In this document: one piece after another, positions 1-64,000 of the stretch
How the letters are laid out: the number at the start of each line of letters is the position of its first letter
Numbering within the stretch: the stretch's first letter is position 1
Notes under the pieces: model-generated
What the model was told of the DNA's origin: nothing
Database searches by the model: none
What the model saw: only the letters and a program-made list of their open reading frames with translations
Origin: an uncultured Salinisphaerales bacterium
GTDB taxonomy: Bacteria; Pseudomonadota; Gammaproteobacteria; Nevskiales; CAJXLF01
DNA: 64,000 bases
Direction: 5' to 3'
Assembly: GCA_913055805.1 (NCBI GenBank)
Contig: CAJXLF010000004.1
Coordinates: 186,001-250,000, forward strand
Position numbers and translations under genes: made by a program

Positions 1-2
1 TC

Positions 3-515
3 TGCACGGCCCTGGCGACGGAAGAACGGCTGGTCTCGCCCACCAATTTCCATAATTCGGTACACAACGCCGCGGCTGGCTACTGGAGTATAGCCACGGG
101 TTCACATGGCGCCTCCACCAGTCTGTCCGCCTATGACGGCAGTTATGTGGCGGGTCTGCTGGAAGCGGCAGTGCTGGCCCTGGGTGAAGACGTTGATGTA
201 CTGCTGGTCGGTTACGACGTGCAGGTGAGCGAGCCTTTGCACGACAAGCGGCCCATAGACGATCCCTTTACGAGTGCGCTGATATTGACGGCCGATATCG
301 AAAACGCGCCCTGGCGTTTGCGACTGTCTCTTAGTCATGAAGGTGATGAGACAGTGATGGAAAACGCCGCGCTGGAGGCCTTGCGCCAGAACAACCCTTC
401 TGCCCGCGCCCTGCCTCTGTTGCAGGTGCTTGCTGCGCCGCAGGGCGGCGCCGTCAGCTTGCCCGGTGTGGACGGTCTGTATCTGAATATACAAATCGAG
501 AGAGCGCAGGACTAG
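3..515 (+). CDS. Beta-ketoacyl synthase-like protein (aryl-polyene type), 5' end missing
   Basis: The reading frame is open from the first bases of the window to a TAG at 513-515, so only about the last 170 residues are present. It contains FHNSVHNAAAGYW, typical of the ketosynthase-like (chain-length-factor type) proteins of aryl-polyene clusters (Pfam Ketoacyl-synt_2 family). These proteins are thought to pair with a true ketosynthase during polyene chain elongation on an acyl carrier protein. The next two genes are a hotdog dehydratase and a ketoreductase, which supports the assignment. The catalytic cysteine region would lie upstream of the window, so it cannot be said whether this copy is catalytic. 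Confidence 0.75.
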   Translation, partial: CTALATEERLVSPTNFHNSVHNAAAGYWSIATGSHGASTSLSAYDGSYVAGLLEAAVLALGEDVDVLLVGYDVQVSEPLHDKRPIDDPFTSALILTADIENAPWRLRLSLSHEGDETVMENAALEALRQNNPSARALPLLQVLAAPQGGAVSLPGVDGLYLNIQIERAQD

Positions 516-518
516 ATC

Positions 519-962
519 GTGTTGCTGCAGCGTCAAGAACTCGAGAGTCTGATACCGCATGCCGGCGGCATGTGTCTGCTGGACGGCGTTACCGCCTGGG
601 ATGACAGCAGTATTACCTGCGTAACGCAGAGTCATGCGCTGGACAACAATCCTCTACGCACGGCCGCCGGGTTGCATAGCCTGCACCTGGCGGAATACGG
701 CGCCCAGGCCATGGCGGTGCATGGTGGCTTGCTGGCCCGTGCCGAAGGCCGCAAGGCTGCACCCGGTTTTCTGACCATGTTGCGTGCTGTGAAGCTGCAT
801 CGCCAGCGGGTGGATGACCTGGCGGGTGAACTTACCGTGCAGGCGCAGCAGATGATGGCTGCCGACAGTGGCTGGACTTACAACTTTGTTGTCAGCCACC
901 AGGGTCAGGCGCTGGCTGAGGGCCGGGTGATGGTGATGATGCAGCCGGAAGCTGTGGCATGA
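519..962 (+). CDS. Hotdog-fold 3-hydroxyacyl-ACP dehydratase, aryl-polyene type
   Basis: A 147-residue protein with a GTG start 3 bp after the previous stop. The N-terminal IPHAGGMCLLD (about residues 12-22) matches the HAGGM-type signature of ApeI/ApeP and FabZ-like dehydratases, whose histidine takes part in catalysis. It would remove water from the 3-hydroxyacyl-ACP intermediate in each elongation cycle of the polyene. Its stop overlaps the next start (ATGA), so it is probably translationally coupled to the ketoreductase. Family assignment is good; the exact ape gene letter is not certain. Confidence 0.8.
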   Translation: MLLQRQELESLIPHAGGMCLLDGVTAWDDSSITCVTQSHALDNNPLRTAAGLHSLHLAEYGAQAMAVHGGLLARAEGRKAAPGFLTMLRAVKLHRQRVDDLAGELTVQAQQMMAADSGWTYNFVVSHQGQALAEGRVMVMMQPEAVA

Positions 963-1687
963 GTGCTCCTCGGCGCGCGCTGGTTACCGGAGGCAGTGGC
1001 GATATCGGCAGCGCCATTTGCCGACGGCTGGCCGGGCAGGGCCTGGAAGTCGTGGTGCATGCCAACAGCCGTCTGGAAAAAGCCGAAGTTGTGGTTCAGG
1101 AGATTATGGCAGCAGGTGGCAAGGCCTCGGCGGTTGCCTTTGATGTCAGTGACGGTACTGCCAGCGCCGGCGCGCTGCAGGATGTATTGGCCGATGGCCC
1201 GGTTCAGGTAGTGGTCAATAACGCCGGCATTCATGACGATGCGCCTCTGGTAGGTATGAGCGCGGAACAGTGGCGGCGTGTCATCGATGTGTCATTACAC
1301 GGCTTCTACAATGTGACCCAGCCTCTGTTGATGCCGATGATGCGTGGGCGCTGGGGCCGGGTCATCAGCATCTCCTCCATCGCCGGGCAGATGGGCAATC
1401 GTGGTCAGGCGAACTATGCGGCGGCCAAGGCGGGCCTGCATGGGGCGAGCAAGTCACTGGCGATTGAAATGGCCTCGCGCGGCATCACGGCGAATGTGGT
1501 GGCGCCCGGCATTATCGCGGGCAGCATGACCGAAGACGTCTTTGATGACAGTATGGTCAAGCAGATGGTGCCCGCGCAGCGCCCCGGTACGCCGGAGGAA
1601 GTGGCTGCGCTGGTGGCTTTCCTGGCCTCGGACGATGCGGGCTACATCTCTGGTCAGGTCATCGGAATCAATGGAGCAATGGCATGA
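959..1687 (+). CDS. 3-oxoacyl-ACP reductase, FabG-like SDR (aryl-polyene cluster)
   Basis: A 242-residue classical short-chain dehydrogenase. Visible motifs are the cofactor loop TGGSGDIG (10-17), NNAG (87-90), the catalytic Ser near 139 and YAAAK (153-157). It would reduce the 3-oxoacyl-ACP intermediate with NADPH. It overlaps the dehydratase upstream and the glycosyltransferase downstream by 4 bp each (ATGA). The position after a ketosynthase-like gene and a dehydratase is the order of aryl-polyene operons, where this gene corresponds to ApeQ. A housekeeping FabG cannot be excluded by sequence alone, but the context argues against it. Confidence 0.85.
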   Translation: MSAPRRALVTGGSGDIGSAICRRLAGQGLEVVVHANSRLEKAEVVVQEIMAAGGKASAVAFDVSDGTASAGALQDVLADGPVQVVVNNAGIHDDAPLVGMSAEQWRRVIDVSLHGFYNVTQPLLMPMMRGRWGRVISISSIAGQMGNRGQANYAAAKAGLHGASKSLAIEMASRGITANVVAPGIIAGSMTEDVFDDSMVKQMVPAQRPGTPEEVAALVAFLASDDAGYISGQVIGINGAMA

Positions 1688-2457
1688 GCCAAGCCTTGAC
1701 GCCAGCGGATGTGGCGGTTGTTATCCCGGCTTATAACGAAGCCGCGACCATTGTTGAAGTGGTGCGCCGGGCCCGGGCCCAGGTGCCGCGGGTCATCGTG
1801 GTGGATGATGGCTCCACCGATGGCACGGCCGAACTGCTGGGTGATCTGGACGTGACAGTGCTGCGCAATGCCGAGAACAGCGGCAAGGGCGCCAGCATCT
1901 TCAATGGCGCCGGGCAGGCGCTGGCCGATGGCGCCAAGGCCATCATCACGCTCGACGGTGATGGCCAGCATCAGCCCGAAGATATCCCGCGCGTGCTCAC
2001 GGCAGCAGGCATCTACCCCGGCGACATCATTGTGGCCTCACGGCTGCGGCGCACCGAGAACGCGCCGCCGCTGCGCCTGTTCGCCAACCGCTTCGCCAAT
2101 TTCTGGATTTCCTGGGCGGCTGGATACTGGATACCGGACAGTCAGTCCGGGTTCCGTCTTTACCCGCGCAGGGTGTTCGAGGAAGCCGCGGTGCCGCATA
2201 ACCGCGAGCGTAGCTTCGTGTTCGAAAGCGAGGTGTTGATCGAGGCGGCCTGGCACGGTATCCGTAGTGAACCGGTGCCTATCGATTCGGTGTATTTCCA
2301 GGCGGCGCGGCCCAGCCATTACAAGCCGACACTGGATACAACGCGTATTGTGCGCATGGTGGCCTGGCGTCTGTTGCGCCGTGGCATGAACCCCTTCGGC
2401 CTTATCCGGGTATTGCGTGCGCTGCTTAATATGAGCGGGTCGCGCGCAATCGCCTGA
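1684..2457 (+). CDS. Family 2 glycosyltransferase (dolichol-phosphate-mannose synthase-like)
   Basis: A 257-residue GT-A glycosyltransferase with IPAYNE (14-19), DDGSTDGT (41-48) and the metal-binding DGDGQ (91-95). No C-terminal membrane-segment pair is evident, unlike GtrB/ArnC proteins. It is translationally coupled to the ketoreductase by an ATGA overlap. In aryl-polyene and xanthomonadin clusters, glycosyltransferases are thought to help attach the pigment to its lipid anchor, and this role is inferred here from position only. In many ape clusters a second ketosynthase follows the ketoreductase. Its absence here makes this the likely end of the polyene operon. Confidence 0.75.
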   Translation: MSQALTPADVAVVIPAYNEAATIVEVVRRARAQVPRVIVVDDGSTDGTAELLGDLDVTVLRNAENSGKGASIFNGAGQALADGAKAIITLDGDGQHQPEDIPRVLTAAGIYPGDIIVASRLRRTENAPPLRLFANRFANFWISWAAGYWIPDSQSGFRLYPRRVFEEAAVPHNRERSFVFESEVLIEAAWHGIRSEPVPIDSVYFQAARPSHYKPTLDTTRIVRMVAWRLLRRGMNPFGLIRVLRALLNMSGSRAIA

Positions 2458-2467
2458 GTCATCGCCG

Positions 2468-3247
2468 ATGGTGCGATCCGACGCCCTGCTGCTCAGCCTG
2501 CTTGCTGTGCTGCTGGCCGAATGGCTGATCTTCGATCTCAGTGTGGCCGGCGTGCTGATCCCGGTGGCGATTTACCTGATTCTGATGGCGGACGGCGTAT
2601 TTCGCCCGGCTTCACCCTGGTTCATGCCGCTGGTGGTGCATGGTCCGCGCGATGTGCCGGCGGTCGCCATGACTTTCGATGACGGGCCGGACGCCGCAGT
2701 GACGCCCGAGGTGCTGGATGTACTCAAGTCGGCGGGAGCCAAGGCCAGCTTTTTCACCATTGGCCGGCATCTGGACGCGCACCCACAGCTGGCGCAGCGT
2801 ATCTGTGACGAAGGGCATGAGCTGGGCAATCATTCCTATGACCATTCCCGCACCCTGAATTTCGCCCGCCCGCCCGCCATGAAGGCTGAAATCCTGCGGG
2901 GCGCCGGCGCCATACAGAAATTTACCGGTTCGGATCGCCTGCCCCTGTACCGACCCCCGGTGGGTTTGAAGAATCCACCGCTGGCGCGGGTGGCACAGGC
3001 ACTGGGGCTCAAGGTCATTGTATGGTCGCTGCATAGCCATGACAGCCGCATTCAGGACCCCCAGGCGATCGCCCAGCGGGTGCTGTCGCGAGTAAAGCCC
3101 GGTGACATCATTCTCATGCATGACGGGCATGATCTTCAGGGCAAGGATCGTCCGGCCACGGCGGAGGCGCTGCGGCGGATTCTGCAGGGTTTGCGCGAGA
3201 AAGGCCTGGAGTCCGTAACAGTTTCGGAATTGCTCAGGCAGACTTGA
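2468..3247 (+). CDS. Polysaccharide deacetylase (NodB homology domain), membrane-anchored
   Basis: A 259-residue protein. Residues 5-40 are strongly hydrophobic (one or two membrane segments), followed by a NodB-type carbohydrate esterase 4 domain. TFDDGP (69-74) carries the catalytic base and a metal Asp, NHSYDH (121-126) supplies the two metal histidines, and ILMHDG near the C-terminus is the final family motif. It probably removes N- or O-acetyl groups from an envelope saccharide at the inner membrane. It starts 10 bp after the glycosyltransferase stop and so likely shares its operon. Its 3' end overlaps the convergent photolyase gene by 14 bp. Confidence 0.85.
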   Translation: MVRSDALLLSLLAVLLAEWLIFDLSVAGVLIPVAIYLILMADGVFRPASPWFMPLVVHGPRDVPAVAMTFDDGPDAAVTPEVLDVLKSAGAKASFFTIGRHLDAHPQLAQRICDEGHELGNHSYDHSRTLNFARPPAMKAEILRGAGAIQKFTGSDRLPLYRPPVGLKNPPLARVAQALGLKVIVWSLHSHDSRIQDPQAIAQRVLSRVKPGDIILMHDGHDLQGKDRPATAEALRRILQGLREKGLESVTVSELLRQT

Positions 3248-4664
3248 GCGTTTCGAATGCGGCCAGCGCGGCCTTGCGTTCTTCGGCCAGATCCACCATG
3301 GGCAGCGGATAATCCCGACCCAGCGACAGTTGCGCGGCCTGCACGGCGGCCGGTTTGTTCCAGGGCTCGTGAATGGCATTGGCCGGCAATGCAGCCAGTT
3401 CCGGCACCCAGCGGCGCACGTAATCACCCTGCGGGTCGAATTTTCTGCCCTGCAAGACCGGATTGAATATGCGGAAATAAGGCGCGGCATCGGCGCCGCA
3501 ACCGGCAGTCCATTGCCAGCCCAATGTATTGTTGGCCAGATCGGCATCCACCAGCGTATCCCAGAACCAGGCAGCGCCCTGCTGCCAGGGCAGGCGCAGG
3601 TGTTTGGTCAGGAACGAGGCGACAATCATGCGCACCCGGTTGTGCATCCAGCCGCTTTGCCAGAGTTCGCGCATACCGGCGTCGACAATCGGGATGCCGG
3701 TTTTCCCCTGCAGCCATTTGCGCAGGTTTTTTTTCGAACGACGCCAGGGAAAATGTTCAAAGCGTGCGTCCAGTGGGGCGGTCGGTGTCTGCGGGAAATG
3801 ATGCAGCAGATGATGGGCGAACTCGCGCCAGCCCAGTTCACGCAGATAGTCCGCGGCGCCTGCCGGTTCCTTGCCCGGGGCGCTGTAGTGCACGGCATGT
3901 ACGATCTGCCGTGCCGAAACTTCACCGAAGTGCAGATGCGGCGACAGACGAGAAGTGCCCTGCCGATCAGGCCGGTCACGCAGTACCGGGTAATCGGCCA
4001 GTGCGGCAAGGAATTCATCCAGTCTGCGGTGGCCGCCGCTTTCGCCCGGCGTCCAGCTTGCGGCGAGACCGCTGTCCCAGCGAATTTCAGGCAACAGGTT
4101 CAGTGTGTCCAGGTTGTCGGACAGCTCGCCAGGCGGCAGCGGTGGCAGATGCATCGGGGCTGCCGTGGGTTGACCGATATGGTTCAGCTGCGGCGCCAGA
4201 TTTTTCCAGAAAGGGGTGAAAACCCGGTAGGGCTGACCTTGCTGATTATGCAGGGCGCCGGGTTCGCACAGCAGGTTGCCGGGGCAGTTCAGGGTTTCAA
4301 TGCCAGCCGCGGCCAGGGTTTCGGCGACATCATGATCACGCTGCGCAAGCGCGGGTTCGTAAAGGCGATTCCATACCACGCGCCGGCAGTTGAATTGTTC
4401 GCAAAGCTGACGCAAGGCAGCCGCGCTGTCCGTGGCCGGGAGAATATACAGACGGCTGCCACGCCGCAGTAATTCTTTTTGCAGCTGGGACAGGCTGTGG
4501 TGCAGCCACCAGCGGCTGGCCGCACCCGGTAGCCAGTCTCCCCCCTCTTCCGGCGCATGGATGTAGACCGGCAGCAGCCGGCTGCTGTTTTCCATGGCGG
4601 TCAGCAGGCCGGGGTTGTCCGCCAGGCGCAGATCACGCCGGAACCAGAAGAGGCTGGCCGTCAT
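3234..4664 (-). CDS. phrB: Deoxyribodipyrimidine photolyase (class I CPD photolyase)
   Basis: A light-driven enzyme that reverses cyclobutane pyrimidine dimers using FAD and an antenna cofactor. The protein is about 476 residues, the family's usual length. It begins SLFWFRRDLRLADN, ends with the FAD-binding helical domain, and contains GMRELWQSGWMHNR and GWQWTAGCG followed by PYFRIFNP, the classic photolyase signature; tryptophans of the electron-transfer chain appear in these segments. The start at 4664 is preferred over a longer in-frame start because it removes a non-conserved leader and overlaps the upstream hydrolase stop by ATGA. The two genes are therefore probably co-transcribed. Confidence 0.93.
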   Translation of the reverse strand: MTASLFWFRRDLRLADNPGLLTAMENSSRLLPVYIHAPEEGGDWLPGAASRWWLHHSLSQLQKELLRRGSRLYILPATDSAAALRQLCEQFNCRRVVWNRLYEPALAQRDHDVAETLAAAGIETLNCPGNLLCEPGALHNQQGQPYRVFTPFWKNLAPQLNHIGQPTAAPMHLPPLPPGELSDNLDTLNLLPEIRWDSGLAASWTPGESGGHRRLDEFLAALADYPVLRDRPDRQGTSRLSPHLHFGEVSARQIVHAVHYSAPGKEPAGAADYLRELGWREFAHHLLHHFPQTPTAPLDARFEHFPWRRSKKNLRKWLQGKTGIPIVDAGMRELWQSGWMHNRVRMIVASFLTKHLRLPWQQGAAWFWDTLVDADLANNTLGWQWTAGCGADAAPYFRIFNPVLQGRKFDPQGDYVRRWVPELAALPANAIHEPWNKPAAVQAAQLSLGRDYPLPMVDLAEERKAALAAFETLKSA

Positions 4665-5392
4665 GTCAGGGTCTGCAACCACTGGCGCCAGAGTTTGCGC
4701 CAGGTCTTCCAGTCGTGATCCCCCTCGATTGACTGCATCGGGAAGTCCGCACCCAGGCGCTGCAGCGCCTGGTAATGCGCAGAGAAATCGTCGTCTTCAC
4801 CATAGACCAGTGTGACCGGGGGGTGTTCGCGGCCGAGCAGAAAGCGCCATATGGGCACCAGTTCCTGCTGCAGTTCCTCGTCGCCGGGCCGCGGTTCGGG
4901 CGGGCCGGATGCGCTGCGTTGCAGGAATTCCTCTTCACCGAGGAAGGGTGCGAGCAGCAGCAACGATTCGATGCGCGCGGGAAAACGACGGGCTACGGTC
5001 AGGGCGCCGAAACCGCCCAGGGAGATGCCGGCCAGAACCAGTTTGCGCTGTGGCCAGGCGTCCAGTACGTCGGACTTGAGGCGTTCAGTGACGATGCGTT
5101 TCCGGTAATAGCCGACGTGGGCATCGGCGACCAGCAGCGCCACACGGTCCTGCTCGATCAGTGGCCGGGCATCGGCGACGAAGCCTTTGTCGATGAAATC
5201 CGTACCACGATCCCGAATACCCGGCAGTAGCACAATGACATGATCCGCCTGCGCCGGGTCGCCGAAGATCTGCACTGGCATGGGCTGCGTGGTTTCTGCA
5301 AACAGATTGCAGCCGCCGCAGAACATTAGAAATGGTGCGGCCAGCCAGGGTGGGCGCATGATCAGGCGGTTGGTGAAGCTGCGAAGGGACAT
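4661..5392 (-). CDS. Alpha/beta hydrolase, probable lipoprotein
   Basis: An alpha/beta-hydrolase fold protein of about 243 residues. It has the nucleophile elbow GISLGGFGAL, an acid region around YGEDDDFS and a late GDHDWKTW histidine that completes a plausible Ser-Asp-His triad. The N-terminus is basic, then hydrophobic, and ends in FCGGC, so it may be lipidated and exported. Longer in-frame starts exist; 5392 or 5404 fits an AGGAG just upstream and keeps clear of the divergent gene. It precedes phrB with a 4-bp overlap. The substrate is unknown. VIVLLPGIRDRG resembles esterase/lipase relatives. Confidence 0.65.
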   Translation of the reverse strand: MSLRSFTNRLIMRPPWLAAPFLMFCGGCNLFAETTQPMPVQIFGDPAQADHVIVLLPGIRDRGTDFIDKGFVADARPLIEQDRVALLVADAHVGYYRKRIVTERLKSDVLDAWPQRKLVLAGISLGGFGALTVARRFPARIESLLLLAPFLGEEEFLQRSASGPPEPRPGDEELQQELVPIWRFLLGREHPPVTLVYGEDDDFSAHYQALQRLGADFPMQSIEGDHDWKTWRKLWRQWLQTLT

Positions 5393-5442
5393 GGCATGCA
5401 GCATACTCCTGCCTGAAGAACTGTCCCAAACGGAGAGGGATA

Positions 5443-6003
5443 ATGGGTGGTAATACAGATATGGATATGTCGCTACTGGATTCGCTGCTGGCGTCCTGGC
5501 AGCCCCAACTGGGGCGCGACTATCAGGCCTACCGCAATCACTGTGCGCGGGTCTGTAGCTTCGGTCTGGCGCTGGCAGAGCGGGAGACGCAGGCCGGTGC
5601 GGATACTGCCGAGCTGTTGCAGATCGCGCTGGCCTTTCATGATCTTGGCATCTGGTCGCATGCAACCTTCGACTATCTGGATCCCTCCGCCGGGCTGGCC
5701 AGAGAGTGGCTGCAAGAGAAGGGCCGCGCAGACAAAGTGGAACTGGTGGAGGCCATGATTGTGCAGCATCACAAGCTGAGCCGGGCGCCTGCCGTGAGCG
5801 GCAGTGAGCTGCCGGATATTGTGCGCCGAGCCGACCTGATCGATGTTTCGCTGGGGCTGATCCGTTTCGGCCTGCCGCGCGCTTTCTATAAGGAGGTGCG
5901 TGAGCGCTACCCCATCTGCGGCTTCCACGGCCGGCTCGTCAGTTTCACCTTGCAATGGTGGTGGCGCCATCCCCTGCGGCCGCTGCCGATGATGCGCCGC
6001 TGA
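5443..6003 (+). CDS. HD domain protein (putative phosphohydrolase)
   Basis: About 186 residues, with the HD metal-binding pattern: His33, the His66-Asp67 pair in AFHDLGIW, His109-His110 and Asp131 in RRADLID. HD proteins of this size commonly hydrolyse nucleotides or other phosphate esters, but no specific substrate can be read from the sequence. An alternative start at 5461 (MDMSLLDS) is equally possible. It is divergent from the phrB/hydrolase pair, and its stop lies 5 bp before the ydbH-like start, suggesting one transcript with the downstream envelope genes. Confidence 0.7.
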   Translation: MGGNTDMDMSLLDSLLASWQPQLGRDYQAYRNHCARVCSFGLALAERETQAGADTAELLQIALAFHDLGIWSHATFDYLDPSAGLAREWLQEKGRADKVELVEAMIVQHHKLSRAPAVSGSELPDIVRRADLIDVSLGLIRFGLPRAFYKEVRERYPICGFHGRLVSFTLQWWWRHPLRPLPMMRR

Positions 6004-6008
6004 GTTTG

Positions 6009-8039
6009 ATGCGTCTGAAGACAGGATTCTGTTGCTGTCTGCTGCTCGCCGGCCTGGGCGGGCCCGCCGTCGCCATTGATCGCCTGACCTTCAGTATGGA
6101 GAGTCTGGAGGGGGCTGACTGGCGCGCGGAAGATCTGCAGTGGCATGTGGATTTGAGCGATCAGGGTGCCAGCCGGGTACGCATAGCCCGCCTGGCGCTG
6201 CCGCAACCCTATGGTGAAATAACGGCTCTGCGTATCGATTGCCCGGGTTTGCGCTTCGAGGCCAAAACCATTGCCTGTCCGGCTGGTACCGCACAGGCCC
6301 GGGCGCCGTGGCTCGGGAAAGAAGCGTTCAGGCTGAGCTTTAGTTATACCGTCGCGAGCAAGGCGTTGAACCTGCAAGTCGAGGCCATGCCGGCGTTTGG
6401 GGGGCGTTTTGATCTCAATGCTGACTACGCGCAGGACTGGCGCGCGCAAGTCAGCGCGCGCCATGTGGCCGCGGCCCAGTTGGGCGCCTGGTTGCCGGCA
6501 CTGTCCGAAGCGTTGGCGGGCTGGAGTTTCGAGGGCCCGCTGGACGCGGATGTCGAAGCCACATCGCAGCATGCGAACTACCGTTTTTCGGCGGCAGGGC
6601 TGACGCTGTCTGACGACAGTGGCCGTATCGCCAGCGAGGCGCTGAATATAGTCGTGCAGGGCGAGCTGCATCGGCAGAGCGGCGCCTGGCGGGGGCCGGT
6701 CAACATCGAGTTGCCCTCGGGCCAGGCCTATATCGAGCCGGTGTTTGTCGATTTTGCCGCACAGCCGGCTGAGTTCCATGCTGAAATCGGTTATGCCGAT
6801 GACGGCAGCCTGTATTGGCAATCCGCGCAACTGAAACAAGGCGAAATGCTTGCGCTGCAGGCCAGCGGTCGTTGGGCGGGAGAACTGCAGGCTCTGAGCC
6901 TGCAAGTAAAAACCGCGCGCCTGCCGGCAGCCTACGAACTTTATGCCAAGCCCTTTCTGCTGGGCACGCCGTTCGAGTCGTTGCAGACCGTGGGCCGTAT
7001 CGGAGGGAATCTGGAATGGGATGCCCAGGGGCCGCAGTCACTGCAGGCCTCACTGGACTCCGTCGTGCTGGAAGATGCGCAAGGCCGCTTCGCCTGGGAT
7101 GCAGTCAACGGCGAGCTGTTCTGGCGCGCCAGCGGCGAGAGTCGGCCCAGCCGGCTGCAATGGCGCGGGGGCAGCGCCTACAAAGTGCTGTTCGGGCCCG
7201 CTGACATGCAGTTGTTGCTGCAGGGTAAAAGCGGACGACTGCTGCAGCCTCTCAATCTGCCGGTGCTGGAAGGTGCCTTGAAAGTGAACACGCTGGCCCT
7301 GCAGGATTGGGGTGCGGAGCAGATGGCGCTGCAGTTTGATGGCGAACTCAAGCCGCTGAGTCTGGAGGCGCTGACGACGGCGCTTGGCTGGCCGCGTTTC
7401 GGTGGGCGCCTGGGTGGACGCCTGCCGGAACTGGATTACCGGGACGGGGTACTCACGCTGGGTGGTGCGCTGAAGGCGCAGGTTTTCGATGGCGAAGTCA
7501 GCGTGGAAAACCTGAAGGTGCAAGACCCTTTCGGCCGCTTGCCGCAGCTGTTCGCCGATGTGCGGGCGCGCAATCTTGATCTCGAGGCAGTGACCCAGGC
7601 GTTTTCTTTCGGTCTGATCCAGGGGCGGCTGGATGGGGACATCGAAGCCCTGCAAATGCTGAACTGGAAACCGGTGGCCTTCGATGCGCGCCTGGCTACG
7701 CCCGAGGACGACGACAGCCGGCATCGCATCAGCCAGCGCGCCATTGAAAACATCAGCGCCATAGGCGGTGGTGGCGCCACCGCGGTTCTTTCTCGAGGTT
7801 TTCTGCAGTTCTTCGAGGACTTCGCCTATGATCGTATCGGTCTCTCCTGCCGGCTGGCGGGGGGTGTCTGTCAGATGGGGGGTGTAGGTCCGGCCAAGGA
7901 TGGCAATGGCTATATTCTGGTCAAGGGAAAGTTGCTGCCGCGTATTGATGTCATCGGCTATGCCAGGCAGGTCGACTGGGCCACCCTGGTGGAACAGTTG
8001 AAGTCGGTCAGTGAAGGCGAAGGTCCGGTACTGCGTTAG
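6009..8039 (+). CDS. ydbH: YdbH family AsmA-like intermembrane lipid transport protein
   Basis: About 676 residues. It begins with a signal/anchor segment (LKTGFCCCLLLAGLGG), then a long stretch of repeated beta-strand sequence, and ends with RISQRAIENISAIGGGG, the conserved end of YdbH. E. coli YdbH belongs to the AsmA-like bridge-forming proteins (with TamB and YhdP) that carry phospholipids from inner to outer membrane, and it works with the small lipoprotein YnbE and the periplasmic YdbL. The start at 6009 is chosen because it gives a clean signal segment and avoids overlapping the HD gene. The following gene is a YdbL homologue, supporting the assignment. Confidence 0.8.
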   Translation: MRLKTGFCCCLLLAGLGGPAVAIDRLTFSMESLEGADWRAEDLQWHVDLSDQGASRVRIARLALPQPYGEITALRIDCPGLRFEAKTIACPAGTAQARAPWLGKEAFRLSFSYTVASKALNLQVEAMPAFGGRFDLNADYAQDWRAQVSARHVAAAQLGAWLPALSEALAGWSFEGPLDADVEATSQHANYRFSAAGLTLSDDSGRIASEALNIVVQGELHRQSGAWRGPVNIELPSGQAYIEPVFVDFAAQPAEFHAEIGYADDGSLYWQSAQLKQGEMLALQASGRWAGELQALSLQVKTARLPAAYELYAKPFLLGTPFESLQTVGRIGGNLEWDAQGPQSLQASLDSVVLEDAQGRFAWDAVNGELFWRASGESRPSRLQWRGGSAYKVLFGPADMQLLLQGKSGRLLQPLNLPVLEGALKVNTLALQDWGAEQMALQFDGELKPLSLEALTTALGWPRFGGRLGGRLPELDYRDGVLTLGGALKAQVFDGEVSVENLKVQDPFGRLPQLFADVRARNLDLEAVTQAFSFGLIQGRLDGDIEALQMLNWKPVAFDARLATPEDDDSRHRISQRAIENISAIGGGGATAVLSRGFLQFFEDFAYDRIGLSCRLAGGVCQMGGVGPAKDGNGYILVKGKLLPRIDVIGYARQVDWATLVEQLKSVSEGEGPVLR

Positions 8040-8141
8040 CGGCCCAAAATCCCGGGCAACGCGCTACACTTGCAACCCTGTGCATGGTTTTACTGTCATA
8101 GGGATATTGGAGCCGGTTCGACCGGCTGATTGGAGACAGAA

Positions 8142-8738
8142 ATGAGAAAGCTTGCTGCCCTGAGTGTGCTGGTATTCACTGCCGCCTGCGTCACTATTAA
8201 CGTCTACTTTCCGGCCGTCGCGGCCGAGAAAGCAGCCGACCGTATTATCGATAATGTCTGGGGCAAGGATCAGGCGCCGTCTCCCGGCGAAGACAAGGCA
8301 GCGCAGGAGCCGACCTCGGCCCTGGAAACCGCACAACGCTGGGTTGCCCAGGCCATGGGTTCGGTCATTGGTACGGCTCACGCACAGGCTGATATCGATG
8401 TCTCCTCCCCTGCCATTCAGGCCATCACCGCTTCCATGGAAGCACGGCATGGCAAGCTGGCGCCCTTCTATGATTCCGGCGCCATCGGCCTGACCCAGGA
8501 CGGCGAAGTGGCGATTCGTGACCCGGGGCAGGTGCCGCTGAAAGACCGTAATACCCTGCGTCAGCTGGTAGCCGACGAGAACGGTGATCGCCGCAGCCTG
8601 TACCGTGAAATCGCATCTGCCAATGGCCATCCTGAATGGGAGGCCGATATCCGCAAGACTTTCGCCAAGCGCTGGATTTCCAAGGCACGCAAGGGTTGGT
8701 ATTACCAGGACGGTAGTGGCGACTGGCAACAGAAGTAA
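8142..8738 (+). CDS. YdbL family (DUF1318) lipoprotein
   Basis: A 198-residue exported protein. The N-terminus runs MRKLAALSVLVFTAAC, a lipobox with Cys16, followed by VTINVYFP. The C-terminal part (DRNTLRQLVADENGDR to ARKGWYYQDG) matches the YdbL/DUF1318 domain. The ATG at 8142 is preferred over a TTG at 8130 because GGAG lies 6 nt upstream of it. YdbL modulates the YdbH–YnbE bridge in E. coli. This copy is about twice as long as E. coli YdbL and carries its own lipid anchor, so it may combine the YnbE and YdbL roles. The middle linker is rich in Ala, Pro and Gln. Confidence 0.8.
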   Translation: MRKLAALSVLVFTAACVTINVYFPAVAAEKAADRIIDNVWGKDQAPSPGEDKAAQEPTSALETAQRWVAQAMGSVIGTAHAQADIDVSSPAIQAITASMEARHGKLAPFYDSGAIGLTQDGEVAIRDPGQVPLKDRNTLRQLVADENGDRRSLYREIASANGHPEWEADIRKTFAKRWISKARKGWYYQDGSGDWQQK

Positions 8739-8747
8739 GCTTCGGGA

Positions 8748-9428
8748 ATGAATCGGGGGGAGCCGACCCGCTGGCAGCAGATCGGGGCTGACGGCGCATG
8801 GACACTATGTCTTTCCTGTCTGTTAATCGGCGCCACGCTGGGCCTGTCATGGCTGGCGATGATGCTGTATGTGGTTTTTCTCGCGGCGCTGAGTAAAGCA
8901 AACGTATCCGCCCGCGACTGGATCGTAGTGCTGGGCAAGCGTCTGCTCGGCTCTGCGGTCACACGTGAATACGCAACCCGTTTGCGCCGTGCCGAACTAC
9001 TCTATCGCGACAATCCGGGGGCCAGAATCATGCTGTTGGGCGGTCATACCAGCGAGGGGCCGTTCACCGAGGCGCAACAGGGCCGCCATTTCCTGCTGCA
9101 GCGTGGCATCCCGGCAGAAGTCATACAGGTCGAGGAGCAGTCCCTGCATACCCTGGAGAATTTGCAGAACGTCCGGCAGCTGGTGCAAAGCAGTGTCGAG
9201 CAACCCATAGTGCTGATCAGCAGCCGCTATCATCTGGCGCGCAGCCATATCCTGGCAGACGGCATGGGCCTGCAGCATCGGCTCTGTGCCGCCGAAGACA
9301 GCTTAAGTTGGTCGCCGGCCTTGCTGCGCCGCCTGCTGGTTGAGAGTTTCTATCTGCACTGGTACTGGGTGGGCAGAATCTGGTCGACCTTGTTGCGCAA
9401 TCAGAAAAGCCTGGAGCGCATTTCGTGA
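8748..9428 (+). CDS. YdcF/ElyC/SanA family protein (DUF218)
   Basis: A 226-residue protein with an N-terminal membrane segment at about residues 20-48, then a DUF218 domain. IVVLGKRL near residue 65 and MLLGGHTSEGPFTEAQ match the family's nucleotide-like binding fold, and ISSRYHLARS is the third conserved block. Family members (ElyC, SanA) influence envelope and peptidoglycan precursor homeostasis, but their chemistry is unsettled. It starts 9 bp after the YdbL gene, and its stop overlaps the next start (GTGA), so ydbH, ydbL, this gene and the next probably form one envelope operon. Confidence 0.75.
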   Translation: MNRGEPTRWQQIGADGAWTLCLSCLLIGATLGLSWLAMMLYVVFLAALSKANVSARDWIVVLGKRLLGSAVTREYATRLRRAELLYRDNPGARIMLLGGHTSEGPFTEAQQGRHFLLQRGIPAEVIQVEEQSLHTLENLQNVRQLVQSSVEQPIVLISSRYHLARSHILADGMGLQHRLCAAEDSLSWSPALLRRLLVESFYLHWYWVGRIWSTLLRNQKSLERIS

Positions 9429-10168
9429 GTTATCCGGTCCGTTTCGGGCTGGCGCTACTGGCAGCTGTGTATGTAGTGGCCGTACTCACCGCCGACACGC
9501 TGGCGGCGCAGCGGGTGGAATGGCTGATCGACTGGCGCGATCTGCACTGGAGCCTTTCCGATCTACACCGCTGGCTGTGGTCGGTGACTGAAGGCTGGGG
9601 CGTGGAACTGGGCCAGTTGTCCTGGCTGCAGGACAGGCGCTGGCAGTCTTTCGATGTATTCAAGTTCGCTTTCTGGCTGTTGCTGCCGCTGTTGTTCTGC
9701 CTGCCGCGAATGGAGTGGGCCTGGCTGGGCCTGCGGCGCATGCGCGGCAGCGACTGGCTGGGCCTGATGATGATCGCCGCGGCCGGCGGCGGAGCCATGG
9801 CGATCATTCCGATGGTGCCGGAATTGAGGCAAACCTACCCGGGGTTGGGCTATCTGCCCGGCGCCGCGCGCTGGGAGTACTTCCAGCTGCAGCTATTCTG
9901 GATTCTCTCCTGGCTGATTGGCTGGGAGTTTCTGCACCGCTATGTATTGCTGCGTGCGGTATCGCGCATTTCACCGGCCTGGGGCTGGTTGCTCGTGCCC
10001 TTGTGTGAGGGGGCCTATCATCTACAGAAGCCGCTGCTTGAAGCCGGCGGCATGGTGCTGCTCTCGCTGCTACTCACCCACTGGACGCTACGGCGGCGCA
10101 CACTCATGCCGGCGTTGCTGGCGCATCTGTTGATTGAACTGGAATTGCTCGCCTACCAGCTGCTTTAG
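9425..10168 (+). CDS. CPBP-like intramembrane metalloprotease family protein
   Basis: A 247-residue multi-pass membrane protein with a GTG start overlapping the YdcF-like stop. It has about seven hydrophobic segments. GWEFLHRYVLL resembles the E-x3-R motif of CPBP (Abi/CAAX protease-like) proteins, CEGAYHLQK could supply the second-motif histidine, and LLAHLLIELELL the third. The first of the paired glutamates in the usual EExxxR is Trp here, so activity is uncertain. The function in bacteria is largely unknown; some members act in bacteriocin self-immunity or membrane protein processing. It converges on tag with a 4-bp overlap. Confidence 0.55.
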   Translation: MSYPVRFGLALLAAVYVVAVLTADTLAAQRVEWLIDWRDLHWSLSDLHRWLWSVTEGWGVELGQLSWLQDRRWQSFDVFKFAFWLLLPLLFCLPRMEWAWLGLRRMRGSDWLGLMMIAAAGGGAMAIIPMVPELRQTYPGLGYLPGAARWEYFQLQLFWILSWLIGWEFLHRYVLLRAVSRISPAWGWLLVPLCEGAYHLQKPLLEAGGMVLLSLLLTHWTLRRRTLMPALLAHLLIELELLAYQLL

Positions 10169-10752
10169 CTGCCGCCCAGTTCGGCGTGGCGGTAGCAGCT
10201 CACCAGATGATCGTTGACCATGCCGGTCGCTTGCATGTGGGCATAGATAATCGTGCTGCCGACAAAGCGGAAACCCCGTTTTTTCAGATCCTTGCTCAGG
10301 GCGTCGGAAATGGCGGTGGTGGCGGGGACCTGCTTCAGTGTTTTCCAGGCGTTCTGGACCGGTTCGCCATCCACAAAATTCCAGATGTAACGATCGAAGC
10401 TGCCGAACGCCTGCTGGATTTTGAGAAAGGCATGCGCGTTACTCACGGCCGACTCGACTTTAAGACGGTTACGGATTATGCCGGGGTTTTCCAGCAGTTT
10501 CTGGATTTTTGCGGGCGTGAAGCGCACGACCTTTTCCGGATCGAAATCGGCAAAAGCCTGGCGGTAGTTTTCCCGCTTGGCCAGCACCGTGGACCAGGAC
10601 AGGCCGGCCTGGGCGCCTTCCAGCATGAGGAATTCGAAAAGCTTACGGTCATCGTGCACCGGCACGCCCCACTCCCGATCGTGGTATTCCCGGTACATGT
10701 CACTGCCCAGGCACCAGGGGCAGCGTTCATCATCCTTGTGTTTTGCTGACAT
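10165..10752 (-). CDS. tag: DNA-3-methyladenine glycosylase I
   Basis: A 195-residue base-excision repair enzyme that removes 3-methyladenine from DNA. The family signature is complete: RCPWC near the N-terminus and YHDREWG supply Cys and His zinc ligands, FEFLMLEGAQAGLSW is the conserved core, and NDHLVSCYRH at the end supplies the other His/Cys ligands. An AGGA lies 7 nt upstream of the start. It is divergent from a DUF962 gene only 73 bp away. The 5' half of this gene and the DUF962 gene are repeated at about 12.0-12.6 kb, where the tag copy is broken. Confidence 0.93.
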   Translation of the reverse strand: MSAKHKDDERCPWCLGSDMYREYHDREWGVPVHDDRKLFEFLMLEGAQAGLSWSTVLAKRENYRQAFADFDPEKVVRFTPAKIQKLLENPGIIRNRLKVESAVSNAHAFLKIQQAFGSFDRYIWNFVDGEPVQNAWKTLKQVPATTAISDALSKDLKKRGFRFVGSTIIYAHMQATGMVNDHLVSCYRHAELGGS

Positions 10753-10825
10753 GGAGGCTTCCTGTTGTCCGTGCGGCCAAACTGACTATACTGGTAAAAA
10801 AATTTGTCAGGAGGGTCCGCCTTCA

Positions 10826-11140
10826 ATGGCTACAGACGCCCAACAAATCGAGACCCTCGACGAATTTTATCCGTTCTATCTGAGTGAACATAGCGACCGT
10901 ACTTGCCGGCGTTTGCATTTCGAGGGTTCCACGCTATCGCTTATGTTGCTGGTTTACTTCCTGATCAGCTTTAATCCCTGGGCACTTTTGGGTATTCCCT
11001 TGGCGGGCTATGGCTTTGCCTGGGCCGGGCATTTCTTCTTTGAGAAGAACAGGCCCGCAACCTTCAAATATCCCCTCTACAGCTTCATCGGCGACTGGGT
11101 GATGTACCGGAATACCATTACAAGGAAAATACTTTTTTAA
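10826..11140 (+). CDS. DUF962/Mpo1-like membrane protein, copy 1 (altered C-terminus)
   Basis: A 104-residue protein with two hydrophobic segments (about 35-73) and FEKNRPATFKYPLYSF, typical of DUF962/Mpo1-like proteins. Yeast Mpo1 is a dioxygenase of fatty-acid alpha-oxidation; the bacterial role is unproven. The start at 10826 follows AGGAGGG; longer in-frame starts run into tag and are unlikely. It matches copy 2 (12331-12645) closely until DWVMYR, after which the last eight residues differ (NTITRKILF here). That point is the edge of the inserted AT-rich segment. Glu replaces a conserved Val in RRLHFxGS, so this copy may be drifting. Confidence 0.75.
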   Translation: MATDAQQIETLDEFYPFYLSEHSDRTCRRLHFEGSTLSLMLLVYFLISFNPWALLGIPLAGYGFAWAGHFFFEKNRPATFKYPLYSFIGDWVMYRNTITRKILF

Positions 11141-11163
11141 ACTTCGTAAACAACTGTAATCTT

Positions 11164-11952
11164 ATGGCTCACCTAGAACAGCAATTCTTTATCCAGTACT
11201 TAAGCCAGCACCTGGCACATAACTGGAATGGCTTAAGTATCCTGGAAATTGGTTCGCTTAGCCGTGAGGGGGGGGTTAGGCAGTTTTTTCAAGGCTCCCG
11301 ATTTATTGGCACAGATCTGGTAGAGGGGGAGGGTGTTGATATCGCTGCGTGTGGGAGCAAGTTGGATTTTCCTGACAATACTTTCGATGTGACGATTTCC
11401 TGTGAGTGCTTTGAACATAATCCAGTTTGGCCGGAAACCTTCGCTAACATGATTCGTATGACTCGGCCGGGGGGCTGCGTCATTATGACCTGCGCTACAC
11501 GGGGGCGAATAGAGCATGGAACAATGAGAACCGATGTGTTGGATTCAATCGGTACTACCAAAATTGGATGGAACTATTATAAGAATCTTGTAGTGGGAGA
11601 CTTTACTCAGCGATGTGATTTCGAACAGATTTTCCAAGCGCATATTTTTCTTAGCAACAGCAGATCAAGGGATCTGTTTTTTGTTGGACTAAAGGCAGGC
11701 GTTTCGCCGGGCACCACGCAATTTAATCTCAATTCGAAAGATCTAATTGATTCTTTTAAATCATTTCGTAGACGGCGCTGGATAACATCTCCTCTTCAGG
11801 AGGTCCTGCACAGCGTATATTATTTTCCAGTGAGAATTTTGGAGTGCTTAGTTAAAGACGAAGTGCGCTTTCAGAGTGCGGCGATTTTATATAAAAAATT
11901 TATAAGCCGTAATTTTCAGTTTCTTCGGCGCGTGTATGATCGATACAAGTGA
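11164..11952 (+). CDS. Class I SAM-dependent methyltransferase, AT-rich insertion
   Basis: A 262-residue methyltransferase. LSILEIGSLSREGG (about 24-37) is motif I, and VDIAACGSKLDFPDNTFDVTIS and FEHNPVWPETFANMIRMTRPGG are motifs II-IV of methyltransferases often found in glycan and lipid clusters. The target is unknown. Base composition is clearly lower in GC than the surrounding genes, with codons such as ATA, AAA and TTA. The gene sits exactly between two copies of a tag/DUF962 segment. Both facts suggest that it was acquired by transfer. Confidence 0.75.
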   Translation: MAHLEQQFFIQYLSQHLAHNWNGLSILEIGSLSREGGVRQFFQGSRFIGTDLVEGEGVDIAACGSKLDFPDNTFDVTISCECFEHNPVWPETFANMIRMTRPGGCVIMTCATRGRIEHGTMRTDVLDSIGTTKIGWNYYKNLVVGDFTQRCDFEQIFQAHIFLSNSRSRDLFFVGLKAGVSPGTTQFNLNSKDLIDSFKSFRRRRWITSPLQEVLHSVYYFPVRILECLVKDEVRFQSAAILYKKFISRNFQFLRRVYDRYK

Positions 11953-11962
11953 TTTTAGTTTG

Positions 11963-12258
11963 GTTTTTCAGATTCTTGCTCGGTGCGTCTGAAATGGCGG
12001 TGGTGGTGGGGACACTGTTTGATTGTGTTCCAGCAGTTTCCGGATCGAAATCGGCAAAAGCCTGGCGGTAGTTTTCCCGCTTGGCCAGCACCGTCGACCA
12101 GGACAGGCCGGCCTGGGCGCCTTCCAACATGAGGAACTCGAAAAGCTTGCGGTCATCGTGCACCGGCACGCCCTACTCCCGATCGTGGTATTCCCGGTAC
12201 ATGTCACACTGCCCAGGCGCCAGGGGCAGCGTTCATCATCCTTGTGTTTTGCTGACAT
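11963..12258 (-). pseudogene. tag fragment (broken duplicate of DNA-3-methyladenine glycosylase I)
   Basis: This stretch repeats the 5' part of tag. The start codon and MSAKHKDDERCPW are kept. A 2-bp CA insertion relative to the intact copy (around 12207-12211) shifts the frame. About 195 bp of the middle of the gene is missing: the segment matching 10276-10332 is joined to the segment matching 10535 onward. The 3' end of the gene is absent. No functional glycosylase can be made. It is the leftmost part of repeat copy 2. Confidence 0.88.
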
Positions 12259-12330
12259 GGAGGCTTCCTATTGTCAGTGTGGCCAAACTGACTATACTCG
12301 TAAAACATTTGTCAGGAGGGCCTGCCTTCA

Positions 12331-12645
12331 ATGGCTTCAGACGCCCAACAATTCGAGACCTTCGACGACTTTTATCCCTTCTATCTGAGTGAACACAGCG
12401 ACCGCACCTGCCGGCGCCTGCATTTCGTGGGTTCCACGCTATCGCTTATGTTGCTGGTTTACTTCCTGATCAGCTTTAATCCCTGGGCGCTTTTGGGTAT
12501 TCCCTTGGCGGGCTATGGCTTTGCCTGGGTCGGGCATTTCTTCTTTGAAAAGAACAGGCCTGCAACCTTCAAATATCCCCTATACAGCTTCATCGGCGAC
12601 TGGGTGATGTACCGGGATATAGTCGTCGGCAAGATAAAGATATAA
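12331..12645 (+). CDS. DUF962/Mpo1-like membrane protein, copy 2
   Basis: A 104-residue paralogue of the protein at 10826-11140, differing at about six positions before residue 96. It keeps the conserved RRLHFVGS and ends DWVMYRDIVVGKIKI, closer to the usual DUF962 C-terminus, so this is probably the ancestral 3' end. It is preceded by AGGAGGG at the same distance as copy 1. Two hydrophobic segments suggest an inner-membrane protein. If the family's link to Mpo1 holds, it could take part in fatty-acid alpha-oxidation, but this is not shown for bacteria. Confidence 0.78.
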   Translation: MASDAQQFETFDDFYPFYLSEHSDRTCRRLHFVGSTLSLMLLVYFLISFNPWALLGIPLAGYGFAWVGHFFFEKNRPATFKYPLYSFIGDWVMYRDIVVGKIKI

Positions 12646-12880
12646 CCAACAGAGCTGTCGGTGCGGGCTCCAGCTGCAGGTCAGCTTGGCCTAAGCTTAA
12701 GCGTTATTTAAGCCGGCTCTGCGTATTCTTGCGCGCTGAGCAATGCTGCGTGCGTCCGCAGGATGTGTTGGAGCTGGATGCGGTTATTCAGACTCCCCTT
12801 TTTAGACATCGGCGTCCCAGATGTCCAGCGGGGTCCGGGTATGGATGGTCGTTGAAAAAAACCAGTTATTGGTGAGCACT

Positions 12881-13936
12881 GTGAATATTTCAATACCGTT
12901 TGTGGGTCTGAGCAGCCACGGTGGAATCCGTATCCTCGTGCAGTTTGCGAATATTGCGGCCAAAGCCGGACACAAAGTCAGTTTTTATTATCCACGGGGC
13001 AAAAGTTCACATGTCTACAGGATAGACGAACGGGTTGAACTTGTGGAAGTCGGTCCCCGTATCCGCAATAAGTTTGTGGGCTGGGTGGTTTTCGGCTGCA
13101 TTTTCCCCTTTGTAAACAAGGGCGATCTGATTGTCGCCAATCATTTTGTTACTTACTACCCATCCGTTTTCGCCCGCCGCAAGAAAAAGGTTGTTTATCT
13201 GGTTCAGGACATTGAATTCCGTTTCTATCCCTGGCTGCTGAGCAAGATCGCCTATCTCATTTGCCGGGGTTCTTACCGTTCCGATCAGATGTTCGCGGCC
13301 AACAAGTACTTATACGAAGAACTGAAGGCTTTTGGCTCACCCCGGGGTTGTCTGGATTACGGCATTGATCCGATTTTTATCAAGCAGCCGTTGACTAGTG
13401 TGCCGGCTGCGGAAAAGTCCTTTGATGTTATTTATTTTCTGCGCAGAGAGTTCCACAAGCGCCGGGGGCGTTTTGAAAAGATACTGCCAGGGTTGCTTGA
13501 AAAGGGTTACAAGGTGGTCTGTGTCAGTCAGGATCAGTCACTGCTTGATGAGTTTGCACAACGTTTTGAAGTCGAGGTGAGAAAGCCAGCCAACGATCTT
13601 GATCTGGTGGCATGTATGGATTCGGCCAGGGTGATGGTATTGACCAGTGACCACGAGGGTTTTGCCCTGCCGCCGCTGGAATGTATGGCCAGAAAAATAC
13701 CGGTCATTGTCTATGACTGCGGTGGCCCGCGTGATTATGCCGTACATGGGGAGAACGCGTTGGTTCTGGAGAACGATGACTCGGCACCTCTGCTGGAAAC
13801 GATCGAGCTGTTGCTGGAAGACGGGGCGCTATATGCCAGATTGGCGGAAAATGCTCGCAAGACGGCGGAACGCTATGACGTTGAGCTTGATCTGGCGCGC
13901 TTTCTTGAAGAGGTCACGGCCGACATCGACATCTAG
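12881..13936 (+). CDS. Family 4 glycosyltransferase
   Basis: About 351 residues from a GTG at 12881, where VNISIPFVGLSSHGGIRIL gives the usual GT-B N-terminus; GGTGAG lies just upstream. Earlier in-frame starts at 12821 and 12845 add a non-conserved leader. The C-terminal domain shows the sugar-nucleotide-binding DHEGFALPPLECMA, the E-x7-E pattern of GT4 enzymes, and the following IPVIVYDCGGPRDY. It would transfer a sugar from a nucleotide donor to a growing glycan at the cytoplasmic face. Donor and acceptor are unknown. A 235-bp non-coding stretch separates it from the DUF962 gene. Confidence 0.8.
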   Translation: MNISIPFVGLSSHGGIRILVQFANIAAKAGHKVSFYYPRGKSSHVYRIDERVELVEVGPRIRNKFVGWVVFGCIFPFVNKGDLIVANHFVTYYPSVFARRKKKVVYLVQDIEFRFYPWLLSKIAYLICRGSYRSDQMFAANKYLYEELKAFGSPRGCLDYGIDPIFIKQPLTSVPAAEKSFDVIYFLRREFHKRRGRFEKILPGLLEKGYKVVCVSQDQSLLDEFAQRFEVEVRKPANDLDLVACMDSARVMVLTSDHEGFALPPLECMARKIPVIVYDCGGPRDYAVHGENALVLENDDSAPLLETIELLLEDGALYARLAENARKTAERYDVELDLARFLEEVTADIDI

Positions 13937-13945
13937 GTGCCCGTG

Positions 13946-14605
13946 TTAAATTTTCTCCAGTATGGTGAAAGTCTGGGCGTGGATGCGTGGTAACCATGGC
14001 CGGTATTCCACCACACGCAGGCCGGCGGCAGCGACATCGGCTTAGAACGTTTCTCTCGAGATCATCTGCACGCGTACCGGTTTGCGCTTGAGCCAGGCCA
14101 GCAGTCGCTTGCTCCAGTAATGCAGGCAGCCGCTGTCGTAGAAAGTAACCATTGCGTAACGATTGCTGACGCGGGCGAATTCCTTCAGTGCCTGCTGGCG
14201 CCACTCCGGGTAGTGGAAGTGCTGGAACAGGCGAATACAGCACACAGCATCAATGCTGCCATCCTCCAGCGGCAGACCGGCGCGCACATCAGCCGCCTCG
14301 GCATGGTCATTGGGGCCGAAGTCCGGGCGCTTGCGGACGTAGTCGGTCATTGCTTCGGAAATGTCCATGGAAGTGACTCGATAACCGAGGCCGTGGAACA
14401 GCGGCAGGAAGCGACCGTAACCACAGGGCAGATCGAGCACATGCTTGCCGCCCTCACCCACGTGGTCGCGCAGCAGTTCGCGCAGGGTGGATTGTTCGCG
14501 CTGATCAACGCGGCGCTGAATACTGCTCTTGTAACGCTTGCTTTCGTAGTATTCAACGGCCCCTTCGCTGCGAAAGGGTTTTTCTTCCTGGTCGGGATTC
14601 GACAT
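13946..14605 (-). pseudogene. SAM-dependent methyltransferase with an in-frame stop codon
   Basis: The first ~187 residues form a good class I methyltransferase: HVLDLPCGYGRFLPLF is motif I, MDISEAMTDY motif II, and IDAVCCIRLFQHF motif IV. Translation stops at a TAA at 14042-14044. The same frame then continues without interruption for 32 more codons, ADVAAAGLRVVEYRPWLP and so on, to TAA at 13946-13948. That is the normal end of such enzymes (RETFxADxAAAGL). One base change (GAA to TAA) would explain it. The start at 14605 is preferred to 14617. The truncated protein may be inactive; a sequencing error is possible. Confidence 0.75.
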
Positions 14606-14728
14606 GACGGCTCTCATCGATTGGCTGGCGGCATTATATCAGCCGCAATAGCGCATTCGGCTGCCAACAACCGGTATCTTCGATAAAATACGCGGTTCGC
14701 CATTTCCGAGCAGGTCACCGTAACGGCC

Positions 14729-16639
14729 ATGTCCAGTAACGTTGGTAAAAATCAGCAGTCCCGGCACTACGATGTCATCGTGGTGGGTGGCGGCCATGCC
14801 GGCACCGAAGCGGCCGCGGCCGCTGCGCGCATGGGTGCGCGTACCCTGCTGCTGACGCAGAGCATCGAAACCCTTGGTCAGATGTCCTGCAACCCGGCGA
14901 TTGGCGGTATCGGCAAGGGCCACCTGGTACGGGAAGTCGATGCGCTGGGCGGGCTCATGGCGCGCGCCGCGGATCAGGCCGGTATTCACTGCCGCCGTCT
15001 CAATTCACGCAAGGGGCCGGCCGTACGCGCCACGCGTTTCCAGGCCGACCGCCAGCTTTACCGTCAGGCGGTCCGCAGCCTGCTGGAGGCCCAGCCGAAT
15101 CTGCAGATGTTCCAGCAATCCGTGGAAGACCTGATCGTGGAAGGCGGCCGTGTGGCCGGCGTGGTGACGCAGATGGGGCTGCAGTTCCGGGCGCCGGCGG
15201 TGGTGCTCACTGTGGGTACTTTTCTGGGCGGACGCATTCACATAGGCCTGTCCAATTACGCCGGTGGCCGTGCAGGCGATGCGCCGTCCAACACCCTGTC
15301 TGTGCGGCTGCGTGAGCTGTCCTTCGCCGTGGACCGGCTCAAGACCGGCACGCCGCCGCGTATTGACGGCCGCACGATCGATTATGTGGGTCTGGAGGCC
15401 CAGCCGGGCGATGATCCACGGCCGGTGTTTTCCTTCATGGGTTCGGCGGAGGATCATCCACCGCAGGTGCATTGCCATATCACGCGTACTACCGAGCGCA
15501 CGCATGAAATTATTCGCGGCGGTCTGGATCGTTCGCCCATGTTTACCGGTGTTATCGAGGGTACCGGGCCGCGCTATTGTCCCTCCATCGAGGACAAGAT
15601 CACGCGTTTCGCCGACAAGGCCTCGCACCAGATATTCATCGAGCCGGAAGGTCTCAATACACATGAGGTCTACCCCAATGGCATTTCCACCAGCTTGCCC
15701 TTCGATGTTCAGCAGGATCTGGTGCGCAGCATTCCGGGTTTCGAAAATGCGCATATCACGCGGCCCGGCTATGCCATTGAATATGATTACTTCGACCCGC
15801 GGGAGTTGAAGCCGAGTCTGGAAACCCGGCCCATGCCCGGCCTGTTTTTTGCCGGCCAGATCAATGGCACCACCGGTTACGAAGAGGCCGCTGCCCAGGG
15901 TCTGTTGGCGGGCATCAATGCTGCTCTGCAGGTGCAGTCGCGTGAGGTCTGGAGTCCCGGTCGCGATGAGGCCTATATTGGCGTGCTGGTCGATGACCTG
16001 ATCACCCGCGGTACCATCGAGCCCTACCGCATGTTTACCTCGCGCGCCGAGCATCGCCTGATTCTGCGGGAAGACAATGCCGATCTGCGCCTGACAGAAA
16101 GCGGGCGTGAACTGGGTCTGGTCGGAGAGGCTCAATGGAGGGCCTTTTGTCGCAAACGCGAGTCGATCGTCGAGGAAAATTCAAGAATTTCGTCGAAAAT
16201 AGTCCGATCTTCAGGCATCATGCCGGAGCACGAGGCCCTGCTGGGCGGCCCACTGAGCCGTGAACAGAGTGGCATTGAACTGCTGCGCCGGCCGGAAATG
16301 GACTATACGGCACTCATGCAGCTGCCGGGCATGGGGCCGGGCGTAGCCGATCCCGCGGTGGCCGAGCAGGTGGAAATCCAGGCCAAGTATGCCGGCTATA
16401 TCGAGCGTGCGGTCCAGGAAATCGAGCGTGCCCGGCGTTATGAAGACACGGCCATTCCGGAAAACTTCGATTTCACAACGGTGCGGGGTTTGTCCAACGA
16501 GGTACGCCAGAAGCTGGACAGCCATCGTCCCTCGACACTTGGTCAGGCAGGTCGTATTTCGGGAGTGACGCCGGCCGCAGTGTCTCTGTTGCTGGTGGCG
16601 CTCAAGCGTCAAGGTGCAAGGCTGCAACGCAGCGCCTGA
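14729..16639 (+). CDS. mnmG: tRNA uridine-5-carboxymethylaminomethyl modification enzyme MnmG
   Basis: A 636-residue FAD protein that, with MnmE, installs cmnm5 or nm5 groups on U34 of several tRNAs. [10 protein letters not shown] (20-29) binds [18 protein letters not shown] (about 52-66) is the family signature, and [19 protein letters not shown] and [10 protein letters not shown] are also diagnostic. Length is normal. It normally stands next to rsmG and parAB near the origin; here the next gene is a convergent flippase and no rsmG is seen, so the locus has been rearranged. The start [10 protein letters not shown] is the only one giving the usual N-terminus. Confidence 0.96.
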
Positions 16640-16647
16640 GGGGCTTG

Positions 16648-17958
16648 TCAGGGCAGCATGCGGATGCCCATCTTTCGTTGAACTGTGAAGGCTGCCAGCA
16701 CATTACGCAGAGCAAAACCGCAGGCACCGCCAATGGCTGCCCCTACGATCCCGTAACTGGGCACCAGTAGTAGATTCAGTATCAGGCTGACGATTACCGC
16801 AATCATCATGTTGCGGCGGTGAAGACGTTCATGCCCGGTCATCATCAGTACCTGGCTGGCGGCGCTGGTCGCAACGCTCAGAAACATGCCAATGGCCAGG
16901 ATTCTCAATGCGGGCGCTGCGCGTACAAATTCTTCGCCGAAGATTAATAGAATCCAGTCGGCAGCGATCAAAAAGCCCAGAGTGAAAAGGCCCCCGCTGA
17001 CCAGCAGCAGGGCCGACGTCCGCCGTACAACCTTCCCCAGCACGACGAGTTCGCCTACGTGATGAAGCGCAGAAAACTTGGGGGAAGCGAGTGAATTCAG
17101 GGCAGCCTCCAGCACGATGATCAGCATGACTGAGCGCATGGCAGCGTTATATAGGCCGACCGCTTCAGCATCATGGAAGGCGCCGATGACCAGAGTGTCG
17201 ATCCAGTAAAGGGCCTGGGTCAGGGCCTGGCTCCACAGCAGAGGAATACTGATGCGCATCAAAAGCCCGTGATCAAAGCTGCCATATTCAGGGATGGACG
17301 CCTGCTTTTTCAGATGGCGCCAGTACAGGCTTGCACTCAGGCATAGCAGGACGCCGGCGAGCGTGTAAAACGCGCCTACCAGTGTTTCACTGAGGGTCAG
17401 AAAGTAATAGCCGATAAGTAGCAAGACCACATTCAGGGCATGCATGCCTACCGTCTGGGTGATATTGGACGCTGCGATATGCTGGACTGCGCGGAACAAT
17501 TCCGCGTAGTACATGACCATGCTCGCCGGCAGCAGTACTAGCGCCATCCATCTGAGCGTCGGGCTGAAAGCCGGCTCGTGGAAAACGTAATCACCCAGCC
17601 ACGGAGCGATGATCAGCAGGATCAGACTGAGGCTCAGTGAGGCCAGTGCAATATTACGCCGGCTTAGTCGATGTAATCCGGCGATAGCCTGCATGTCGCC
17701 AATGGAAATGCTTGCCGAGGCAAACCGCAGGGCGGCAATGGGGATGCCCAACGTGCCTACTACAACAGCCAGGGCGATAATGGAGAGGGTCAGAAAGAAC
17801 ACGCCGGCGCCATCTGCATCAAGGAAGCGCGCCAGCAGAATGAAAAAACCGAAGTTGAGCAGTGCGCCGATGATCCTCAGCGCAAAGGTGACAAATGCGC
17901 CGCGCAATATTTCGTCTATATGATGGCGGAGTTCACTGGCCATTACGGAATCGGGCAA
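16648..17958 (-). CDS. Polysaccharide/oligosaccharide flippase (Wzx/MATE-like)
   Basis: A 436-residue integral membrane protein with about 12 hydrophobic segments. The N-terminal FGFFILLARFLDADGAGVFF is typical of O-antigen/teichoic-acid flippases of the MOP superfamily, which move lipid-linked saccharides across the inner membrane. The genes around it (methyltransferases, GT4, GT2) fit a glycan assembly role. It is convergent with mnmG (8 bp apart) and divergent from the methyltransferase at 18073. No polymerase (Wzy) gene is visible in the window. Confidence 0.82.
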   Translation of the reverse strand: MPDSVMASELRHHIDEILRGAFVTFALRIIGALLNFGFFILLARFLDADGAGVFFLTLSIIALAVVVGTLGIPIAALRFASASISIGDMQAIAGLHRLSRRNIALASLSLSLILLIIAPWLGDYVFHEPAFSPTLRWMALVLLPASMVMYYAELFRAVQHIAASNITQTVGMHALNVVLLLIGYYFLTLSETLVGAFYTLAGVLLCLSASLYWRHLKKQASIPEYGSFDHGLLMRISIPLLWSQALTQALYWIDTLVIGAFHDAEAVGLYNAAMRSVMLIIVLEAALNSLASPKFSALHHVGELVVLGKVVRRTSALLLVSGGLFTLGFLIAADWILLIFGEEFVRAAPALRILAIGMFLSVATSAASQVLMMTGHERLHRRNMMIAVIVSLILNLLLVPSYGIVGAAIGGACGFALRNVLAAFTVQRKMGIRMLP

Positions 17959-18072
17959 CCAACTAAAAATATAAGCGCGATGCTTGACGGAAATAAAAAG
18001 GAAAATCGCATACTCCGGCCATGTACAGCATAATTCACACCACTCATCCGTCGTGTTGAAAGATCGCTAGTT

Positions 18073-18870
18073 TTGAATGGTCTAAAGAAATTAATCAGCT
18101 TACTCCTGTATCTCGGCAGAGCCGCGTTGAGGCAGTTTACGCATTTTCCACACAAGGCATGGTGTCCGATTTGTGATCGGGAAAGAGTATTCGTTGATAT
18201 CGATCCGGATATGCGCGTTGGTATTCGCTGCCTGGGGTGTCGTAGCAGTTCCGTACATAGAGCCATATACACAGTCTTGTCCGGAGAATACGGACAACGC
18301 CTGGAGCAGCTTGACGGTAAATCAACCTACGAACTATCAGCACATGGTGCATTTTTCGAGATATTGCAGAAATACGCCGCCCGGTCCGGGTTCACACTCA
18401 CTTGCTCAGAGTATATGGCGTCCGTCAGGTCTGGTGACTATCAAAATGGCGTACGTTGCGAGGACATTGAAAAGCTTACCTTCGAGGATAATAGCTTCCA
18501 TCTGGTAACCAGCACTGAAGTCATGGAGCATGTAGAGGACGACAATGCCGGCTACAGAGAAGTGCACAGGGTATTGAAGCCTTCCGGACAGTATATTTTT
18601 TCAGTGCCCCTGGATATGACTCAAACCGATACGATTATACGTGCCGAACGCGCAGCGAATGGAACCATCAAACATCTGCTGCCGCCTGAGTACCATGGTG
18701 ACCCAAGGCAAGGTTTGGGGGGTGTTTTTACATGGCGAAATTACGGCCGGGATATTGTCAAGCAACTCAGGACAGTCGGTTTTGAAGCTGAAATAATGGT
18801 GATCAAGCTGTCGGAATTTGCAAGCAGGCAAGTTTCCGGAATACCTATAGTTCGTGCCTGGAAGCTCTGA
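18073..18870 (+). CDS. SAM-dependent methyltransferase with N-terminal Cys4 motif
   Basis: A 265-residue protein. CPICDRE (about 31-37) and CLGCRS (about 53-58) form a probable zinc-binding knuckle, followed by a methyltransferase domain with LTCSEYM, FEDNSFHLVTSTEVMEHVED (motif IV region) and HRVLKPSGQYIFSVP. Such proteins occur in glycan and lipopolysaccharide clusters, where they may methylate sugars, but the substrate is unknown. Composition is lower in GC than the core genes. It lies 114 bp from the divergent flippase, and the two may share a regulatory region. Confidence 0.7.
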   Translation: MNGLKKLISLLLYLGRAALRQFTHFPHKAWCPICDRERVFVDIDPDMRVGIRCLGCRSSSVHRAIYTVLSGEYGQRLEQLDGKSTYELSAHGAFFEILQKYAARSGFTLTCSEYMASVRSGDYQNGVRCEDIEKLTFEDNSFHLVTSTEVMEHVEDDNAGYREVHRVLKPSGQYIFSVPLDMTQTDTIIRAERAANGTIKHLLPPEYHGDPRQGLGGVFTWRNYGRDIVKQLRTVGFEAEIMVIKLSEFASRQVSGIPIVRAWKL

Positions 18871-18926
18871 AAACGGGTTGCTGAATACTTGTTCGACACA
18901 GGCACTGCGTTCCAAGCGAGCCCGAT

Positions 18927-19697
18927 TTGAGTACCACCTCTTTGCCGACATCTAACATCACAGTATCCATCGTCAGCCATGGGCATGCTGCCATGGTGGA
19001 GCGCCTGCTCGGCGACCTGGCGGATCTGCCGGAAATTGACCAGATCATTCTCACGCATAACCTGCCTGAGCCGGCGGTGCAGATTCCTGCCGGGTTGGCC
19101 GGCAAGGTGGAGCACATCAACAACCCGCAGCCGAAAGGTTTCGCGGAAAACCACAATGCGGCCTTTTCCCATTGCCGCAATGCGTACTACTGCGTGCTCA
19201 ATCCCGATGTGCGGTTGCTGGAGAATCCTTTTCCGGCTTTATGTGCACAACTCGCCAGACCTGGTGTGGCACTGGCCGCGCCGATGGCGGTGGGTGCCGA
19301 CATGGTAAAACAGGATACGGCACGCCATTACCCCACCCCCCTGCGTATTGCGATCCGGGTGCTGGGCCGTCGACGCAACAACTACGCTTTCGAATTCGGT
19401 GATGCGCCGCTGGAGCCGGAATGGGTGGCGGGCATGTTCATGCTGCTGCGCGCCGAGGACTATGCCGCGGTCGACGGGTTCGACGAGAGTTACTTCATGT
19501 ACTGCGAGGATGTGGATCTCTGTGCACGTCTTTGGCAGCGGGGCGGCAAGGTGGTTCTTGTACCCGGGGTGCGTGTCATTCATGATGCTCAGAGGAGCAG
19601 CCACCGGAATCTGCGTTTTCTGTACTGGCATGTTTCCAGTCTCATCAGGTTTTTTCTGCGCAGGGCGCTGGGCCGCTTCAAACCCGCGCGCCATTAA
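18927..19697 (+). CDS. Family 2 glycosyltransferase, rhamnosyltransferase-like
   Basis: A 256-residue protein starting at a TTG. ITVSIVSHGHAAMVERLL is the GT-A N-terminus, VLNPDVRLLE contains the metal-binding DXD-type element, and ESYFMYCEDVDLCARLW is the acceptor-side motif of rhamnosyl- and related transferases. The C-terminus is basic (RRALGRFKPARH) and may sit at the membrane. It would extend a glycan from a nucleotide or lipid-linked sugar. It is the last member of the glycan-type gene patchwork and precedes oppA by 26 bp on the same strand, but is functionally unrelated to it. Confidence 0.78.
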   Translation: MSTTSLPTSNITVSIVSHGHAAMVERLLGDLADLPEIDQIILTHNLPEPAVQIPAGLAGKVEHINNPQPKGFAENHNAAFSHCRNAYYCVLNPDVRLLENPFPALCAQLARPGVALAAPMAVGADMVKQDTARHYPTPLRIAIRVLGRRRNNYAFEFGDAPLEPEWVAGMFMLLRAEDYAAVDGFDESYFMYCEDVDLCARLWQRGGKVVLVPGVRVIHDAQRSSHRNLRFLYWHVSSLIRFFLRRALGRFKPARH

Positions 19698-19723
19698 TTT
19701 TGCAACCTCACGGGTACATTGAG

Positions 19724-21409
19724 ATGATCGACTTTTGTTCCCGCAAACTGCTGATAGTAGTGCTGTGCCTACCCTTGCTGGCCGCCTGCGGCAACGGCAA
19801 ACAGGATGAAGCACCGGCCCAGTCACGCAACGCGCCACTGATCAACAAGGATGGCAGTACCGTACTGCGCCGTGGTAATGGCGCCGAGCCGGAAACCCTG
19901 GATCCGCACCGCGCGCAGAGCGTGAACTCCTCCAACATCCTGCGTGACATCTACGAAGGCCTGGTCAGCGAGGCGCCTGACGGTGAACTGGTGCCGGGCG
20001 CGGCCGCGCGCTGGGAGATCAGCGAGGATCTGCGTACCTACACTTTCTATCTACGTGAGGAAGCGCACTGGTCCAATGGCGAACCGGTCACCGCCGCGGA
20101 TTTTGTCTATGGCCTGCGGCGCTGCGTGGACCCTGCCACCGGTTCGGTCTATGCCGAGATTCTCACGCCCATTGAAAATGCCAAGGTCATTATCGCCGGC
20201 GAAGCCGCGCCCGAAACGTTAGGCGTGAAAGCCTTGTCGGATCATGTGCTGGAGATTCGTCTCAAAGCCCCCACACCCTACTTCCTGGGCTTGCTGGCAC
20301 ATTCCAGCGCCTACCCGGCCCATCAGGCCAGCGTGGAAAAACATGGTGACCAGTTCACCCAGCCGGGCAATCATGTTTCCAACGGCGCCTACCAGATCAC
20401 CGACTGGGTAGTGGCTTCGCATATCACACTGGAACGCAACCCCCACTATTGGGACAACGACAATAGCGGCGTGGATGTGGTCAAGTATCTGCCGATTGAA
20501 AACGCTGAATCCGAATTCAAGCGTTATCTGGCTGGCGAGCTGGACATGACCTCCACGCTGCCGATCCCCCAGATCGAGTGGGCGCAGAAGAACCTGCCGC
20601 AGGATTATCAGAAATATCCCTTCCTCGGCGTTTACTACTACGGACTGAACCTGACCCGGGCGCCCTTCAAGGACAATCCCGAACTCCGGCGTGCCCTGTC
20701 ATTGGCGCTGGACCGGGAAATCATTACCGAAAAAGTCACGCGCGGCGATCAGATTCCGGCCTACTCCTGGGTGCCGCCCGGAGTCAGCGATTACCAGCCC
20801 GCTGAGGCGTCTTTTGCCGGCTGGTCACGTGAAAAGCGCATCGAAGAAGCCCGCCGGCTGTATCGTGAGGCCGGGTACTCGGACGAAAATCCGCTGGAAG
20901 TGGAGCTGCGTTACAACACCAGCGAAGGCCACAAGAAAATCGCCACGGCTATAGCCAGCATGTGGAAGACTACGCTGGGCGCCAAAGTAGTGATGGTTAA
21001 CGAGGAATGGAAGGTCTTCCTGCAGAACGTCAACACCAAAAAGGTCACCCAGGTTTATCGTTCAGGCTGGATCGGTGACTACAACGATGCCAACACCTTT
21101 CTTGAGCTGATGCATTCAAAATTCGGGCTCAACGGCACGGGTTATTCCAACCCGCAATACGACGCTTATCTGGATGCGGCTTCGCATGAAAGCGACATCA
21201 ACAGACGTCGTGAACTGATGCATCAGGCCGAGCAGGTGTTGCTCGAGGATATGCCGGTGATCCCCATTTACCACTATGTCGGCACGCGCCTGGTCAAGCC
21301 GTACATCAAGGGTTTTGTCGGCAATATCATGGGGCACTTCTACAGCAAGCACCTGAGCATCAGGGCCACGGCCGGTGCCGGCGATGCACAAACGGCGGGC
21401 ATGCAATAA
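19724..21409 (+). CDS. oppA: Oligopeptide ABC transporter substrate-binding lipoprotein
   Basis: A 561-residue solute-binding protein. The N-terminus ends with LPLLAACGNG, a clear lipobox, so it should be anchored at the outer face of the inner membrane. The body matches the peptide-binding family 5: GAEPETLDPH, the SNGEPVTAADFVYGLRR block, and GLNLTRAPF. The start at 19724 leaves a normal signal peptide; an earlier ATG at 19700 adds eight non-conserved residues. It delivers peptides to the permease encoded next, and the order A-B-C-D-F is the usual opp operon order. Confidence 0.93.
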   Translation: MIDFCSRKLLIVVLCLPLLAACGNGKQDEAPAQSRNAPLINKDGSTVLRRGNGAEPETLDPHRAQSVNSSNILRDIYEGLVSEAPDGELVPGAAARWEISEDLRTYTFYLREEAHWSNGEPVTAADFVYGLRRCVDPATGSVYAEILTPIENAKVIIAGEAAPETLGVKALSDHVLEIRLKAPTPYFLGLLAHSSAYPAHQASVEKHGDQFTQPGNHVSNGAYQITDWVVASHITLERNPHYWDNDNSGVDVVKYLPIENAESEFKRYLAGELDMTSTLPIPQIEWAQKNLPQDYQKYPFLGVYYYGLNLTRAPFKDNPELRRALSLALDREIITEKVTRGDQIPAYSWVPPGVSDYQPAEASFAGWSREKRIEEARRLYREAGYSDENPLEVELRYNTSEGHKKIATAIASMWKTTLGAKVVMVNEEWKVFLQNVNTKKVTQVYRSGWIGDYNDANTFLELMHSKFGLNGTGYSNPQYDAYLDAASHESDINRRRELMHQAEQVLLEDMPVIPIYHYVGTRLVKPYIKGFVGNIMGHFYSKHLSIRATAGAGDAQTAGMQ

Positions 21410-21440
21410 GCTAGGCGCTGGCTAAATCACAAGTGGACCT

Positions 21441-22358
21441 ATGCTGGCCTACGCGGTGAAGCGCGCCCTGGGCGCAATACCGACATTATTCATACTGCTG
21501 ACCCTGGCGTTTTTTCTGATTCGTCTGGCGCCGGGCGGGCCGTTTGACGCCGAACGCCAGCTGCCGCCGGAAATCGAGGCCAATCTCAACCAGAAATATC
21601 ATCTCGACGAGCCGCTCTATCAACAGTACGGGCGCTATCTATGGGACATTGCCCGTGGCGACTTCGGGCCTTCTTTCCAGTACCGGGATCTGACCGTGAA
21701 CCAGCTCATCGCAGACGGCTTTCCGGTGTCGCTGAGGCTGGGCCTGATGTCGCTGCTGTTTGCACTGTTTTTCGGCGTCATGCTCGGGACACTGGCCGCA
21801 CTGCGCCAGAACAGCGCCGCCGACTACGGTCTGATGACCGTGGCCATGCTGGGTGTGTCTATTCCCAATTATGTGCTGGCGCCGCTGATGATTCTGGTGT
21901 TTGCGGTGTATCAGGGCTGGCTGCCGGCGGGTGGGTTGGGCGGCTGGCAGAACTATGTGATGCCGGTGCTGGCGCTGGGCACGGCCATGATGGCCTATAT
22001 TGCCCGCCTCACCCGCGGCAGCATGATCGAGGTGCTGCGTTCCAACTTCATCCGCACCGCCAGGGCCAAGGGGTTGCCCTTGCGGCTGCTGCTGTTCCGG
22101 CATGCGTTGCCGGCCGCCATGGTGCCGGTGGTGTCCTTCCTGGGGCCGGCCACGGCTGGCATTATCACCGGCTCGGTAGTAATCGAAACCATCTTCGGCA
22201 TTCCGGGGCTGGGGCGTTATTTTGTGCAGGGCGCGCTCAATCGTGACTACACCCTGGTCATGGGTGTAGTGCTGTTCTACGGCATGTTGATCATAGTCTT
22301 CAATTTCATTGTGGATCTGCTCTATGCCTGGCTGGATCCCAGGGTGAAATACGCATGA
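21441..22358 (+). CDS. oppB: Oligopeptide ABC transporter permease OppB
   Basis: A 305-residue inner-membrane permease with about six hydrophobic segments. The N-terminus RRALG-like ALGAIPTLFILLTLAFF is typical of OppB/DppB, and the EAA loop RTARAKGLPLRLLLFRHAL contacts the ATPases. Together with OppC it forms the translocation channel. It begins 31 bp after oppA and overlaps oppC by ATGA, so translation is coupled. Confidence 0.93.
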   Translation: MLAYAVKRALGAIPTLFILLTLAFFLIRLAPGGPFDAERQLPPEIEANLNQKYHLDEPLYQQYGRYLWDIARGDFGPSFQYRDLTVNQLIADGFPVSLRLGLMSLLFALFFGVMLGTLAALRQNSAADYGLMTVAMLGVSIPNYVLAPLMILVFAVYQGWLPAGGLGGWQNYVMPVLALGTAMMAYIARLTRGSMIEVLRSNFIRTARAKGLPLRLLLFRHALPAAMVPVVSFLGPATAGIITGSVVIETIFGIPGLGRYFVQGALNRDYTLVMGVVLFYGMLIIVFNFIVDLLYAWLDPRVKYA

Positions 22359-23245
22359 GTACGCCGGCCGAAGTCCTGCCTGATATCGAGCTGGTCGAGG
22401 GGCGCAGCCTGTGGCAGGACGCCATGCGCCGCATGCTGCGCAACCGCGCGGCCATGGTCAGCAGCTTTCTGTTGCTGGCCTTGTTGATCACGGTCACGGT
22501 CGGCCCCTGGATCAGCGGCTATGAGTATGACCAGCTGGACTGGGATCACATCTGGGAGCCGCCGGCCATGGAGACCGGGCACTGGCTGGGGACCGACAGT
22601 CTGGGGCGCGACCTGTTCGTGCGCATCTGTCAGGGTGGCCGTATTTCCCTGATGGTCGGTATTGTGTCGACGATAGTGAGTCTATTGATCGGCGTCAGCT
22701 GGGGCGCGATCGCCGGCTACTTCGGTGGCCGCGTGGATGCCATCATGATGCGCATCGTCGACATTCTCTATGCCATGCCCTTCCTGTTTTTCGTCATTCT
22801 TCTGATGGTGTTTTTCGGCCGGCATATTCTGCTCATCTTCATCGCCATTGGCATGGTCAACTGGCTGGATATGGCGCGTATCGTCCGCGGCCAGACCTTG
22901 TCCATCAAGAACAAGGAATTCATCGAAGCGGCCTGGATGGCTGGCGCCAGCAACCGACGGGTGATCTACCGGCATATCATTCCCAATCTCATGGGCGTGG
23001 TGGCCGTCTATGTCACCCTGACCATTCCGCAGGTGATCCTGGTGGAATCCTTCCTCAGTTTCCTCGGCCTGGGCGTGCAGGAACCGGCCACGTCCTGGGG
23101 TGCGCTGGTAAACGAAGGCGCACAGGAAATGGAACGCGCGCCCTGGCTGTTGATCTTCCCGGCGAGCTGCCTGGCATTGACCCTGTTCTGCTTCAACTTC
23201 ATCGGCGACGGACTGCGCGATGCGCTGGACCCGAAAGACAGATAA
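22355..23245 (+). CDS. oppC: Oligopeptide ABC transporter permease OppC
   Basis: A 296-residue permease. It has the OppC N-terminal cytoplasmic segment with GRSLWQDAMRRMLRNRAAM, then WLGTDSLGRDLFVRICQGG, and the EAA loop EAAWMAGASNRRVIYRH. It pairs with OppB. It is separated from oppD by 168 bp that hold a palindromic repeat element (23253-23404), unlike the tight overlaps elsewhere in the operon. Confidence 0.93.
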   Translation: MSTPAEVLPDIELVEGRSLWQDAMRRMLRNRAAMVSSFLLLALLITVTVGPWISGYEYDQLDWDHIWEPPAMETGHWLGTDSLGRDLFVRICQGGRISLMVGIVSTIVSLLIGVSWGAIAGYFGGRVDAIMMRIVDILYAMPFLFFVILLMVFFGRHILLIFIAIGMVNWLDMARIVRGQTLSIKNKEFIEAAWMAGASNRRVIYRHIIPNLMGVVAVYVTLTIPQVILVESFLSFLGLGVQEPATSWGALVNEGAQEMERAPWLLIFPASCLALTLFCFNFIGDGLRDALDPKDR

Positions 23246-23252
23246 GAGATGT

Positions 23253-23404
23253 ATCCACAGATTACACAGATTGCACAGATTATTAAGAAAGAATTCAGGA
23301 ATATTTCTGAGTCCTGGCAGTGTAGTACGTCGACTGGCCCTGAGCATTCTTCTGCACAGTTTTTCTTAAATATTAAATCTGTGGAATCTGTGTAATCTGT
23401 GGAT
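23253..23404. repeat. Palindromic element with 9-nt terminal repeats, copy A
   Basis: About 152 bp between oppC and oppD. The left end reads ATCCACAGATTACACAGATT and continues with another CACAGATT unit, so it is built of a 9-nt unit CACAGATTN. The right end is the reverse complement, finishing AATCTGTGTAATCTGTGGAT. The middle (about 90 bp) is different in each copy. Copies B and C lie at 33946-34093 and 34798-34952. The right end stops 9 bp before the oppD start codon, so the element may supply or alter its ribosome-binding region. Confidence 0.85.
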
Positions 23405-23413
23405 CAATATCAA

Positions 23414-24190
23414 ATGCTGCTGGAAGTCGAGAATCTCAAAGTTAGTTTCCGCACCGCCGACGGTACGGTCGACGCGGTGAAGGGCGTCAGCTTTGTCCTG
23501 GACCGGGGCGAGAGTCTGGGAATCGTGGGCGAGTCCGGTTCGGGCAAGAGTCAGACCGTGCTCGGCGCTCTGGGGCTGCTGGATGCGAATGGGCAGGCGT
23601 CAGGCTCCGTTCGTTTCAAGGGCGAACAGATTCTTGGACTGAGTCGCCATCAGCTGAACCGCATACGCGGCCATCAGGTCGGCATGATTTTTCAGGACCC
23701 CATGACTTCGCTGAATCCGCATCTGCGTATTCGCACGCAGATGACTGAGGTGCTGCGCCTGCACAAGGGTCTGGATAAAAAGGCCGCCCTGTTCAAGGCG
23801 ATCGAGATGCTGGAACTGGTGAACATTCCGGATGCGGCTCGCCGCATACAGCGCTATCCGCATGAGTTCTCCGGCGGCATGCGCCAGCGTGTCATGATCG
23901 CCATGGCGCTGCTGTGCGAGCCGGCCCTGCTGATCGCGGATGAACCCACCACGGCGCTGGATGTGACGGTGCAGGCCCAGATACTGCACCTGCTGGATAA
24001 CCTGCGCCGGGATACCGGTGCGGCCTTGCTGCTGATTACCCACGATCTGGGCATCGTGGCCGGGCATTGCGATCGTGCCCTGGTCATGCAGCATGGCGAG
24101 GTTCGCGAACAGGCGATAGTCGATGATCTTTTCTATCGACCGCAGCATACCTACACGCAGAAGCTGTTGGCAGCGGTGCCGAGACTATGA
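23414..24190 (+). CDS. oppD: Oligopeptide ABC transporter ATP-binding protein OppD
   Basis: A 258-residue ATPase. It has Walker A GESGSGKS (about 41-48), the signature SGGMRQR, and Walker [13 protein letters not shown]. It powers peptide uptake with OppF. The ATG at 23414 gives the usual [12 protein letters not shown] start; a GTG at 23399 would include part of the repeat element. It is somewhat shorter than many OppD proteins and lacks the long C-terminal extension with the zinc or iron-sulfur cysteines found in some members; OppF retains a cysteine-containing tail. ATGA overlap with oppF. Confidence 0.9.
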
Positions 24191-25200
24191 GTACGGCGCG
24201 AGCGGGTGATCCCCTGTTGCTGGTGCGGCAGTTGCGCGTGGAATTCCAGTTGCCCTCTGCCAGCCCTTGGGCAACGCCCTGGTCGAAAAAGGAAACCCTG
24301 CGTGCGGTGGACAGTGTCCAGCTGGACCTGCGGCCTGGCGAAACGCTGGGTATCGTCGGTGAGTCCGGCTGTGGCAAGTCGACGTTGGCACGCACTCTGG
24401 TAGGTCTGCAGCAGCCGACAGCCGGCGCGATTTTTCTGGACGGCAAGGATATTACCCATCTCGGAGAAGAGGGGTGGCGTCAACTGCGGCGGGATGTGCA
24501 GATGGTGTTTCAGGATCCGCTGGCAAGCCTGAATCCGCGCATGACCGTGGGTGAAAGTATTGCCGAGCCCTTGCATAACCTGTATCCGGAGATGCCGCTG
24601 CAGCAACGCTGGCGGAAAGTGCGCGACATCATGCCGCGGGTAGGACTGGAGGCTGCCTGGATCAACCGTTATCCGCATGAATTCTCTGGCGGTCAGTGCC
24701 AGCGTATCGGTATTGCCCGTGCCCTGGTAGTGGAGCCGCGTGTGCTGATTTGCGATGAGCCTGTGAGTGCGCTGGACGTGACCGTGCAGGCGCAGATCAT
24801 TCAGTTGCTCAAGGATCTGCAGGCCGAACTCAATCTGGCCATGCTGTTCATTGCGCATGACCTGGCCGTAGTGAAGGACATCAGTCACCGGGTCATGGTG
24901 ATGTACCTGGGCAAGGTCATGGCGCAATCAAGCAGCAAGATGCTTTTCCAGCGAGCACGGCACCCCTATACCCGTGCGCTGCTTGGCTCGGTGCCGCTAC
25001 CCGATCCACAGCGTGAACGGGCACGCGAGCCGCAGGTGCTGGAGGGTGAGTTGCCCTCGCCGCTTAATCCACCCAGCGGTTGCGTGTTCCGTACCCGCTG
25101 TCCACTGGCCGACAATCTGTGCAGCATGCAGGTGCCGGCCCTGCGGCAAACCATAGCCGGCGATTACGCAGCCTGCCATTACGCTGACCAGACGCCCTGA
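24187..25200 (+). CDS. oppF: Oligopeptide ABC transporter ATP-binding protein OppF
   Basis: A 337-residue ATPase with Walker A GESGCGKST, signature SGGQCQR and Walker B LICDEPVSALD. The C-terminal extension PSGCVFRTRCPLADNLC is the cysteine-rich tail of OppF/DppF proteins. It forms the heterodimeric motor with OppD. This is the last gene of the opp operon; 69 bp follow before an unrelated gene on the same strand. Confidence 0.92.
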   Translation: MSTARAGDPLLLVRQLRVEFQLPSASPWATPWSKKETLRAVDSVQLDLRPGETLGIVGESGCGKSTLARTLVGLQQPTAGAIFLDGKDITHLGEEGWRQLRRDVQMVFQDPLASLNPRMTVGESIAEPLHNLYPEMPLQQRWRKVRDIMPRVGLEAAWINRYPHEFSGGQCQRIGIARALVVEPRVLICDEPVSALDVTVQAQIIQLLKDLQAELNLAMLFIAHDLAVVKDISHRVMVMYLGKVMAQSSSKMLFQRARHPYTRALLGSVPLPDPQRERAREPQVLEGELPSPLNPPSGCVFRTRCPLADNLCSMQVPALRQTIAGDYAACHYADQTP

Positions 25201-25269
25201 TCGTCGCTGCTGGTGCTGCAAGCCTGAACAGGTAACAATGGCCCACTTATATGGAGCAAACGGTTAGTC

Positions 25270-26007
25270 ATGGTTGTCCGTGTATTCAAGTTTCTGTTGC
25301 CGGGTTTGGTAGCCGGCCTGTTGGCCATGCCAGCGGCAGCTCTGAATCTGGAAGAACGCGCTGACGCTCTGATGCTGGATATGCTGGGCCTGATCAGTTC
25401 GGTACGGGATTATGAAGCGCGCTTTGTGGTGCAAACCCGTGAGGCCGGGCGCATGCGTCCTCCCGAAGCGGTGTATATCAAACAGCGTCGTTCTCCCAGC
25501 TGCATCCACACACGCTGGCTGGACGGGCCGCGCAAGAATGCCGAGCGGGTCTTTTGCAGCGAGGAATCTGCGGATAACGTCACGGTTCGCAGCCGCGCCC
25601 GCACCCTGATGAATCAAAAACAGCTTTCCCGCGCGCAATTGACAGCCTTGCAGGTGGTATTGCGCCCTGTGGATGATGACGGCCTTTACGGCATGGTGGC
25701 ACGCTATGCCAACCAGTACTTTGACGCGGCGGAAAGCGTTCGTCAGGGTGACTATAAAGTGGAGGTACGGCATGCCACGGTCTATGAGCGGCCGGTCATC
25801 TGTTTGCGTTTGCGGCGCAAGCATGCTGTGGCCGACGCACACTATCAGGGCCAGACCGAGTTGTGCGTGGATGTTAAAAACAAGCTGCCCAGTGCCTTTC
25901 GCGCCTGGGATGCGCGAGGCGAGTTACTGGAGTCCTATCTGATCGGGGACTACCGCATCAATAGCGGGTTGCAGGATTCGGACTTCGAGCTGGAGTCCGC
26001 AAACTAG
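25270..26007 (+). CDS. DUF1571-like exported protein
   Basis: A 245-residue protein with a signal peptide (LLPGLVAGLLAMPAAA) and a predicted soluble periplasmic domain. VRDYEARFVVQTREAGRMRPPEAVYIKQR resembles DUF1571 proteins, which have a LolA-like or outer-membrane-lipoprotein-sorting-like beta fold and may bind lipids. No catalytic motif is visible. Two cysteines (CIHT, CSEE) and a third (VICLRL) could form disulfides. Its stop overlaps the convergent transglycosylase gene by 4 bp (CTAG). Confidence 0.6.
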   Translation: MVVRVFKFLLPGLVAGLLAMPAAALNLEERADALMLDMLGLISSVRDYEARFVVQTREAGRMRPPEAVYIKQRRSPSCIHTRWLDGPRKNAERVFCSEESADNVTVRSRARTLMNQKQLSRAQLTALQVVLRPVDDDGLYGMVARYANQYFDAAESVRQGDYKVEVRHATVYERPVICLRLRRKHAVADAHYQGQTELCVDVKNKLPSAFRAWDARGELLESYLIGDYRINSGLQDSDFELESAN

Positions 26008-26612
26008 AAGAACCAGCCGCCGTCCAGATCGTCTGCACAGGACGATAGCTGGGTCGAGTAACGTTGCGCCTGGGCTTCCACCTGACGTGCCCGCTTGATC
26101 AGCCAACCCTTGCGTTTATAGGTGCCGCGGGCATAACCACCCTGCCCCTCGTGATAAGCCAGATACTGGCTGTAGGCGTCCCATTTCGAGATCCCCAGTT
26201 TTTCGTGGCTCTGGTGGCAGTACCAGGCAACGAAGTCGATGGCGTCGTCAAAGTTATCCCGTGACGACCAGCTGTTGCCCGACTTTTCCTGGTACCAGTC
26301 CCAGGTTTCGTCCTTGGCCTGCGGATAGCCATAGGCGGATGAGGGCCGCCAGAGCGGAATGCCAAGAAAGCGTTTGCGGGCGGGTTTGGCGTCGTCTACG
26401 AAGCGGGATTCCCAGTACATGATGGCCATGGTCACATGCACAGGCGTGCCCCAGCGCTTCTCCGCGTCCTTGGCGGCGCCGTACCAGTCGTCTTTTTCCT
26501 GGAATATGGAACAGGCATTGCCCGGGTTTCTGGGCGGGGATGTCGCGCAGCTGGTTAAAAGAAAGAGAGTGATGAAAGCCGTGCATGCCAGCAGTAGTCG
26601 ACGGCTTTTCAT
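26004..26612 (-). CDS. Transglycosylase SLT-like lipoprotein
   Basis: A 202-residue lipoprotein: basic start, hydrophobic stretch, and lipobox LLTSC with Cys22. MYWESRF (E68, S69) is the catalytic glutamate region of lytic transglycosylases of the SLT family, which cleave peptidoglycan glycan strands. AYGYPQAKDETW and DFVAWYCHQS are further conserved blocks of this small subfamily. The location is probably the periplasmic face of the outer or inner membrane. It shares the region with the M48 protease and the DUF1571 protein, all envelope proteins. Confidence 0.75.
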   Translation of the reverse strand: MKSRRLLLACTAFITLFLLTSCATSPPRNPGNACSIFQEKDDWYGAAKDAEKRWGTPVHVTMAIMYWESRFVDDAKPARKRFLGIPLWRPSSAYGYPQAKDETWDWYQEKSGNSWSSRDNFDDAIDFVAWYCHQSHEKLGISKWDAYSQYLAYHEGQGGYARGTYKRKGWLIKRARQVEAQAQRYSTQLSSCADDLDGGWFF

Positions 26613-26668
26613 CCACTTCTCCCCAGGTGCTTTCCAGTCAGTGCATAGGTTACTACAGCGCTAAATGT

Positions 26669-27445
26669 TCAGCAGTTGGGCTTTTTACCCGCAGCCCTTG
26701 CCTGCTCGTAATGTTGCATGGCCTTGGGCATGCGCGCCTTGAGGTCGGCAATACGGGTACTGTGTGAAGGGTGAGTAGACATGAATTCAGGCGGTTGTCC
26801 GCCCCCCTGGCGGGCCATGTTCTGCCACAGTGTGACGGCCTCGTTGGGATTGAAGCCAGCCTTGGCCATGAGGTTGAGACCGAGGACGTCGGCCTCGGAT
26901 TCCTGCGCGCGGCCATAAGGCAGCAGAATGCCAACCTGGGTGCCCAGGCCCAGGGCGGCCATCATGTACTGCCCCTTGGCGCTGCCGCCGGAAATGGTCG
27001 AGGCAATCTGCAGGCCCACATCGGTCAGGGAGGCGGCCGACAGACGGGCGTTGGAGTGGTGGGCTTGCACATGGGCGATTTCGTGGCCGACCACCGCTGC
27101 CAGCTGATCGGGCGTGGTGGCGACTTTCAGCAGACCCTTGTAGACGCCGATCTTGCCACCCGGCAGGGCGAAAGCATTGGCCGCATCATCATCAAACAGC
27201 GTGACTTCCCAGCTGCCGCCCACAACGGCGGTCAGGGTATTGGATACGCACTGCACCCGGCGATTGGGCGCGGCTTCCTTGGCGGCGGGGGTTTTCTTTT
27301 TCATTTCCGTGTAACTGGCCGAACCCATCTCCGCCATTTGCGACTCGGAAAACAGGCGCAGCTGGCGCTGGCCGGTGGGTGAAGTGGCGCAGGCCACGAC
27401 GATGGCGCTCAACAGCAGGGCGGTAATGACGATGTTCTTGTTCAT
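26669..27445 (-). CDS. M48 family metallopeptidase lipoprotein (LoiP/YcaL-like)
   Basis: A 258-residue lipoprotein: MNKNIVITALLLSAIVVAC gives Cys19 as the lipidated residue. The zinc protease motif HEIAH is at 121-125, with ESEAD near 180 supplying the third ligand. NAFALPGGKIGVYKGLL is the conserved block before the active site. Relatives degrade misfolded outer-membrane proteins. The start at 27445 gives the lipoprotein signal; longer in-frame starts upstream are not supported. It is divergent from uvrD. Confidence 0.88.
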   Translation of the reverse strand: MNKNIVITALLLSAIVVACATSPTGQRQLRLFSESQMAEMGSASYTEMKKKTPAAKEAAPNRRVQCVSNTLTAVVGGSWEVTLFDDDAANAFALPGGKIGVYKGLLKVATTPDQLAAVVGHEIAHVQAHHSNARLSAASLTDVGLQIASTISGGSAKGQYMMAALGLGTQVGILLPYGRAQESEADVLGLNLMAKAGFNPNEAVTLWQNMARQGGGQPPEFMSTHPSHSTRIADLKARMPKAMQHYEQARAAGKKPNC

Positions 27446-27566
27446 GACGAGCTTGCCTGGTCCCGGGTGATCATTCGACAGATAACGGCCCGTGAAATTC
27501 CCGGCCATATCAGGCCTCCAGTTTACGCCAACAAAACCGGCAGGAGTATGACGGTACAATGGGCCG

Positions 27567-29846
27567 ATGCAGGACTTATTCGGGGGCGATGTCAGCCCCA
27601 TCATCGACGGACTCAATGATGCCCAGCGCGAAGCGGTGACCGCCCCGCCCGGCCACGTGCTGGTGCTGGCGGGCGCCGGTTCGGGCAAAACCCGTGTGCT
27701 GACCCATCGCCTTGCCTGGCTGATGGCGGTGGAGCGGGCCTCGCCCTTCAGCATTATGGCGGTGACCTTTACCAACAAGGCGGCGGCGGAGATGCGTTCG
27801 CGCATCGAGCGGCTGGTGGATGTCCCGGTGCGGGCCATGTGGGTGGGTACCTTTCACGGTATCGCCCACCGCCTGCTGCGCCAGCACTGGCAGGAAGCGA
27901 ACCTGCCGCAGAGTTTTCAGATCCTCGACAGCGAGGACCAGCACCGGCTGATCCGGCGGGTGCTTAAAAACCTGGATCTGGACGAAGACCGCTGGCCGCC
28001 GCGGCAGGTGCAGGGCTTCATAAACGGCTGCAAGGATGAGGGCAAGCGTCCACAACATATGGCGGATACGGGCGATTATTCACGTTCGCAGCTGATCAGT
28101 ATCTACGCTGCCTACGAGGAGCATTGCCAGCGCGCCGGCGTGGTCGACTTTGCCGAACTGTTGCTGCGGGCGCATGAGCTGTGCCGCGACAATGAATCCA
28201 TCCTGCAGCACTATCGGCGCCGCTTCCGCTATCTGCTGGTGGACGAGTTCCAGGACACCAATGCCCTGCAGTACGCCTGGATTCGTTTGCTCGCCGGTGA
28301 AACGGGTCAGGTCTTCGTGGTGGGCGACGATGACCAGTCGATCTATTCCTGGCGCGGCGCCCAGGTGGGCAACATTCTCAGCTTCACCAAGGATTTCCCC
28401 GGCGCGCTGACCGTGCGGCTGGAGCAGAATTACCGCTCCACCAGCCGCATTCTCAAGGCCGCCAATGCCCTGATTGCCAATAACAGTGGCCGTATGGGCA
28501 AGGAACTGTGGACGGAGGGAAACCAGGGCGAGCCGATTGAGCTCTATGCCGCCTTCAGCGGTTACGACGAAGTGCATCATGTGCTGGGCCGCATCCGCAC
28601 CTGGATGGACCAGGGCGGCCGTCGCGACGAAATCGCTATTCTCTATCGGTCCAATGCCATGTCGCGGTTGTTTGAAGAAGCTCTGCTGCGCGAGGACATT
28701 CCCTACCGGGTTTATGGCGGTCTGCGCTTCTTCGAGCGCGCCGAAATCAAGGACGCCCTCGCCTACCTGCGCCTGCTGCGCAACCGGCATGACGATCCCG
28801 CCTTCGAGCGGGTGGTGAATACGCCCACGCGTGGTATCGGCAATACCACTGTCGACAAGATCCGCGGGCTGGCGCGCGCCCAGAATATCGCCCTGTGGCA
28901 GGCGGCCGGCATTCTGGGCGAGGACGGTTTGCCGCCGCGCGCCGCCTCCGCCGTCAAGGGTTTTATGGCGCTGGTGGATGCCATGGATGAGGCTACCCGC
29001 GACAAGGTGCTGTCTGAAATCATCGACCATGTCATCCAGGCCAGCGGGTTGATCGAGATGGCCGACAAGGAAGGCGGCGAAAAGGGTCAGGCGCGCAAGG
29101 AAAACCTTGAAGAACTGGTCAACGCGGCGCGTGGATATGAGCGTCTGCCGGAAGATGGTGCCGAAATCGACGAAGATATGCCTGAATTAGACCCACTTAC
29201 CGCATTTTTGACGCATGCAGCACTGGAGGCCGGTGAGCACCAGGGCGAGGCCTGGGATGACTGTGTACAGCTCATGACCCTGCATTCCGCCAAGGGTCTG
29301 GAGTTTCCGATGGTGTTCATGGTGGGCATGGAGGAAGGTCTGTTTCCGCACCAGCGTTCCAGTGAGCAGCCTGAAGGCCTCGAGGAAGAGCGCCGCCTCT
29401 GCTATGTGGGCATGACCCGCGCCATGCAGAAGCTGCATCTCAGCCATGCGGAAACCCGCCGCCTGCATGGTTCGGAAACCTACTGCAGCCCTTCCCGCTT
29501 CATCCGTGAACTGCCGTCGGAATTGCTCAATGAAATCCGCCCGCAGATACAGGTCAGCCGGCCCGTTTCGCAGAAGCAGTACGGCCAGCGTGGCGGCTAT
29601 GGCGGCTACGGCAACTATGGTCGTAACAAGCAGGAGACCTATGGCGGAGGCGGACTGCCGCCCGGCATGCAGGAAACCACCATTGGCGGGCTCAAGCTCG
29701 GACAGCGGGTGTCGCATCCCAAGTTCGGCGAGGGCGTAGTGCTGAATTTCGAGGGCGAGGGTTCGCGCGCCCGGGTGCAGGTGAACTTCAGTGATGCTGG
29801 CAGCAAGTGGCTGGTGGTGGGGTATGCGAAGTTGGAGGCGATTTAG
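27567..29846 (+). CDS. uvrD: DNA helicase II UvrD
   Basis: A 759-residue superfamily 1 helicase used in nucleotide-excision and mismatch repair. Motif I is GAGSGKT (36-42), motif II DEFQDTN, motif III GDDDQSIYSWRGA, and motif VI is in the block YVGMTRAMQKLHLS. The C-terminal KLGQRVSHPKFGEGVVL is the UvrD Tudor-like domain that contacts RNA polymerase, which separates it from Rep and PcrA. A glycine/tyrosine-rich linker (GGYGGYGNYG) precedes this domain. Confidence 0.93.
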   Translation: MQDLFGGDVSPIIDGLNDAQREAVTAPPGHVLVLAGAGSGKTRVLTHRLAWLMAVERASPFSIMAVTFTNKAAAEMRSRIERLVDVPVRAMWVGTFHGIAHRLLRQHWQEANLPQSFQILDSEDQHRLIRRVLKNLDLDEDRWPPRQVQGFINGCKDEGKRPQHMADTGDYSRSQLISIYAAYEEHCQRAGVVDFAELLLRAHELCRDNESILQHYRRRFRYLLVDEFQDTNALQYAWIRLLAGETGQVFVVGDDDQSIYSWRGAQVGNILSFTKDFPGALTVRLEQNYRSTSRILKAANALIANNSGRMGKELWTEGNQGEPIELYAAFSGYDEVHHVLGRIRTWMDQGGRRDEIAILYRSNAMSRLFEEALLREDIPYRVYGGLRFFERAEIKDALAYLRLLRNRHDDPAFERVVNTPTRGIGNTTVDKIRGLARAQNIALWQAAGILGEDGLPPRAASAVKGFMALVDAMDEATRDKVLSEIIDHVIQASGLIEMADKEGGEKGQARKENLEELVNAARGYERLPEDGAEIDEDMPELDPLTAFLTHAALEAGEHQGEAWDDCVQLMTLHSAKGLEFPMVFMVGMEEGLFPHQRSSEQPEGLEEERRLCYVGMTRAMQKLHLSHAETRRLHGSETYCSPSRFIRELPSELLNEIRPQIQVSRPVSQKQYGQRGGYGGYGNYGRNKQETYGGGGLPPGMQETTIGGLKLGQRVSHPKFGEGVVLNFEGEGSRARVQVNFSDAGSKWLVVGYAKLEAI

Positions 29847-29882
29847 GCCTGAGTCAGGTCGTGTTATGTCTGCCTACGAATC

Positions 29883-29966
29883 GCTGTGAAACATCCCTGT
29901 ACGCTCCGGCGGCGACGTCCATGTCGCCGACGAGCTCCCGCGGACGGGTTCACGGCGTGTCACAGA
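29883..29966. repeat. Palindromic intergenic sequence
   Basis: Between uvrD and the convergent dehydrogenase-like gene. The core GGCGACGTCCATGTCGCC is a perfect 6-bp stem with a 6-nt loop. Outer arms GTGAAAC...GTTCAC can extend the pairing imperfectly. No T-run follows, so it is not a typical terminator. It may be a REP-like sequence, but only one copy is seen in the window. Confidence 0.4.
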
Positions 29967-30010
29967 TCAATGCATCAAACATAAGCAGCCAGGCTGGACT
30001 GTAAGAAGGT

Positions 30011-31054
30011 TTAGGTGACGGCTATTTTTCCGCTACCCGCCAACCTTTCTACCAGATCCGAACCACAGAGTCTGGCCGGCGTATAACTGCCGCCTTCGAC
30101 GCTGTTGTTTTCCAGGAAATCCAGTACCGCCAGGGCGCCGTGAAAGGTCACGGTATAGCCATTCGGGGTTTTCACGCGGGCGGTTTTGCTCTGCCCTTGC
30201 GCGTTGGTCGCTTCGCCCCAGACATACATGGGATATTTTTCGCGGGCGGCGGCATCCAGGCCGACGGCGTTCTTGCCGGCCTGCTTTTTCATGAAGCTCT
30301 GCACTGGCTTCAGCGCGAAAAACCAGCGCAGCTTGTTGGCGGCTTTCATGTTCTTGGCCAGCTTCGGCGGTACCGACATGTAGACCTCGATATTGGGGAT
30401 GCCGGTGGTGTAGTAGGCCGTGGAAACGTCGCCCCAGGGGATGGTGGCGCCCAGGTGTTCGCCGTCACCGAAGTCGATCTTGCGGGTCTTGAAGCCCAGC
30501 GGCACGGTGATGATCTTGCCATCCTTTCTTGTCTTGCCGCCGCTGGCCAGGCCCTCGACCGAGGTCTTGGCGGTGCCCGGTGAGTTCTTGGAGCGGGACT
30601 CGAAGCCCAGCGCCAGGTGGGTCGCATCCGGTAGTGCCTGCTTGAGCGTCGCTGCCACGCAGTCGGTGGGGATGACGTCGAAGCCCACACCGGGACAGAT
30701 GACGATGCCGGCCTGCTTCGCCCGTTCGTTCTGCGCATGGGCGTGTTCGAAGACCTCGATTTCGCCGGTGATGTCCAGGTAATTCGTCTTGCTGGCCAGG
30801 CAGGCTTCGATCATGGGTGCGCTGGTGGCCGAAAACGGACCGGCGCAATGGATTACGGTGTCGATGTCCTGCAGATTGGCGGTGGCATCGTTCAGATCGA
30901 AGACGCGTGCTTCGAAGCCGAGTTCATCGGCCAGTGGCTGCACCTTGTCTGCTGAGCGGCCGGCCAGAACCGGGTTCAGGCCGCGCTGTTTCGCCTCGCG
31001 CGCGATGAGTTCGCCGGTGTAGCCGTTGGCACCGTAAATCATCCACTTACTCAT
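30011..31054 (-). CDS. Saccharopine dehydrogenase-like NAD(P)-binding protein
   Basis: A 347-residue protein with an N-terminal Rossmann fold (IYGANGYTGELIAREAKQRG, motif GxxGxTG) and a saccharopine-dehydrogenase NAD-binding domain. CPGVGFDVIPTDCVA and SRSKNSPGTAKTSVEGLASG are typical of the trans-acting enoyl reductase-like subgroup found with lipid metabolism genes. The substrate is not known. It follows the SDR gene by 4 bp on the same strand and so is probably co-transcribed with it. This arm is divergent from the acyl-CoA dehydrogenase operon. Confidence 0.7.
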   Translation of the reverse strand: MSKWMIYGANGYTGELIAREAKQRGLNPVLAGRSADKVQPLADELGFEARVFDLNDATANLQDIDTVIHCAGPFSATSAPMIEACLASKTNYLDITGEIEVFEHAHAQNERAKQAGIVICPGVGFDVIPTDCVAATLKQALPDATHLALGFESRSKNSPGTAKTSVEGLASGGKTRKDGKIITVPLGFKTRKIDFGDGEHLGATIPWGDVSTAYYTTGIPNIEVYMSVPPKLAKNMKAANKLRWFFALKPVQSFMKKQAGKNAVGLDAAAREKYPMYVWGEATNAQGQSKTARVKTPNGYTVTFHGALAVLDFLENNSVEGGSYTPARLCGSDLVERLAGSGKIAVT

Positions 31055-31058
31055 TGCT

Positions 31059-31907
31059 CTATTCTCCTTTTGATTCCTGACTCTGCAACTTGCGCAGCAT
31101 CTCGAAGCGCGGTTTCACGCGCTTACGCACCATCCGGTAGAAGAACTCCGGTGCCATGCGTTTCATGCGCCATTGCATGCGTGCGTCCTTGTGGGTGATG
31201 ACCATGAAGTGCTTCTTCATCACGGCGTCGTAGATGTCGTCGGCCACGTCCTCGGCGGTGACGGTCATACGTTCCATGATCATTTCGGTGACACGTTTCA
31301 TGGACGGGTCGGAGCTGACCATGGAGTCGGCCAGGTTGGTCTTGAAGAACGAAGGGCAGGCCACGCTGACATCCACGCCCTGGTCGATGATCTCGGCGCG
31401 CAGGCTTTCGGACAGTGCCACCACGGCGGCCTTGGATACGTTGTAGGAAGCCATGGAGGGCGGCGTTGCTACAGCGGCGAAGGAGGCGGTATTTACCACA
31501 TGGCCGTCGCCCTGTTCCAGCAGCAGCGGCAGCAGTTCCCGGCAGCCACGCACCACGCCCATGAGGTTAATATCGAGTACCGTGTCCCAGTCTTCGTAGC
31601 TGGTATCAACCACATCGCCGGCCGAGGCGATGCCGGCGTTGTTCATGACCACGTCCACCCCGCCCCACTGCTCGCGCAGGGCCTGGGCCAGCGCCTGGAA
31701 ATCGGCCGCTTCACGCACATTGCAGTGCTGCGTGAAACCCTCACCACCGGCCTGCTTGACCAGCCCGAGGGTTTCGGCAGCGCCGGCGTCGTTGATGTCG
31801 GCAACACAGATGCGCCAGCCTTCGCGGGCGAAGCGCAGCGCGACGGCGCGGCCCAGGCCGCTGCCGCCGCCGGTGATGACAACGCGTTTTTTACTCAGTC
31901 TGGCCAT
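31059..31907 (-). CDS. SDR family oxidoreductase
   Basis: A 282-residue short-chain dehydrogenase. TGGGSGLG binds the cofactor, NNAG, a catalytic Ser region (NTASFAA) and YNVSK (catalytic Tyr and Lys) are present. A C-terminal extension (RMAPEFFYRMVRKRVKPRFE) is typical of long SDRs in fatty-acid and steroid metabolism. The start at 31907 is chosen over 31943 because it gives MARLSKKRVVITGGG. Its promoter region faces the operator palindrome at 31964-31977. Substrate unknown. Confidence 0.8.
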   Translation of the reverse strand: MARLSKKRVVITGGGSGLGRAVALRFAREGWRICVADINDAGAAETLGLVKQAGGEGFTQHCNVREAADFQALAQALREQWGGVDVVMNNAGIASAGDVVDTSYEDWDTVLDINLMGVVRGCRELLPLLLEQGDGHVVNTASFAAVATPPSMASYNVSKAAVVALSESLRAEIIDQGVDVSVACPSFFKTNLADSMVSSDPSMKRVTEMIMERMTVTAEDVADDIYDAVMKKHFMVITHKDARMQWRMKRMAPEFFYRMVRKRVKPRFEMLRKLQSQESKGE

Positions 31908-31963
31908 GGAAATCTCCAATGTTTGATCGCCGCATGAGAACATAAACTTGAAATAATATCAAT

Positions 31964-31977
31964 CGAACGTTCGTTCG
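31964..31977. promoter_or_regulatory. Candidate TetR-type operator
   Basis: The hexamers CGAACG and CGTTCG are arranged as an inverted repeat with a 2-bp spacer, and CGAACGTTCG alone is a perfect 10-bp palindrome. It lies in the divergent intergenic region between the SDR (minus) and phosphatase (plus) genes, immediately upstream of a good -35 box. AACG/CGTT palindromes are common TetR-family operators, and a TetR-family gene lies 2.1 kb downstream. Binding is inferred. Confidence 0.6.
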
Positions 31978-31980
31978 TTA

Positions 31981-32010
31981 TTGACAGTTCCGGGCCAGCT
32001 GACATATGGT
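31981..32010 (+). promoter_or_regulatory. Candidate sigma-70 promoter of the acyl-CoA dehydrogenase operon
   Basis: A perfect -35 TTGACA (31981-31986) and a weaker -10 TATGGT (32005-32010) with an 18-bp spacer, 27 bp before the phosphatase start codon. The TetR-type palindrome lies directly upstream, so bound repressor would be placed against the -35 region. Confidence 0.55.
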
Positions 32011-32036
32011 ATCGCCACATTCAATAAAGCATCGTT

Positions 32037-32753
32037 ATGGCCTTTATACATCTTATTCGCCACGGTCAGGCCTCCTTCGGCAGCGCCAACTATGATTGCC
32101 TGTCGCCTATCGGTCACCGCCAGGGTCAGGTGCTGGGCGAGCATTTCTCCAGCATAGGCCAGGGCTTTGACGTCTGCATTGCCGGTGAAATGGATCGCCA
32201 GCAGAAAACCGCGCACGAGGTGATGCAGCGTCTGCCGGGGCAGGTGCCCGAACTGGTGACTGATGCAGCCTTCAATGAATACGACTCGGACGGCATCTTC
32301 AAGGCTTTTATGCCTAGTGTGTTGCAGGACGATCCCGGACTCGCCGAACTGCTCAAGGACGATTTCCGTGTCATGTATCGCGACAAGGCTATTTTTCAGC
32401 GCGCCTTTGTGAATGTGGTGCGGCACTGGTCCGAAGATGCGGAGCACGGTCTGCCGGAACTGGAAACCTGGGATGCGTTCATTGGACGTGTGCAGGCTGG
32501 CCTGCATCAAATCCGCGATGCACATGAGCGCAAGGCACAGGTCGCGGTGTTTACCTCAGGCGGCGCTATCTCCATCGCGCTCGGCATCGTGCTGGGCTTG
32601 AACAGCCGCGATGCATTGCTGCTGAGCTGGGGTATTGCCAATGCCTCGGTTACTGAACTTTATGCCTCGGGCACGGGGCTTTTTCTGAACGGTTTCAACA
32701 ATTTCACCCATCTCAAGCTGGCGGGTGATTCCACATTGGTTACTTATCGATAG
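32037..32753 (+). CDS. Histidine phosphatase family protein (PGAM-like)
   Basis: A 238-residue protein with the histidine phosphatase signature IRHGQAS (6-12); His8 would be the phosphorylated residue. GEMDRQQKTAHEVM and SGGAISIALG hold the other conserved residues. It probably removes phosphate from a small molecule. The next gene, an acyl-CoA dehydrogenase, starts 8 bp downstream, and the kinase-like gene further on adds phosphate to a related substrate class. A housekeeping role in this pathway, such as clearing unproductive phosphorylated intermediates, is possible but is not proven. Confidence 0.8.
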   Translation: MAFIHLIRHGQASFGSANYDCLSPIGHRQGQVLGEHFSSIGQGFDVCIAGEMDRQQKTAHEVMQRLPGQVPELVTDAAFNEYDSDGIFKAFMPSVLQDDPGLAELLKDDFRVMYRDKAIFQRAFVNVVRHWSEDAEHGLPELETWDAFIGRVQAGLHQIRDAHERKAQVAVFTSGGAISIALGIVLGLNSRDALLLSWGIANASVTELYASGTGLFLNGFNNFTHLKLAGDSTLVTYR

Positions 32754-32761
32754 GAGGAGTC

Positions 32762-33946
32762 ATGGACTTCGCCATACCTGAACATATCCAGAAGATGCGC
32801 GCAGACATTCGCGCGTTTGTGGATGCCGAACTGATCCCGCGTGAAGCGGATTTTGATCTCAATGACGGTCGTGCGCTGGAAGCTTCCCTGCAAGCGGTGC
32901 GTGCCCAGGTCAAGGCCAATGGCTGGTGGGCGCCGGGCCTGCCGAAGGATGTCGGGGGGCTGGGCCTGCCGCTGACGGATCTGGCCCTGATCTCGGAAGA
33001 GGTGGCCCGCTCACCGGTAGGCTATTTCTGCTTTGGTATGCAGGCGCCGGATATGGGCAACGCCGAATTGCTGCACATGTTCGGTACGGATGAGCAGATC
33101 GAAACCTGGCTGAAACCATTGGCGGCCGGGGACATCCGCTCCTGTTTTGGCATGACTGACAAGGGTACGGCGGGTTCGAATCCGACCCTGCTCAATGCGC
33201 CGGCCGTGAAAGATGGCGATGACTATGTGATCAATGCCCACAAGTGGTTTACCTCGTCCTATGACGGCGCTGCCTTCTGCATTGTCATGGCTGTCACCAA
33301 TCCTGACGCTGAGCCGCATTCCCGCGCCAGCATGATCATTGTGCCGACCGACACGCCGGGCTTCGAGATGGTGCGGAACATCCCGGTGATGGGCGAATCC
33401 GGCGGTGGCTGGTTCAGTCATTCTGAAATCAAGCTGACGGATGTGCGTGTCCCGCAGACCAACATTCTGGGCGAGGAGGGCGCGGGCTTCCTGCTGGCCC
33501 AGAAGCGGCTTGGACCGGGCCGTATTCATCACTGCCAGCGCTGGATGGGTATCTGCAATCGCGCGCTGGAATTGATGAAACAGCGCGCCAACGAACGTGA
33601 AATCAAACCCGGCGAAGTGCTGGCCGACACCCAGATCGTGCGGCAGTGGATGGCCGAATGCACCACGGAATACATGGCGGCGCGCGGACTCATTCTCCAG
33701 GCCGCCTGGACCATTGAGCAGCGTGGCTTTGCCGAAGCACGCGACATGGTCTCCATGATCAAGTTCCATGCGGCCAACGTCACGCAGAAAGTGCTCGACA
33801 CCGCCATCCAGCTGCATGGCGGCCTGGGCATGACCGACGACACGCCGATTGCCTACTGGTGGCGGCATGAACGTGCGGCTCGTATCTTCGACGGGCCGGA
33901 CGAAGTGCATAAACTGTCGCTGGGCAAACGGCTGTTAAGGCAGTGA
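32762..33946 (+). CDS. Acyl-CoA dehydrogenase, ACAD10/11-like
   Basis: A 394-residue FAD-dependent acyl-CoA dehydrogenase of normal length. SCFGMTDKGTAGSNP and QLHGGLGMTDDTPIAYWW are family signatures. In place of the common YEGT segment near the C-terminus it has DGPDEVH (377-383), as found in the ACAD10/ACAD11 branch. Members of that branch act on 4-phosphorylated acyl-CoA made by a partner kinase of the APH fold. A kinase of that type is encoded at 34970. GGAGG lies just before the start. The stop codon overlaps the first base of repeat copy B. Confidence 0.85.
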   Translation: MDFAIPEHIQKMRADIRAFVDAELIPREADFDLNDGRALEASLQAVRAQVKANGWWAPGLPKDVGGLGLPLTDLALISEEVARSPVGYFCFGMQAPDMGNAELLHMFGTDEQIETWLKPLAAGDIRSCFGMTDKGTAGSNPTLLNAPAVKDGDDYVINAHKWFTSSYDGAAFCIVMAVTNPDAEPHSRASMIIVPTDTPGFEMVRNIPVMGESGGGWFSHSEIKLTDVRVPQTNILGEEGAGFLLAQKRLGPGRIHHCQRWMGICNRALELMKQRANEREIKPGEVLADTQIVRQWMAECTTEYMAARGLILQAAWTIEQRGFAEARDMVSMIKFHAANVTQKVLDTAIQLHGGLGMTDDTPIAYWWRHERAARIFDGPDEVHKLSLGKRLLRQ

Positions 33947-34093
33947 TCCACAGATTACACAGATTTCACAGATTAGAAGAGAAAGCTCAATCATGATTTT
34001 TTGTTCTGCGCCGTGTAATCAGTTGCCTGATAAAAGTTTCTGCCAAGGCAGGAGCCCGGAAATGCATCTGTGTAATCTGTGAAATCTGTGGAT
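33946..34093. repeat. Palindromic element with 9-nt terminal repeats, copy B
   Basis: About 148 bp filling the gap between the acyl-CoA dehydrogenase and the TetR gene. The left end is ATCCACAGATTACACAGATT with a further CACAGATTA unit; the right end is its mirror, ending AATCTGTGAAATCTGTGGAT. It begins on the last base of the dehydrogenase stop codon and ends 5 bp before the TetR start codon. Confidence 0.85.
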
Positions 34094-34098
34094 AGATC

Positions 34099-34797
34099 AT
34101 GACCCAGGAACCCCTGTCACTAAACGTGTTTCGTCGCGAACTGGGTCTGTCCATGCAGGGGCTGGCGCGGCAGATGTATCGCGACAATGCCGCGCGGTTC
34201 AAGGTGCAGAAGGAGGGGGTCGCGGTCCGCAATCTGTCGAATATTCTGGACGCCACTCTGACCCTGGCTAACCGCAAGGGTTTTTCCGCCATGAGCTTGC
34301 GGGATCTGAGTGAAAAAACCGGTATGTCGCTGGGTGGCCTCTACGCCTATATCGGCAGCAAGGATGACCTGGTGGAGCTGATCCAGGGCCTGGGTATCGA
34401 AACGACTGAGCGCGTAATGCAGGAACAGACAGCCGGTATTGCCGATCCTGTGGAGCGGCTGCGTCATGCGATTCGAGTGCACCTGTTTCTGAGCGAAATC
34501 CTGCGGGCCTGGTTCTATTTTTCCTATATGGAGGCGCGGCACCTGGGTGCGCAGCAGAAGCAGCGCGCTGTAGCGGCGGAACTGCATACGGAAACCCTGT
34601 ACCGCGAAATCATCGAAGCTGGACAGAGAGCAGGGCAGTACCGTGAAACCGATCCCCTGATGGCGGCCGCCATGCTCAAGGCGTTGCTGCAGGACTGGTA
34701 TGTGAAACGCAACAAGTTCCGCGACCGCAACGTGGATGTCGAGCAGTACGCTGAATCAGTGATCGAGCTGATGGAAAGCTATTTGAAAGATGAATAG
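34099..34797 (+). CDS. TetR family transcriptional regulator
   Basis: A 232-residue regulator with the helix-turn-helix at about residues 66-85 (SLRDLSEKTGMSLGGLYAYI) and a C-terminal ligand-binding domain. It has about 45 extra residues before the DNA-binding domain (RRELGLSMQGLARQMYRDN), more than usual. It is placed between the acyl-CoA dehydrogenase and the kinase gene and probably controls this cluster through the palindrome at 31964-31977; the effector may be an acyl-CoA. The start is just 5 bp past repeat copy B, so no conventional Shine-Dalgarno outside the element is visible. Confidence 0.85.
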   Translation: MTQEPLSLNVFRRELGLSMQGLARQMYRDNAARFKVQKEGVAVRNLSNILDATLTLANRKGFSAMSLRDLSEKTGMSLGGLYAYIGSKDDLVELIQGLGIETTERVMQEQTAGIADPVERLRHAIRVHLFLSEILRAWFYFSYMEARHLGAQQKQRAVAAELHTETLYREIIEAGQRAGQYRETDPLMAAAMLKALLQDWYVKRNKFRDRNVDVEQYAESVIELMESYLKDE

Positions 34798-34952
34798 ATC
34801 CACAGATTTCACAGATTACACAGATGAAGATGAATTTTCTGGATTCATGCCTGAGTAGAAACTCTTATCAGGTAAGTAATTAGGCCGCAGAGAATCAAGA
34901 ATCATGCTTGGACTCTCCCTGTTGATCTGTGAAATCTGTGTAATCTGTGGAT
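34798..34952. repeat. Palindromic element with 9-nt terminal repeats, copy C
   Basis: About 155 bp directly after the TetR stop codon. The left end is ATCCACAGATTTCACAGATT followed by ACACAGAT; the right end mirrors it, ending AATCTGTGTAATCTGTGGAT. The central part is unlike copies A and B. It ends 17 bp before the kinase start codon. Confidence 0.85.
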
Positions 34953-34969
34953 AAAAAGTGTTAACTGTT

Positions 34970-36037
34970 ATGACCAAAATTGACCAGGCAAGAAAACCCC
35001 GCGAGGGCGAGGAACTGGATGCGGCCCGGCTGGAAAGCTGGCTGCGCGATACCCTGCCGGAGTTGCAGGGTGAGGTTTCCATTTCGCAGTTCCCGGGCGG
35101 CGCTTCCAACCTCACCTACATGGTTCAGGTGGGGGATACCGAACTGGTGCTGCGCCGGCCGCCATTTGGCGCCAACATCGCTTCGGCGCATGACATGGGT
35201 CGTGAGTACCGCGTGCTGTCCAGGCTCAGCGCGGTGATGCCGCAGGCGCCGAAGCCGCTGGCCTATTGTGAGGACGAATCAGTATTGGGCGCACCGTTCT
35301 ATGTGATGGAGCGTATCAAGGGTGTGATCCTGCGACGCGAACTGCCCAAGGATCTGGGCTTCGGGCCGGATGAATGTCGGCAGCTCAGTGAAAGTCTGCT
35401 GGACGTGCAGCAGCAGTTGCACAGTATCGACTACACCGCGGCCGGATTGTCGGAGCTGGGCAAGCCTGAGGGTTATGTCGAGCGCCAGGTGCGCGGCTGG
35501 GATGGGCGCTGGGAAAAGGCCATCACCGATGACATCCAGGACGCGCCGCAGGTGCGTCAGTGGCTGATGGACAAGCAACCGGGTGATTCCGGTTATGTCG
35601 GCATCATCCACAATGACTACAAGTTCGATAACGTCATTCTCGATCCGGTCGACCCGACAAAACTCATTGGCGTACTGGACTGGGAAATGGCCACCCTGGG
35701 TGATCCGTTGATGGATCTGGGCTGCAGCATGGCTTACTGGGTGCAGGCCGACGATCCGGCGCCCTTGCAGGTTGCGCGTATGGGGCCGACGCATGTGCCG
35801 GGTATGCTGACCCGTCGTGAATTGGTGGCCCGGTATGCTGAACGCGCCGGCATGAAGCTGGACAACTTCGATTTCTATTATGTGTTCGGCCTGTTCCGCC
35901 TGGCCGTGATTGTGCAGCAGATTTACCGCCGCTATTACGAAGGCAAGACCCGCGACGAGCGTTTCGCCGTGTTCGGCCAGATGGCCATGTTGCTGAACCG
36001 GACTGCGGCGGCGGCCATCGAGGCGTCAGATCTGTAA
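34970..36037 (+). CDS. APH-fold phosphotransferase, ACAD10/11 kinase-like
   Basis: A 355-residue kinase-like protein. HNDYKFDN (214-221) is the catalytic loop, and LDWEMATLGDPLMDLG (from about 236) carries the metal-binding acid. These are features of the choline-kinase/aminoglycoside-phosphotransferase fold, and the sequence type (ILRRELPKDLG, WEKAITDDI) matches the kinase domains of ACAD10/11 and LvaA-like proteins, not resistance enzymes. It would phosphorylate the 4-hydroxyl of a hydroxyacyl-CoA so that the partner dehydrogenase can eliminate phosphate. The start at 34970 is chosen; a GTG at 34958 is possible. The stop overlaps the thioesterase start by one base. Confidence 0.82.
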   Translation: MTKIDQARKPREGEELDAARLESWLRDTLPELQGEVSISQFPGGASNLTYMVQVGDTELVLRRPPFGANIASAHDMGREYRVLSRLSAVMPQAPKPLAYCEDESVLGAPFYVMERIKGVILRRELPKDLGFGPDECRQLSESLLDVQQQLHSIDYTAAGLSELGKPEGYVERQVRGWDGRWEKAITDDIQDAPQVRQWLMDKQPGDSGYVGIIHNDYKFDNVILDPVDPTKLIGVLDWEMATLGDPLMDLGCSMAYWVQADDPAPLQVARMGPTHVPGMLTRRELVARYAERAGMKLDNFDFYYVFGLFRLAVIVQQIYRRYYEGKTRDERFAVFGQMAMLLNRTAAAAIEASDL

Positions 36038-36480
36038 TGGGCAGTATCCCGCAGGGCTACAAGCCGATCTTCCGGCTCAGTGAATATACCGAACTGATCG
36101 GGCCGCTGTATTCACGGCGCAATGCCGATGGCATCAGTTTGGGTATTCTGTTCGAGGAGAAGCACGGTAACAGCCGCGGCAAGGGGCATGGCGGCATGAT
36201 TTCCACGCTGGCGGACCTGGCCATGGGCTACAGTCTGGCGTTCAGCGAGGATCCGCCGAAGCCATACGTCACTGTCAATATGAGCGTCGATTTTCTCGGT
36301 CACATCGAAATCGGCGAATGGGTGGAGGTCAGGGTCAATATCGACAAGAAGGGCGCGACCATGGCGTTTGCGCGCTGCGAATTCTGGGCGGGTGATCGAC
36401 AGGTCGCCCGTGCGACCGGTGTGTTCAAGACAACACGCGCCGAGTTCAATATTCCAATTCAAGGAGAGAGTAATGAGTGA
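36037..36480 (+). CDS. PaaI family hotdog thioesterase
   Basis: A 147-residue single-domain hotdog protein. GKGHGGMISTLADLAMGYSLAF is the PaaI-type active-site block with the conserved His-Gly-Gly and Asp (about 49-57), and TVNMSVDFLGHIEIGEWVEV follows. It hydrolyses acyl-CoA thioesters, perhaps relieving trapped CoA during catabolism of unusual acids. It overlaps the kinase stop by one base and the SDR start by 8 bp, so the three genes are translated together. Confidence 0.85.
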   Translation: MGSIPQGYKPIFRLSEYTELIGPLYSRRNADGISLGILFEEKHGNSRGKGHGGMISTLADLAMGYSLAFSEDPPKPYVTVNMSVDFLGHIEIGEWVEVRVNIDKKGATMAFARCEFWAGDRQVARATGVFKTTRAEFNIPIQGESNE

Positions 36481-37246
36481 TCTGTTCAATCTGAAAGGGC
36501 GTGTGGCCCTGATTTCCGGGGCCAGCCGCGGCATCGGCGAGGAAGCCGCCCTGTTGCTGGGCGAAGCCGGGGCGCATGTCATTGTCTCCAGCCGCCGTGA
36601 AGAGGGCTGCCAGGCGGTGGCGGACAAGATCATGGCCGCCGGCGGACAGGCTACGGTGAAGACCTGCCATGTCGGTGATCCGGCTTCAATTGACGCCTTG
36701 ATCGACGGTATCGAAGCCGATTTCGGCAAACTGGATATCCTGGTCAACAATGCCGCAGCCAACCCCTATTTCGGACATATCCTGGATACACCGCTGGAAG
36801 CGCTGCAGAAAACCATGGATGTGAATCTGCGTGGCTACTTCTACATGTCGCAGAAAGCCGGTCAGCTCATGCGCAAGAAAGGCGGCGGCGTGATCGTCAA
36901 TACCGCATCCATCAACGGCGTCAATCCCGGCATGATGCAGGGCATCTATTCAGTGACCAAGGGCGCCATCATTAACATGACCAAGGCTTTTGCCAAGGAA
37001 TGCGCGCCGCAGGGTATCCGCGTGAATGCGGTGCTGCCCGGCCTGACCGATACCAAGTTTGCTTCGGCATTGACCAAGAACGAGCAGATCATGCAGGCGG
37101 TGGTGCCGAAGATTCCCATGGCTCGCGCGGCTGCACCCAGCGAAATTGCCCCGGCCATCCTCTTCCTGTGCAGCGATGCCAGCAGCTACATGACCGGCTC
37201 CTGTGTCACGGTGGACGGCGGCTTCCTCGTCGGCGGAGGGCTCTAG
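36473..37246 (+). CDS. SDR family oxidoreductase
   Basis: A 257-residue classical SDR. SGASRGIGEEA binds the cofactor, NNAAANP, NTASINGVN (catalytic Ser) and YSVTK (Tyr/Lys) are present. The start at 36473 follows AAGGAGAG and overlaps the thioesterase end. In the levulinate pathway an SDR interconverts 4-oxo and 4-hydroxyacyl-CoA, and this gene could play the same part; the closest housekeeping alternative is a general 3-hydroxyacyl or alcohol dehydrogenase. It is the last gene of the cluster, followed by a GC-rich hairpin. Confidence 0.82.
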   Translation: MSDLFNLKGRVALISGASRGIGEEAALLLGEAGAHVIVSSRREEGCQAVADKIMAAGGQATVKTCHVGDPASIDALIDGIEADFGKLDILVNNAAANPYFGHILDTPLEALQKTMDVNLRGYFYMSQKAGQLMRKKGGGVIVNTASINGVNPGMMQGIYSVTKGAIINMTKAFAKECAPQGIRVNAVLPGLTDTKFASALTKNEQIMQAVVPKIPMARAAAPSEIAPAILFLCSDASSYMTGSCVTVDGGFLVGGGL

Positions 37247-37318
37247 GCGCCTGAAACCCCCATTCTGGATGAAGATCAAAGCCCGGCGGCCTGCTATCAT
37301 GCTGCATTGATTTTATAC

Positions 37319-37338
37319 GGGGCCGGCTTGCCGGCCCC
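37319..37338. terminator. GC-rich hairpin between the SDR and TPR genes
   Basis: GGGGCCGGC, a TT loop and GCCGGCCCC form a perfect 9-bp stem. No run of T follows in either direction, so it would be a weak or Rho-assisted terminator, or a transcript-stabilising hairpin, rather than a standard intrinsic terminator. Confidence 0.45.
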
Positions 37339-37374
37339 GCTCTATCAGATTGTTGCGGGTACAGGAGAGAACCG

Positions 37375-38748
37375 TTGGGCGAGGTAGCAAAACAGCGTAC
37401 ACGTCGCGGACTACGTAACGGGCTGTGGCTGGCCTGTCTGGCACTGTTCTGTGCGGCCACTGCGGTGGTGGCGCAAACCGCCATTGAAGTGCGTGAACTG
37501 CTGGAGTGGGGTGACAATGAAATGGCCCTTGAACGGGCCGAAAAAGGCCTGGAAAAGAACCCCCAGGACGCTGAACTCAAGTTCTATCATGCGCTTGCCC
37601 TGGCCCGGACCGGGGAAACCGATGATGCCATCGACGCCTTCAAGGCGCTCGCCGAACAGTATCCCGACCGGCCGGAGGTGCATAACAATCTGGCTGTCCT
37701 CTATGCGCAAGACGGTCAGTACGAACAAGCCCGGGCCTCGCTGGAAGCGGCCCTGAACACCGACGAAGTCTATTCCACGGCGCACAAGAATCTCGCGGAT
37801 ATCTACTCCGCGCAGGCTGCCGCCGCCTACAATCGTGCGCTGGCACGTGGCGAACAGCGAGACGTGCCCAAGCCCGAATTGAGTCTGTTAAATGACTGGA
37901 GCGCGGACGCCCCGGTGACCACCGTTGCCAAGCCCGACACCGTGAAGCAGGCGCCTGCCAAACGGCAGGTTGCCGAAAAGTCCAAGCCTGAGAAGAGCAG
38001 CCCGTCCGCACCCAAAGCCGAGCCAGCCAAGCCGGAACAGGACGCAAAACTGGCAAAAGCCGAGGCCAAGACCGATTCAAAGGTAAAAACACAGGCGTTG
38101 CCGGAAGCACCCAAGGTCACCGAAAAAACCGCGCCGGCCACAAAGCCCGAGCCCGAAACTCCCAGGCGTCCCACTACCCTGTCAGATGTTATTTCAGCTG
38201 CTGAAGCCGCCGGCGCCAAGGTGGTATATCCGGATAAAAAGGCGTCTGAAGAAAAAGATGCAGAAGAACTGAAGCTGATCAGCACCGAGGCTGAGGCGGC
38301 GAACCAGGAGCAGGAGAAGGCCGGACAGGAAACCGAAAAGCAAACAGCACCGGCTGAAGAGACCAAAACGGCCAAGACAGAGTCGCCTGCGCCCGTCGTT
38401 GCGCCGCAGCAGGCACAGCGTGCGGCACAGGCGGTGGAAAACTGGGCAGCAGCCTGGCGCAAGCAGGATGTGGAGGGATATCTGGCGGCCTACGCCGATT
38501 TCTTCCGCCCCGAAGACGGGCTCAAGCATGATGCCTGGGCAGCCCAGCGTCGCGACCGGCTGGCTTCACCCAAGTTTATTCGACTGACACTTCAGAACCT
38601 GCGTATCCGCCTAAAGGGCGAGGGCAGAGCTATCGCCAATTTCCAGCAGGACTACCAGTCCGATACTTACCAGGACTCGGTAGCAAAGGTGCTCTACCTT
38701 GAGAGAATCAAGGGCGAGTGGCGCATCGTAAGAGAAGTCTCCCAGTAA
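37375..38748 (+). CDS. TPR protein with C-terminal NTF2-like (Cds6-type) domain
   Basis: A 457-residue exported protein from a TTG start 6 nt after AGGAGAG. After a signal segment (WLACLALFCAATAVVAQ) come about three tetratricopeptide repeats (residues ~38-140), then a long low-complexity linker rich in Lys, Pro, Ala and Glu (~180-345), then a C-terminal domain of about 100 residues (WAAAWRKQDVEGYLAAYADF to IKGEWRIVREV) of the NTF2-like fold. The next gene, an L,D-transpeptidase, ends in a related domain. The pair probably acts on or near peptidoglycan in the periplasm. The exact function is unknown. Confidence 0.7.
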   Translation: MGEVAKQRTRRGLRNGLWLACLALFCAATAVVAQTAIEVRELLEWGDNEMALERAEKGLEKNPQDAELKFYHALALARTGETDDAIDAFKALAEQYPDRPEVHNNLAVLYAQDGQYEQARASLEAALNTDEVYSTAHKNLADIYSAQAAAAYNRALARGEQRDVPKPELSLLNDWSADAPVTTVAKPDTVKQAPAKRQVAEKSKPEKSSPSAPKAEPAKPEQDAKLAKAEAKTDSKVKTQALPEAPKVTEKTAPATKPEPETPRRPTTLSDVISAAEAAGAKVVYPDKKASEEKDAEELKLISTEAEAANQEQEKAGQETEKQTAPAEETKTAKTESPAPVVAPQQAQRAAQAVENWAAAWRKQDVEGYLAAYADFFRPEDGLKHDAWAAQRRDRLASPKFIRLTLQNLRIRLKGEGRAIANFQQDYQSDTYQDSVAKVLYLERIKGEWRIVREVSQ

Positions 38749-38800
38749 CCGGATCCGTTTGATGTTCTCGCAGGGCGGCAGCCCTGCCGGTGCAATCTGT

Positions 38801-40045
38801 ATGCGTTTTGTTTTGCTTCTGACAGTTGTGATGGTCTGCCTTGGTCCACTGGCCCGGGCGGAACTTGGTGGTCATACGCTGCTGCCCCAGACCATGGCGC
38901 TGAGTCCCGATAGTCAGGCGCATCCCGAACAGCGGCTGGTCGCGGCGCTGGACCGTCTGGCGGCTGGTCAGACCGAAATCGCCATGCGTGAACTGGAACT
39001 GCTGGTGCGCGAGCAACCCAATTTCCGCCTGGCGCAACTGATTTACGGTGATCTGCTGCAGACCTATGCAGGCGGTGTTCAGGGTCTGAAGATGAATTCG
39101 AACAATCGCCGTCTGCGCTCACTCATAGAAGAGGCGCGCCTGCGCTGGCAACAGCGGCGTGAAGCGCCGCCGGCAGATGCAGTACCGGGAAATCTGCTGC
39201 GTATGGCGCCCTGGGAAGAGCGTGTGGTGCTGGTCGATCTGAAGGCATCACGGCTCTACCTGTTGTGGAGTGTGGGCGGCCGTCCGCGGGTGCTGGAAGA
39301 TCACTATATAGGTATTGGGCAGGCCGGCTTCGGCAAGCGCCGGGAAGGGGACCGCCGCACACCCGTGGGCGTTTATCGGGTCACGGGTTACCTGAACCGT
39401 GAAGCCCTGGCGGAGGAATACGGTGAAGATGCCGTGCTCTATGGCGTTGGCGCCCTGCCCGTGAGTTACCCGAATCTTCATGATCGCCTGCTCGACCGTA
39501 CCGGCTCGGGCATCTGGCTGCATGGGGTGCCGGACAACACCTATGTGCGCCCGCCCCGCTCCAGCCGCGGCTGCGTCACCATGGCCAATGATGACTTCAC
39601 CCGTCTGCTCAAGGATGTTGTGCCCGGCCATAGCATGGTCATTTTCAGTGACGGCGTGGAATGGCTGAGTATTGAGGAGGCCAGGCAGCGCGAGCAAGAG
39701 GCGATGGCGGCGCTGACGGCCTGGTTGGAGGATGCCCAGGCCGCTGACAGTGATGCATTTATCAGTCATTACGCGGAAGACTTCCGCACCCGGGAACTCG
39801 ATTTCACTGCCTTTGCGCAACAACAGCAAAGATTGCGCGCTGGCCAGGGCAGCGCAAGAATCGAAATCGACGATCTCAGCCTGATGAGCTATCCCGGTGA
39901 GGAAAACACCTTCCTTGCCACTTTCAAACAGATCACCATCCATCCCGACGGTGTTCGCGGCCATATCCGCAAGCAACAGTACTGGCGGCAACAGGCGGAC
40001 GGCCGTTGGCAGATTATTCGTGAGGGACTGGATTCGGGCACATAA
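38801..40045 (+). CDS. L,D-transpeptidase (YkuD) with C-terminal NTF2-like domain
   Basis: A 414-residue exported enzyme. The N-terminus RFVLLLTVVMVCLGPLARA is a signal peptide. The YkuD catalytic domain holds IWLHGVPDN (His241) and SRGCVTM, whose Cys258 is the nucleophile that forms 3-3 peptidoglycan cross-links or attaches proteins. The C-terminal ~110 residues (TAWLEDAQAADSDAFISHY to RWQIIREGL) resemble the end of the preceding protein and of Cds6-like proteins. The start at 38801 is favoured by the signal peptide; ATG at 38762 would add a leader lying over a small hairpin. A strong terminator follows. Confidence 0.85.
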   Translation: MRFVLLLTVVMVCLGPLARAELGGHTLLPQTMALSPDSQAHPEQRLVAALDRLAAGQTEIAMRELELLVREQPNFRLAQLIYGDLLQTYAGGVQGLKMNSNNRRLRSLIEEARLRWQQRREAPPADAVPGNLLRMAPWEERVVLVDLKASRLYLLWSVGGRPRVLEDHYIGIGQAGFGKRREGDRRTPVGVYRVTGYLNREALAEEYGEDAVLYGVGALPVSYPNLHDRLLDRTGSGIWLHGVPDNTYVRPPRSSRGCVTMANDDFTRLLKDVVPGHSMVIFSDGVEWLSIEEARQREQEAMAALTAWLEDAQAADSDAFISHYAEDFRTRELDFTAFAQQQQRLRAGQGSARIEIDDLSLMSYPGEENTFLATFKQITIHPDGVRGHIRKQQYWRQQADGRWQIIREGLDSGT

Positions 40046-40073
40046 AAAAACGCGGCAGTGGCCGCGTTTTTTT
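40044..40073. terminator. Bidirectional intrinsic terminator
   Basis: AAAAAAACGCGGC, loop AGTG, GCCGCGTTTTTTT. The T-run on each strand allows it to end both the L,D-transpeptidase transcript (plus) and the dsbA transcript (minus). Confidence 0.9.
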
Positions 40074-40096
40074 ATTAAGACGGAAAGCCGATCAGG

Positions 40097-40759
40097 CTAT
40101 TTGCCCAGTTCCTTGTTGGCCAGAAACTGCGCGACTTTCAGCATGTTTTCGTAACTGCCGGCCATCGAAGCCGTAATCCAGTATTTGCCGGCAACGGCCA
40201 GCGCGGGCACGCCAGTCACGGCATAGGCCTGGCCCAGCACTTCGCCGCGGCGTACCTGGTTGTCGACCGTGAAACCACCGAAGGTTTTCTTGAAATCCTC
40301 GGCCTTGACGCCGTTATCCACGAACACCTTTTCAATGGTGGCTTCGTTGTTGAGCGCCGTATGCTGTTTGTGGATGGCGTCGAACAGGGCGCCGTGCACC
40401 GGATCCTTCACGCCGAGGCTGATGGCGGTGTAATGCGCCTTGGCATGCAGTTCGGCGTTGGGGCCGAAGGAAGCCGGGATAGTCTTGAAGCTGATGCCGG
40501 CGGGCGGGTTCTTGGCCCACTGGCCGATCAGCGGCTCGAACTTGTAGCAATGCGGGCAGCTATAAAGGAAGAATTCCACCACTTCCACCTTGCCTTCCTC
40601 GGCGGAGGTGGGTACTTCCCTGGCCAGGGTCTTGTAGTGTTCGCCGTCCTTATAGGGCTCGGCAGTCTCCGATGAAGTTTCGGCCGAGCACCCCATCGGC
40701 AGCCACAGCAACAGCAATAATAATCCCAGGAGCTGTCTTTGCCCCGTCCATTTGCGCAT
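40097..40759 (-). CDS. dsbA: Thiol:disulfide interchange protein DsbA
   Basis: A 220-residue periplasmic thioredoxin-fold oxidase that introduces disulfide bonds into secreted proteins. FFLYSCPHCYKFEP contains the active-site CPHC (68-71), and VTGVPALAV holds the cis-proline. Three ATG codons follow one another; the third, 7 nt after GGAG, is chosen. The signal segment ends LPMGCSAETS, so the protein could be lipidated at that Cys, although MG is a weak lipobox and ordinary cleavage is possible. It lies 25 bp after the cytochrome c4 gene, the same order as in pseudomonads. Confidence 0.9.
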   Translation of the reverse strand: MRKWTGQRQLLGLLLLLLWLPMGCSAETSSETAEPYKDGEHYKTLAREVPTSAEEGKVEVVEFFLYSCPHCYKFEPLIGQWAKNPPAGISFKTIPASFGPNAELHAKAHYTAISLGVKDPVHGALFDAIHKQHTALNNEATIEKVFVDNGVKAEDFKKTFGGFTVDNQVRRGEVLGQAYAVTGVPALAVAGKYWITASMAGSYENMLKVAQFLANKELGK

Positions 40760-40784
40760 CATCATTCTCCGGCGGTGGGCCGTA

Positions 40785-41411
40785 TTATTCGTGCAGGCCC
40801 GACAGGTAGGATGCGACCGCGGCAATATCATCCTCGGTCAGCTTGTTCGCTACTTCGGACATCATCTTGGCCTTGGCAGTTCCATTGCGCTGGCCGTCGC
40901 GGTAAGCGCGCAGCTGCGCGGCCGAGTAGTCGGCGTGCTGGCCACCGATGCCCGGATAAGCGGCGGCAGCATTGCCGGCGCCGGCCGGGCCATGGCAACC
41001 GCTGCAGGCCGGAATGCCGCGTTCGGCGTCGCCGCCACGGTACAGGGCTTCACCCACCGGTGCCAGTTCCTCGTTGGCCGCACCCGGCAACACCGACTGT
41101 GTGGCGAAGTAGGCAGCCAGATCTTTCATGTCCTGGTCAGACAGGTTGGCGACCTGGCCGGCCATGATCGGATTGCTGCGGGAACCGTCCTTGAAAGCCT
41201 TGAGCTGCTCATAGGTGTATACGGCGCCCTGTCCTGCAAGCTTGGGCCATGCCGAGTTGGTACTGTTGCCACCCTGACCGTGGCAGGCAGCGCAGACGGC
41301 GGCTTTGCCCTTGCCGGCTTCGGCGTCACCGCCAACCAGAGAACCTGCCATTGCCGGGGCGGCGCCAGCCAGTAAAATGCTGCTCACGGCAAGCCATGCA
41401 AACTTGTTCAT
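40785..41411 (-). CDS. Cytochrome c4 (diheme)
   Basis: A 208-residue periplasmic cytochrome with a signal peptide ending PAMAG. Two heme-binding motifs, CAACH (40-44) and CSGCH in the second half, show the internal duplication typical of cytochrome c4. It carries electrons to terminal oxidases such as cbb3. It is the first gene of the cc4–dsbA pair and is divergent from engB. Confidence 0.93.
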   Translation of the reverse strand: MNKFAWLAVSSILLAGAAPAMAGSLVGGDAEAGKGKAAVCAACHGQGGNSTNSAWPKLAGQGAVYTYEQLKAFKDGSRSNPIMAGQVANLSDQDMKDLAAYFATQSVLPGAANEELAPVGEALYRGGDAERGIPACSGCHGPAGAGNAAAAYPGIGGQHADYSAAQLRAYRDGQRNGTAKAKMMSEVANKLTEDDIAAVASYLSGLHE

Positions 41412-41545
41412 TTATTCCTCTCCTGAAAGGCTATACGACCCGGCCGGACAGGCGTCGGCGGTAGAATCGCTTCCCTGAGTCGTTGCTCAGGGCGGCAATT
41501 GTAACCCAAGCCTCCCGCACTCTGAAAACTGGAAATGCCAGCAAG

Positions 41546-42163
41546 ATGGAAGAAGACATCGATTTTCGCCGCTGCGAGTACCTGACGGGTGCGGGCGACA
41601 TGCGCCACTGTCCTCCGGCGGATGTGCCGGAGGTGGCATTTGCCGGCCGTTCCAATGCCGGTAAATCCAGCGCCCTGAATGCCATTACCGACCAACGCAG
41701 TCTGGCGCGTACCAGTAAAACGCCGGGTCGAACACAGCTGATTCATTTCTTTGAGTTGGCCGATGGCGGCCGCCTGGTGGACCTGCCCGGCTACGGTTAT
41801 GCCAAGGTACCGGTCAAGGTGCGAGCGCAGTGGGGTCGCCTGATCGAGGGTTACCTGGCAAAGCGCGAATGCTTGCGCGGCGTGGTGCTGATGATGGATA
41901 TCCGCCATCCGCTGACACCCTTCGACGAGCAGATGCTGGAGTGGTGCATGGCGGCGGGCCTGCCCTGCCATATTCTGCTGACCAAGGCCGACAAACTCAG
42001 TCGCGGCGCCGCCAAATCTGTGTTGCTGAAGGTCAGAAAGACGCTGAATCCCGAGGCCCCGATAACCGTGCAGCTTTTTTCCTCGCCAGCAAGAACCGGT
42101 GTAGATGAGGCGCGTGCGTTACTCAATAGATGGTTAGCGTCCGATGGGTCGCAGGACAGTTAG
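41546..42163 (+). CDS. engB: Ribosome biogenesis GTP-binding protein EngB/YsxC
   Basis: A 205-residue GTPase needed for large ribosomal subunit assembly. G1 GRSNAGKSS, PGRTQLIHF (G2 region), G3 DLPGYGYA and G4 TKADKLS are all present. The start at 41546 gives the usual length; the earlier in-frame TTG at 41483 extends into the divergent promoter region. It faces polA across a 480-bp gap, as in many gammaproteobacteria. Confidence 0.92.
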   Translation: MEEDIDFRRCEYLTGAGDMRHCPPADVPEVAFAGRSNAGKSSALNAITDQRSLARTSKTPGRTQLIHFFELADGGRLVDLPGYGYAKVPVKVRAQWGRLIEGYLAKRECLRGVVLMMDIRHPLTPFDEQMLEWCMAAGLPCHILLTKADKLSRGAAKSVLLKVRKTLNPEAPITVQLFSSPARTGVDEARALLNRWLASDGSQDS

Positions 42164-42191
42164 AGCATCTCGCGGCACAGGGATGTGCCGC

Positions 42192-42284
42192 CATTTTCAA
42201 TCTCGTTCATTGAAAATGAAGGAAAGCAAAAAACACTTTTTTGCTTTCCGTACCCCGAGAAATCCAAGATGGATTTATTCGGGG
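42192..42284. terminator. Three successive hairpins after engB
   Basis: Hairpin 1 is CATTTTCAAT/ATTGAAAATG (42192-42218). Hairpin 2 is a perfect 13-bp stem, GGAAAGCAAAAAA with loop CAC and TTTTTTGCTTTCC (42221-42249). Hairpin 3 pairs CCCCGA with TCGGGG (42253-42284), with an inner AATCC/GGATT. Hairpin 2 probably helps end engB transcription. Confidence 0.55.
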
Positions 42285-42286
42285 GA

Positions 42287-42395
42287 TAAAAAAGAAACCC
42301 GGCGGTAGGGGAAGCCGCCGGGTTAGTGTGTCCGGCTAGAGGCCGGAATGAGGACCCGCCCAGGGAGGAGAGGCGGGGAGCGCCGTCACTACGCT
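42287..42395 (-). ncRNA. Candidate small RNA at the Spot 42/ErsA position
   Basis: A probable ~110-nt transcript on the minus strand between polA and engB, the same place and orientation as Spot 42 in E. coli and ErsA in Pseudomonas. Reading 5' to 3', it has: a stem CCCGCC/GGCGGG (42372-42377 with 42355-42360) whose loop TCTCCTCCCTG is complementary to a Shine-Dalgarno sequence; a second stem TCCGGC/GCCGGA (42331-42347); and a strong terminator stem with T-run (42288-42324). A promoter-like sequence lies just upstream. Sequence identity to a known RNA cannot be shown here; ends are estimates. Confidence 0.65.
42288..42324 (-). terminator. Intrinsic terminator of the candidate small RNA
   Basis: On the minus strand AACCCGGCGG, a 9-nt loop and CCGCCGGGTT make a perfect 10-bp stem (42324-42315 with 42305-42296), followed by TCTTTTTT. 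It would also catch readthrough from polA. Confidence 0.88.
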
Positions 42396-42400
42396 CACAG

Positions 42401-42429
42401 GATTAGTCATTGGGAATCGGCAAAAGTTC
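42401..42429 (-). promoter_or_regulatory. Candidate sigma-E/AlgU-type promoter of the small RNA
   Basis: On the minus strand GAACTT (42429-42424) is followed after 16 bp by ACTAAT. The sigma-E/AlgU consensus is GAACTT, 16-17 bp, then TCTGA or similar. The -35 is a perfect match and the -10 is partial. ErsA of Pseudomonas is AlgU-controlled, which makes this promoter type plausible. Confidence 0.45.
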
Positions 42430-42535
42430 ACGGCCAGCGAAAAAATTTTCAAAAAATTTTATTTTTCTTTTAATTCAATTAATTAAACAAGAGGTCAGCC
42501 AGAAAAAGTCAGCTAGAAACGTAACGAGCGGGTGG

Positions 42536-42616
42536 CTGACAGCAACCGCCGGAGCGCAGGAACCGGAGTGTATAAATCAATACATGAGGATTGCGAGCAC
42601 CGCCGGATGCTGTCAG
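42536..42616. repeat. Inverted repeat downstream of polA
   Basis: The arms CTGACAGCA (42536-42544) and TGCTGTCAG (42608-42616) are perfect 9-bp inverted repeats. The 63 bp between them contain smaller complementary pieces such as GTAT/ATAC and CGCA/TGCG. On the minus strand it lies in the polA 3' untranslated region. Its function is unknown; it could be a dispersed palindrome or a transcript-end structure. An AT-rich stretch (42440-42490) separates it from the small-RNA promoter. Confidence 0.5.
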
Positions 42617-42644
42617 GCGCCCGCGCAGTAGTTTATAGGGGCTT

Positions 42645-45347
42645 TTAGTGGGCGGCGTCCCAGTTGTCGCCTACTCCCGGCTCCGCCACCAGCGGCACTT
42701 TGAGTTCCCCCACCGCACACATGCGCCCGGCCAGCTGGTTGCCCAGTTCGTCGGCCTGCTTTTCCGGGATTTCGAACACCAGTTCGTCATGCACCTGCAT
42801 GATGATGCGGGTGTCGGCGGCGTTGTCTTCCAGCCAGGCATGCACGTCGATCATGGCCATCTTGATCAGGTCGGCGGCCGTACCCTGCAGGGGGGCGTTA
42901 ATGGCGGTGCGTTCGGCATATTGCCGGTGTTGGGGGTTTTTTGAATTGATTTCAGGCAGATACAGACGGCGGCCATAGAGGGTTTCAACGAAGCCCTCCT
43001 TGCGGGCGCGTTCCTTGGTGCTTTCCATGAAGTTCTGCACACCCGGATAGCGCTCGAAGAAACGCTGGATGTAATCACCGGCCTCGCCGCGCGGAATATT
43101 GAGCTGCTTGGCCAGGCCAAAGGCCGACATGCCGTAAATCAGGCCGAAATTGATGGTCTTGGCGGCGCGGCGCTGGTCATCACCCACCTGGTCCAGGGCC
43201 ACATCGAAGATTTCACTGGCGGTGGCGCGATGGATGTCCAGGCCTTCATGGAAGGCGTTGAGCAGGCCTTCGTCGCCGGAGAAATGCGCCATCAGGCGCA
43301 GTTCGATCTGTGAATAGTCGATCGACACCAGCTTGCAGCCCTCGGGTGCGATAAACGCCTGACGGATGCGGCGGCCCTCGGCGCGGCGCACCGGGATGTT
43401 CTGCAGGTTCGGGTCGGAGGAGGACAGACGCCCGGTGGCGGCTACGGCCTGATGATAGGAGGTATGTACCCGGCCGGTTTTCGGATTGACCTGCTGGCCC
43501 AGTTTTTCGGTATAGGTGGAGCGCAGCTTGGCCAGCGCGCGGTAATCCAGGATCAGGCGCGGCAGGTCATGCTGGGCAGCCAGTTCCTCCAGCACATCCT
43601 CGGCGGTCGACGGCTGGCCCTTGGGCGTCTTGCGTACTACCGGCAGTTCGAGCTTCTCAAAAAGGATTTCCTGCAACTGAGCCGGTGAGTTCAGGTTGAA
43701 GTCGCCGCCGGCCGCGGTGAAGGCCTGGTCGGTGAGTTCTTCCATGCGGCCGGCCATTTCCTTGCTGATGCGGCCCAGCAGACCGGTGTCCAGCAACACG
43801 CCGTTGCGTTCGATTCTGGATAAAACAGGAATCAGTGGCACTTCGATGTCACGATAGACCTTTTCCACCGACGGCGTTTTGGCCAGTTCGCCGGCCAGCA
43901 TCCGCTGCAATTGCAGGGTGATGTCGACATCTTCGGCAGCGTAAGGCGTGGCCTGCTCCAGGCTTACTTGGTTGAAGGTGATCTGGTTCTTGCCCTTGCC
44001 GGCCACCTCCTCGAACTTGATGGTTTTGGCGCCCAGATACTTGAGGGCCAGCGAGTCCATGTCATGGCGCGTGGCGGTGCTGTTGTAGACATAGCTGGCC
44101 AGCATGCTGTCTTCGGTGACACCGCGCACTTCCACGCCATGGCAGGCAAGCACGTTCATGTCATATTTGATGTGCTGGCCGAGTTTGGGCCGTTTGGGAT
44201 CTTCCAGAATCGGCTTGAGCGCCTTGAGCACTGCGTCGCGGCCCAGCTGTTTCGGCGCGCCCAGATAATCATGGGCCACCGGGATGTACCAGGCCTCGCC
44301 GGGCTCGACGGCAAAGGACAGGCCCACCAGGTTGGCCTGCATGGCGTCGAGGCTGTCGGTTTCGGTGTCGACGCAGATCAGCTTGGCTTTTTCCAGCTTT
44401 TTGATCAGGGTGTCGAGTTCGTCCTGCGTGAGTACCGTGTGGTACTGGCCCTGGCTTTTGCTCGGGGCATTGACCGGTTCGCTGTAGGTGTCGTCTTCTT
44501 CAGCGGTCTCGAAATCCTTCAGCCATTGCTTGAATTCATAGCGTTCGCAGAGCTCGCGGAAGCGCGCGTCGTCCTGGGCGCCTGGCTTGAGGTCGTCGTT
44601 GTCCAGATCAAGCTCGAGTTCGGTGCGAATGGTGGCCAGGTCTTTCGACATGGGCAGCTGCCCGAGATGCTCGCGCAGGTATTCGCCCACCTTGCCGCCG
44701 ACTTCATCGGCCTTTTCAATCAGCGTGTCGAGATCGCCGTATTCGTTCAGCCACTTGGCCGCGGTTTTGGGCCCGACCTTGGGCACACCGGGGATGTTGT
44801 CGGAGCTGTCGCCCATCAGCGCCAGCAGATCGATGATGCGCGCCGGTCCGACGCCGAACTTTTCCTGCACGGCGTCGGCGTCGGTCAGTTTGTTCTTCAT
44901 GGTGTCCAGCAGCTTCACGCGGTCGTCGACCAGCTGGGCCATGTCTTTGTCGCCGGTCACCACCAGCACTTCGCCCTTCTCGCGGACCGCTAGCGTACCG
45001 ATGACGTCGTCGGCCTCAACTCCGGTTATCTGGATCAGCGGCAGACCCATGGCCTCGATCACATTGCGAATGACGGGGAACTGGCTTTCCAGTTCCTCAG
45101 GCACCGGCGGGCGGTTGGCCTTGTACTCGGCGTAGATGTCGTTGCGGAAGGTCTTGCCGCGCGGATCGAAGATCACTGCAATGCGTTCAGGCTCGAATTC
45201 ACGCAGCAGCTTGCGCAGCATGTTGCCCATGCCCAGCACCGCGCCGGTGGGTTCGCCGCGGCTGTTGGTCAGCGGCGGCAGGGCGTGGAAGGCGCGGTAC
45301 AGCCAGGAAGAGCCATCGATCAGAATCAGGGGTTTGGAGTCGGGCAC
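42645..45347 (-). CDS. polA: DNA polymerase I
   Basis: A 900-residue three-domain polymerase for repair and Okazaki fragment maturation. The N-terminal 5'-3' nuclease (1-~290) has VVTGDKDMAQLV and MGDSSDNIPGV. The 3'-5' proofreading domain (~310-500) keeps its catalytic acids in VDTETDSLD, so it should be active. The polymerase domain shows SIDYSQIELR (motif A), KTINFGLIYG (O-helix) and QVHDELVFE (motif C). Length is normal. It follows lysA on the same strand at 58 bp. Confidence 0.96.
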   Translation of the reverse strand: MPDSKPLILIDGSSWLYRAFHALPPLTNSRGEPTGAVLGMGNMLRKLLREFEPERIAVIFDPRGKTFRNDIYAEYKANRPPVPEELESQFPVIRNVIEAMGLPLIQITGVEADDVIGTLAVREKGEVLVVTGDKDMAQLVDDRVKLLDTMKNKLTDADAVQEKFGVGPARIIDLLALMGDSSDNIPGVPKVGPKTAAKWLNEYGDLDTLIEKADEVGGKVGEYLREHLGQLPMSKDLATIRTELELDLDNDDLKPGAQDDARFRELCERYEFKQWLKDFETAEEDDTYSEPVNAPSKSQGQYHTVLTQDELDTLIKKLEKAKLICVDTETDSLDAMQANLVGLSFAVEPGEAWYIPVAHDYLGAPKQLGRDAVLKALKPILEDPKRPKLGQHIKYDMNVLACHGVEVRGVTEDSMLASYVYNSTATRHDMDSLALKYLGAKTIKFEEVAGKGKNQITFNQVSLEQATPYAAEDVDITLQLQRMLAGELAKTPSVEKVYRDIEVPLIPVLSRIERNGVLLDTGLLGRISKEMAGRMEELTDQAFTAAGGDFNLNSPAQLQEILFEKLELPVVRKTPKGQPSTAEDVLEELAAQHDLPRLILDYRALAKLRSTYTEKLGQQVNPKTGRVHTSYHQAVAATGRLSSSDPNLQNIPVRRAEGRRIRQAFIAPEGCKLVSIDYSQIELRLMAHFSGDEGLLNAFHEGLDIHRATASEIFDVALDQVGDDQRRAAKTINFGLIYGMSAFGLAKQLNIPRGEAGDYIQRFFERYPGVQNFMESTKERARKEGFVETLYGRRLYLPEINSKNPQHRQYAERTAINAPLQGTAADLIKMAMIDVHAWLEDNAADTRIIMQVHDELVFEIPEKQADELGNQLAGRMCAVGELKVPLVAEPGVGDNWDAAH

Positions 45348-45405
45348 GGCAGCATCAGTAAAAATGTGGCCGACAAGTATGCCCCCTCAGCGGGCCGGGT
45401 GAAAA

Positions 45406-46653
45406 TCAGGGCAGCATGGTCTCGCCGGCGAACAGCGATTCCACGGTTTCCCGTTCGCGTACGACGTGTGCCTGGGTGCCATCCACCAGAATTTCCATGG
45501 CCCGCGGCCGGGTGTTGTAGTTGGAACTCATGGTGAAGCCGTAGGCGCCGGCCGAACGTACGGCGAGCAGGTCGCCTGGCTGCAGCGCCAGTTCGCGCTC
45601 CTTGCCCAGCCAGTCGCCGGTTTCACAGACCGGGCCAACGATGTCATAGATGCGCGGTGTTTCGTCTTCACGCGGTGCAACCGGAATGATGTTCATCCAT
45701 GCGCTATATAGTGTCGGACGTATGAGATCGTTCATGGCCGCATCAACAATGGCGAAATTGCGGTATTCGGTATGCTTGAGATATTCCACGCGTGTCAGCA
45801 GCACGCCGGCGTTGGCGGCGATGGCCCGGCCCGGCTCAATCACCAGTTCCAGGTTTCGCCCTTCCAGCAACGGCAGCAGGGCCTTGGCATAGTCGGCCGG
45901 CAGCGGAGGATTTTCGTCGCGGTAGCGCACGCCCAGGCCGCCGCCCAGGTCGAGGTGTTGGAGCTGAATGCCAGCCTCTGCCAGGCGGTCAATGAGCGCT
46001 AGCAGGCGCTGCATGGCATCCAGAAACGGCGACAGCTCGGTGAGCTGGGAGCCAATGTGGCAGTCCACACCGACCACTTCAATACCGGGCAGCGCAGCGG
46101 CTTCACGATAGGCCTGTTCAGCTGCGTTGAAGTCGATGCCGAATTTGTTTTCCTTGAGCCCGGTGGAAATGTAGGGATGTGTTTTGGCATCCACGTCAGG
46201 ATTGACGCGCAGGGACACGCGTGCGGTTTGACCCATATCGCTGGCCACGGTGCTCAGCCGCTGCAGTTCGGCAGTGGATTCCACATTGAAACAGCGAATG
46301 CCCGCTTCCAGGCCCTGACGCATTTCCACCGCGCTCTTGCCGACGCCGGAGAAAACGATCTTGCCGGGTTCGGCCCCGGCCGCCAGTGCGCGCGCCAGCT
46401 CGCCGCCAGAGACGATGTCGAAACCGGCACCCAGGCGGGCGAGCACATTCAGCACCGCGAGGTTGCTGTTGGCCTTGACGGCATAGCAGACCAGGTGCGG
46501 GATGTCTTTCAGCGCTTCATCGAAGACCTGATAGTGGCGCTCAAGGGTGGCGCGCGAGTAGACATAGGTCGGCGTGCCGTACTGGTCAGCAAGCGCAGAG
46601 AGATCGACGGCCTCGGCAAACAACCGGCCGTTCTGATATTCGAAATGATCCAT
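45406..46653 (-). CDS. lysA: Diaminopimelate decarboxylase
   Basis: A 415-residue PLP enzyme that makes lysine from meso-diaminopimelate. VCYAVKANSN holds the PLP lysine (Lys60); HIGSQLTELSPF and EPGRAIAANAG bind the cofactor phosphate; and VCETGDWLG supplies the conserved Cys and Glu at the dimer interface. The start ATG overlaps the lptM stop by one base (TAATG), so the two are translationally coupled. Confidence 0.95.
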   Translation of the reverse strand: MDHFEYQNGRLFAEAVDLSALADQYGTPTYVYSRATLERHYQVFDEALKDIPHLVCYAVKANSNLAVLNVLARLGAGFDIVSGGELARALAAGAEPGKIVFSGVGKSAVEMRQGLEAGIRCFNVESTAELQRLSTVASDMGQTARVSLRVNPDVDAKTHPYISTGLKENKFGIDFNAAEQAYREAAALPGIEVVGVDCHIGSQLTELSPFLDAMQRLLALIDRLAEAGIQLQHLDLGGGLGVRYRDENPPLPADYAKALLPLLEGRNLELVIEPGRAIAANAGVLLTRVEYLKHTEYRNFAIVDAAMNDLIRPTLYSAWMNIIPVAPREDETPRIYDIVGPVCETGDWLGKERELALQPGDLLAVRSAGAYGFTMSSNYNTRPRAMEILVDGTQAHVVRERETVESLFAGETMLP

Positions 46654-46799
46654 TACTGCCCGGTGCTGCTTTGCTGGTATTGCTGGCCGCGTTCGGGATG
46701 ATACAGGTCACCCTTCTGGCCGCAGGCCGCGGTCAGCAGGGTAAGACTGATAAAGAGCGCACCCAGGCACCCGGAAATATGGCGTGTTGTCATGCGCAT
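46653..46799 (-). CDS. lptM: LPS assembly-associated small lipoprotein LptM (YifL)
   Basis: A 48-residue protein, easily missed because of its size. The hydrophobic N-terminus ends LLTAAC at Cys26 and is followed by GQKGDLYHP, the hallmark CGQKG-x-LY motif of LptM. LptM is an outer-membrane lipoprotein that stabilises the LptD–LptE translocon during disulfide maturation. A second ATG at 46793 would shorten it by two residues. The lptM–lysA gene order is widely conserved in proteobacteria. Confidence 0.9.
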   Translation of the reverse strand: MRMTTRHISGCLGALFISLTLLTAACGQKGDLYHPERGQQYQQSSTGQ

Positions 46800-46881
46800 C
46801 TCTGCGACCCGCTCAGGAAAAGTTTAAGATCGGCATTATACGCTCCACCCATTATCAATAAAGACAACAGGCCTTATATAG

Positions 46882-47553
46882 ATGTCTCTGGAACTGGAAA
46901 CCGTGGAAATCGGCGCCCAAGAGGACGCCACGCACAGCATTATCTGGATGCATGGCCTGGGCGCCGATGGTAATGACTTCGTGCCCATCGTGCCGGAGCT
47001 GCGCTTGCCCGAGGAACTGAAAGTGCGCTTCGTGTTTCCACATGCGCCGGTTCAGCCCATCACTATTAACGGTGGTATGCCCATGCGCGCCTGGTTCGAC
47101 ATCCAATCGCTGGATCGGGAGTTGAAGGTAGATCACGAAGGCATAGAACAGTCCCGTCAGGGGATAGAGGCCCTGATGGCGCGCGAACAGACGCGCGGTA
47201 TTCCCGCGGACCGTCTCGTACTGGCCGGATTTTCGCAGGGTGGCGCCATGGCCCTGCATATCGGATTGCGTTATCCGCAAGCCCTGGCGGGCATCATGGC
47301 GTTGTCCACCTGGCTGCCGCAGAGTGAGGCTTTGGGCGAGGAAGCCAGCGAGGCCAACAAGGGCACGGAGATTTTCATGGCGCATGGCAGCTATGATCCG
47401 ATGGTGCCCTGCGCGTTTGGCGAGATGAGCCGCGATAATCTGCAGCAGGCCGGTTATTCGGTGAGCTGGCATAGCTACCCCATGCAGCACCAGGTGTGTC
47501 TGGAGCAGATTGCGGATATCGGTCTTTGGCTGAAAGCGCGTTTTCAGATCTAG
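46882..47553 (+). CDS. Carboxylesterase/phospholipase family alpha/beta hydrolase
   Basis: A 223-residue esterase of the acyl-protein thioesterase/carboxylesterase (abhydrolase_2) family. IIWMHGLGADGNDF contains the oxyanion-hole HGLG, LAGFSQGGAMAL the nucleophile Ser, MAHGSYDPMVP the acid Asp, and YPMQHQVC the His. All triad residues are in place. Cytoplasmic, with small or medium-chain ester substrates likely. It is divergent from lptM–lysA. Confidence 0.9.
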   Translation: MSLELETVEIGAQEDATHSIIWMHGLGADGNDFVPIVPELRLPEELKVRFVFPHAPVQPITINGGMPMRAWFDIQSLDRELKVDHEGIEQSRQGIEALMAREQTRGIPADRLVLAGFSQGGAMALHIGLRYPQALAGIMALSTWLPQSEALGEEASEANKGTEIFMAHGSYDPMVPCAFGEMSRDNLQQAGYSVSWHSYPMQHQVCLEQIADIGLWLKARFQI

Positions 47554-47569
47554 GGCAGGAAGCCCGTGA

Positions 47570-48472
47570 CTATCTGGCTGCCAGCGCCTGGTTGAAGAAC
47601 CCGGTCACCCAGTCGCTCAGTGCCTTCCAGTCCGGTGAGGTGTTATCCGAAAGGGCTGTCAGATGGCCGCTGTCCCGCACCAGAATGAACTCGGTCGGCT
47701 GGCCCAGCAGTCGCAGGCGCCAGTACAGATCCATACCCTGTCCTGGGCCCACTACCTGGTCCCGGTCGCCATAAACCAGCAGGCTGGGAAGATCCAGATA
47801 CTCGGCGTAGGACACAGGACTGGCGCGTTCCAGGCGCGCGGCATCCGGCTCTGCAAACAGCAGCTTCATTAATTCGTCGTGGTAATCGGCAGGCTGTATC
47901 AGCCACAGCTGATCCGGGCGATTGAGGTTGGTAGGCGCATACAATGCCGCCACTGCCTGCAGGGCTGTCTGCCCCGTGGCTTTGCGCCGCCCCGCTGTCA
48001 GCAAACTCAAATGGCCACCGGTGGTAAAACCGAGCAGGCCGACATTGTTACCGTCAAAACCCAGCTCATGACTGCGCCGGCGCAGATAATCGATGGCGCA
48101 GTTGAGGTCTTCCTGCATATCGGAAAGCCTGTGATCAGGCGCCTGCCGATAGTCGATGGCGGCAATGTTGAGTCCGCCATCACGCAGCGCCGTGATCATG
48201 ACCGCTGCGGATTCTCCGGGAATGCGGTCGCCTTTGCGCCAGCCGCCGCCATGCACGTAGATCACCAGCCCCATGCCTGTCTGGCCGGGGTAATAATCCA
48301 GTAACAGGGAAGCGTCGCCCTGCTCGCAGTACAAAAGGCCGCGCTGTACGGTTTCATCCCGCAGCAGTTTTTCGTGGGGCGGCAGCAGGAAAATATAGAG
48401 ACACCAGCCCAGCCAGGCCAGCAAGGCCAGGCCGAGGACAAGCGGAATCAGAATCCTGGGACGCAGCATCAA
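47570..48472 (-). CDS. Alpha/beta hydrolase with Thr at the nucleophile position
   Basis: A 300-residue protein with an N-terminal membrane segment (LIPLVLGLALLAWLGWCLYIFLL, split here for length) and an esterase domain of the BD-FAE/hormone-sensitive-lipase type. YVHGGGWRKGDR is the oxyanion hole, YGDRDQVVG the acid and DSGHLTAL the His. The elbow, normally G-x-S-x-G-G, reads GFTTGGHL, so the serine nucleophile is replaced by threonine. It may be inactive or use Thr. Its start overlaps the NUDIX stop by 4 bp, so the two genes form an operon. Confidence 0.75.
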   Translation of the reverse strand: MMLRPRILIPLVLGLALLAWLGWCLYIFLLPPHEKLLRDETVQRGLLYCEQGDASLLLDYYPGQTGMGLVIYVHGGGWRKGDRIPGESAAVMITALRDGGLNIAAIDYRQAPDHRLSDMQEDLNCAIDYLRRRSHELGFDGNNVGLLGFTTGGHLSLLTAGRRKATGQTALQAVAALYAPTNLNRPDQLWLIQPADYHDELMKLLFAEPDAARLERASPVSYAEYLDLPSLLVYGDRDQVVGPGQGMDLYWRLRLLGQPTEFILVRDSGHLTALSDNTSPDWKALSDWVTGFFNQALAAR

Positions 48473-48981
48473 GGCGTGACAGGTTCCAGATCGCTGCGGG
48501 CGTGATTGCGGATGAGCCAGTCACGCACGGCATGGCCTGTGCCCATGGGCCAGGGTTGCAGTTCGGTCGGGTTCACGCGTTTGAAAGCCGCCAGTTCATC
48601 ACCCAGTACAATGTCACCGCTGGCGCGCACGTGGTAGGCAATCAGCAGCTGGTTCATCTGGGTAAAATCGTAGTGGCCGACGAACTCGATGACTTCGCCC
48701 TGCAGGCCCAGCTCTTCCTCAACCTCGCGCAGCACCCCGGTTTCCGGCGATTCGCCAAACTCCAGAAAACCGGTAATCAGGCCGAACCAGTCCTCCGGCC
48801 ATAGCTTGTTGCGCGCCAGGATCACTTCGCCTTCATGCTCCACGATGGCGGCTACAACAGGCGTGGGATTATTCCAGTTGACGTAGTTGCAGCTGCCAGC
48901 AGTACAGCGCTGACGCTCTACTTCGGCGTCCTGGTAATGCTCCAGCTCGGAGGCGCAAATCGGGCAATACTTGAATTTCAT
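48469..48981 (-). CDS. NUDIX hydrolase with zinc ribbon
   Basis: A 170-residue protein. Cys6, Cys9, Cys26 and Cys31 form an N-terminal zinc ribbon, and the NUDIX box GFLEFGESPETGVLREVEEE (about 71-90) is complete. Zinc-ribbon NUDIX enzymes usually hydrolyse NAD(H) or related dinucleotides (NudC-like), but this one is shorter and the substrate is not known. It lies between the NRDE gene and the hydrolase on the same strand. Confidence 0.88.
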   Translation of the reverse strand: MKFKYCPICASELEHYQDAEVERQRCTAGSCNYVNWNNPTPVVAAIVEHEGEVILARNKLWPEDWFGLITGFLEFGESPETGVLREVEEELGLQGEVIEFVGHYDFTQMNQLLIAYHVRASGDIVLGDELAAFKRVNPTELQPWPMGTGHAVRDWLIRNHARSDLEPVTP

Positions 48982-48990
48982 GAGCGACTT

Positions 48991-49767
48991 TTATCCGGTT
49001 GACCAGGCCAGTTGTAAGTCAATCGTGGTCTCCCCGTCTACCCGGCCGCCGGCATTGAAGCGTCGTTCACTGAATTTTGCCTGGCCGTTGTTATCCACAC
49101 TGAGTACCGTGGTGCAGCGGGTGCCGTAAACCGGCAAGCGGATAAAGACTGGCGACAGTTGCCGTTCCAGCACTTTGCCAACCCCGGTATTGGGCAGATC
49201 CTGTTTATTTGCCGGACTGCGATCGGTCATCATGTCGAACAGGCTGGAATGATCGATCTCGTTGCCGGCGAGCCGCTCGCCAAGACCATCGCGCACCTTT
49301 TGCATCTTGGGCCAGAGGTGGTCGATATGGCCATTGCTAAGGGCATGTAAACCCGGGGCAAGCTGACGCCGCTCCGGTTGCGGGTGATTGGTGATATACC
49401 AGAGCTGACCTGCATCCGCCAACAGCAGATTACAGCCGGCATAGCGATGGATCTCCGCCATAATGTTCGCTGCACAGTCTTCCACCGGGTCCGTTCCCTG
49501 CAGAAAATCGCGCACCAGAAACCCGCGGGACGGTGCGTCCTTGGCGCCGCCCACCCCGCGGGCGTTGGTAATGGCGGCGAAGCGGCCGTGTTCGGCTATA
49601 CCCAGCCAGGTGCCACCCTGTTCTTCGTCGCGCCCCGCAACGATGCGCGAGTCATCGGGCCAGCGTGCAGCCGCAGTGGCCGGGCGCCGGTAGAACTCGT
49701 CACGGTTGGCCGCTACCACCAGGGCATGTGTGGGGTGGTACTGCCAGGCAAGGGCAATCAGGCACAT
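48991..49767 (-). CDS. NRDE family protein (TANGO2-like)
   Basis: A 258-residue protein starting MCLIALAWQ, the family's normal N-terminus with the conserved Cys2. AANRDEFYRRP gives the NRDE name motif, and GTWLGIAEHGRFAAITNAR follows. The human relative TANGO2 is linked to lipid and heme metabolism; bacterial function is unclear. The start at 49767 is chosen over 49836 because the extra residues would cover the neighbouring promoter. Divergent from the EcsC-like gene at 45 bp. Confidence 0.85.
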   Translation of the reverse strand: MCLIALAWQYHPTHALVVAANRDEFYRRPATAAARWPDDSRIVAGRDEEQGGTWLGIAEHGRFAAITNARGVGGAKDAPSRGFLVRDFLQGTDPVEDCAANIMAEIHRYAGCNLLLADAGQLWYITNHPQPERRQLAPGLHALSNGHIDHLWPKMQKVRDGLGERLAGNEIDHSSLFDMMTDRSPANKQDLPNTGVGKVLERQLSPVFIRLPVYGTRCTTVLSVDNNGQAKFSERRFNAGGRVDGETTIDLQLAWSTG

Positions 49768-49811
49768 CAGAATATTCGGTCCATGCGGGTAGGCAAGGCT
49801 ATCATGCCCGG

Positions 49812-50642
49812 GTGACAACGGCAGATACCGGGGCATCCCCCTATACCCCCTATGAGCAGGCCAGACTGGCCGAGCTGCAGCAATGGCTGGCCAAGCCGCC
49901 GGGATTGGTGGCGCGTGGCTTTGGCCGCACCACCAGCCCGCTGGTGCGGGCCATCAAGCCCTGGGCGCCAGAGGCGGCGTTGCAGCGGGCGTTCTCCCTG
50001 GCCAGTCAGGCGGGGTCGCGGCCGGCCTGGCGCAAGCAGATGCTGTCTGATCTGGCGCTGGATGAGGCGGCGGCATTGCGCGACTGGCCGCTGGAAGATT
50101 GTGATGATATCTGGCGCAAGGTGCGGCGGCGCATGATGCTCACCGCCGGCGGGACCGGTGCCGTAACGGGACTGGGCGGCGCTGCGGGTTGGGTGCTGGA
50201 CGTGCCGGCATTGCTGGTGCTGGCGCTGGAAGGGATTCATCGCAGCGCGCTTTGTTATGGCTTCGAGCCGGAGGATGATCAGGTACCGCTGGCGATCTTC
50301 AGTCTGGCGGCCGCCAACAACATGCGGGAAAAACAGGCGGCATGGCAGGCCGCACTGGTCGCTCAAATCGACAGCCGCCAGATGCTGGGGGGGCTGGAAC
50401 GCAGTTTTAACCAGTCCTTTGCCAAGCACGCCGTGGCTGTCGGGATCCATCAGGTCGCCCGGCAACTGGGCCTGAATCTGGGCAGGCGCAAGGTCCTGGG
50501 CATGGTGCCGCTGGCCGGTGCTCTGGTGGGGGGATCGGTCAACGCCTGGTATTTACGCGATGTGGTGATGGCCAGTCGCTATGTCTTTCATGCACTGCGC
50601 CTGGCGCCGGGTTTGGCAGCGCAAGGGGCGGCATCGGTATAA
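49812..50642 (+). CDS. EcsC family protein
   Basis: A 276-residue protein from a GTG start. LTAGGTGAVTGLGGAAGWVLDVP and LGMVPLAGALVGGSVNAWYL are glycine-rich, partly hydrophobic segments of EcsC-like proteins, which are thought to associate with the membrane. In Bacillus EcsC is encoded with an ABC transporter; here it stands alone. No catalytic motif is visible and the role is unknown. Longer in-frame starts are excluded by the divergent NRDE gene. Confidence 0.7.
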   Translation: MTTADTGASPYTPYEQARLAELQQWLAKPPGLVARGFGRTTSPLVRAIKPWAPEAALQRAFSLASQAGSRPAWRKQMLSDLALDEAAALRDWPLEDCDDIWRKVRRRMMLTAGGTGAVTGLGGAAGWVLDVPALLVLALEGIHRSALCYGFEPEDDQVPLAIFSLAAANNMREKQAAWQAALVAQIDSRQMLGGLERSFNQSFAKHAVAVGIHQVARQLGLNLGRRKVLGMVPLAGALVGGSVNAWYLRDVVMASRYVFHALRLAPGLAAQGAASV

Positions 50643-50672
50643 TGGCCGGCTTTTTGCGCCTCCGGACCCATT

Positions 50673-52025
50673 ATGACGTCACCCGCAAGCAACGCTGAAA
50701 CCGCACCGAACCGCCCCCACCGTGTCCTGATTGTGGGCGGGGGGTTCGCCGGTCTGTTTGCAGCCAAGGCGCTGGGAGAGCGCCGCAAGGACGCCGATTT
50801 TGAAGTCACCCTGCTGGACAAGCGCAATTTCCATCTATTTCAGCCCCTGCTTTATCAGGTAGCCACTGGTGGCCTGGTGGTCGGCGATATCGCCACCCCG
50901 CACCGGGTCATGCTGCGGCGCTATAAAAACGTACGTTGTCTGACCGGCACCGCTTATGACCTCGACCCCGAACAGGGCAAGGTGTATCACGAGTTCGGTG
51001 AGCTGGAGTACGACACGCTGATCGTCGGCACCGGCGTCAAGCACTCCTATTTCGGGCATGACGAGTGGCGTCCCTATGCGCCCGGTCTTAAAACCGTGGA
51101 GCATGCCCTGGAAATGCGGCGCAAGATATTCAGCGCCTTTGAGCGGGCCGAGGCCACAACGGATCCGGAACGCCGCAAGGCCATGATGACTTTCGTCGTG
51201 GTGGGCGCCGGCCCCACAGGCGTTGAGCTGGCCGGGGCGCTGGGTGAACTGGCCCACCACACCATGGTCAATGATTTTCGCTCCATTGACCCGCGCGAAG
51301 TGACCATTCTGCTGGTGGAAGGCGCGCCCAGGGTGTTGCCCGTTTACGACGACAAGTTGAGCGCCTCGGCCGAGAAGATGCTGGGTGAGCTGGGCGTCAC
51401 CGTGTTCAAGGAAAGTTTTGTAGAAAACATCGAGCCCGGCCGCGTAACTATCCGGCGTGGCAAGGAACTCGAGCGCGTACATACGGAAACCGTGCTGTGG
51501 GCAGCCGGTGTCACCACCTCGGCATTCGGCCGTGTGCTGGCGGAGCGTACCGGCGTGGAACTGGACCGTCAGGGCAAACTTCCGGTCGAGCGGGATATGT
51601 CCCTCAAGGGCCACCCGGGCATCTTTGTGGTGGGTGACCTTGGCCGTTACGAAACCGAACCGGGCAAGGCCTTACCCGGCCTCGCGCCTGTGGCCATCCA
51701 GCAGGGCGAGTATGTGGCCAGACTGCTTAAGGCCCGGCATAAGGGCAGCCAGATCAAGCCTTTCCGTTATGTCGACAAGGGCACTATGGCCGTGATTGGC
51801 CGTAACCGGGCTGTGGGTGATCTGAATTTCATGCGCATCACTGGCTTTTTCGCCTGGGCATTGTGGGTGGCCATTCATATCTGGTCATTGATGAATATCG
51901 AGCAACGCCTGTCGGTAATGACCAACTGGGCCTGGAAATACATCACGCGCAAGAGCGGTTCCCGGCTGATTACAGGTGACCCCCCCCATACACGGGAAAT
52001 CCAGTCACGCTACGGCAATAAATAA
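50673..52025 (+). CDS. ndh: NADH dehydrogenase, type II (NDH-2)
   Basis: A 450-residue FAD protein. VLIVGGGFAGLFAAKAL near the N-terminus binds FAD, and VVVGAGPTGVELAGAL (about residue 170) binds NADH. The quinone-facing segment FVVGDLGRYE and a C-terminal amphipathic part (about 400-450) for membrane attachment are present. It oxidises NADH and reduces quinone without pumping protons. Length is usual. 31 bp after the EcsC-like gene. Confidence 0.9.
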   Translation: MTSPASNAETAPNRPHRVLIVGGGFAGLFAAKALGERRKDADFEVTLLDKRNFHLFQPLLYQVATGGLVVGDIATPHRVMLRRYKNVRCLTGTAYDLDPEQGKVYHEFGELEYDTLIVGTGVKHSYFGHDEWRPYAPGLKTVEHALEMRRKIFSAFERAEATTDPERRKAMMTFVVVGAGPTGVELAGALGELAHHTMVNDFRSIDPREVTILLVEGAPRVLPVYDDKLSASAEKMLGELGVTVFKESFVENIEPGRVTIRRGKELERVHTETVLWAAGVTTSAFGRVLAERTGVELDRQGKLPVERDMSLKGHPGIFVVGDLGRYETEPGKALPGLAPVAIQQGEYVARLLKARHKGSQIKPFRYVDKGTMAVIGRNRAVGDLNFMRITGFFAWALWVAIHIWSLMNIEQRLSVMTNWAWKYITRKSGSRLITGDPPHTREIQSRYGNK

Positions 52026-52213
52026 ATAAAAGAATAGCCATTGCAACTACGTTTTAGGTGAGCAATACTTTCTGCGTAGGCTGATTCGGACAACTGTCCG
52101 GGAATAGCGCTTACAGGGGTATTTTTCGATGGCTGCCAGGCAGGATGTTTCGCAGCGGTCGAGTTTCAGTAAAAGGCAGGATGCCTTCAATCGAGTACTC
52201 GAGGTACATAGTT

Positions 52214-54250
52214 ATGTCTAGACAAGCTTTCGGCAGGGCTTGTGGAACCCTTATTTCTACACTGGTGCTGAGCTTGGCGCTGGCCGCCTGTGGCGGTAGC
52301 GACGAGGGCGGCGATTCCACCAAGAGTCCGGATTTACCCGCTCCACAAGCTTCTGTCACGCTGAATTGTCCCACAACGCTACCAGTGGGCGTCAGCGGTC
52401 AGTGCAGCGCTAGCTGTACTACAACCTCTGTCGATAAAAATGGCAACAGGAACACCTCGACAGGGTGCCCTTCTTTCCGTTGCGAAAGCCAGAATGATCA
52501 GATAGCAGAAGTCGTAAGCTCCAATGACGCCGCTGACTCTTGCCAAATTCGGGGCGTGAGCGAGAACATCGTAGACATTGTTGGCATCAGCTCTGTGGGG
52601 AATGGCAGCGATACCGTGCAGATCACCAATGCCGCTATCACCCAGTTCGAAATTCAGCCGGACACGATGACCTTGCCGGTCGGTGTAAGTCAGCAGGCTC
52701 AAGCCTTTGGGGACTTTACCGATGGCGTAACCCGTCAAGTTACCACCAGCACCAACTGGGTTTCAGCCACGCCCGCTGTTGCGGCTGTTGGGAACGCCAA
52801 TCCGGTTCAGGGTCTGGTTACTGGCGTGATGTCAGATCCGACGGCAGTAACCGTTACCGGCACCTATATTCCGGACAATAATTATCTGGATACTCTTCAG
52901 GTAACTGTTAACGATGCAGTGATTGTCAATGGTGGCTTGTGTGTGATGCCTGCCCCTGCAGGGTACGCTTTCAATGCAGCGGCTCCTTGCATTCCATTGG
53001 CGCAGCGTCCCGCTTGCGCGCCGGGTAATACAGTCATCAACCTTAACCAAACTCAGCAATTCGTTGCCTTTGGTGAATTTACGAATGGCGACTCTTGCGA
53101 CCTGACCCGAACTGTCGACTGGTCCCTGAATCCACTTATTACTAATGCGGATATCGATACTATCGGTCCTGATTTCGGCTTGGTAACAGCGGGTGATACG
53201 ACCGGCTCCACCAATGTGACCGCTGTTTTTACCCACTCTGGCGGAACAGAAACCGGTTCGGCACCGCTAACAATTGGCGGCGGTGGCCGTATTGCAGCCA
53301 ATTCGCTCAACGTGGGTATCCCGGTTGAAGATACCAATAACGATGGCGTGCTGAATGGTGCCGATGATCTACAGAAAGTTGTCTGTTTGGGCGCCTATGA
53401 CCTGGTTCAGGGTCTGCAGGAAAGCGATGACTTACCCGCAGCCAAACAAACCTATGCGAATCATAGGATATGTCAGGATGGGGGCACTTCCGGTGATTGC
53501 GACGAGGCCGATTTCGGTAGTGTAGTAACTCCCGTCAATCAAACCATCAATCTGGTTGAGTGGACTATTGGCGGTGACTACTTCACGGGTGGTCAGTGTG
53601 TGACATCGGATACGGGTCCGGTTGGCGCAGATAACGATCCTCCTGCTGTGGTGGGTAGCACGACCGACTTCACATTGCCGGAAACTGATGACCCGGCAAT
53701 CAAGGGTAATATTAGCCCGACGGGTGAGTTGCGAATTGGTACGGCCTGCGTTGAAGGCACGCTCACCATCAACGGTGTGCCGGGCAGTTCAACGGACGGT
53801 TTGACCGCAATTATATTGCCGGCTACCAGTGATGAAGTGCTGGGTCAGGCTGTGCAACTCTGTAACACTCTTGTGCCTCTGTTCCTGCTTGGTGGTGATG
53901 AGGGTGCGGGCGCAACGGTTCAACTTGTGGCCGCTGTGTCTGACATCCTGAATCCATTGCTGTTGGCATTGGGTGAAGGTGGTCTGGATGATGTGCTGAA
54001 TACGGTTTTGACCCAGGTCAGCGACAATCTGACCAGTGAGGATACGGGCGCGTTGAGTCCGCTTCTTACGCCAATCCTGGGTGACGTTGTACAAGGCATC
54101 GTGGACGAAAATGTCTTTAGCCCGGTCAACTGTGCGCTTGGCACGCTGCTGCAAGGCCTGCTGGGAGGGGATCCCAGTGAAATAGCCGCCTTGGCGGAGT
54201 GTGCGCCTGACCCGTCGAATTTCGCGCCATCGCAGACTACTGATCCCTAA
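52214..54250 (+). CDS. Surface lipoprotein with bacterial Ig-like repeats
   Basis: A 678-residue protein: MSRQAFGRAC and LSLALAAC give a lipobox at Cys26, then CGGSDEGGDS. Following residues show two Ig-like beta-sandwich segments (VTLNCPTTLPVGVSGQCSA and LPVGVSQQAQAFGDFTDG), as in Big2-type adhesins, then a likely calcium-binding loop DTNNDGVLNGADD near residue 371, and a C-terminal alpha-helical region. Cysteines occur in pairs, suggesting disulfides. The function is unknown; it may be a surface or outer-membrane partner of the OmpA-like protein that follows. The start at 52214 removes a non-signal leader. Confidence 0.6.
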   Translation: MSRQAFGRACGTLISTLVLSLALAACGGSDEGGDSTKSPDLPAPQASVTLNCPTTLPVGVSGQCSASCTTTSVDKNGNRNTSTGCPSFRCESQNDQIAEVVSSNDAADSCQIRGVSENIVDIVGISSVGNGSDTVQITNAAITQFEIQPDTMTLPVGVSQQAQAFGDFTDGVTRQVTTSTNWVSATPAVAAVGNANPVQGLVTGVMSDPTAVTVTGTYIPDNNYLDTLQVTVNDAVIVNGGLCVMPAPAGYAFNAAAPCIPLAQRPACAPGNTVINLNQTQQFVAFGEFTNGDSCDLTRTVDWSLNPLITNADIDTIGPDFGLVTAGDTTGSTNVTAVFTHSGGTETGSAPLTIGGGGRIAANSLNVGIPVEDTNNDGVLNGADDLQKVVCLGAYDLVQGLQESDDLPAAKQTYANHRICQDGGTSGDCDEADFGSVVTPVNQTINLVEWTIGGDYFTGGQCVTSDTGPVGADNDPPAVVGSTTDFTLPETDDPAIKGNISPTGELRIGTACVEGTLTINGVPGSSTDGLTAIILPATSDEVLGQAVQLCNTLVPLFLLGGDEGAGATVQLVAAVSDILNPLLLALGEGGLDDVLNTVLTQVSDNLTSEDTGALSPLLTPILGDVVQGIVDENVFSPVNCALGTLLQGLLGGDPSEIAALAECAPDPSNFAPSQTTDP

Positions 54251-54316
54251 GGTTCAGATTACGTCAACAGGGGTGGAAAAATGTATTGCATGCAGACAGG
54301 GAAGGAAGGTTCCCCA

Positions 54317-55786
54317 ATGAAGAAAAACTTACTAGCTGCTTCGGTTTTCCTGGGGTTATCAGCACTATCAGTTGCTGCGCAAGCGCAGGGCGAAGAGATC
54401 GAATACGATCTGTCGGAAGTGGTGACTCATGTCGAGGACAACCGCTGGTTTCTGACTTTGCATGGCGGTATCGTTTTCGCGGATGAAAGCGACTTCGATA
54501 ACGGCCCGTCTTTCGGTATTTCGCTGGGCAAACCCTTCCGCAATACCTGGGGTCCAGGTGTATGGGCGTTGGAAACCACCCTTCGCTACGATGATCTGGA
54601 TACCGAGAACGCCGGCAACTACGAGCGTATCGGCCTCTCCGGTCAGGCCTTGTGGTTCCCTTTCTCTGATCCCTTCATTTACCCCAGTGACGGCACCCAT
54701 TACTTCGCCATGGGCGGTATTCAGGGCGCGCGTATTGAATGGCTGGGTGAAGAGTTCGGTGGCTACGGCCCCATGCTCGGCTTGGGTATTCTGCATGACT
54801 GGGACTGGGTGCGTCTGCGTGCCGATGCGCGTTACCGTCTGGATGACGTCAGCGGTAAGGGTGTGGTGCCTGAAGCCAGTTACTACACCTGGGCAACGAC
54901 GCTGGGTGTGACTTTCCCGCTGGGTGAAACGCCTGCATTGCCGGATTACGATCTGGATGATGACGGCGTGCCCAATAACCGTGACAAATGTCCCAATACG
55001 CCTCCGGGCGTGAAAGTGGGTCCGGACGGTTGTCCGCTGGACAGCGATGGTGACGGTGTACCGGATACCTACGACAAATGTCCTGACACCCCCCCGGGCG
55101 TGGCCGTGAATGCTGACGGTTGTCCGCTGGACAGCGACGGCGACGGTGTGCCGGATGGCCGCGACAAGTGTCCTGATACGCCTCCGGGTGTGATCGTGAA
55201 CGCTGATGGCTGCCCGCTGGACAGCGATGGTGACGGCGTACCGGATGGCATCGATCAGTGCCCGGGCACCCTGCCGGGTCTGGAAGTCAACGCCAAGGGC
55301 TGTGTCATCCCGCAGGTCTTCGAACTGCGTGGTGTGCACTTCCTGTTCGACAAGTCGACCCTGCTGCTGGATTCCAAGGTCATTCTTGATCGCGTAGCAG
55401 AGTCGCTCATGAACGAGCCGGATGTGAAAGTCATGATTGCCGGTCATACCGACTGGATTGGCAGCGATGCCTACAACATGAAGCTGTCGCAGGCCCGTGC
55501 CCAGTCGGTGGTGGATTACCTGGTATCCAAGGGTATTCCGGTCGGCCGTCTGAGTGCCCGCGGATTCGGCGAAAGCCAGCCGGTGGAAACCAATGAAACC
55601 GATGCAGGTCGCGAGCATAATCGCCGCGTTGAGATGCATATCCTCGAAGGGGAGAACACTCAGCCGGTAGAAGAAGCTCCGGCCATGTCGGAAGAGGAAG
55701 CTTCCACCATGATGGAGGAAGAGGCTGCGCCTATAGAGGAAGAAGAAATCCCGGGCTCAACCTTCGGGTTACAGCCTCCGGAATAA
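54317..55786 (+). CDS. OmpA family protein with thrombospondin type 3 repeats
   Basis: A 489-residue outer-membrane protein. A signal peptide (residues 1-25) precedes an N-terminal beta-barrel-like domain (to ~200). Four calcium-binding TSP3 repeats (about 211-331) contain DSDGDGVPD and CP-DTPPGV units. The C-terminal OmpA domain (~340-450) has LFDKSTLLLDSK and GHTDWIGSDAYNMKLS, which bind peptidoglycan. A Glu-rich tail (SEEEASTMMEEEAAP) ends the protein. It resembles OprF-like porins. GGAAGG lies upstream of the start. Confidence 0.88.
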   Translation: MKKNLLAASVFLGLSALSVAAQAQGEEIEYDLSEVVTHVEDNRWFLTLHGGIVFADESDFDNGPSFGISLGKPFRNTWGPGVWALETTLRYDDLDTENAGNYERIGLSGQALWFPFSDPFIYPSDGTHYFAMGGIQGARIEWLGEEFGGYGPMLGLGILHDWDWVRLRADARYRLDDVSGKGVVPEASYYTWATTLGVTFPLGETPALPDYDLDDDGVPNNRDKCPNTPPGVKVGPDGCPLDSDGDGVPDTYDKCPDTPPGVAVNADGCPLDSDGDGVPDGRDKCPDTPPGVIVNADGCPLDSDGDGVPDGIDQCPGTLPGLEVNAKGCVIPQVFELRGVHFLFDKSTLLLDSKVILDRVAESLMNEPDVKVMIAGHTDWIGSDAYNMKLSQARAQSVVDYLVSKGIPVGRLSARGFGESQPVETNETDAGREHNRRVEMHILEGENTQPVEEAPAMSEEEASTMMEEEAAPIEEEEIPGSTFGLQPPE

Positions 55787-55803
55787 GGCTTCCGCGCTAA
55801 CTG

Positions 55804-55834
55804 AAAAGCCCGGCCAATGGCCGGGCTTTTTTTA
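55804..55834. terminator. Intrinsic terminator after the OmpA-like gene
   Basis: AAAAGCCCGGCC, AAT loop, GGCCGGGCTTTTTTT: a strong stem with T-run on the plus strand, and an A-run that could also act for the convergent ntrC transcript. Confidence 0.9.
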
Positions 55835-55883
55835 TGCCTGCAACATTTGATTGTTGTCTGATTCAGGCAACTGCAGGATTGGC

Positions 55884-57341
55884 TCAATCGCTGCTGTTCA
55901 TTTTCAGTTCCTTCATCTTGCGCGTCAGGGTATTGCGCCCCCAGCCGAGCAGTTGAGCCGCATCCTGCTTGTGTCCCTTGCTCTGGGCAAGCGCGACTTC
56001 AATGAGGTTGCGCTCGAACTCGGGAACAGCCTGGTCCAGTAAACTGCTGCGGCCGGCCTGTAATTCCCGCTCTGCCCACTGTCTGAGCAGGCTGATCCAG
56101 CTCAGGCCCTCGACCGCTGCAGCCGGTGCTTCACCATTGGCGGTGCTCACCGCCGGGGCGGCTTGTGCGACAGGTTTGCTGGCCTGCATTTCAGAAGGCA
56201 GGTCTTCCATGTGGACTTCGCGGCCGGGGGCCATGACAGTCAGCCAGCGGCAGAGATTCTCCAGTTCACGCACATTGCCGGGCCAGTTGTGGCGGCTGAG
56301 GAAGGCGCGCACCTCCGGCTTGAGAATCTTGGGTTCGGTCTTAAGATCAGCGGCGGCACGATGCAGGAAATGCTGCAGCAGCAGGTCCACATCCTCGCTG
56401 CGCTCACGCAGCGGTGGAATACGGACCCGGATCACATTCAGTCGATGAAACAGATCCTCGCGGAACTCCCCTTTCGCCACCTTGGCTTCCAGGTCCTGGT
56501 GCGTGGCTGCGATGATGCGTACATCGGCGGAGATGGCGGTATGTCCACCCACACGATAGAACTGTCCGTCTGACAGTACACGTAGCAGGCGTGTCTGCAG
56601 ATCGAAGGGCATGTCGCCGATTTCATCCAGAAAGAGCGTGCCCTGATCCGCCTGTTCGAAGCGCCCCTTGCGCTGGGCCTGCGCGCCGGTAAATGCGCCC
56701 TTTTCGTGGCCGAACAGTTCGGATTCCATCAGGTCCTTGGGAATGGCAGCCGTATTGATGGCAATAAAGGGGTTTTCCGCCCGCGGGCTGTGTTCGTGTA
56801 AAGCGCGCGCCACCAGCTCCTTGCCGGTGCCTGACTCGCCCGTGATCAGTACGGTGATATGTGACTGGCTCAGCCGCCCGATGGCGCGGAAGACTTCCTG
56901 CATGGCGGGCGCTTCACCGACCAGAGTGGTCCCCTGTTGCAGGCTGCTAGGCTCGGCCTCGGTCTTGATCTCGCCGCGCTTGGCGGCGCGTTGCACCAAC
57001 TCGACTGCGTCGTCCACGTCGAAGGGTTTGGGCAGGTATTCAAAGGCGCCGCCCTGATAGGCAGCGACAGCGCTGTCCAGGTCGGAATGGGCGGTCATGA
57101 TGATAACCGGCAGGTCCGGCTTTTGCCGGTGTACACGCTCCAGCAGTTCGAGACCATTGATGCCCGGCATGCGTATGTCGGTAATGAGCACGTCGGGCTC
57201 GGCGTCCTCAAGTTCATTCAGCATTTCCACGCCGCCCTCGAAGCACTGGGTATGCATGCCGGCGCCCTGTAGTGAGCGTTCCAGAACCCAGCGTATGGAT
57301 TGGTCGTCATCGACAATCCAGACAGTCAGCGAATTAGGCAT
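55884..57341 (-). CDS. ntrC: Nitrogen regulation response regulator NtrC
   Basis: A 485-residue sigma-54 activator. The receiver domain has VDDDQSIR and the phospho-Asp in LITDIRMPG; the AAA+ domain has Walker A GESGTGKE, GAFTGAQAQ (sigma-54 contact loop) and LFLDEIGDMP; the C-terminal Fis-type HTH has LLGWGRNTLTRKMKEL. It activates glnA and other nitrogen genes at sigma-54 promoters. It overlaps the end of ntrB by 8 bp. The start at 57341 gives MPNSLTVWIVDDD. Confidence 0.95.
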   Translation of the reverse strand: MPNSLTVWIVDDDQSIRWVLERSLQGAGMHTQCFEGGVEMLNELEDAEPDVLITDIRMPGINGLELLERVHRQKPDLPVIIMTAHSDLDSAVAAYQGGAFEYLPKPFDVDDAVELVQRAAKRGEIKTEAEPSSLQQGTTLVGEAPAMQEVFRAIGRLSQSHITVLITGESGTGKELVARALHEHSPRAENPFIAINTAAIPKDLMESELFGHEKGAFTGAQAQRKGRFEQADQGTLFLDEIGDMPFDLQTRLLRVLSDGQFYRVGGHTAISADVRIIAATHQDLEAKVAKGEFREDLFHRLNVIRVRIPPLRERSEDVDLLLQHFLHRAAADLKTEPKILKPEVRAFLSRHNWPGNVRELENLCRWLTVMAPGREVHMEDLPSEMQASKPVAQAAPAVSTANGEAPAAAVEGLSWISLLRQWAERELQAGRSSLLDQAVPEFERNLIEVALAQSKGHKQDAAQLLGWGRNTLTRKMKELKMNSSD

Positions 57342-58392
57342 CTGCCTTCTCCAAGGGTAAGAATATTGAAAATACGGTGTCTCCGGGGCGACTTTGGCAT
57401 TCAATCAACCCGCCGTGCGCATTGATCAGCGACTGGGCAATCGACAGGCCCAGGCCGCTGCCTTCGGCGCGTGAGGTCACCATGGGATAGAAAATCTGTT
57501 CGACCATTTCCGGGTCGATGCCGGGGCCGTTGTCGGCGATATCGATCCGCACCACCAGGCGATAATGATTCGGCCCGATAGTAAAACGCCGCTGTGTACG
57601 GGTACGCAGCGTGATCTTGCCGCGATCACCGATCGCCTGCACGGCATTGCCGACAATATTGAGAAAGACCTGAATCAATTGTTCGGGGTCGGCTTCAAGG
57701 TCGGGAATGCTGGGGTCGTAGTCGCGCTCCAGGCTGATGCCTTCACTGAGTTCGGCCTCGACCAGCTGGCGTACGCGCTCCAGCGGTTCATGCACATTGA
57801 TGGGTTGCATCTCCAGCGGCCGGTTAGGACCCAGCAGCCGGTTGACCAGGTTCTGCAGGCGATCAGCCTCGCCGATAATCACCTGGGTGTATTCCTTGAG
57901 CGTATCGTTGTCCAGTTCCCGTTCCAGCAGCTGGGCCGCGCCACGCAGGCCACCCAGGGGATTCTTGATTTCATGCGCCAGTCCGCGCACGACAACGCGG
58001 CTGGCTTCATGCTGTGCCAGGAGCTGATCGTCGCGTGAAATACGCAAATGCCGGTCCAGGGGGGCGAGTTCCAGCAACAGGCCGCGTTCCCCTTCGGGGC
58101 CCATCAGCGGTGTCACAGAACAGTCCACGGTTACGGTACCGTGCCCCTTGGGCAGGCTCAGCTCACGGGCCGTGTAGGCATGCCGGTTGCGCAGCGCCTC
58201 TTCCAGCTGCTGCTGATGCTGAGCGAGTGACGGCAAGGCGAAGGCCAGAGGCTGGTTCTCGGCATAACGGCTGCTGACGCCGAACAGGACTTCACAGGCC
58301 GGATTGAGATAGCTCACACGCAAGCCGCTGTCGAGACAAAGCACGGCGTTGCTCAGGTTTTCAAGAATCTGTTGCGGGCTCTTTAGTGGCAT
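57334..58392 (-). CDS. ntrB: Nitrogen regulation sensor kinase NtrB
   Basis: A 352-residue cytoplasmic kinase. A PAS domain (about 10-110) precedes LAHEIKNPLGGLRGAAQLLE, with the phosphorylated His, and the ATPase motifs DNGPGI and GSGLGLSIAQSL. It phosphorylates or dephosphorylates NtrC under PII control. The start at 58392 gives MPLKSPQQILENL; longer starts are not supported. An NtrC-type site lies 69 bp upstream. ntrB is separated from glnA by a terminator, so it also has its own promoter. Confidence 0.95.
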   Translation of the reverse strand: MPLKSPQQILENLSNAVLCLDSGLRVSYLNPACEVLFGVSSRYAENQPLAFALPSLAQHQQQLEEALRNRHAYTARELSLPKGHGTVTVDCSVTPLMGPEGERGLLLELAPLDRHLRISRDDQLLAQHEASRVVVRGLAHEIKNPLGGLRGAAQLLERELDNDTLKEYTQVIIGEADRLQNLVNRLLGPNRPLEMQPINVHEPLERVRQLVEAELSEGISLERDYDPSIPDLEADPEQLIQVFLNIVGNAVQAIGDRGKITLRTRTQRRFTIGPNHYRLVVRIDIADNGPGIDPEMVEQIFYPMVTSRAEGSGLGLSIAQSLINAHGGLIECQSRPGDTVFSIFLPLEKADA

Positions 58393-58460
58393 AGCGGCAT
58401 AGAAAAAGCAAAATACGGGCCATCCGGGCGCTATGAAACGGAGTTTTTGCACACGGTCCA

Positions 58461-58477
58461 TGCACAATTATGGTGCA
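58461..58477. promoter_or_regulatory. NtrC binding site upstream of ntrBC
   Basis: TGCACAATTATGGTGCA matches the NtrC consensus TGCACC-N5-GGTGCA at all but one arm position. It sits over a -10-like sequence (CATAAT on the minus strand), consistent with NtrC autoregulation of ntrBC. Confidence 0.8.
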
Positions 58478-58590
58478 TGGACGGCATAGTAGGTAGTTCT
58501 GAGAGGGAAAACGCAGATTTTCTTTCTGCGTAAGGAGTTAGGAACCACTATTCCCCCTTGAGTAAAGGGGGGGCAGGAGGTTGTGGAAAC

Positions 58591-58618
58591 AAAAAAGGCC
58601 CCCTGACCGGGGGCCTTT
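58591..58618 (-). terminator. Intrinsic terminator after glnA
   Basis: On the minus strand GGCCCCCGGTCAGGGGGCC is followed by TTTTTTG, giving a strong hairpin and T-run 22 bp after the glnA stop. It would reduce readthrough into ntrB. Confidence 0.9.
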
Positions 58619-58639
58619 GTCTCGACGATGACCTGGTAC

Positions 58640-60046
58640 TTACAGGCTGTAGTACATGTCGAATTCGACAGGGTGGGTCGTCATGTGCAGACGGGTGACT
58701 TCTTCCATCTTCAGTGCGATGTAGCCGTCAATCATGTCATCACTCATGACGCCGCCAGCCTTCAGGAACTCGCGGTCTTCGCTCAGGGCTTCCAGAGCTT
58801 CCTTCAGGGAGGTAGCTACGTGTGGAATGGCAGCTTCCTCTTCCGGCGGCAGATCATACAGATCCTTGTCCATGGCTTCGCCCGGGTGGATCTTATTCTG
58901 GATGCCGTCCAGGCCGGCCATCATCATGGCGGTGAAGGCCAGATAAGGGTTGGCGGTGGAGTCCGGGAAGCGGACTTCGATACGGCGCGCCTTCGGGTTC
59001 GTCACGTAAGGAATACGGATCGAAGCCGAGCGGTTGCGGGCCGAGTAGGCCAGCAGCACCGGTGCTTCAAAGCCGGGTACCAGACGCTTGTAGCTGTTGG
59101 TGGAGGCGTTGGCGAAGGCGTTGATGGCCTTGGCATGCTTGATGATGCCGCCGATGTAGAACAGCGCCATTTCGCTCAGGCCGCCATACAGGTCGCCGGT
59201 GAACAGGTTGACACCGTCCTTGGCCAGCGACTGGTGAACGTGCATGCCGTTACCGTTATCACCTACCAGTGGTTTCGGCATCATGGTGGCGGTCTTGCCG
59301 TAGGCATGGGCCACATTCTGCACGCAGTACTTGTAGATCAGGACCTCGTCGGCCTTCTTCACCAGGGTGTTGAACTTGCAGCCGATTTCACACTGGCCCG
59401 CAGTCGCCACTTCGTGGTGATGTACTTCGGTTTCCAGATTCATCTCTTCCATGGCCAGGCACATGGCAGAGCGCAGATCCTGCAGAGAATCGACCGGCGG
59501 AACCGGGAAGTAGCCGCCCTTTACGGTTGGGCGGTGGCCCATGTTGCCGTCGGGGAAGACCTTCTCGGAACTCCAGGAGGCTTCCTCGGAGTCGATCTTG
59601 TAGAAGGAGCCGCTGATATCGCTGGACCAATGCACGCTGTCGAACACGAAGAATTCATTCTCCGGGCCGAAGTAGGCAGTGTCGGCGATGCCGGTCGAGT
59701 TCAGGTAGGCAATTGCACGCTTGGCCAGAGAGCGAGGGTCGCGCTCGTAGCCCTGCATGGTAGCCGGCTCGATAACGTCGCAGCGCAGGATCAGTGTGGT
59801 TTCTTCAAAGAACGGGTCAATGACGGCAGTTTCCGGGTCGGGCATCAGAATCATGTCGGATTCGTTAATGCCCTTCCAGCCTGCGATGGAGGAGCCGTCA
59901 AACATCTTGCCCTCTTCCAGCACATCCGCGTCAACGGTGTGAGCGGGCACGGTGACGTGCTGCTCTTTACCCTTCGTATCGCAGAAACGGAAGTCAACAA
60001 ACTTCACGTCCTGCTCTTCAATCATCTTAAGTACGTCAGCCGACAT
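58640..60046 (-). CDS. glnA: Glutamine synthetase, type I
   Basis: A 468-residue enzyme that makes glutamine from glutamate, ammonia and [17 protein letters not shown] is near the N-terminus, [11 protein letters not shown] and NGMHVHQSL line the active site, and [11 protein letters not shown] (Tyr near 397) is the adenylylation site of the GSI-beta class. A strong AGGAGGGG precedes the ATG at 60046. The upstream region carries a sigma-54 promoter and two NtrC sites. Confidence 0.97.
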
Positions 60047-60123
60047 GGCCCCTCCTAAGAATTTCTGTTGCAAAATGGCGGTCGCAAGACCACCCCCTAA
60101 TAGAGTTGGCGACCAACATTAAC

Positions 60124-60138
60124 GCAGAAATCGTGCCA
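60124..60138 (-). promoter_or_regulatory. Sigma-54 promoter of glnA
   Basis: On the minus strand TGGCACGATTTCTGC matches the -24/-12 consensus TGGCAC-N5-TTGC with one change (CTGC). The transcription start would lie about 12 bp further on, leaving a leader of about 65 nt before glnA. Confidence 0.85.
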
Positions 60139-60196
60139 GATATAGAGGGGTCATTTCTGCTCACAGACGTCTGTACAGCGGTTAAACTCGATTAAT

Positions 60197-60213
60197 TGCA
60201 CCGTTATGATGCA
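60197..60213. promoter_or_regulatory. NtrC binding site 1 (glnA)
   Basis: TGCACCGTTATGATGCA is nearly a full NtrC palindrome (TGCACC-N5-GGTGCA). Its centre is about 90 bp upstream of the predicted sigma-54 start, suitable for activation by DNA looping. The rest of the 377-bp glnA–glyQ gap (about 60250-60423) shows only a possible -10 for glyQ (TTATACTT at 60357-60364). Confidence 0.85.
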
Positions 60214-60227
60214 TATTCAAACTAGTG

Positions 60228-60244
60228 CGCACCATATATGTGCA
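60228..60244. promoter_or_regulatory. NtrC binding site 2 (glnA)
   Basis: CGCACCATATATGTGCA matches 14 of 17 positions of the NtrC consensus. The centre is 31 bp, three helical turns, from site 1, placing both dimers on the same face of DNA. Confidence 0.8.
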
Positions 60245-60423
60245 AGCCCCGCCTTAGTGCAGTGTTTTCGAGGACTTTAGCTGCTGATTTTTAATCCCGA
60301 ATTCGGGCTTGAACTGGAGAAATAAGCACTGGCTGGTGGCTGCAGCCTCGCATTCGTTATACTTGCGCGCTATTTTGGGGGGCCGCAGCGCAGGCCCCGG
60401 CAGTCCAACCGACGAGTGCAGAC

Positions 60424-61350
60424 ATGGCGGCGAATGCAATCCTGAGTTTTCAGGACCTGATCCTCAAGCTTCAGCATTACTGGGGGCGGCAGGGTTGCGT
60501 GCTGGTTCAGCCACTGGACATGGAAGTCGGCGCCGGTACATTCCATCCTTCCACCTTTCTGCGAGCCATCGGTCCCGAGCCCTGGCATACGGCCTACGTG
60601 CAGCCCTCACGCCGGCCCACCGATGGCCGCTATGGCGAAAACCCCAACCGCCTGCAGCACTATTACCAGTTTCAGGTCATTCTCAAACCCTCGCCGCTGA
60701 ACATTCAGGATCTGTATCTGGAATCGCTCAAGGAACTGGGCATTGATCCGCTGGTGCATGACATCCGTTTCGTGGAAGACAACTGGGAATCCCCCACCCT
60801 CGGCGCCTGGGGACTGGGTTGGGAAGTCTGGCTCAACGGCATGGAAATCACCCAGTTCACGTATTTCCAGCAGGTCGGCGGTATCGACTGCAAGCCTGTG
60901 TCCGGCGAAATCACCTACGGCCTGGAACGTATCGCCATGTACCTGCAGGAAGTGGAAAGCGTCTACGACCTGGTCTGGTGTGAGCATGAAGGCCGGGTCG
61001 TGACCTATGGCGATGTGTTCCACCAGAACGAGGTGGAGCAAAGTACCTATAACTTCGAGCACGCCAATACCGATGCCCTGTTCGCCGCATTCGATGTGGC
61101 CGAAGGCGAATGTAACAAGCTGGTGGCGGCCAATCTGCCCCTGCCTGCCTATGAACAGGTGCTCAAGGCTTCGCACACTTTCAATCTGCTGGACGCGCGC
61201 AAGGCGATTTCCGTGACCGAAAGACAGGCTTATATTCTGCGTGTGCGCAGCCTGGCCCGGGCCGTGGCCCAGACCTATTACGAGGCGCGCGAGGCGCTGG
61301 GATTCCCCATGTGCGGCACCGACGCTCAGGCGGAGGCCGGTCATGACTGA
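60424..61350 (+). CDS. glyQ: Glycine--tRNA ligase, alpha subunit
   Basis: A 308-residue catalytic subunit of the bacterial tetrameric glycyl-tRNA synthetase. [30 protein letters not shown] and [19 protein letters not shown] are class II synthetase alpha-subunit signatures. It overlaps glyS by 8 bp. Length is normal. Confidence 0.97.
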
Positions 61351-63406
61351 TCGCGCTGATCTCCTGCTGGAATTGGGTACTGAGGAGCTGCCGCCGAAAG
61401 CCCTGCCGGCACTGTCGGCTGCTTTCAGCGAAGGTATTCTCAAGGGCCTGTCTGACGCAGGGCTGGATTTCGAAGATGCCCGGTCTTTTGCGACACCACG
61501 CCGCCTGGCGCTGCTGGTCAGACGTTTGCAGACTGCGCAGCCGGATCGCGAAGTGGAGCGCCGGGGTCCGGCGAAGTCTGCTGCATTTACCGTGGCTGGC
61601 GAACCTACGCAGGCCGCCACAGGGTTTGCGCGGTCTTCTGGTGTATCCGTCCCGGAATTAATAACTATCGAAACCGATAAGGGTGAATATCTCGCCTATA
61701 GAGGCGTAGAGCCAGGTCAGTCGGTATCTGCGATATTGCCGGATATTCTGGAAGAAACCATCAAGCGCCTGCCCATTCCCAAGCGAATGCGCTGGAGTGA
61801 TCTGGACGTGAGCTTTGTGCGGCCGGCGCAGTGGCTGGTGGCCCTGCTTGGCGAACAAGTGGTGCCCATTGAAACGCTGGGCGTGAAAGCCGGGCGGGTT
61901 ACCCGCGGTCATCGTTTTCATGCGCCCGGGGCGGTGGAGATCCCGTTGCCGTCTGAATACGAGAGCCGCCTCGAAAAGGCCTACGTGATTGCGGATTTCG
62001 CCAAGCGGCGTGACCGTGTACAGGAACTGGTGCTGGCTGCGGCCCAGGAACTGGGCGGCAGTGTCATTCTCGATGAGGCGCTGCTGGATGAAGTGACGGC
62101 TTTGCTGGAGTGGCCCGTGCCGATTACAGGGCATTTTGAAGAACGCTTTCTGGAAATGCCCAAGGAAGTGCTGGTGACCGCGCTGCAGGAGCATCAGCGC
62201 TATTTCTGTGTCGAGAACGAGCAGGGACATCTGCTTCCCGCCTTCATTACCTTAAGCAACCTGCAGAGCAAGGATCCGCTGCAGGTGCAGACCGGCAACG
62301 AGCGCGTGGTGCGTCCGCGTCTGGAAGACGCCATGTTCTTCTGGAGTCAGGACCGCAAGAAACCTCTGGCCGATTTCGCATCCGGTCTGGACCAGGTGAC
62401 ATTCGTCAAGGAACTGGGGTCGGTTGGTGACAAGGTGCGTCGAGTCGCGCAAGTGGCCGCATTGCTTGCGCCGGCGACCGGCGCCGAGGCCGCCAAGGTG
62501 GCCAGAGCAGCCGAGCTGGCCAAGGCGGATCTGCTCACCGATATGGTGTTCGAATTTACCGAGCTACAGGGTGTGATGGGGCGCTACTACGCGCTGGCCG
62601 CAGGTGAGGACGCTGAAGTGGCGCAGGCCCTGGACGAGCAGTATCAGCCGCGCTTCGCCGGTGATGAGCTGCCGCAAACGATGACCGGCAGGACGCTGGC
62701 ATTGGCGGACAAGCTGGATACCCTGGCGGGCATCTTTGCCATTGGCAAGCGCCCGACCGGCGATCGGGACCCCTATGCGCTGCGCCGTGCGGCGCTGGGT
62801 TTGCTGCGCATACTGGTCGAAACCGGCGCCTCGGTGGATCTGCAGCCCCTGCTGCGCGAGACGCTTGCATTGCAGCCGGTCGAAGCCGACCGGGCGGAAG
62901 CCGAGCAGGCTTTGCTGGCATTCATAAGCGACCGTGCACGGGGTTATTTTGCCGAGCAGGGCGTGAGTGCGGATGTATTTGAGTCGGTACGCGCTACCGG
63001 CATCACCGATCCGCTGGACATGTCCCTGCGTATCAAGGCGGTGCAGTCCTTCCTCAACCGGCCTGAAGCCGAAGCCCTGGCGGCGGCGCATAAGCGCGTG
63101 CGCAATATTCTCAAGGATGTCGCGGCAGGCACCAGTGATGCCGGATTGCTGCGCGAGGCCGAAGAGAAGGAGTTGCATACGGTGACGCAGCAGCTGCTCG
63201 CCGAAGTAACAGAGCTGGAAGCCGCCGGCCGCTACGAGGACGCCCTGGCCAGCATGGCGGCATTGCGTGCGCCGGTTGACGCCTTCTTTGATGCAGTGAT
63301 GGTCATGGATGAAGACATGGCCGTGCGCAACAACCGCCTGGCCCTGCTCTCGGAACTCGACCGGCTGTGCCGCTCCGTAGCCGATATTTCCTGTCTGCCC
63401 GGTTGA
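61343..63406 (+). CDS. glyS: Glycine--tRNA ligase, beta subunit
   Basis: A 687-residue subunit that recognises tRNA-Gly. [15 protein letters not shown] is the conserved N-terminus, and [17 protein letters not shown] follows; the C-terminal half carries the HD-like and anticodon-binding domains ([16 protein letters not shown]). The start at 61343 overlaps glyQ; longer in-frame starts are shadows inside glyQ. gmhB follows by 31 bp. Confidence 0.97.
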
Positions 63407-63437
63407 CCGTTCCCGGGTTGCTGGGCAGAGTGTGCGC

Positions 63438-64000
63438 ATGCCGCTGACGAGCAATCTGAAAAAGCCTGGCCCGGGAGCATCCTATGCTTCCCGTCTGGTT
63501 GTGCTCGATCGCGACGGCGTTATTAATGAAGACTCCCCCGATTACATCAAATCCCCCCAGGAATGGCATGCCATTCCCGGCAGTCTGGAAGCCATCGCCC
63601 GTCTCAACCATGCCGGCTGGCGGGTGATCGTGGCCAGCAACCAGTCGGGCCTGGCCCGCGGGTTGTTCGATTTCGAGGCTCTGGGCAGCGTGCATGACAA
63701 GATGCAGCGTCTGCTGGCCGAGCTGGGCGGGCGCATCGATGGCATTTTCTTCTGTCCACACGGCCCGGATGACGGCTGTGAATGCCGCAAGCCGAAGCCG
63801 GGCTTGCTCAAGGACATCGGTCGCCGCCTGCAGGTGGATATGCAGGGTGTGCCCGTGATCGGGGATTCGCCAAGGGATCTGCAGGCTGCCCGGCAAGTGA
63901 AAGCTCTGCCTATACTGGTTCGCACCGGCAATGGCGCCAGATCAGAAGATGAAGTGCGTCGGGAACTGCCCGAAGCGGCTGTTTATGATGACCTGGAAGC
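63438..64000 (+). CDS. gmhB: D-glycero-beta-D-manno-heptose 1,7-bisphosphate 7-phosphatase (3' end outside window)
   Basis: The frame opens with ATG at 63438 and runs off the window end (about 187 codons seen). VVLDRDGVINEDS is the HAD motif I with two Asp residues, VASNQSGLARG motif II, and PVIGDSPRDLQAA motif IV. FFCPHGPDDGCECRKPKP contains the zinc-binding cysteines of GmhB. It dephosphorylates the heptose bisphosphate precursor of the LPS core. Its place after glyS is common in gammaproteobacteria. Confidence 0.9.
   Translation, partial: MPLTSNLKKPGPGASYASRLVVLDRDGVINEDSPDYIKSPQEWHAIPGSLEAIARLNHAGWRVIVASNQSGLARGLFDFEALGSVHDKMQRLLAELGGRIDGIFFCPHGPDDGCECRKPKPGLLKDIGRRLQVDMQGVPVIGDSPRDLQAARQVKALPILVRTGNGARSEDEVRRELPEAAVYDDLE

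Follow-up and report, generated by a model that had tools for sequence, protein, structure and literature searches.

A conserved small RNA between engB and polA of a Salinisphaerales bacterium, probably orthologous to anti-hemB, ErsA and sX13

The best-known envelope-stress small RNAs (sRNAs) are RybB, MicA and MicL of enteric bacteria, a limited group, and ErsA has been described from pseudomonads. The authors who characterized sX13 pointed to sRNAs at the polA loci of several bacterial groups and wondered if this was a general arrangement (PMC3771888). In a 64,000 nt stretch of DNA from an uncultured Salinisphaerales bacterium, referred to here as the window, convergent engB and polA genes flank sRNA-like elements on the minus strand (Table 1). 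Which sRNA is encoded here, to which of the RNAs known from this chromosomal address is it related, how is it controlled and on what might it act?

The small RNA of the window and its conservation

Sequence comparison confirms that the window encodes a conserved small RNA. RF02837 ("anti-hemB, Burkholderia RNA 7") is the sole Rfam family over threshold in the 64 kb. It matches 42379–42289 on the minus strand along the full model (positions 1–81) with 51.6 bits, for a gathering score of 49.5 and an E-value of 3.9e-9 for the whole window. A first-pass annotation of this DNA had proposed a structured small RNA between the convergent genes on the minus strand, and the sequence, the Rfam score, the fold and the covariation described below all bear this out. 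It had also recommended a search with the ErsA and Spot 42 models. Neither returned a match at E <= 1, the ErsA model (RF01719) over positions 42100–42700 and the Spot 42 model (RF00021) to the window RNA. Scores of ar14 (25.8 bits) and of sX13 (RF02232; 17.1 bits, threshold 50) are also sub-threshold. A model that we built from RNAs of the same order (R1) scores the window RNA at 75.9 bits, the window being part of its training set. R1 also gives a weak match of 19 bits at 55734–55839 on the plus strand, probably just a GC-rich terminator.

Table 1. Features of the engB–polA interval, in window positions
Feature	Position	Strand	Basis or remark
engB/ysxC GTPase	41483..42163	+	ORF as listed (start codon not settled), homologues; ends at 42163
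Small RNA gene, RF02837/ErsA/sX13-type, ~110 nt	42287..42396	-	RF02837, R1, fold
Hairpin SL3, intrinsic terminator, loop CUUCCCCUA, U-rich tail	42288..42324	-	fold, covarying stem
Hairpin SL2, loop CUCUA	42331..42347	-	fold, alignment A2
Hairpin SL1, anti-Shine-Dalgarno loop UCUCCUCCCU (42371-42362)	42355..42377	-	fold, alignment A2, covariation
Hairpin SL0 (5′), stem GAGCGU/GCGCUC	42378..42396	-	fold, alignment A2, covariation
-10 element ACTAAT	42402..42407	-	sequence; one substitution from TCTAAT of relatives
-35 element GAACTT, sigma-E/AlgU-type	42424..42429	-	sequence; identical element upstream of relatives
polA, upstream neighbour on the strand of the sRNA	42645..45347	-	ORF, tblastn synteny; stop at 42645

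The 5′ end at 42396 was inferred from the promoter. The RNA folds into four hairpins with a minimum free energy of -50.5 kcal/mol (z = -4.0, none of 200 shuffles being equally low). The three stem-loops and terminator described earlier are thus present, but the count is four hairpins, with an additional SL0 at the 5′ end, whose loop here reads AGUGACG, the C-rich loop of the relatives having been lost. SL1 is the best-conserved portion. The SL3 hairpin proper occupies 42324–42296 with the U-rich tail beyond; it is absent from the output of a simple terminator scan, but the stem and U-tract are nonetheless plain in the fold. The complement of the SL1 loop, AGGGAGGAGA, might suggest that it is the plus strand that functions, as an RsmA/CsrA sponge with GGA loops cotranscribed with engB. 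However, promoter and U-tract terminator both lie on the minus strand and no such Rfam family matches the plus strand over the hairpins, and this reading, which we consider scarcely credible, was rejected.

Two other elements occupy the interval. Between engB and the sRNA (42221–42287) there are two more hairpins, GGAAAGCAAAAAAGTGTTTTTTGCTTTCC and CCCCGAGAAATCC..GGATTTATTCGGGG, the first of which resembles a bidirectional terminator serving engB. Downstream of polA, positions 42505–42606 give a sub-threshold Rfam match to sX9 on both strands (35.6 bits, threshold 44) and have partial copies (80–83%) at three other genome sites (L221, L222 and L223); this element is probably a dispersed repeat and not an sRNA.

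RNAs related to RF02837 were found in 59 of 61 genomes of the same order, in a sample with one genome per species and none drawn from the host's own family. Across the class, RF02837 matched 168 of 369 genomes at E <= 0.001, mostly under the curated cut-off, and a second home-made model, R2, matched 183 of 339; E-values from R1 and R2 are rough. The first-pass annotation had proposed covariation of the stems in relatives as a check, and compensatory changes are indeed present: in an alignment of the window with 27 same-order relatives (A2, 28 sequences), 21 of the 33 pairs show changes on both sides. The covariation score of 0.387 compares with 0.19 for shuffled alignments and with no more than 0.11 for slid pairings, and none of 500 shuffles was equally high. 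In a larger alignment (A3), whose 102 copies were fitted to the model and hence lean towards its structure, all 33 pairs show both-sided changes. Across these copies the stems vary and the loops stay. CUCCCU is kept in SL1 of 91 of the 102, which agrees with the earlier reading of the first loop as anti-Shine-Dalgarno, and CCCC is found at SL2 in 78 copies and at SL3 in 72. Relatives carry C-rich loops in all four hairpins; the window retains those of SL1 and SL3, those of SL0 and SL2 having been lost.

Many relatives of the same order carry from two to six tandem copies between engB and polA, about 200 nt apart (L060–L072, L074 and L092). Nearly every copy has its own sigma-E-type promoter, and the copies have near-identical loops and varied stems; the window locus has a single copy. 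Arrays in which the loops are constant while the stems change suggest selection on dose or timing. Elsewhere in the host genome, a second match to the family model (33.8 bits, L095:2189–2290 minus, G000:C2:262688–262789) has C-rich loops (CUCCCCUA and CCCCC) and a terminator, no clear sigma-E promoter, and adjoins genes for a PepSY_TM protein and a TonB receptor. It is possibly a dispersed paralogue.

Relation to anti-hemB, ErsA, sX13 and Spot 42

Named engB loci were fetched across the beta- and gammaproteobacteria, where engB is the convergent neighbour of the sRNA. R1 places copies directly past the 3′ end of engB, on the strand opposite to it, in Burkholderiales, Azoarcus, Gallionella, Nitrosomonas, Methylothermaceae and others. 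Most of the betaproteobacterial copies scanned are labelled anti-hemB by Rfam, and the gene order there is engB–sRNA–hemB (hemB identified as PF00490). The anti-hemB/ncS04 RNA (RF02837) aligns end to end with that of the window through SL1, with its loop CUCCUCCCUG, SL2 and the terminator, and both in these relatives and in the window the RNA is encoded past the 3′ end of engB, on the other strand. They differ in the next gene, which is hemB (in betaproteobacteria only) instead of polA, gene order not being part of the Rfam model, and in the 5′ hairpin of the window RNA, which lies beyond that model.

The model R2 was trained on A3, with no Pseudomonas or sX13/Xanthomonas loci in the training set. 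It recovers ErsA in six Pseudomonas with 25.6–34.7 bits (E 9e-7 to 2e-4), at sites that Rfam annotates as ErsA, the best score away from the Pseudomonas ErsA locus being 17.8. It also gives 35.8 and 43.5 bits to two sX13 genes that adjoin polA and, conversely, the sX13 model scores the copy of a same-order relative at 48.3 bits. Convergent engB lies near 15 of 20 class-wide R2 matches that had not been picked via engB, and the promoter accompanies 18 of the 20. ErsA (Pseudomon-1, RF01719) shares with the window RNA its location in the polA–engB intergenic region on the polA strand, a C-rich terminator loop and a promoter of sigma-E/AlgU type that in the window has one mismatch at an otherwise invariant position, but the middle region and SL2 differ and the Rfam model of ErsA misses the window RNA. 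The tie to ErsA drawn by the first-pass annotation stands for position, strand and R2 recovery, while the formal Rfam match is to anti-hemB, a family it had not named. sX13 of Xanthomonadaceae (RF02232) likewise lies downstream of polA on the polA strand and has C-rich hairpin loops, such apical loops being present in SL1 and SL3 of the window RNA but not in SL2. sX13 is Hfq-independent (PMC3771888).

Since R2 recovers both ErsA and sX13, and since betaproteobacteria have the same RNA between engB and hemB, anti-hemB, ErsA and sX13 are probably orthologous forms of one gene. We think it quite probable, taking the broader proposal as a whole, that the three are lineage versions of a single engB/polA sRNA gene, ancestrally driven by sigma-E and expanded into arrays of up to six copies, with Spot 42 a separate gene. 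In the open-licence literature we found no paper joining anti-hemB, ErsA and sX13. Two alphaproteobacterial RNAs are probably analogous to the window RNA: ar14, which carries CCUCCUCCC loops and whose covariance model match is the weak one given above, and GsrN, a C-rich-loop sRNA under a stress sigma factor (PMC5869019). Of the class sample, the RNA that RF02837 scores highest (65.7 bits; L080, G166:C1:4219086–4219198) lacks a sigma-E-type promoter and has neither EngB nor PolA matched within about 3.4 kb, which gives the impression of a gene moved and rewired.

Spot 42 is present at the polA–engB region in enterobacteria, Vibrio and Shewanella, with a position and strand like those of the window RNA but no sequence match, and ErsA has been stated to be its orthologue (PMC8395346). 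That the window RNA is this lineage's Spot 42, acting in carbon catabolite control, could draw on this position and on R2 matches to Spot 42 as annotated in Photorhabdus, Pantoea and Shewanella. These matches are weak (20.6–22.4 bits), however, and depend mainly on the terminator, and RF00021 fails to match the window RNA. Moreover, in Alteromonas (L178) and three Shewanella (L172, L149 and L153) the Spot 42 sequence is followed, in the same intergenic region, by a second sRNA nearer engB. Spot 42 is therefore probably a different gene from the window RNA family; homology argued through R2 was rejected on the grounds of the terminator and of this coexistence, and orthology, largely refuted by co-occurrence, is very improbable, although a shared ancestor via tandem duplication is possible. 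The Spot 42 comparison made in the first-pass annotation is thus positional only. Co-occurrence at one locus means that a common address does not count as evidence for orthology, and caution is needed with the published statement on ErsA and Spot 42.

The second sRNA beside Spot 42 (L178:3600–3850, L172:3700–3810, L149 and L153) is apparently undescribed. In Shewanella its loop is of the CUUCUCCCC or CUUUCCC type and the sequence upstream is sigma-70-like, while in Alteromonas it has a sigma-E-type promoter. A Vibrionaceae study has reported a second sRNA, VSsrna24, beside Spot 42 (PMC3295665).

Promoter and probable sigma-E control

Upstream of the window RNA lies GAACTT-N16-ACTAAT, which had been described as a sigma-E-like promoter. 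The -35 element, the spacer of 16 and the promoters of relatives agree with this description, but the -10 element begins with A, at a position that is invariably T in the 69 promoters of relatives that were scored. The best-site consensus at these 69 loci is GAACTT-N16 (47 loci) or N17 (22 loci)-TCTNA. Choosing the best site favours the pattern, so that a test on 77 named engB loci picked by EngB alone carries more weight: a sigma-E-type site occurs on the minus strand 100–300 nt past engB in 23 of the 77, compared with 4 per bin in the three 200 nt bins that follow and 1 on the plus strand in the same bin. A fixed promoter pattern, found in about 2% of shuffles, lies upstream of 24 of the 28 same-order RNAs, the window being among the four misses, of 57 of 64 further, mostly tandem, copies, and of all seven betaproteobacterial and all six Pseudomonas copies. 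The host genome encodes RpoE/AlgU (295 bits, over cut-off), whose gene itself has a site, GAACTAA..GTCTTA, upstream, and it also carries hfq. A genome-wide count of the strict pattern GAACTT-N15-17-TCTA in the host, with 4 sites and 22 for the reversed control, is uninformative.

These observations bear on whether the RNA is transcribed on its own. It lies about 250 nt downstream of the polA stop on the same strand and ends in a terminator, and the -10 of the window is imperfect, as might be expected of a polA terminator region or 3′ UTR, perhaps processed out and with no promoter of its own. We regard this as improbable: betaproteobacteria keep the RNA beside engB and hemB with no polA within the roughly 3 kb flank, a sigma-E-type promoter stands at a fixed distance in relatives and before nearly all tandem copies, and conservation covers the loops besides the stems.

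A more serious alternative to sigma-E control, though still an unlikely one, is that the RNA is a real, conserved member of the family which in this host is constitutive or otherwise regulated. The -10 without the invariant T is compatible with this. So is the behaviour of ncS04 of B. cenocepacia, which shows no significant change in seven tabulated conditions and is reported to respond little to brief stresses, SDS among them (PMC5688073), as are the sX13 loci, upstream of which no clear sigma-E -10 is seen, and the top RF02837 scorer (G166), which has no sigma-E-type site. On the other hand, GAACTT and the 16 nt spacer are exact in the window, the -10 agrees in all but its first letter (CTAAT) and a search of the region gave no sigma-70-type site. 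Sigma-E control of the window copy is thus likely, on evidence that is weaker than for its relatives because of the A that replaces an otherwise invariant T; with the -10 altered and two of the four C-rich loops gone, its activity may be reduced. Across the family, sigma-E control is widespread and, given ncS04 and sX13, not universal. A literature search for sigma-E sRNAs in betaproteobacteria found none.

Predicted action and significance

We consider it likely that the window encodes a trans-acting RNA orthologous to anti-hemB, ErsA and sX13, with its own sigma-E promoter and terminator, whose loops block G-rich ribosome-binding sites. RNA structure, conservation, covariation, loops, the promoter of relatives, position and the finding that the genome encodes RpoE and Hfq are drawn from sequence comparison; transcription in the host, sigma-E dependence despite the altered -10, use of Hfq and the targets are what we infer from them. 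Under envelope stress RpoE would raise the level of the sRNA, and the exposed CU-rich loops of SL1 (UCUCCUCCCU) and SL3 (CUUCCCCUA) would pair, probably assisted by Hfq, with G-rich ribosome-binding regions of the AGGGAGGA type, blocking translation of mRNAs likely to encode envelope proteins. Such a block is proposed by analogy with ErsA, sX13 and ncS04. ErsA, transcribed by AlgU, represses algC with Hfq and also represses oprD (PMC8395346), the C-rich loops of sX13 repress mRNAs bearing G-rich motifs near the start codon (PMC3771888), and ncS04 is an expressed, Hfq-bound RNA of 105 nt (PMC5688073).

Using the loop as a seed, as had been suggested, the pattern AGGGAGGA-N2-11-ATG finds seven sites in the host genome and two for the reversed pattern, but the list is not specific and the prediction is weak, since the candidate sites are few and resemble Shine-Dalgarno sequences by nature. 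Candidate targets include a DUF1302 protein with a signal-peptide-like start, CcmE, a CoxG-like protein and a DUF1304 protein; the first, if it is an envelope protein, would suggestively fit as the target of a sigma-E sRNA. Energies of long duplexes ignore internal structure and were not used as evidence.

If anti-hemB, ErsA and sX13 are one gene, much of the beta- and gammaproteobacteria would have the same sRNA at a predictable address and three small literatures could be read together. The poorly understood anti-hemB RNA would gain a testable control circuit and mechanism. Finding Spot 42 side by side with another sRNA corrects the account that makes ErsA the orthologue of Spot 42.
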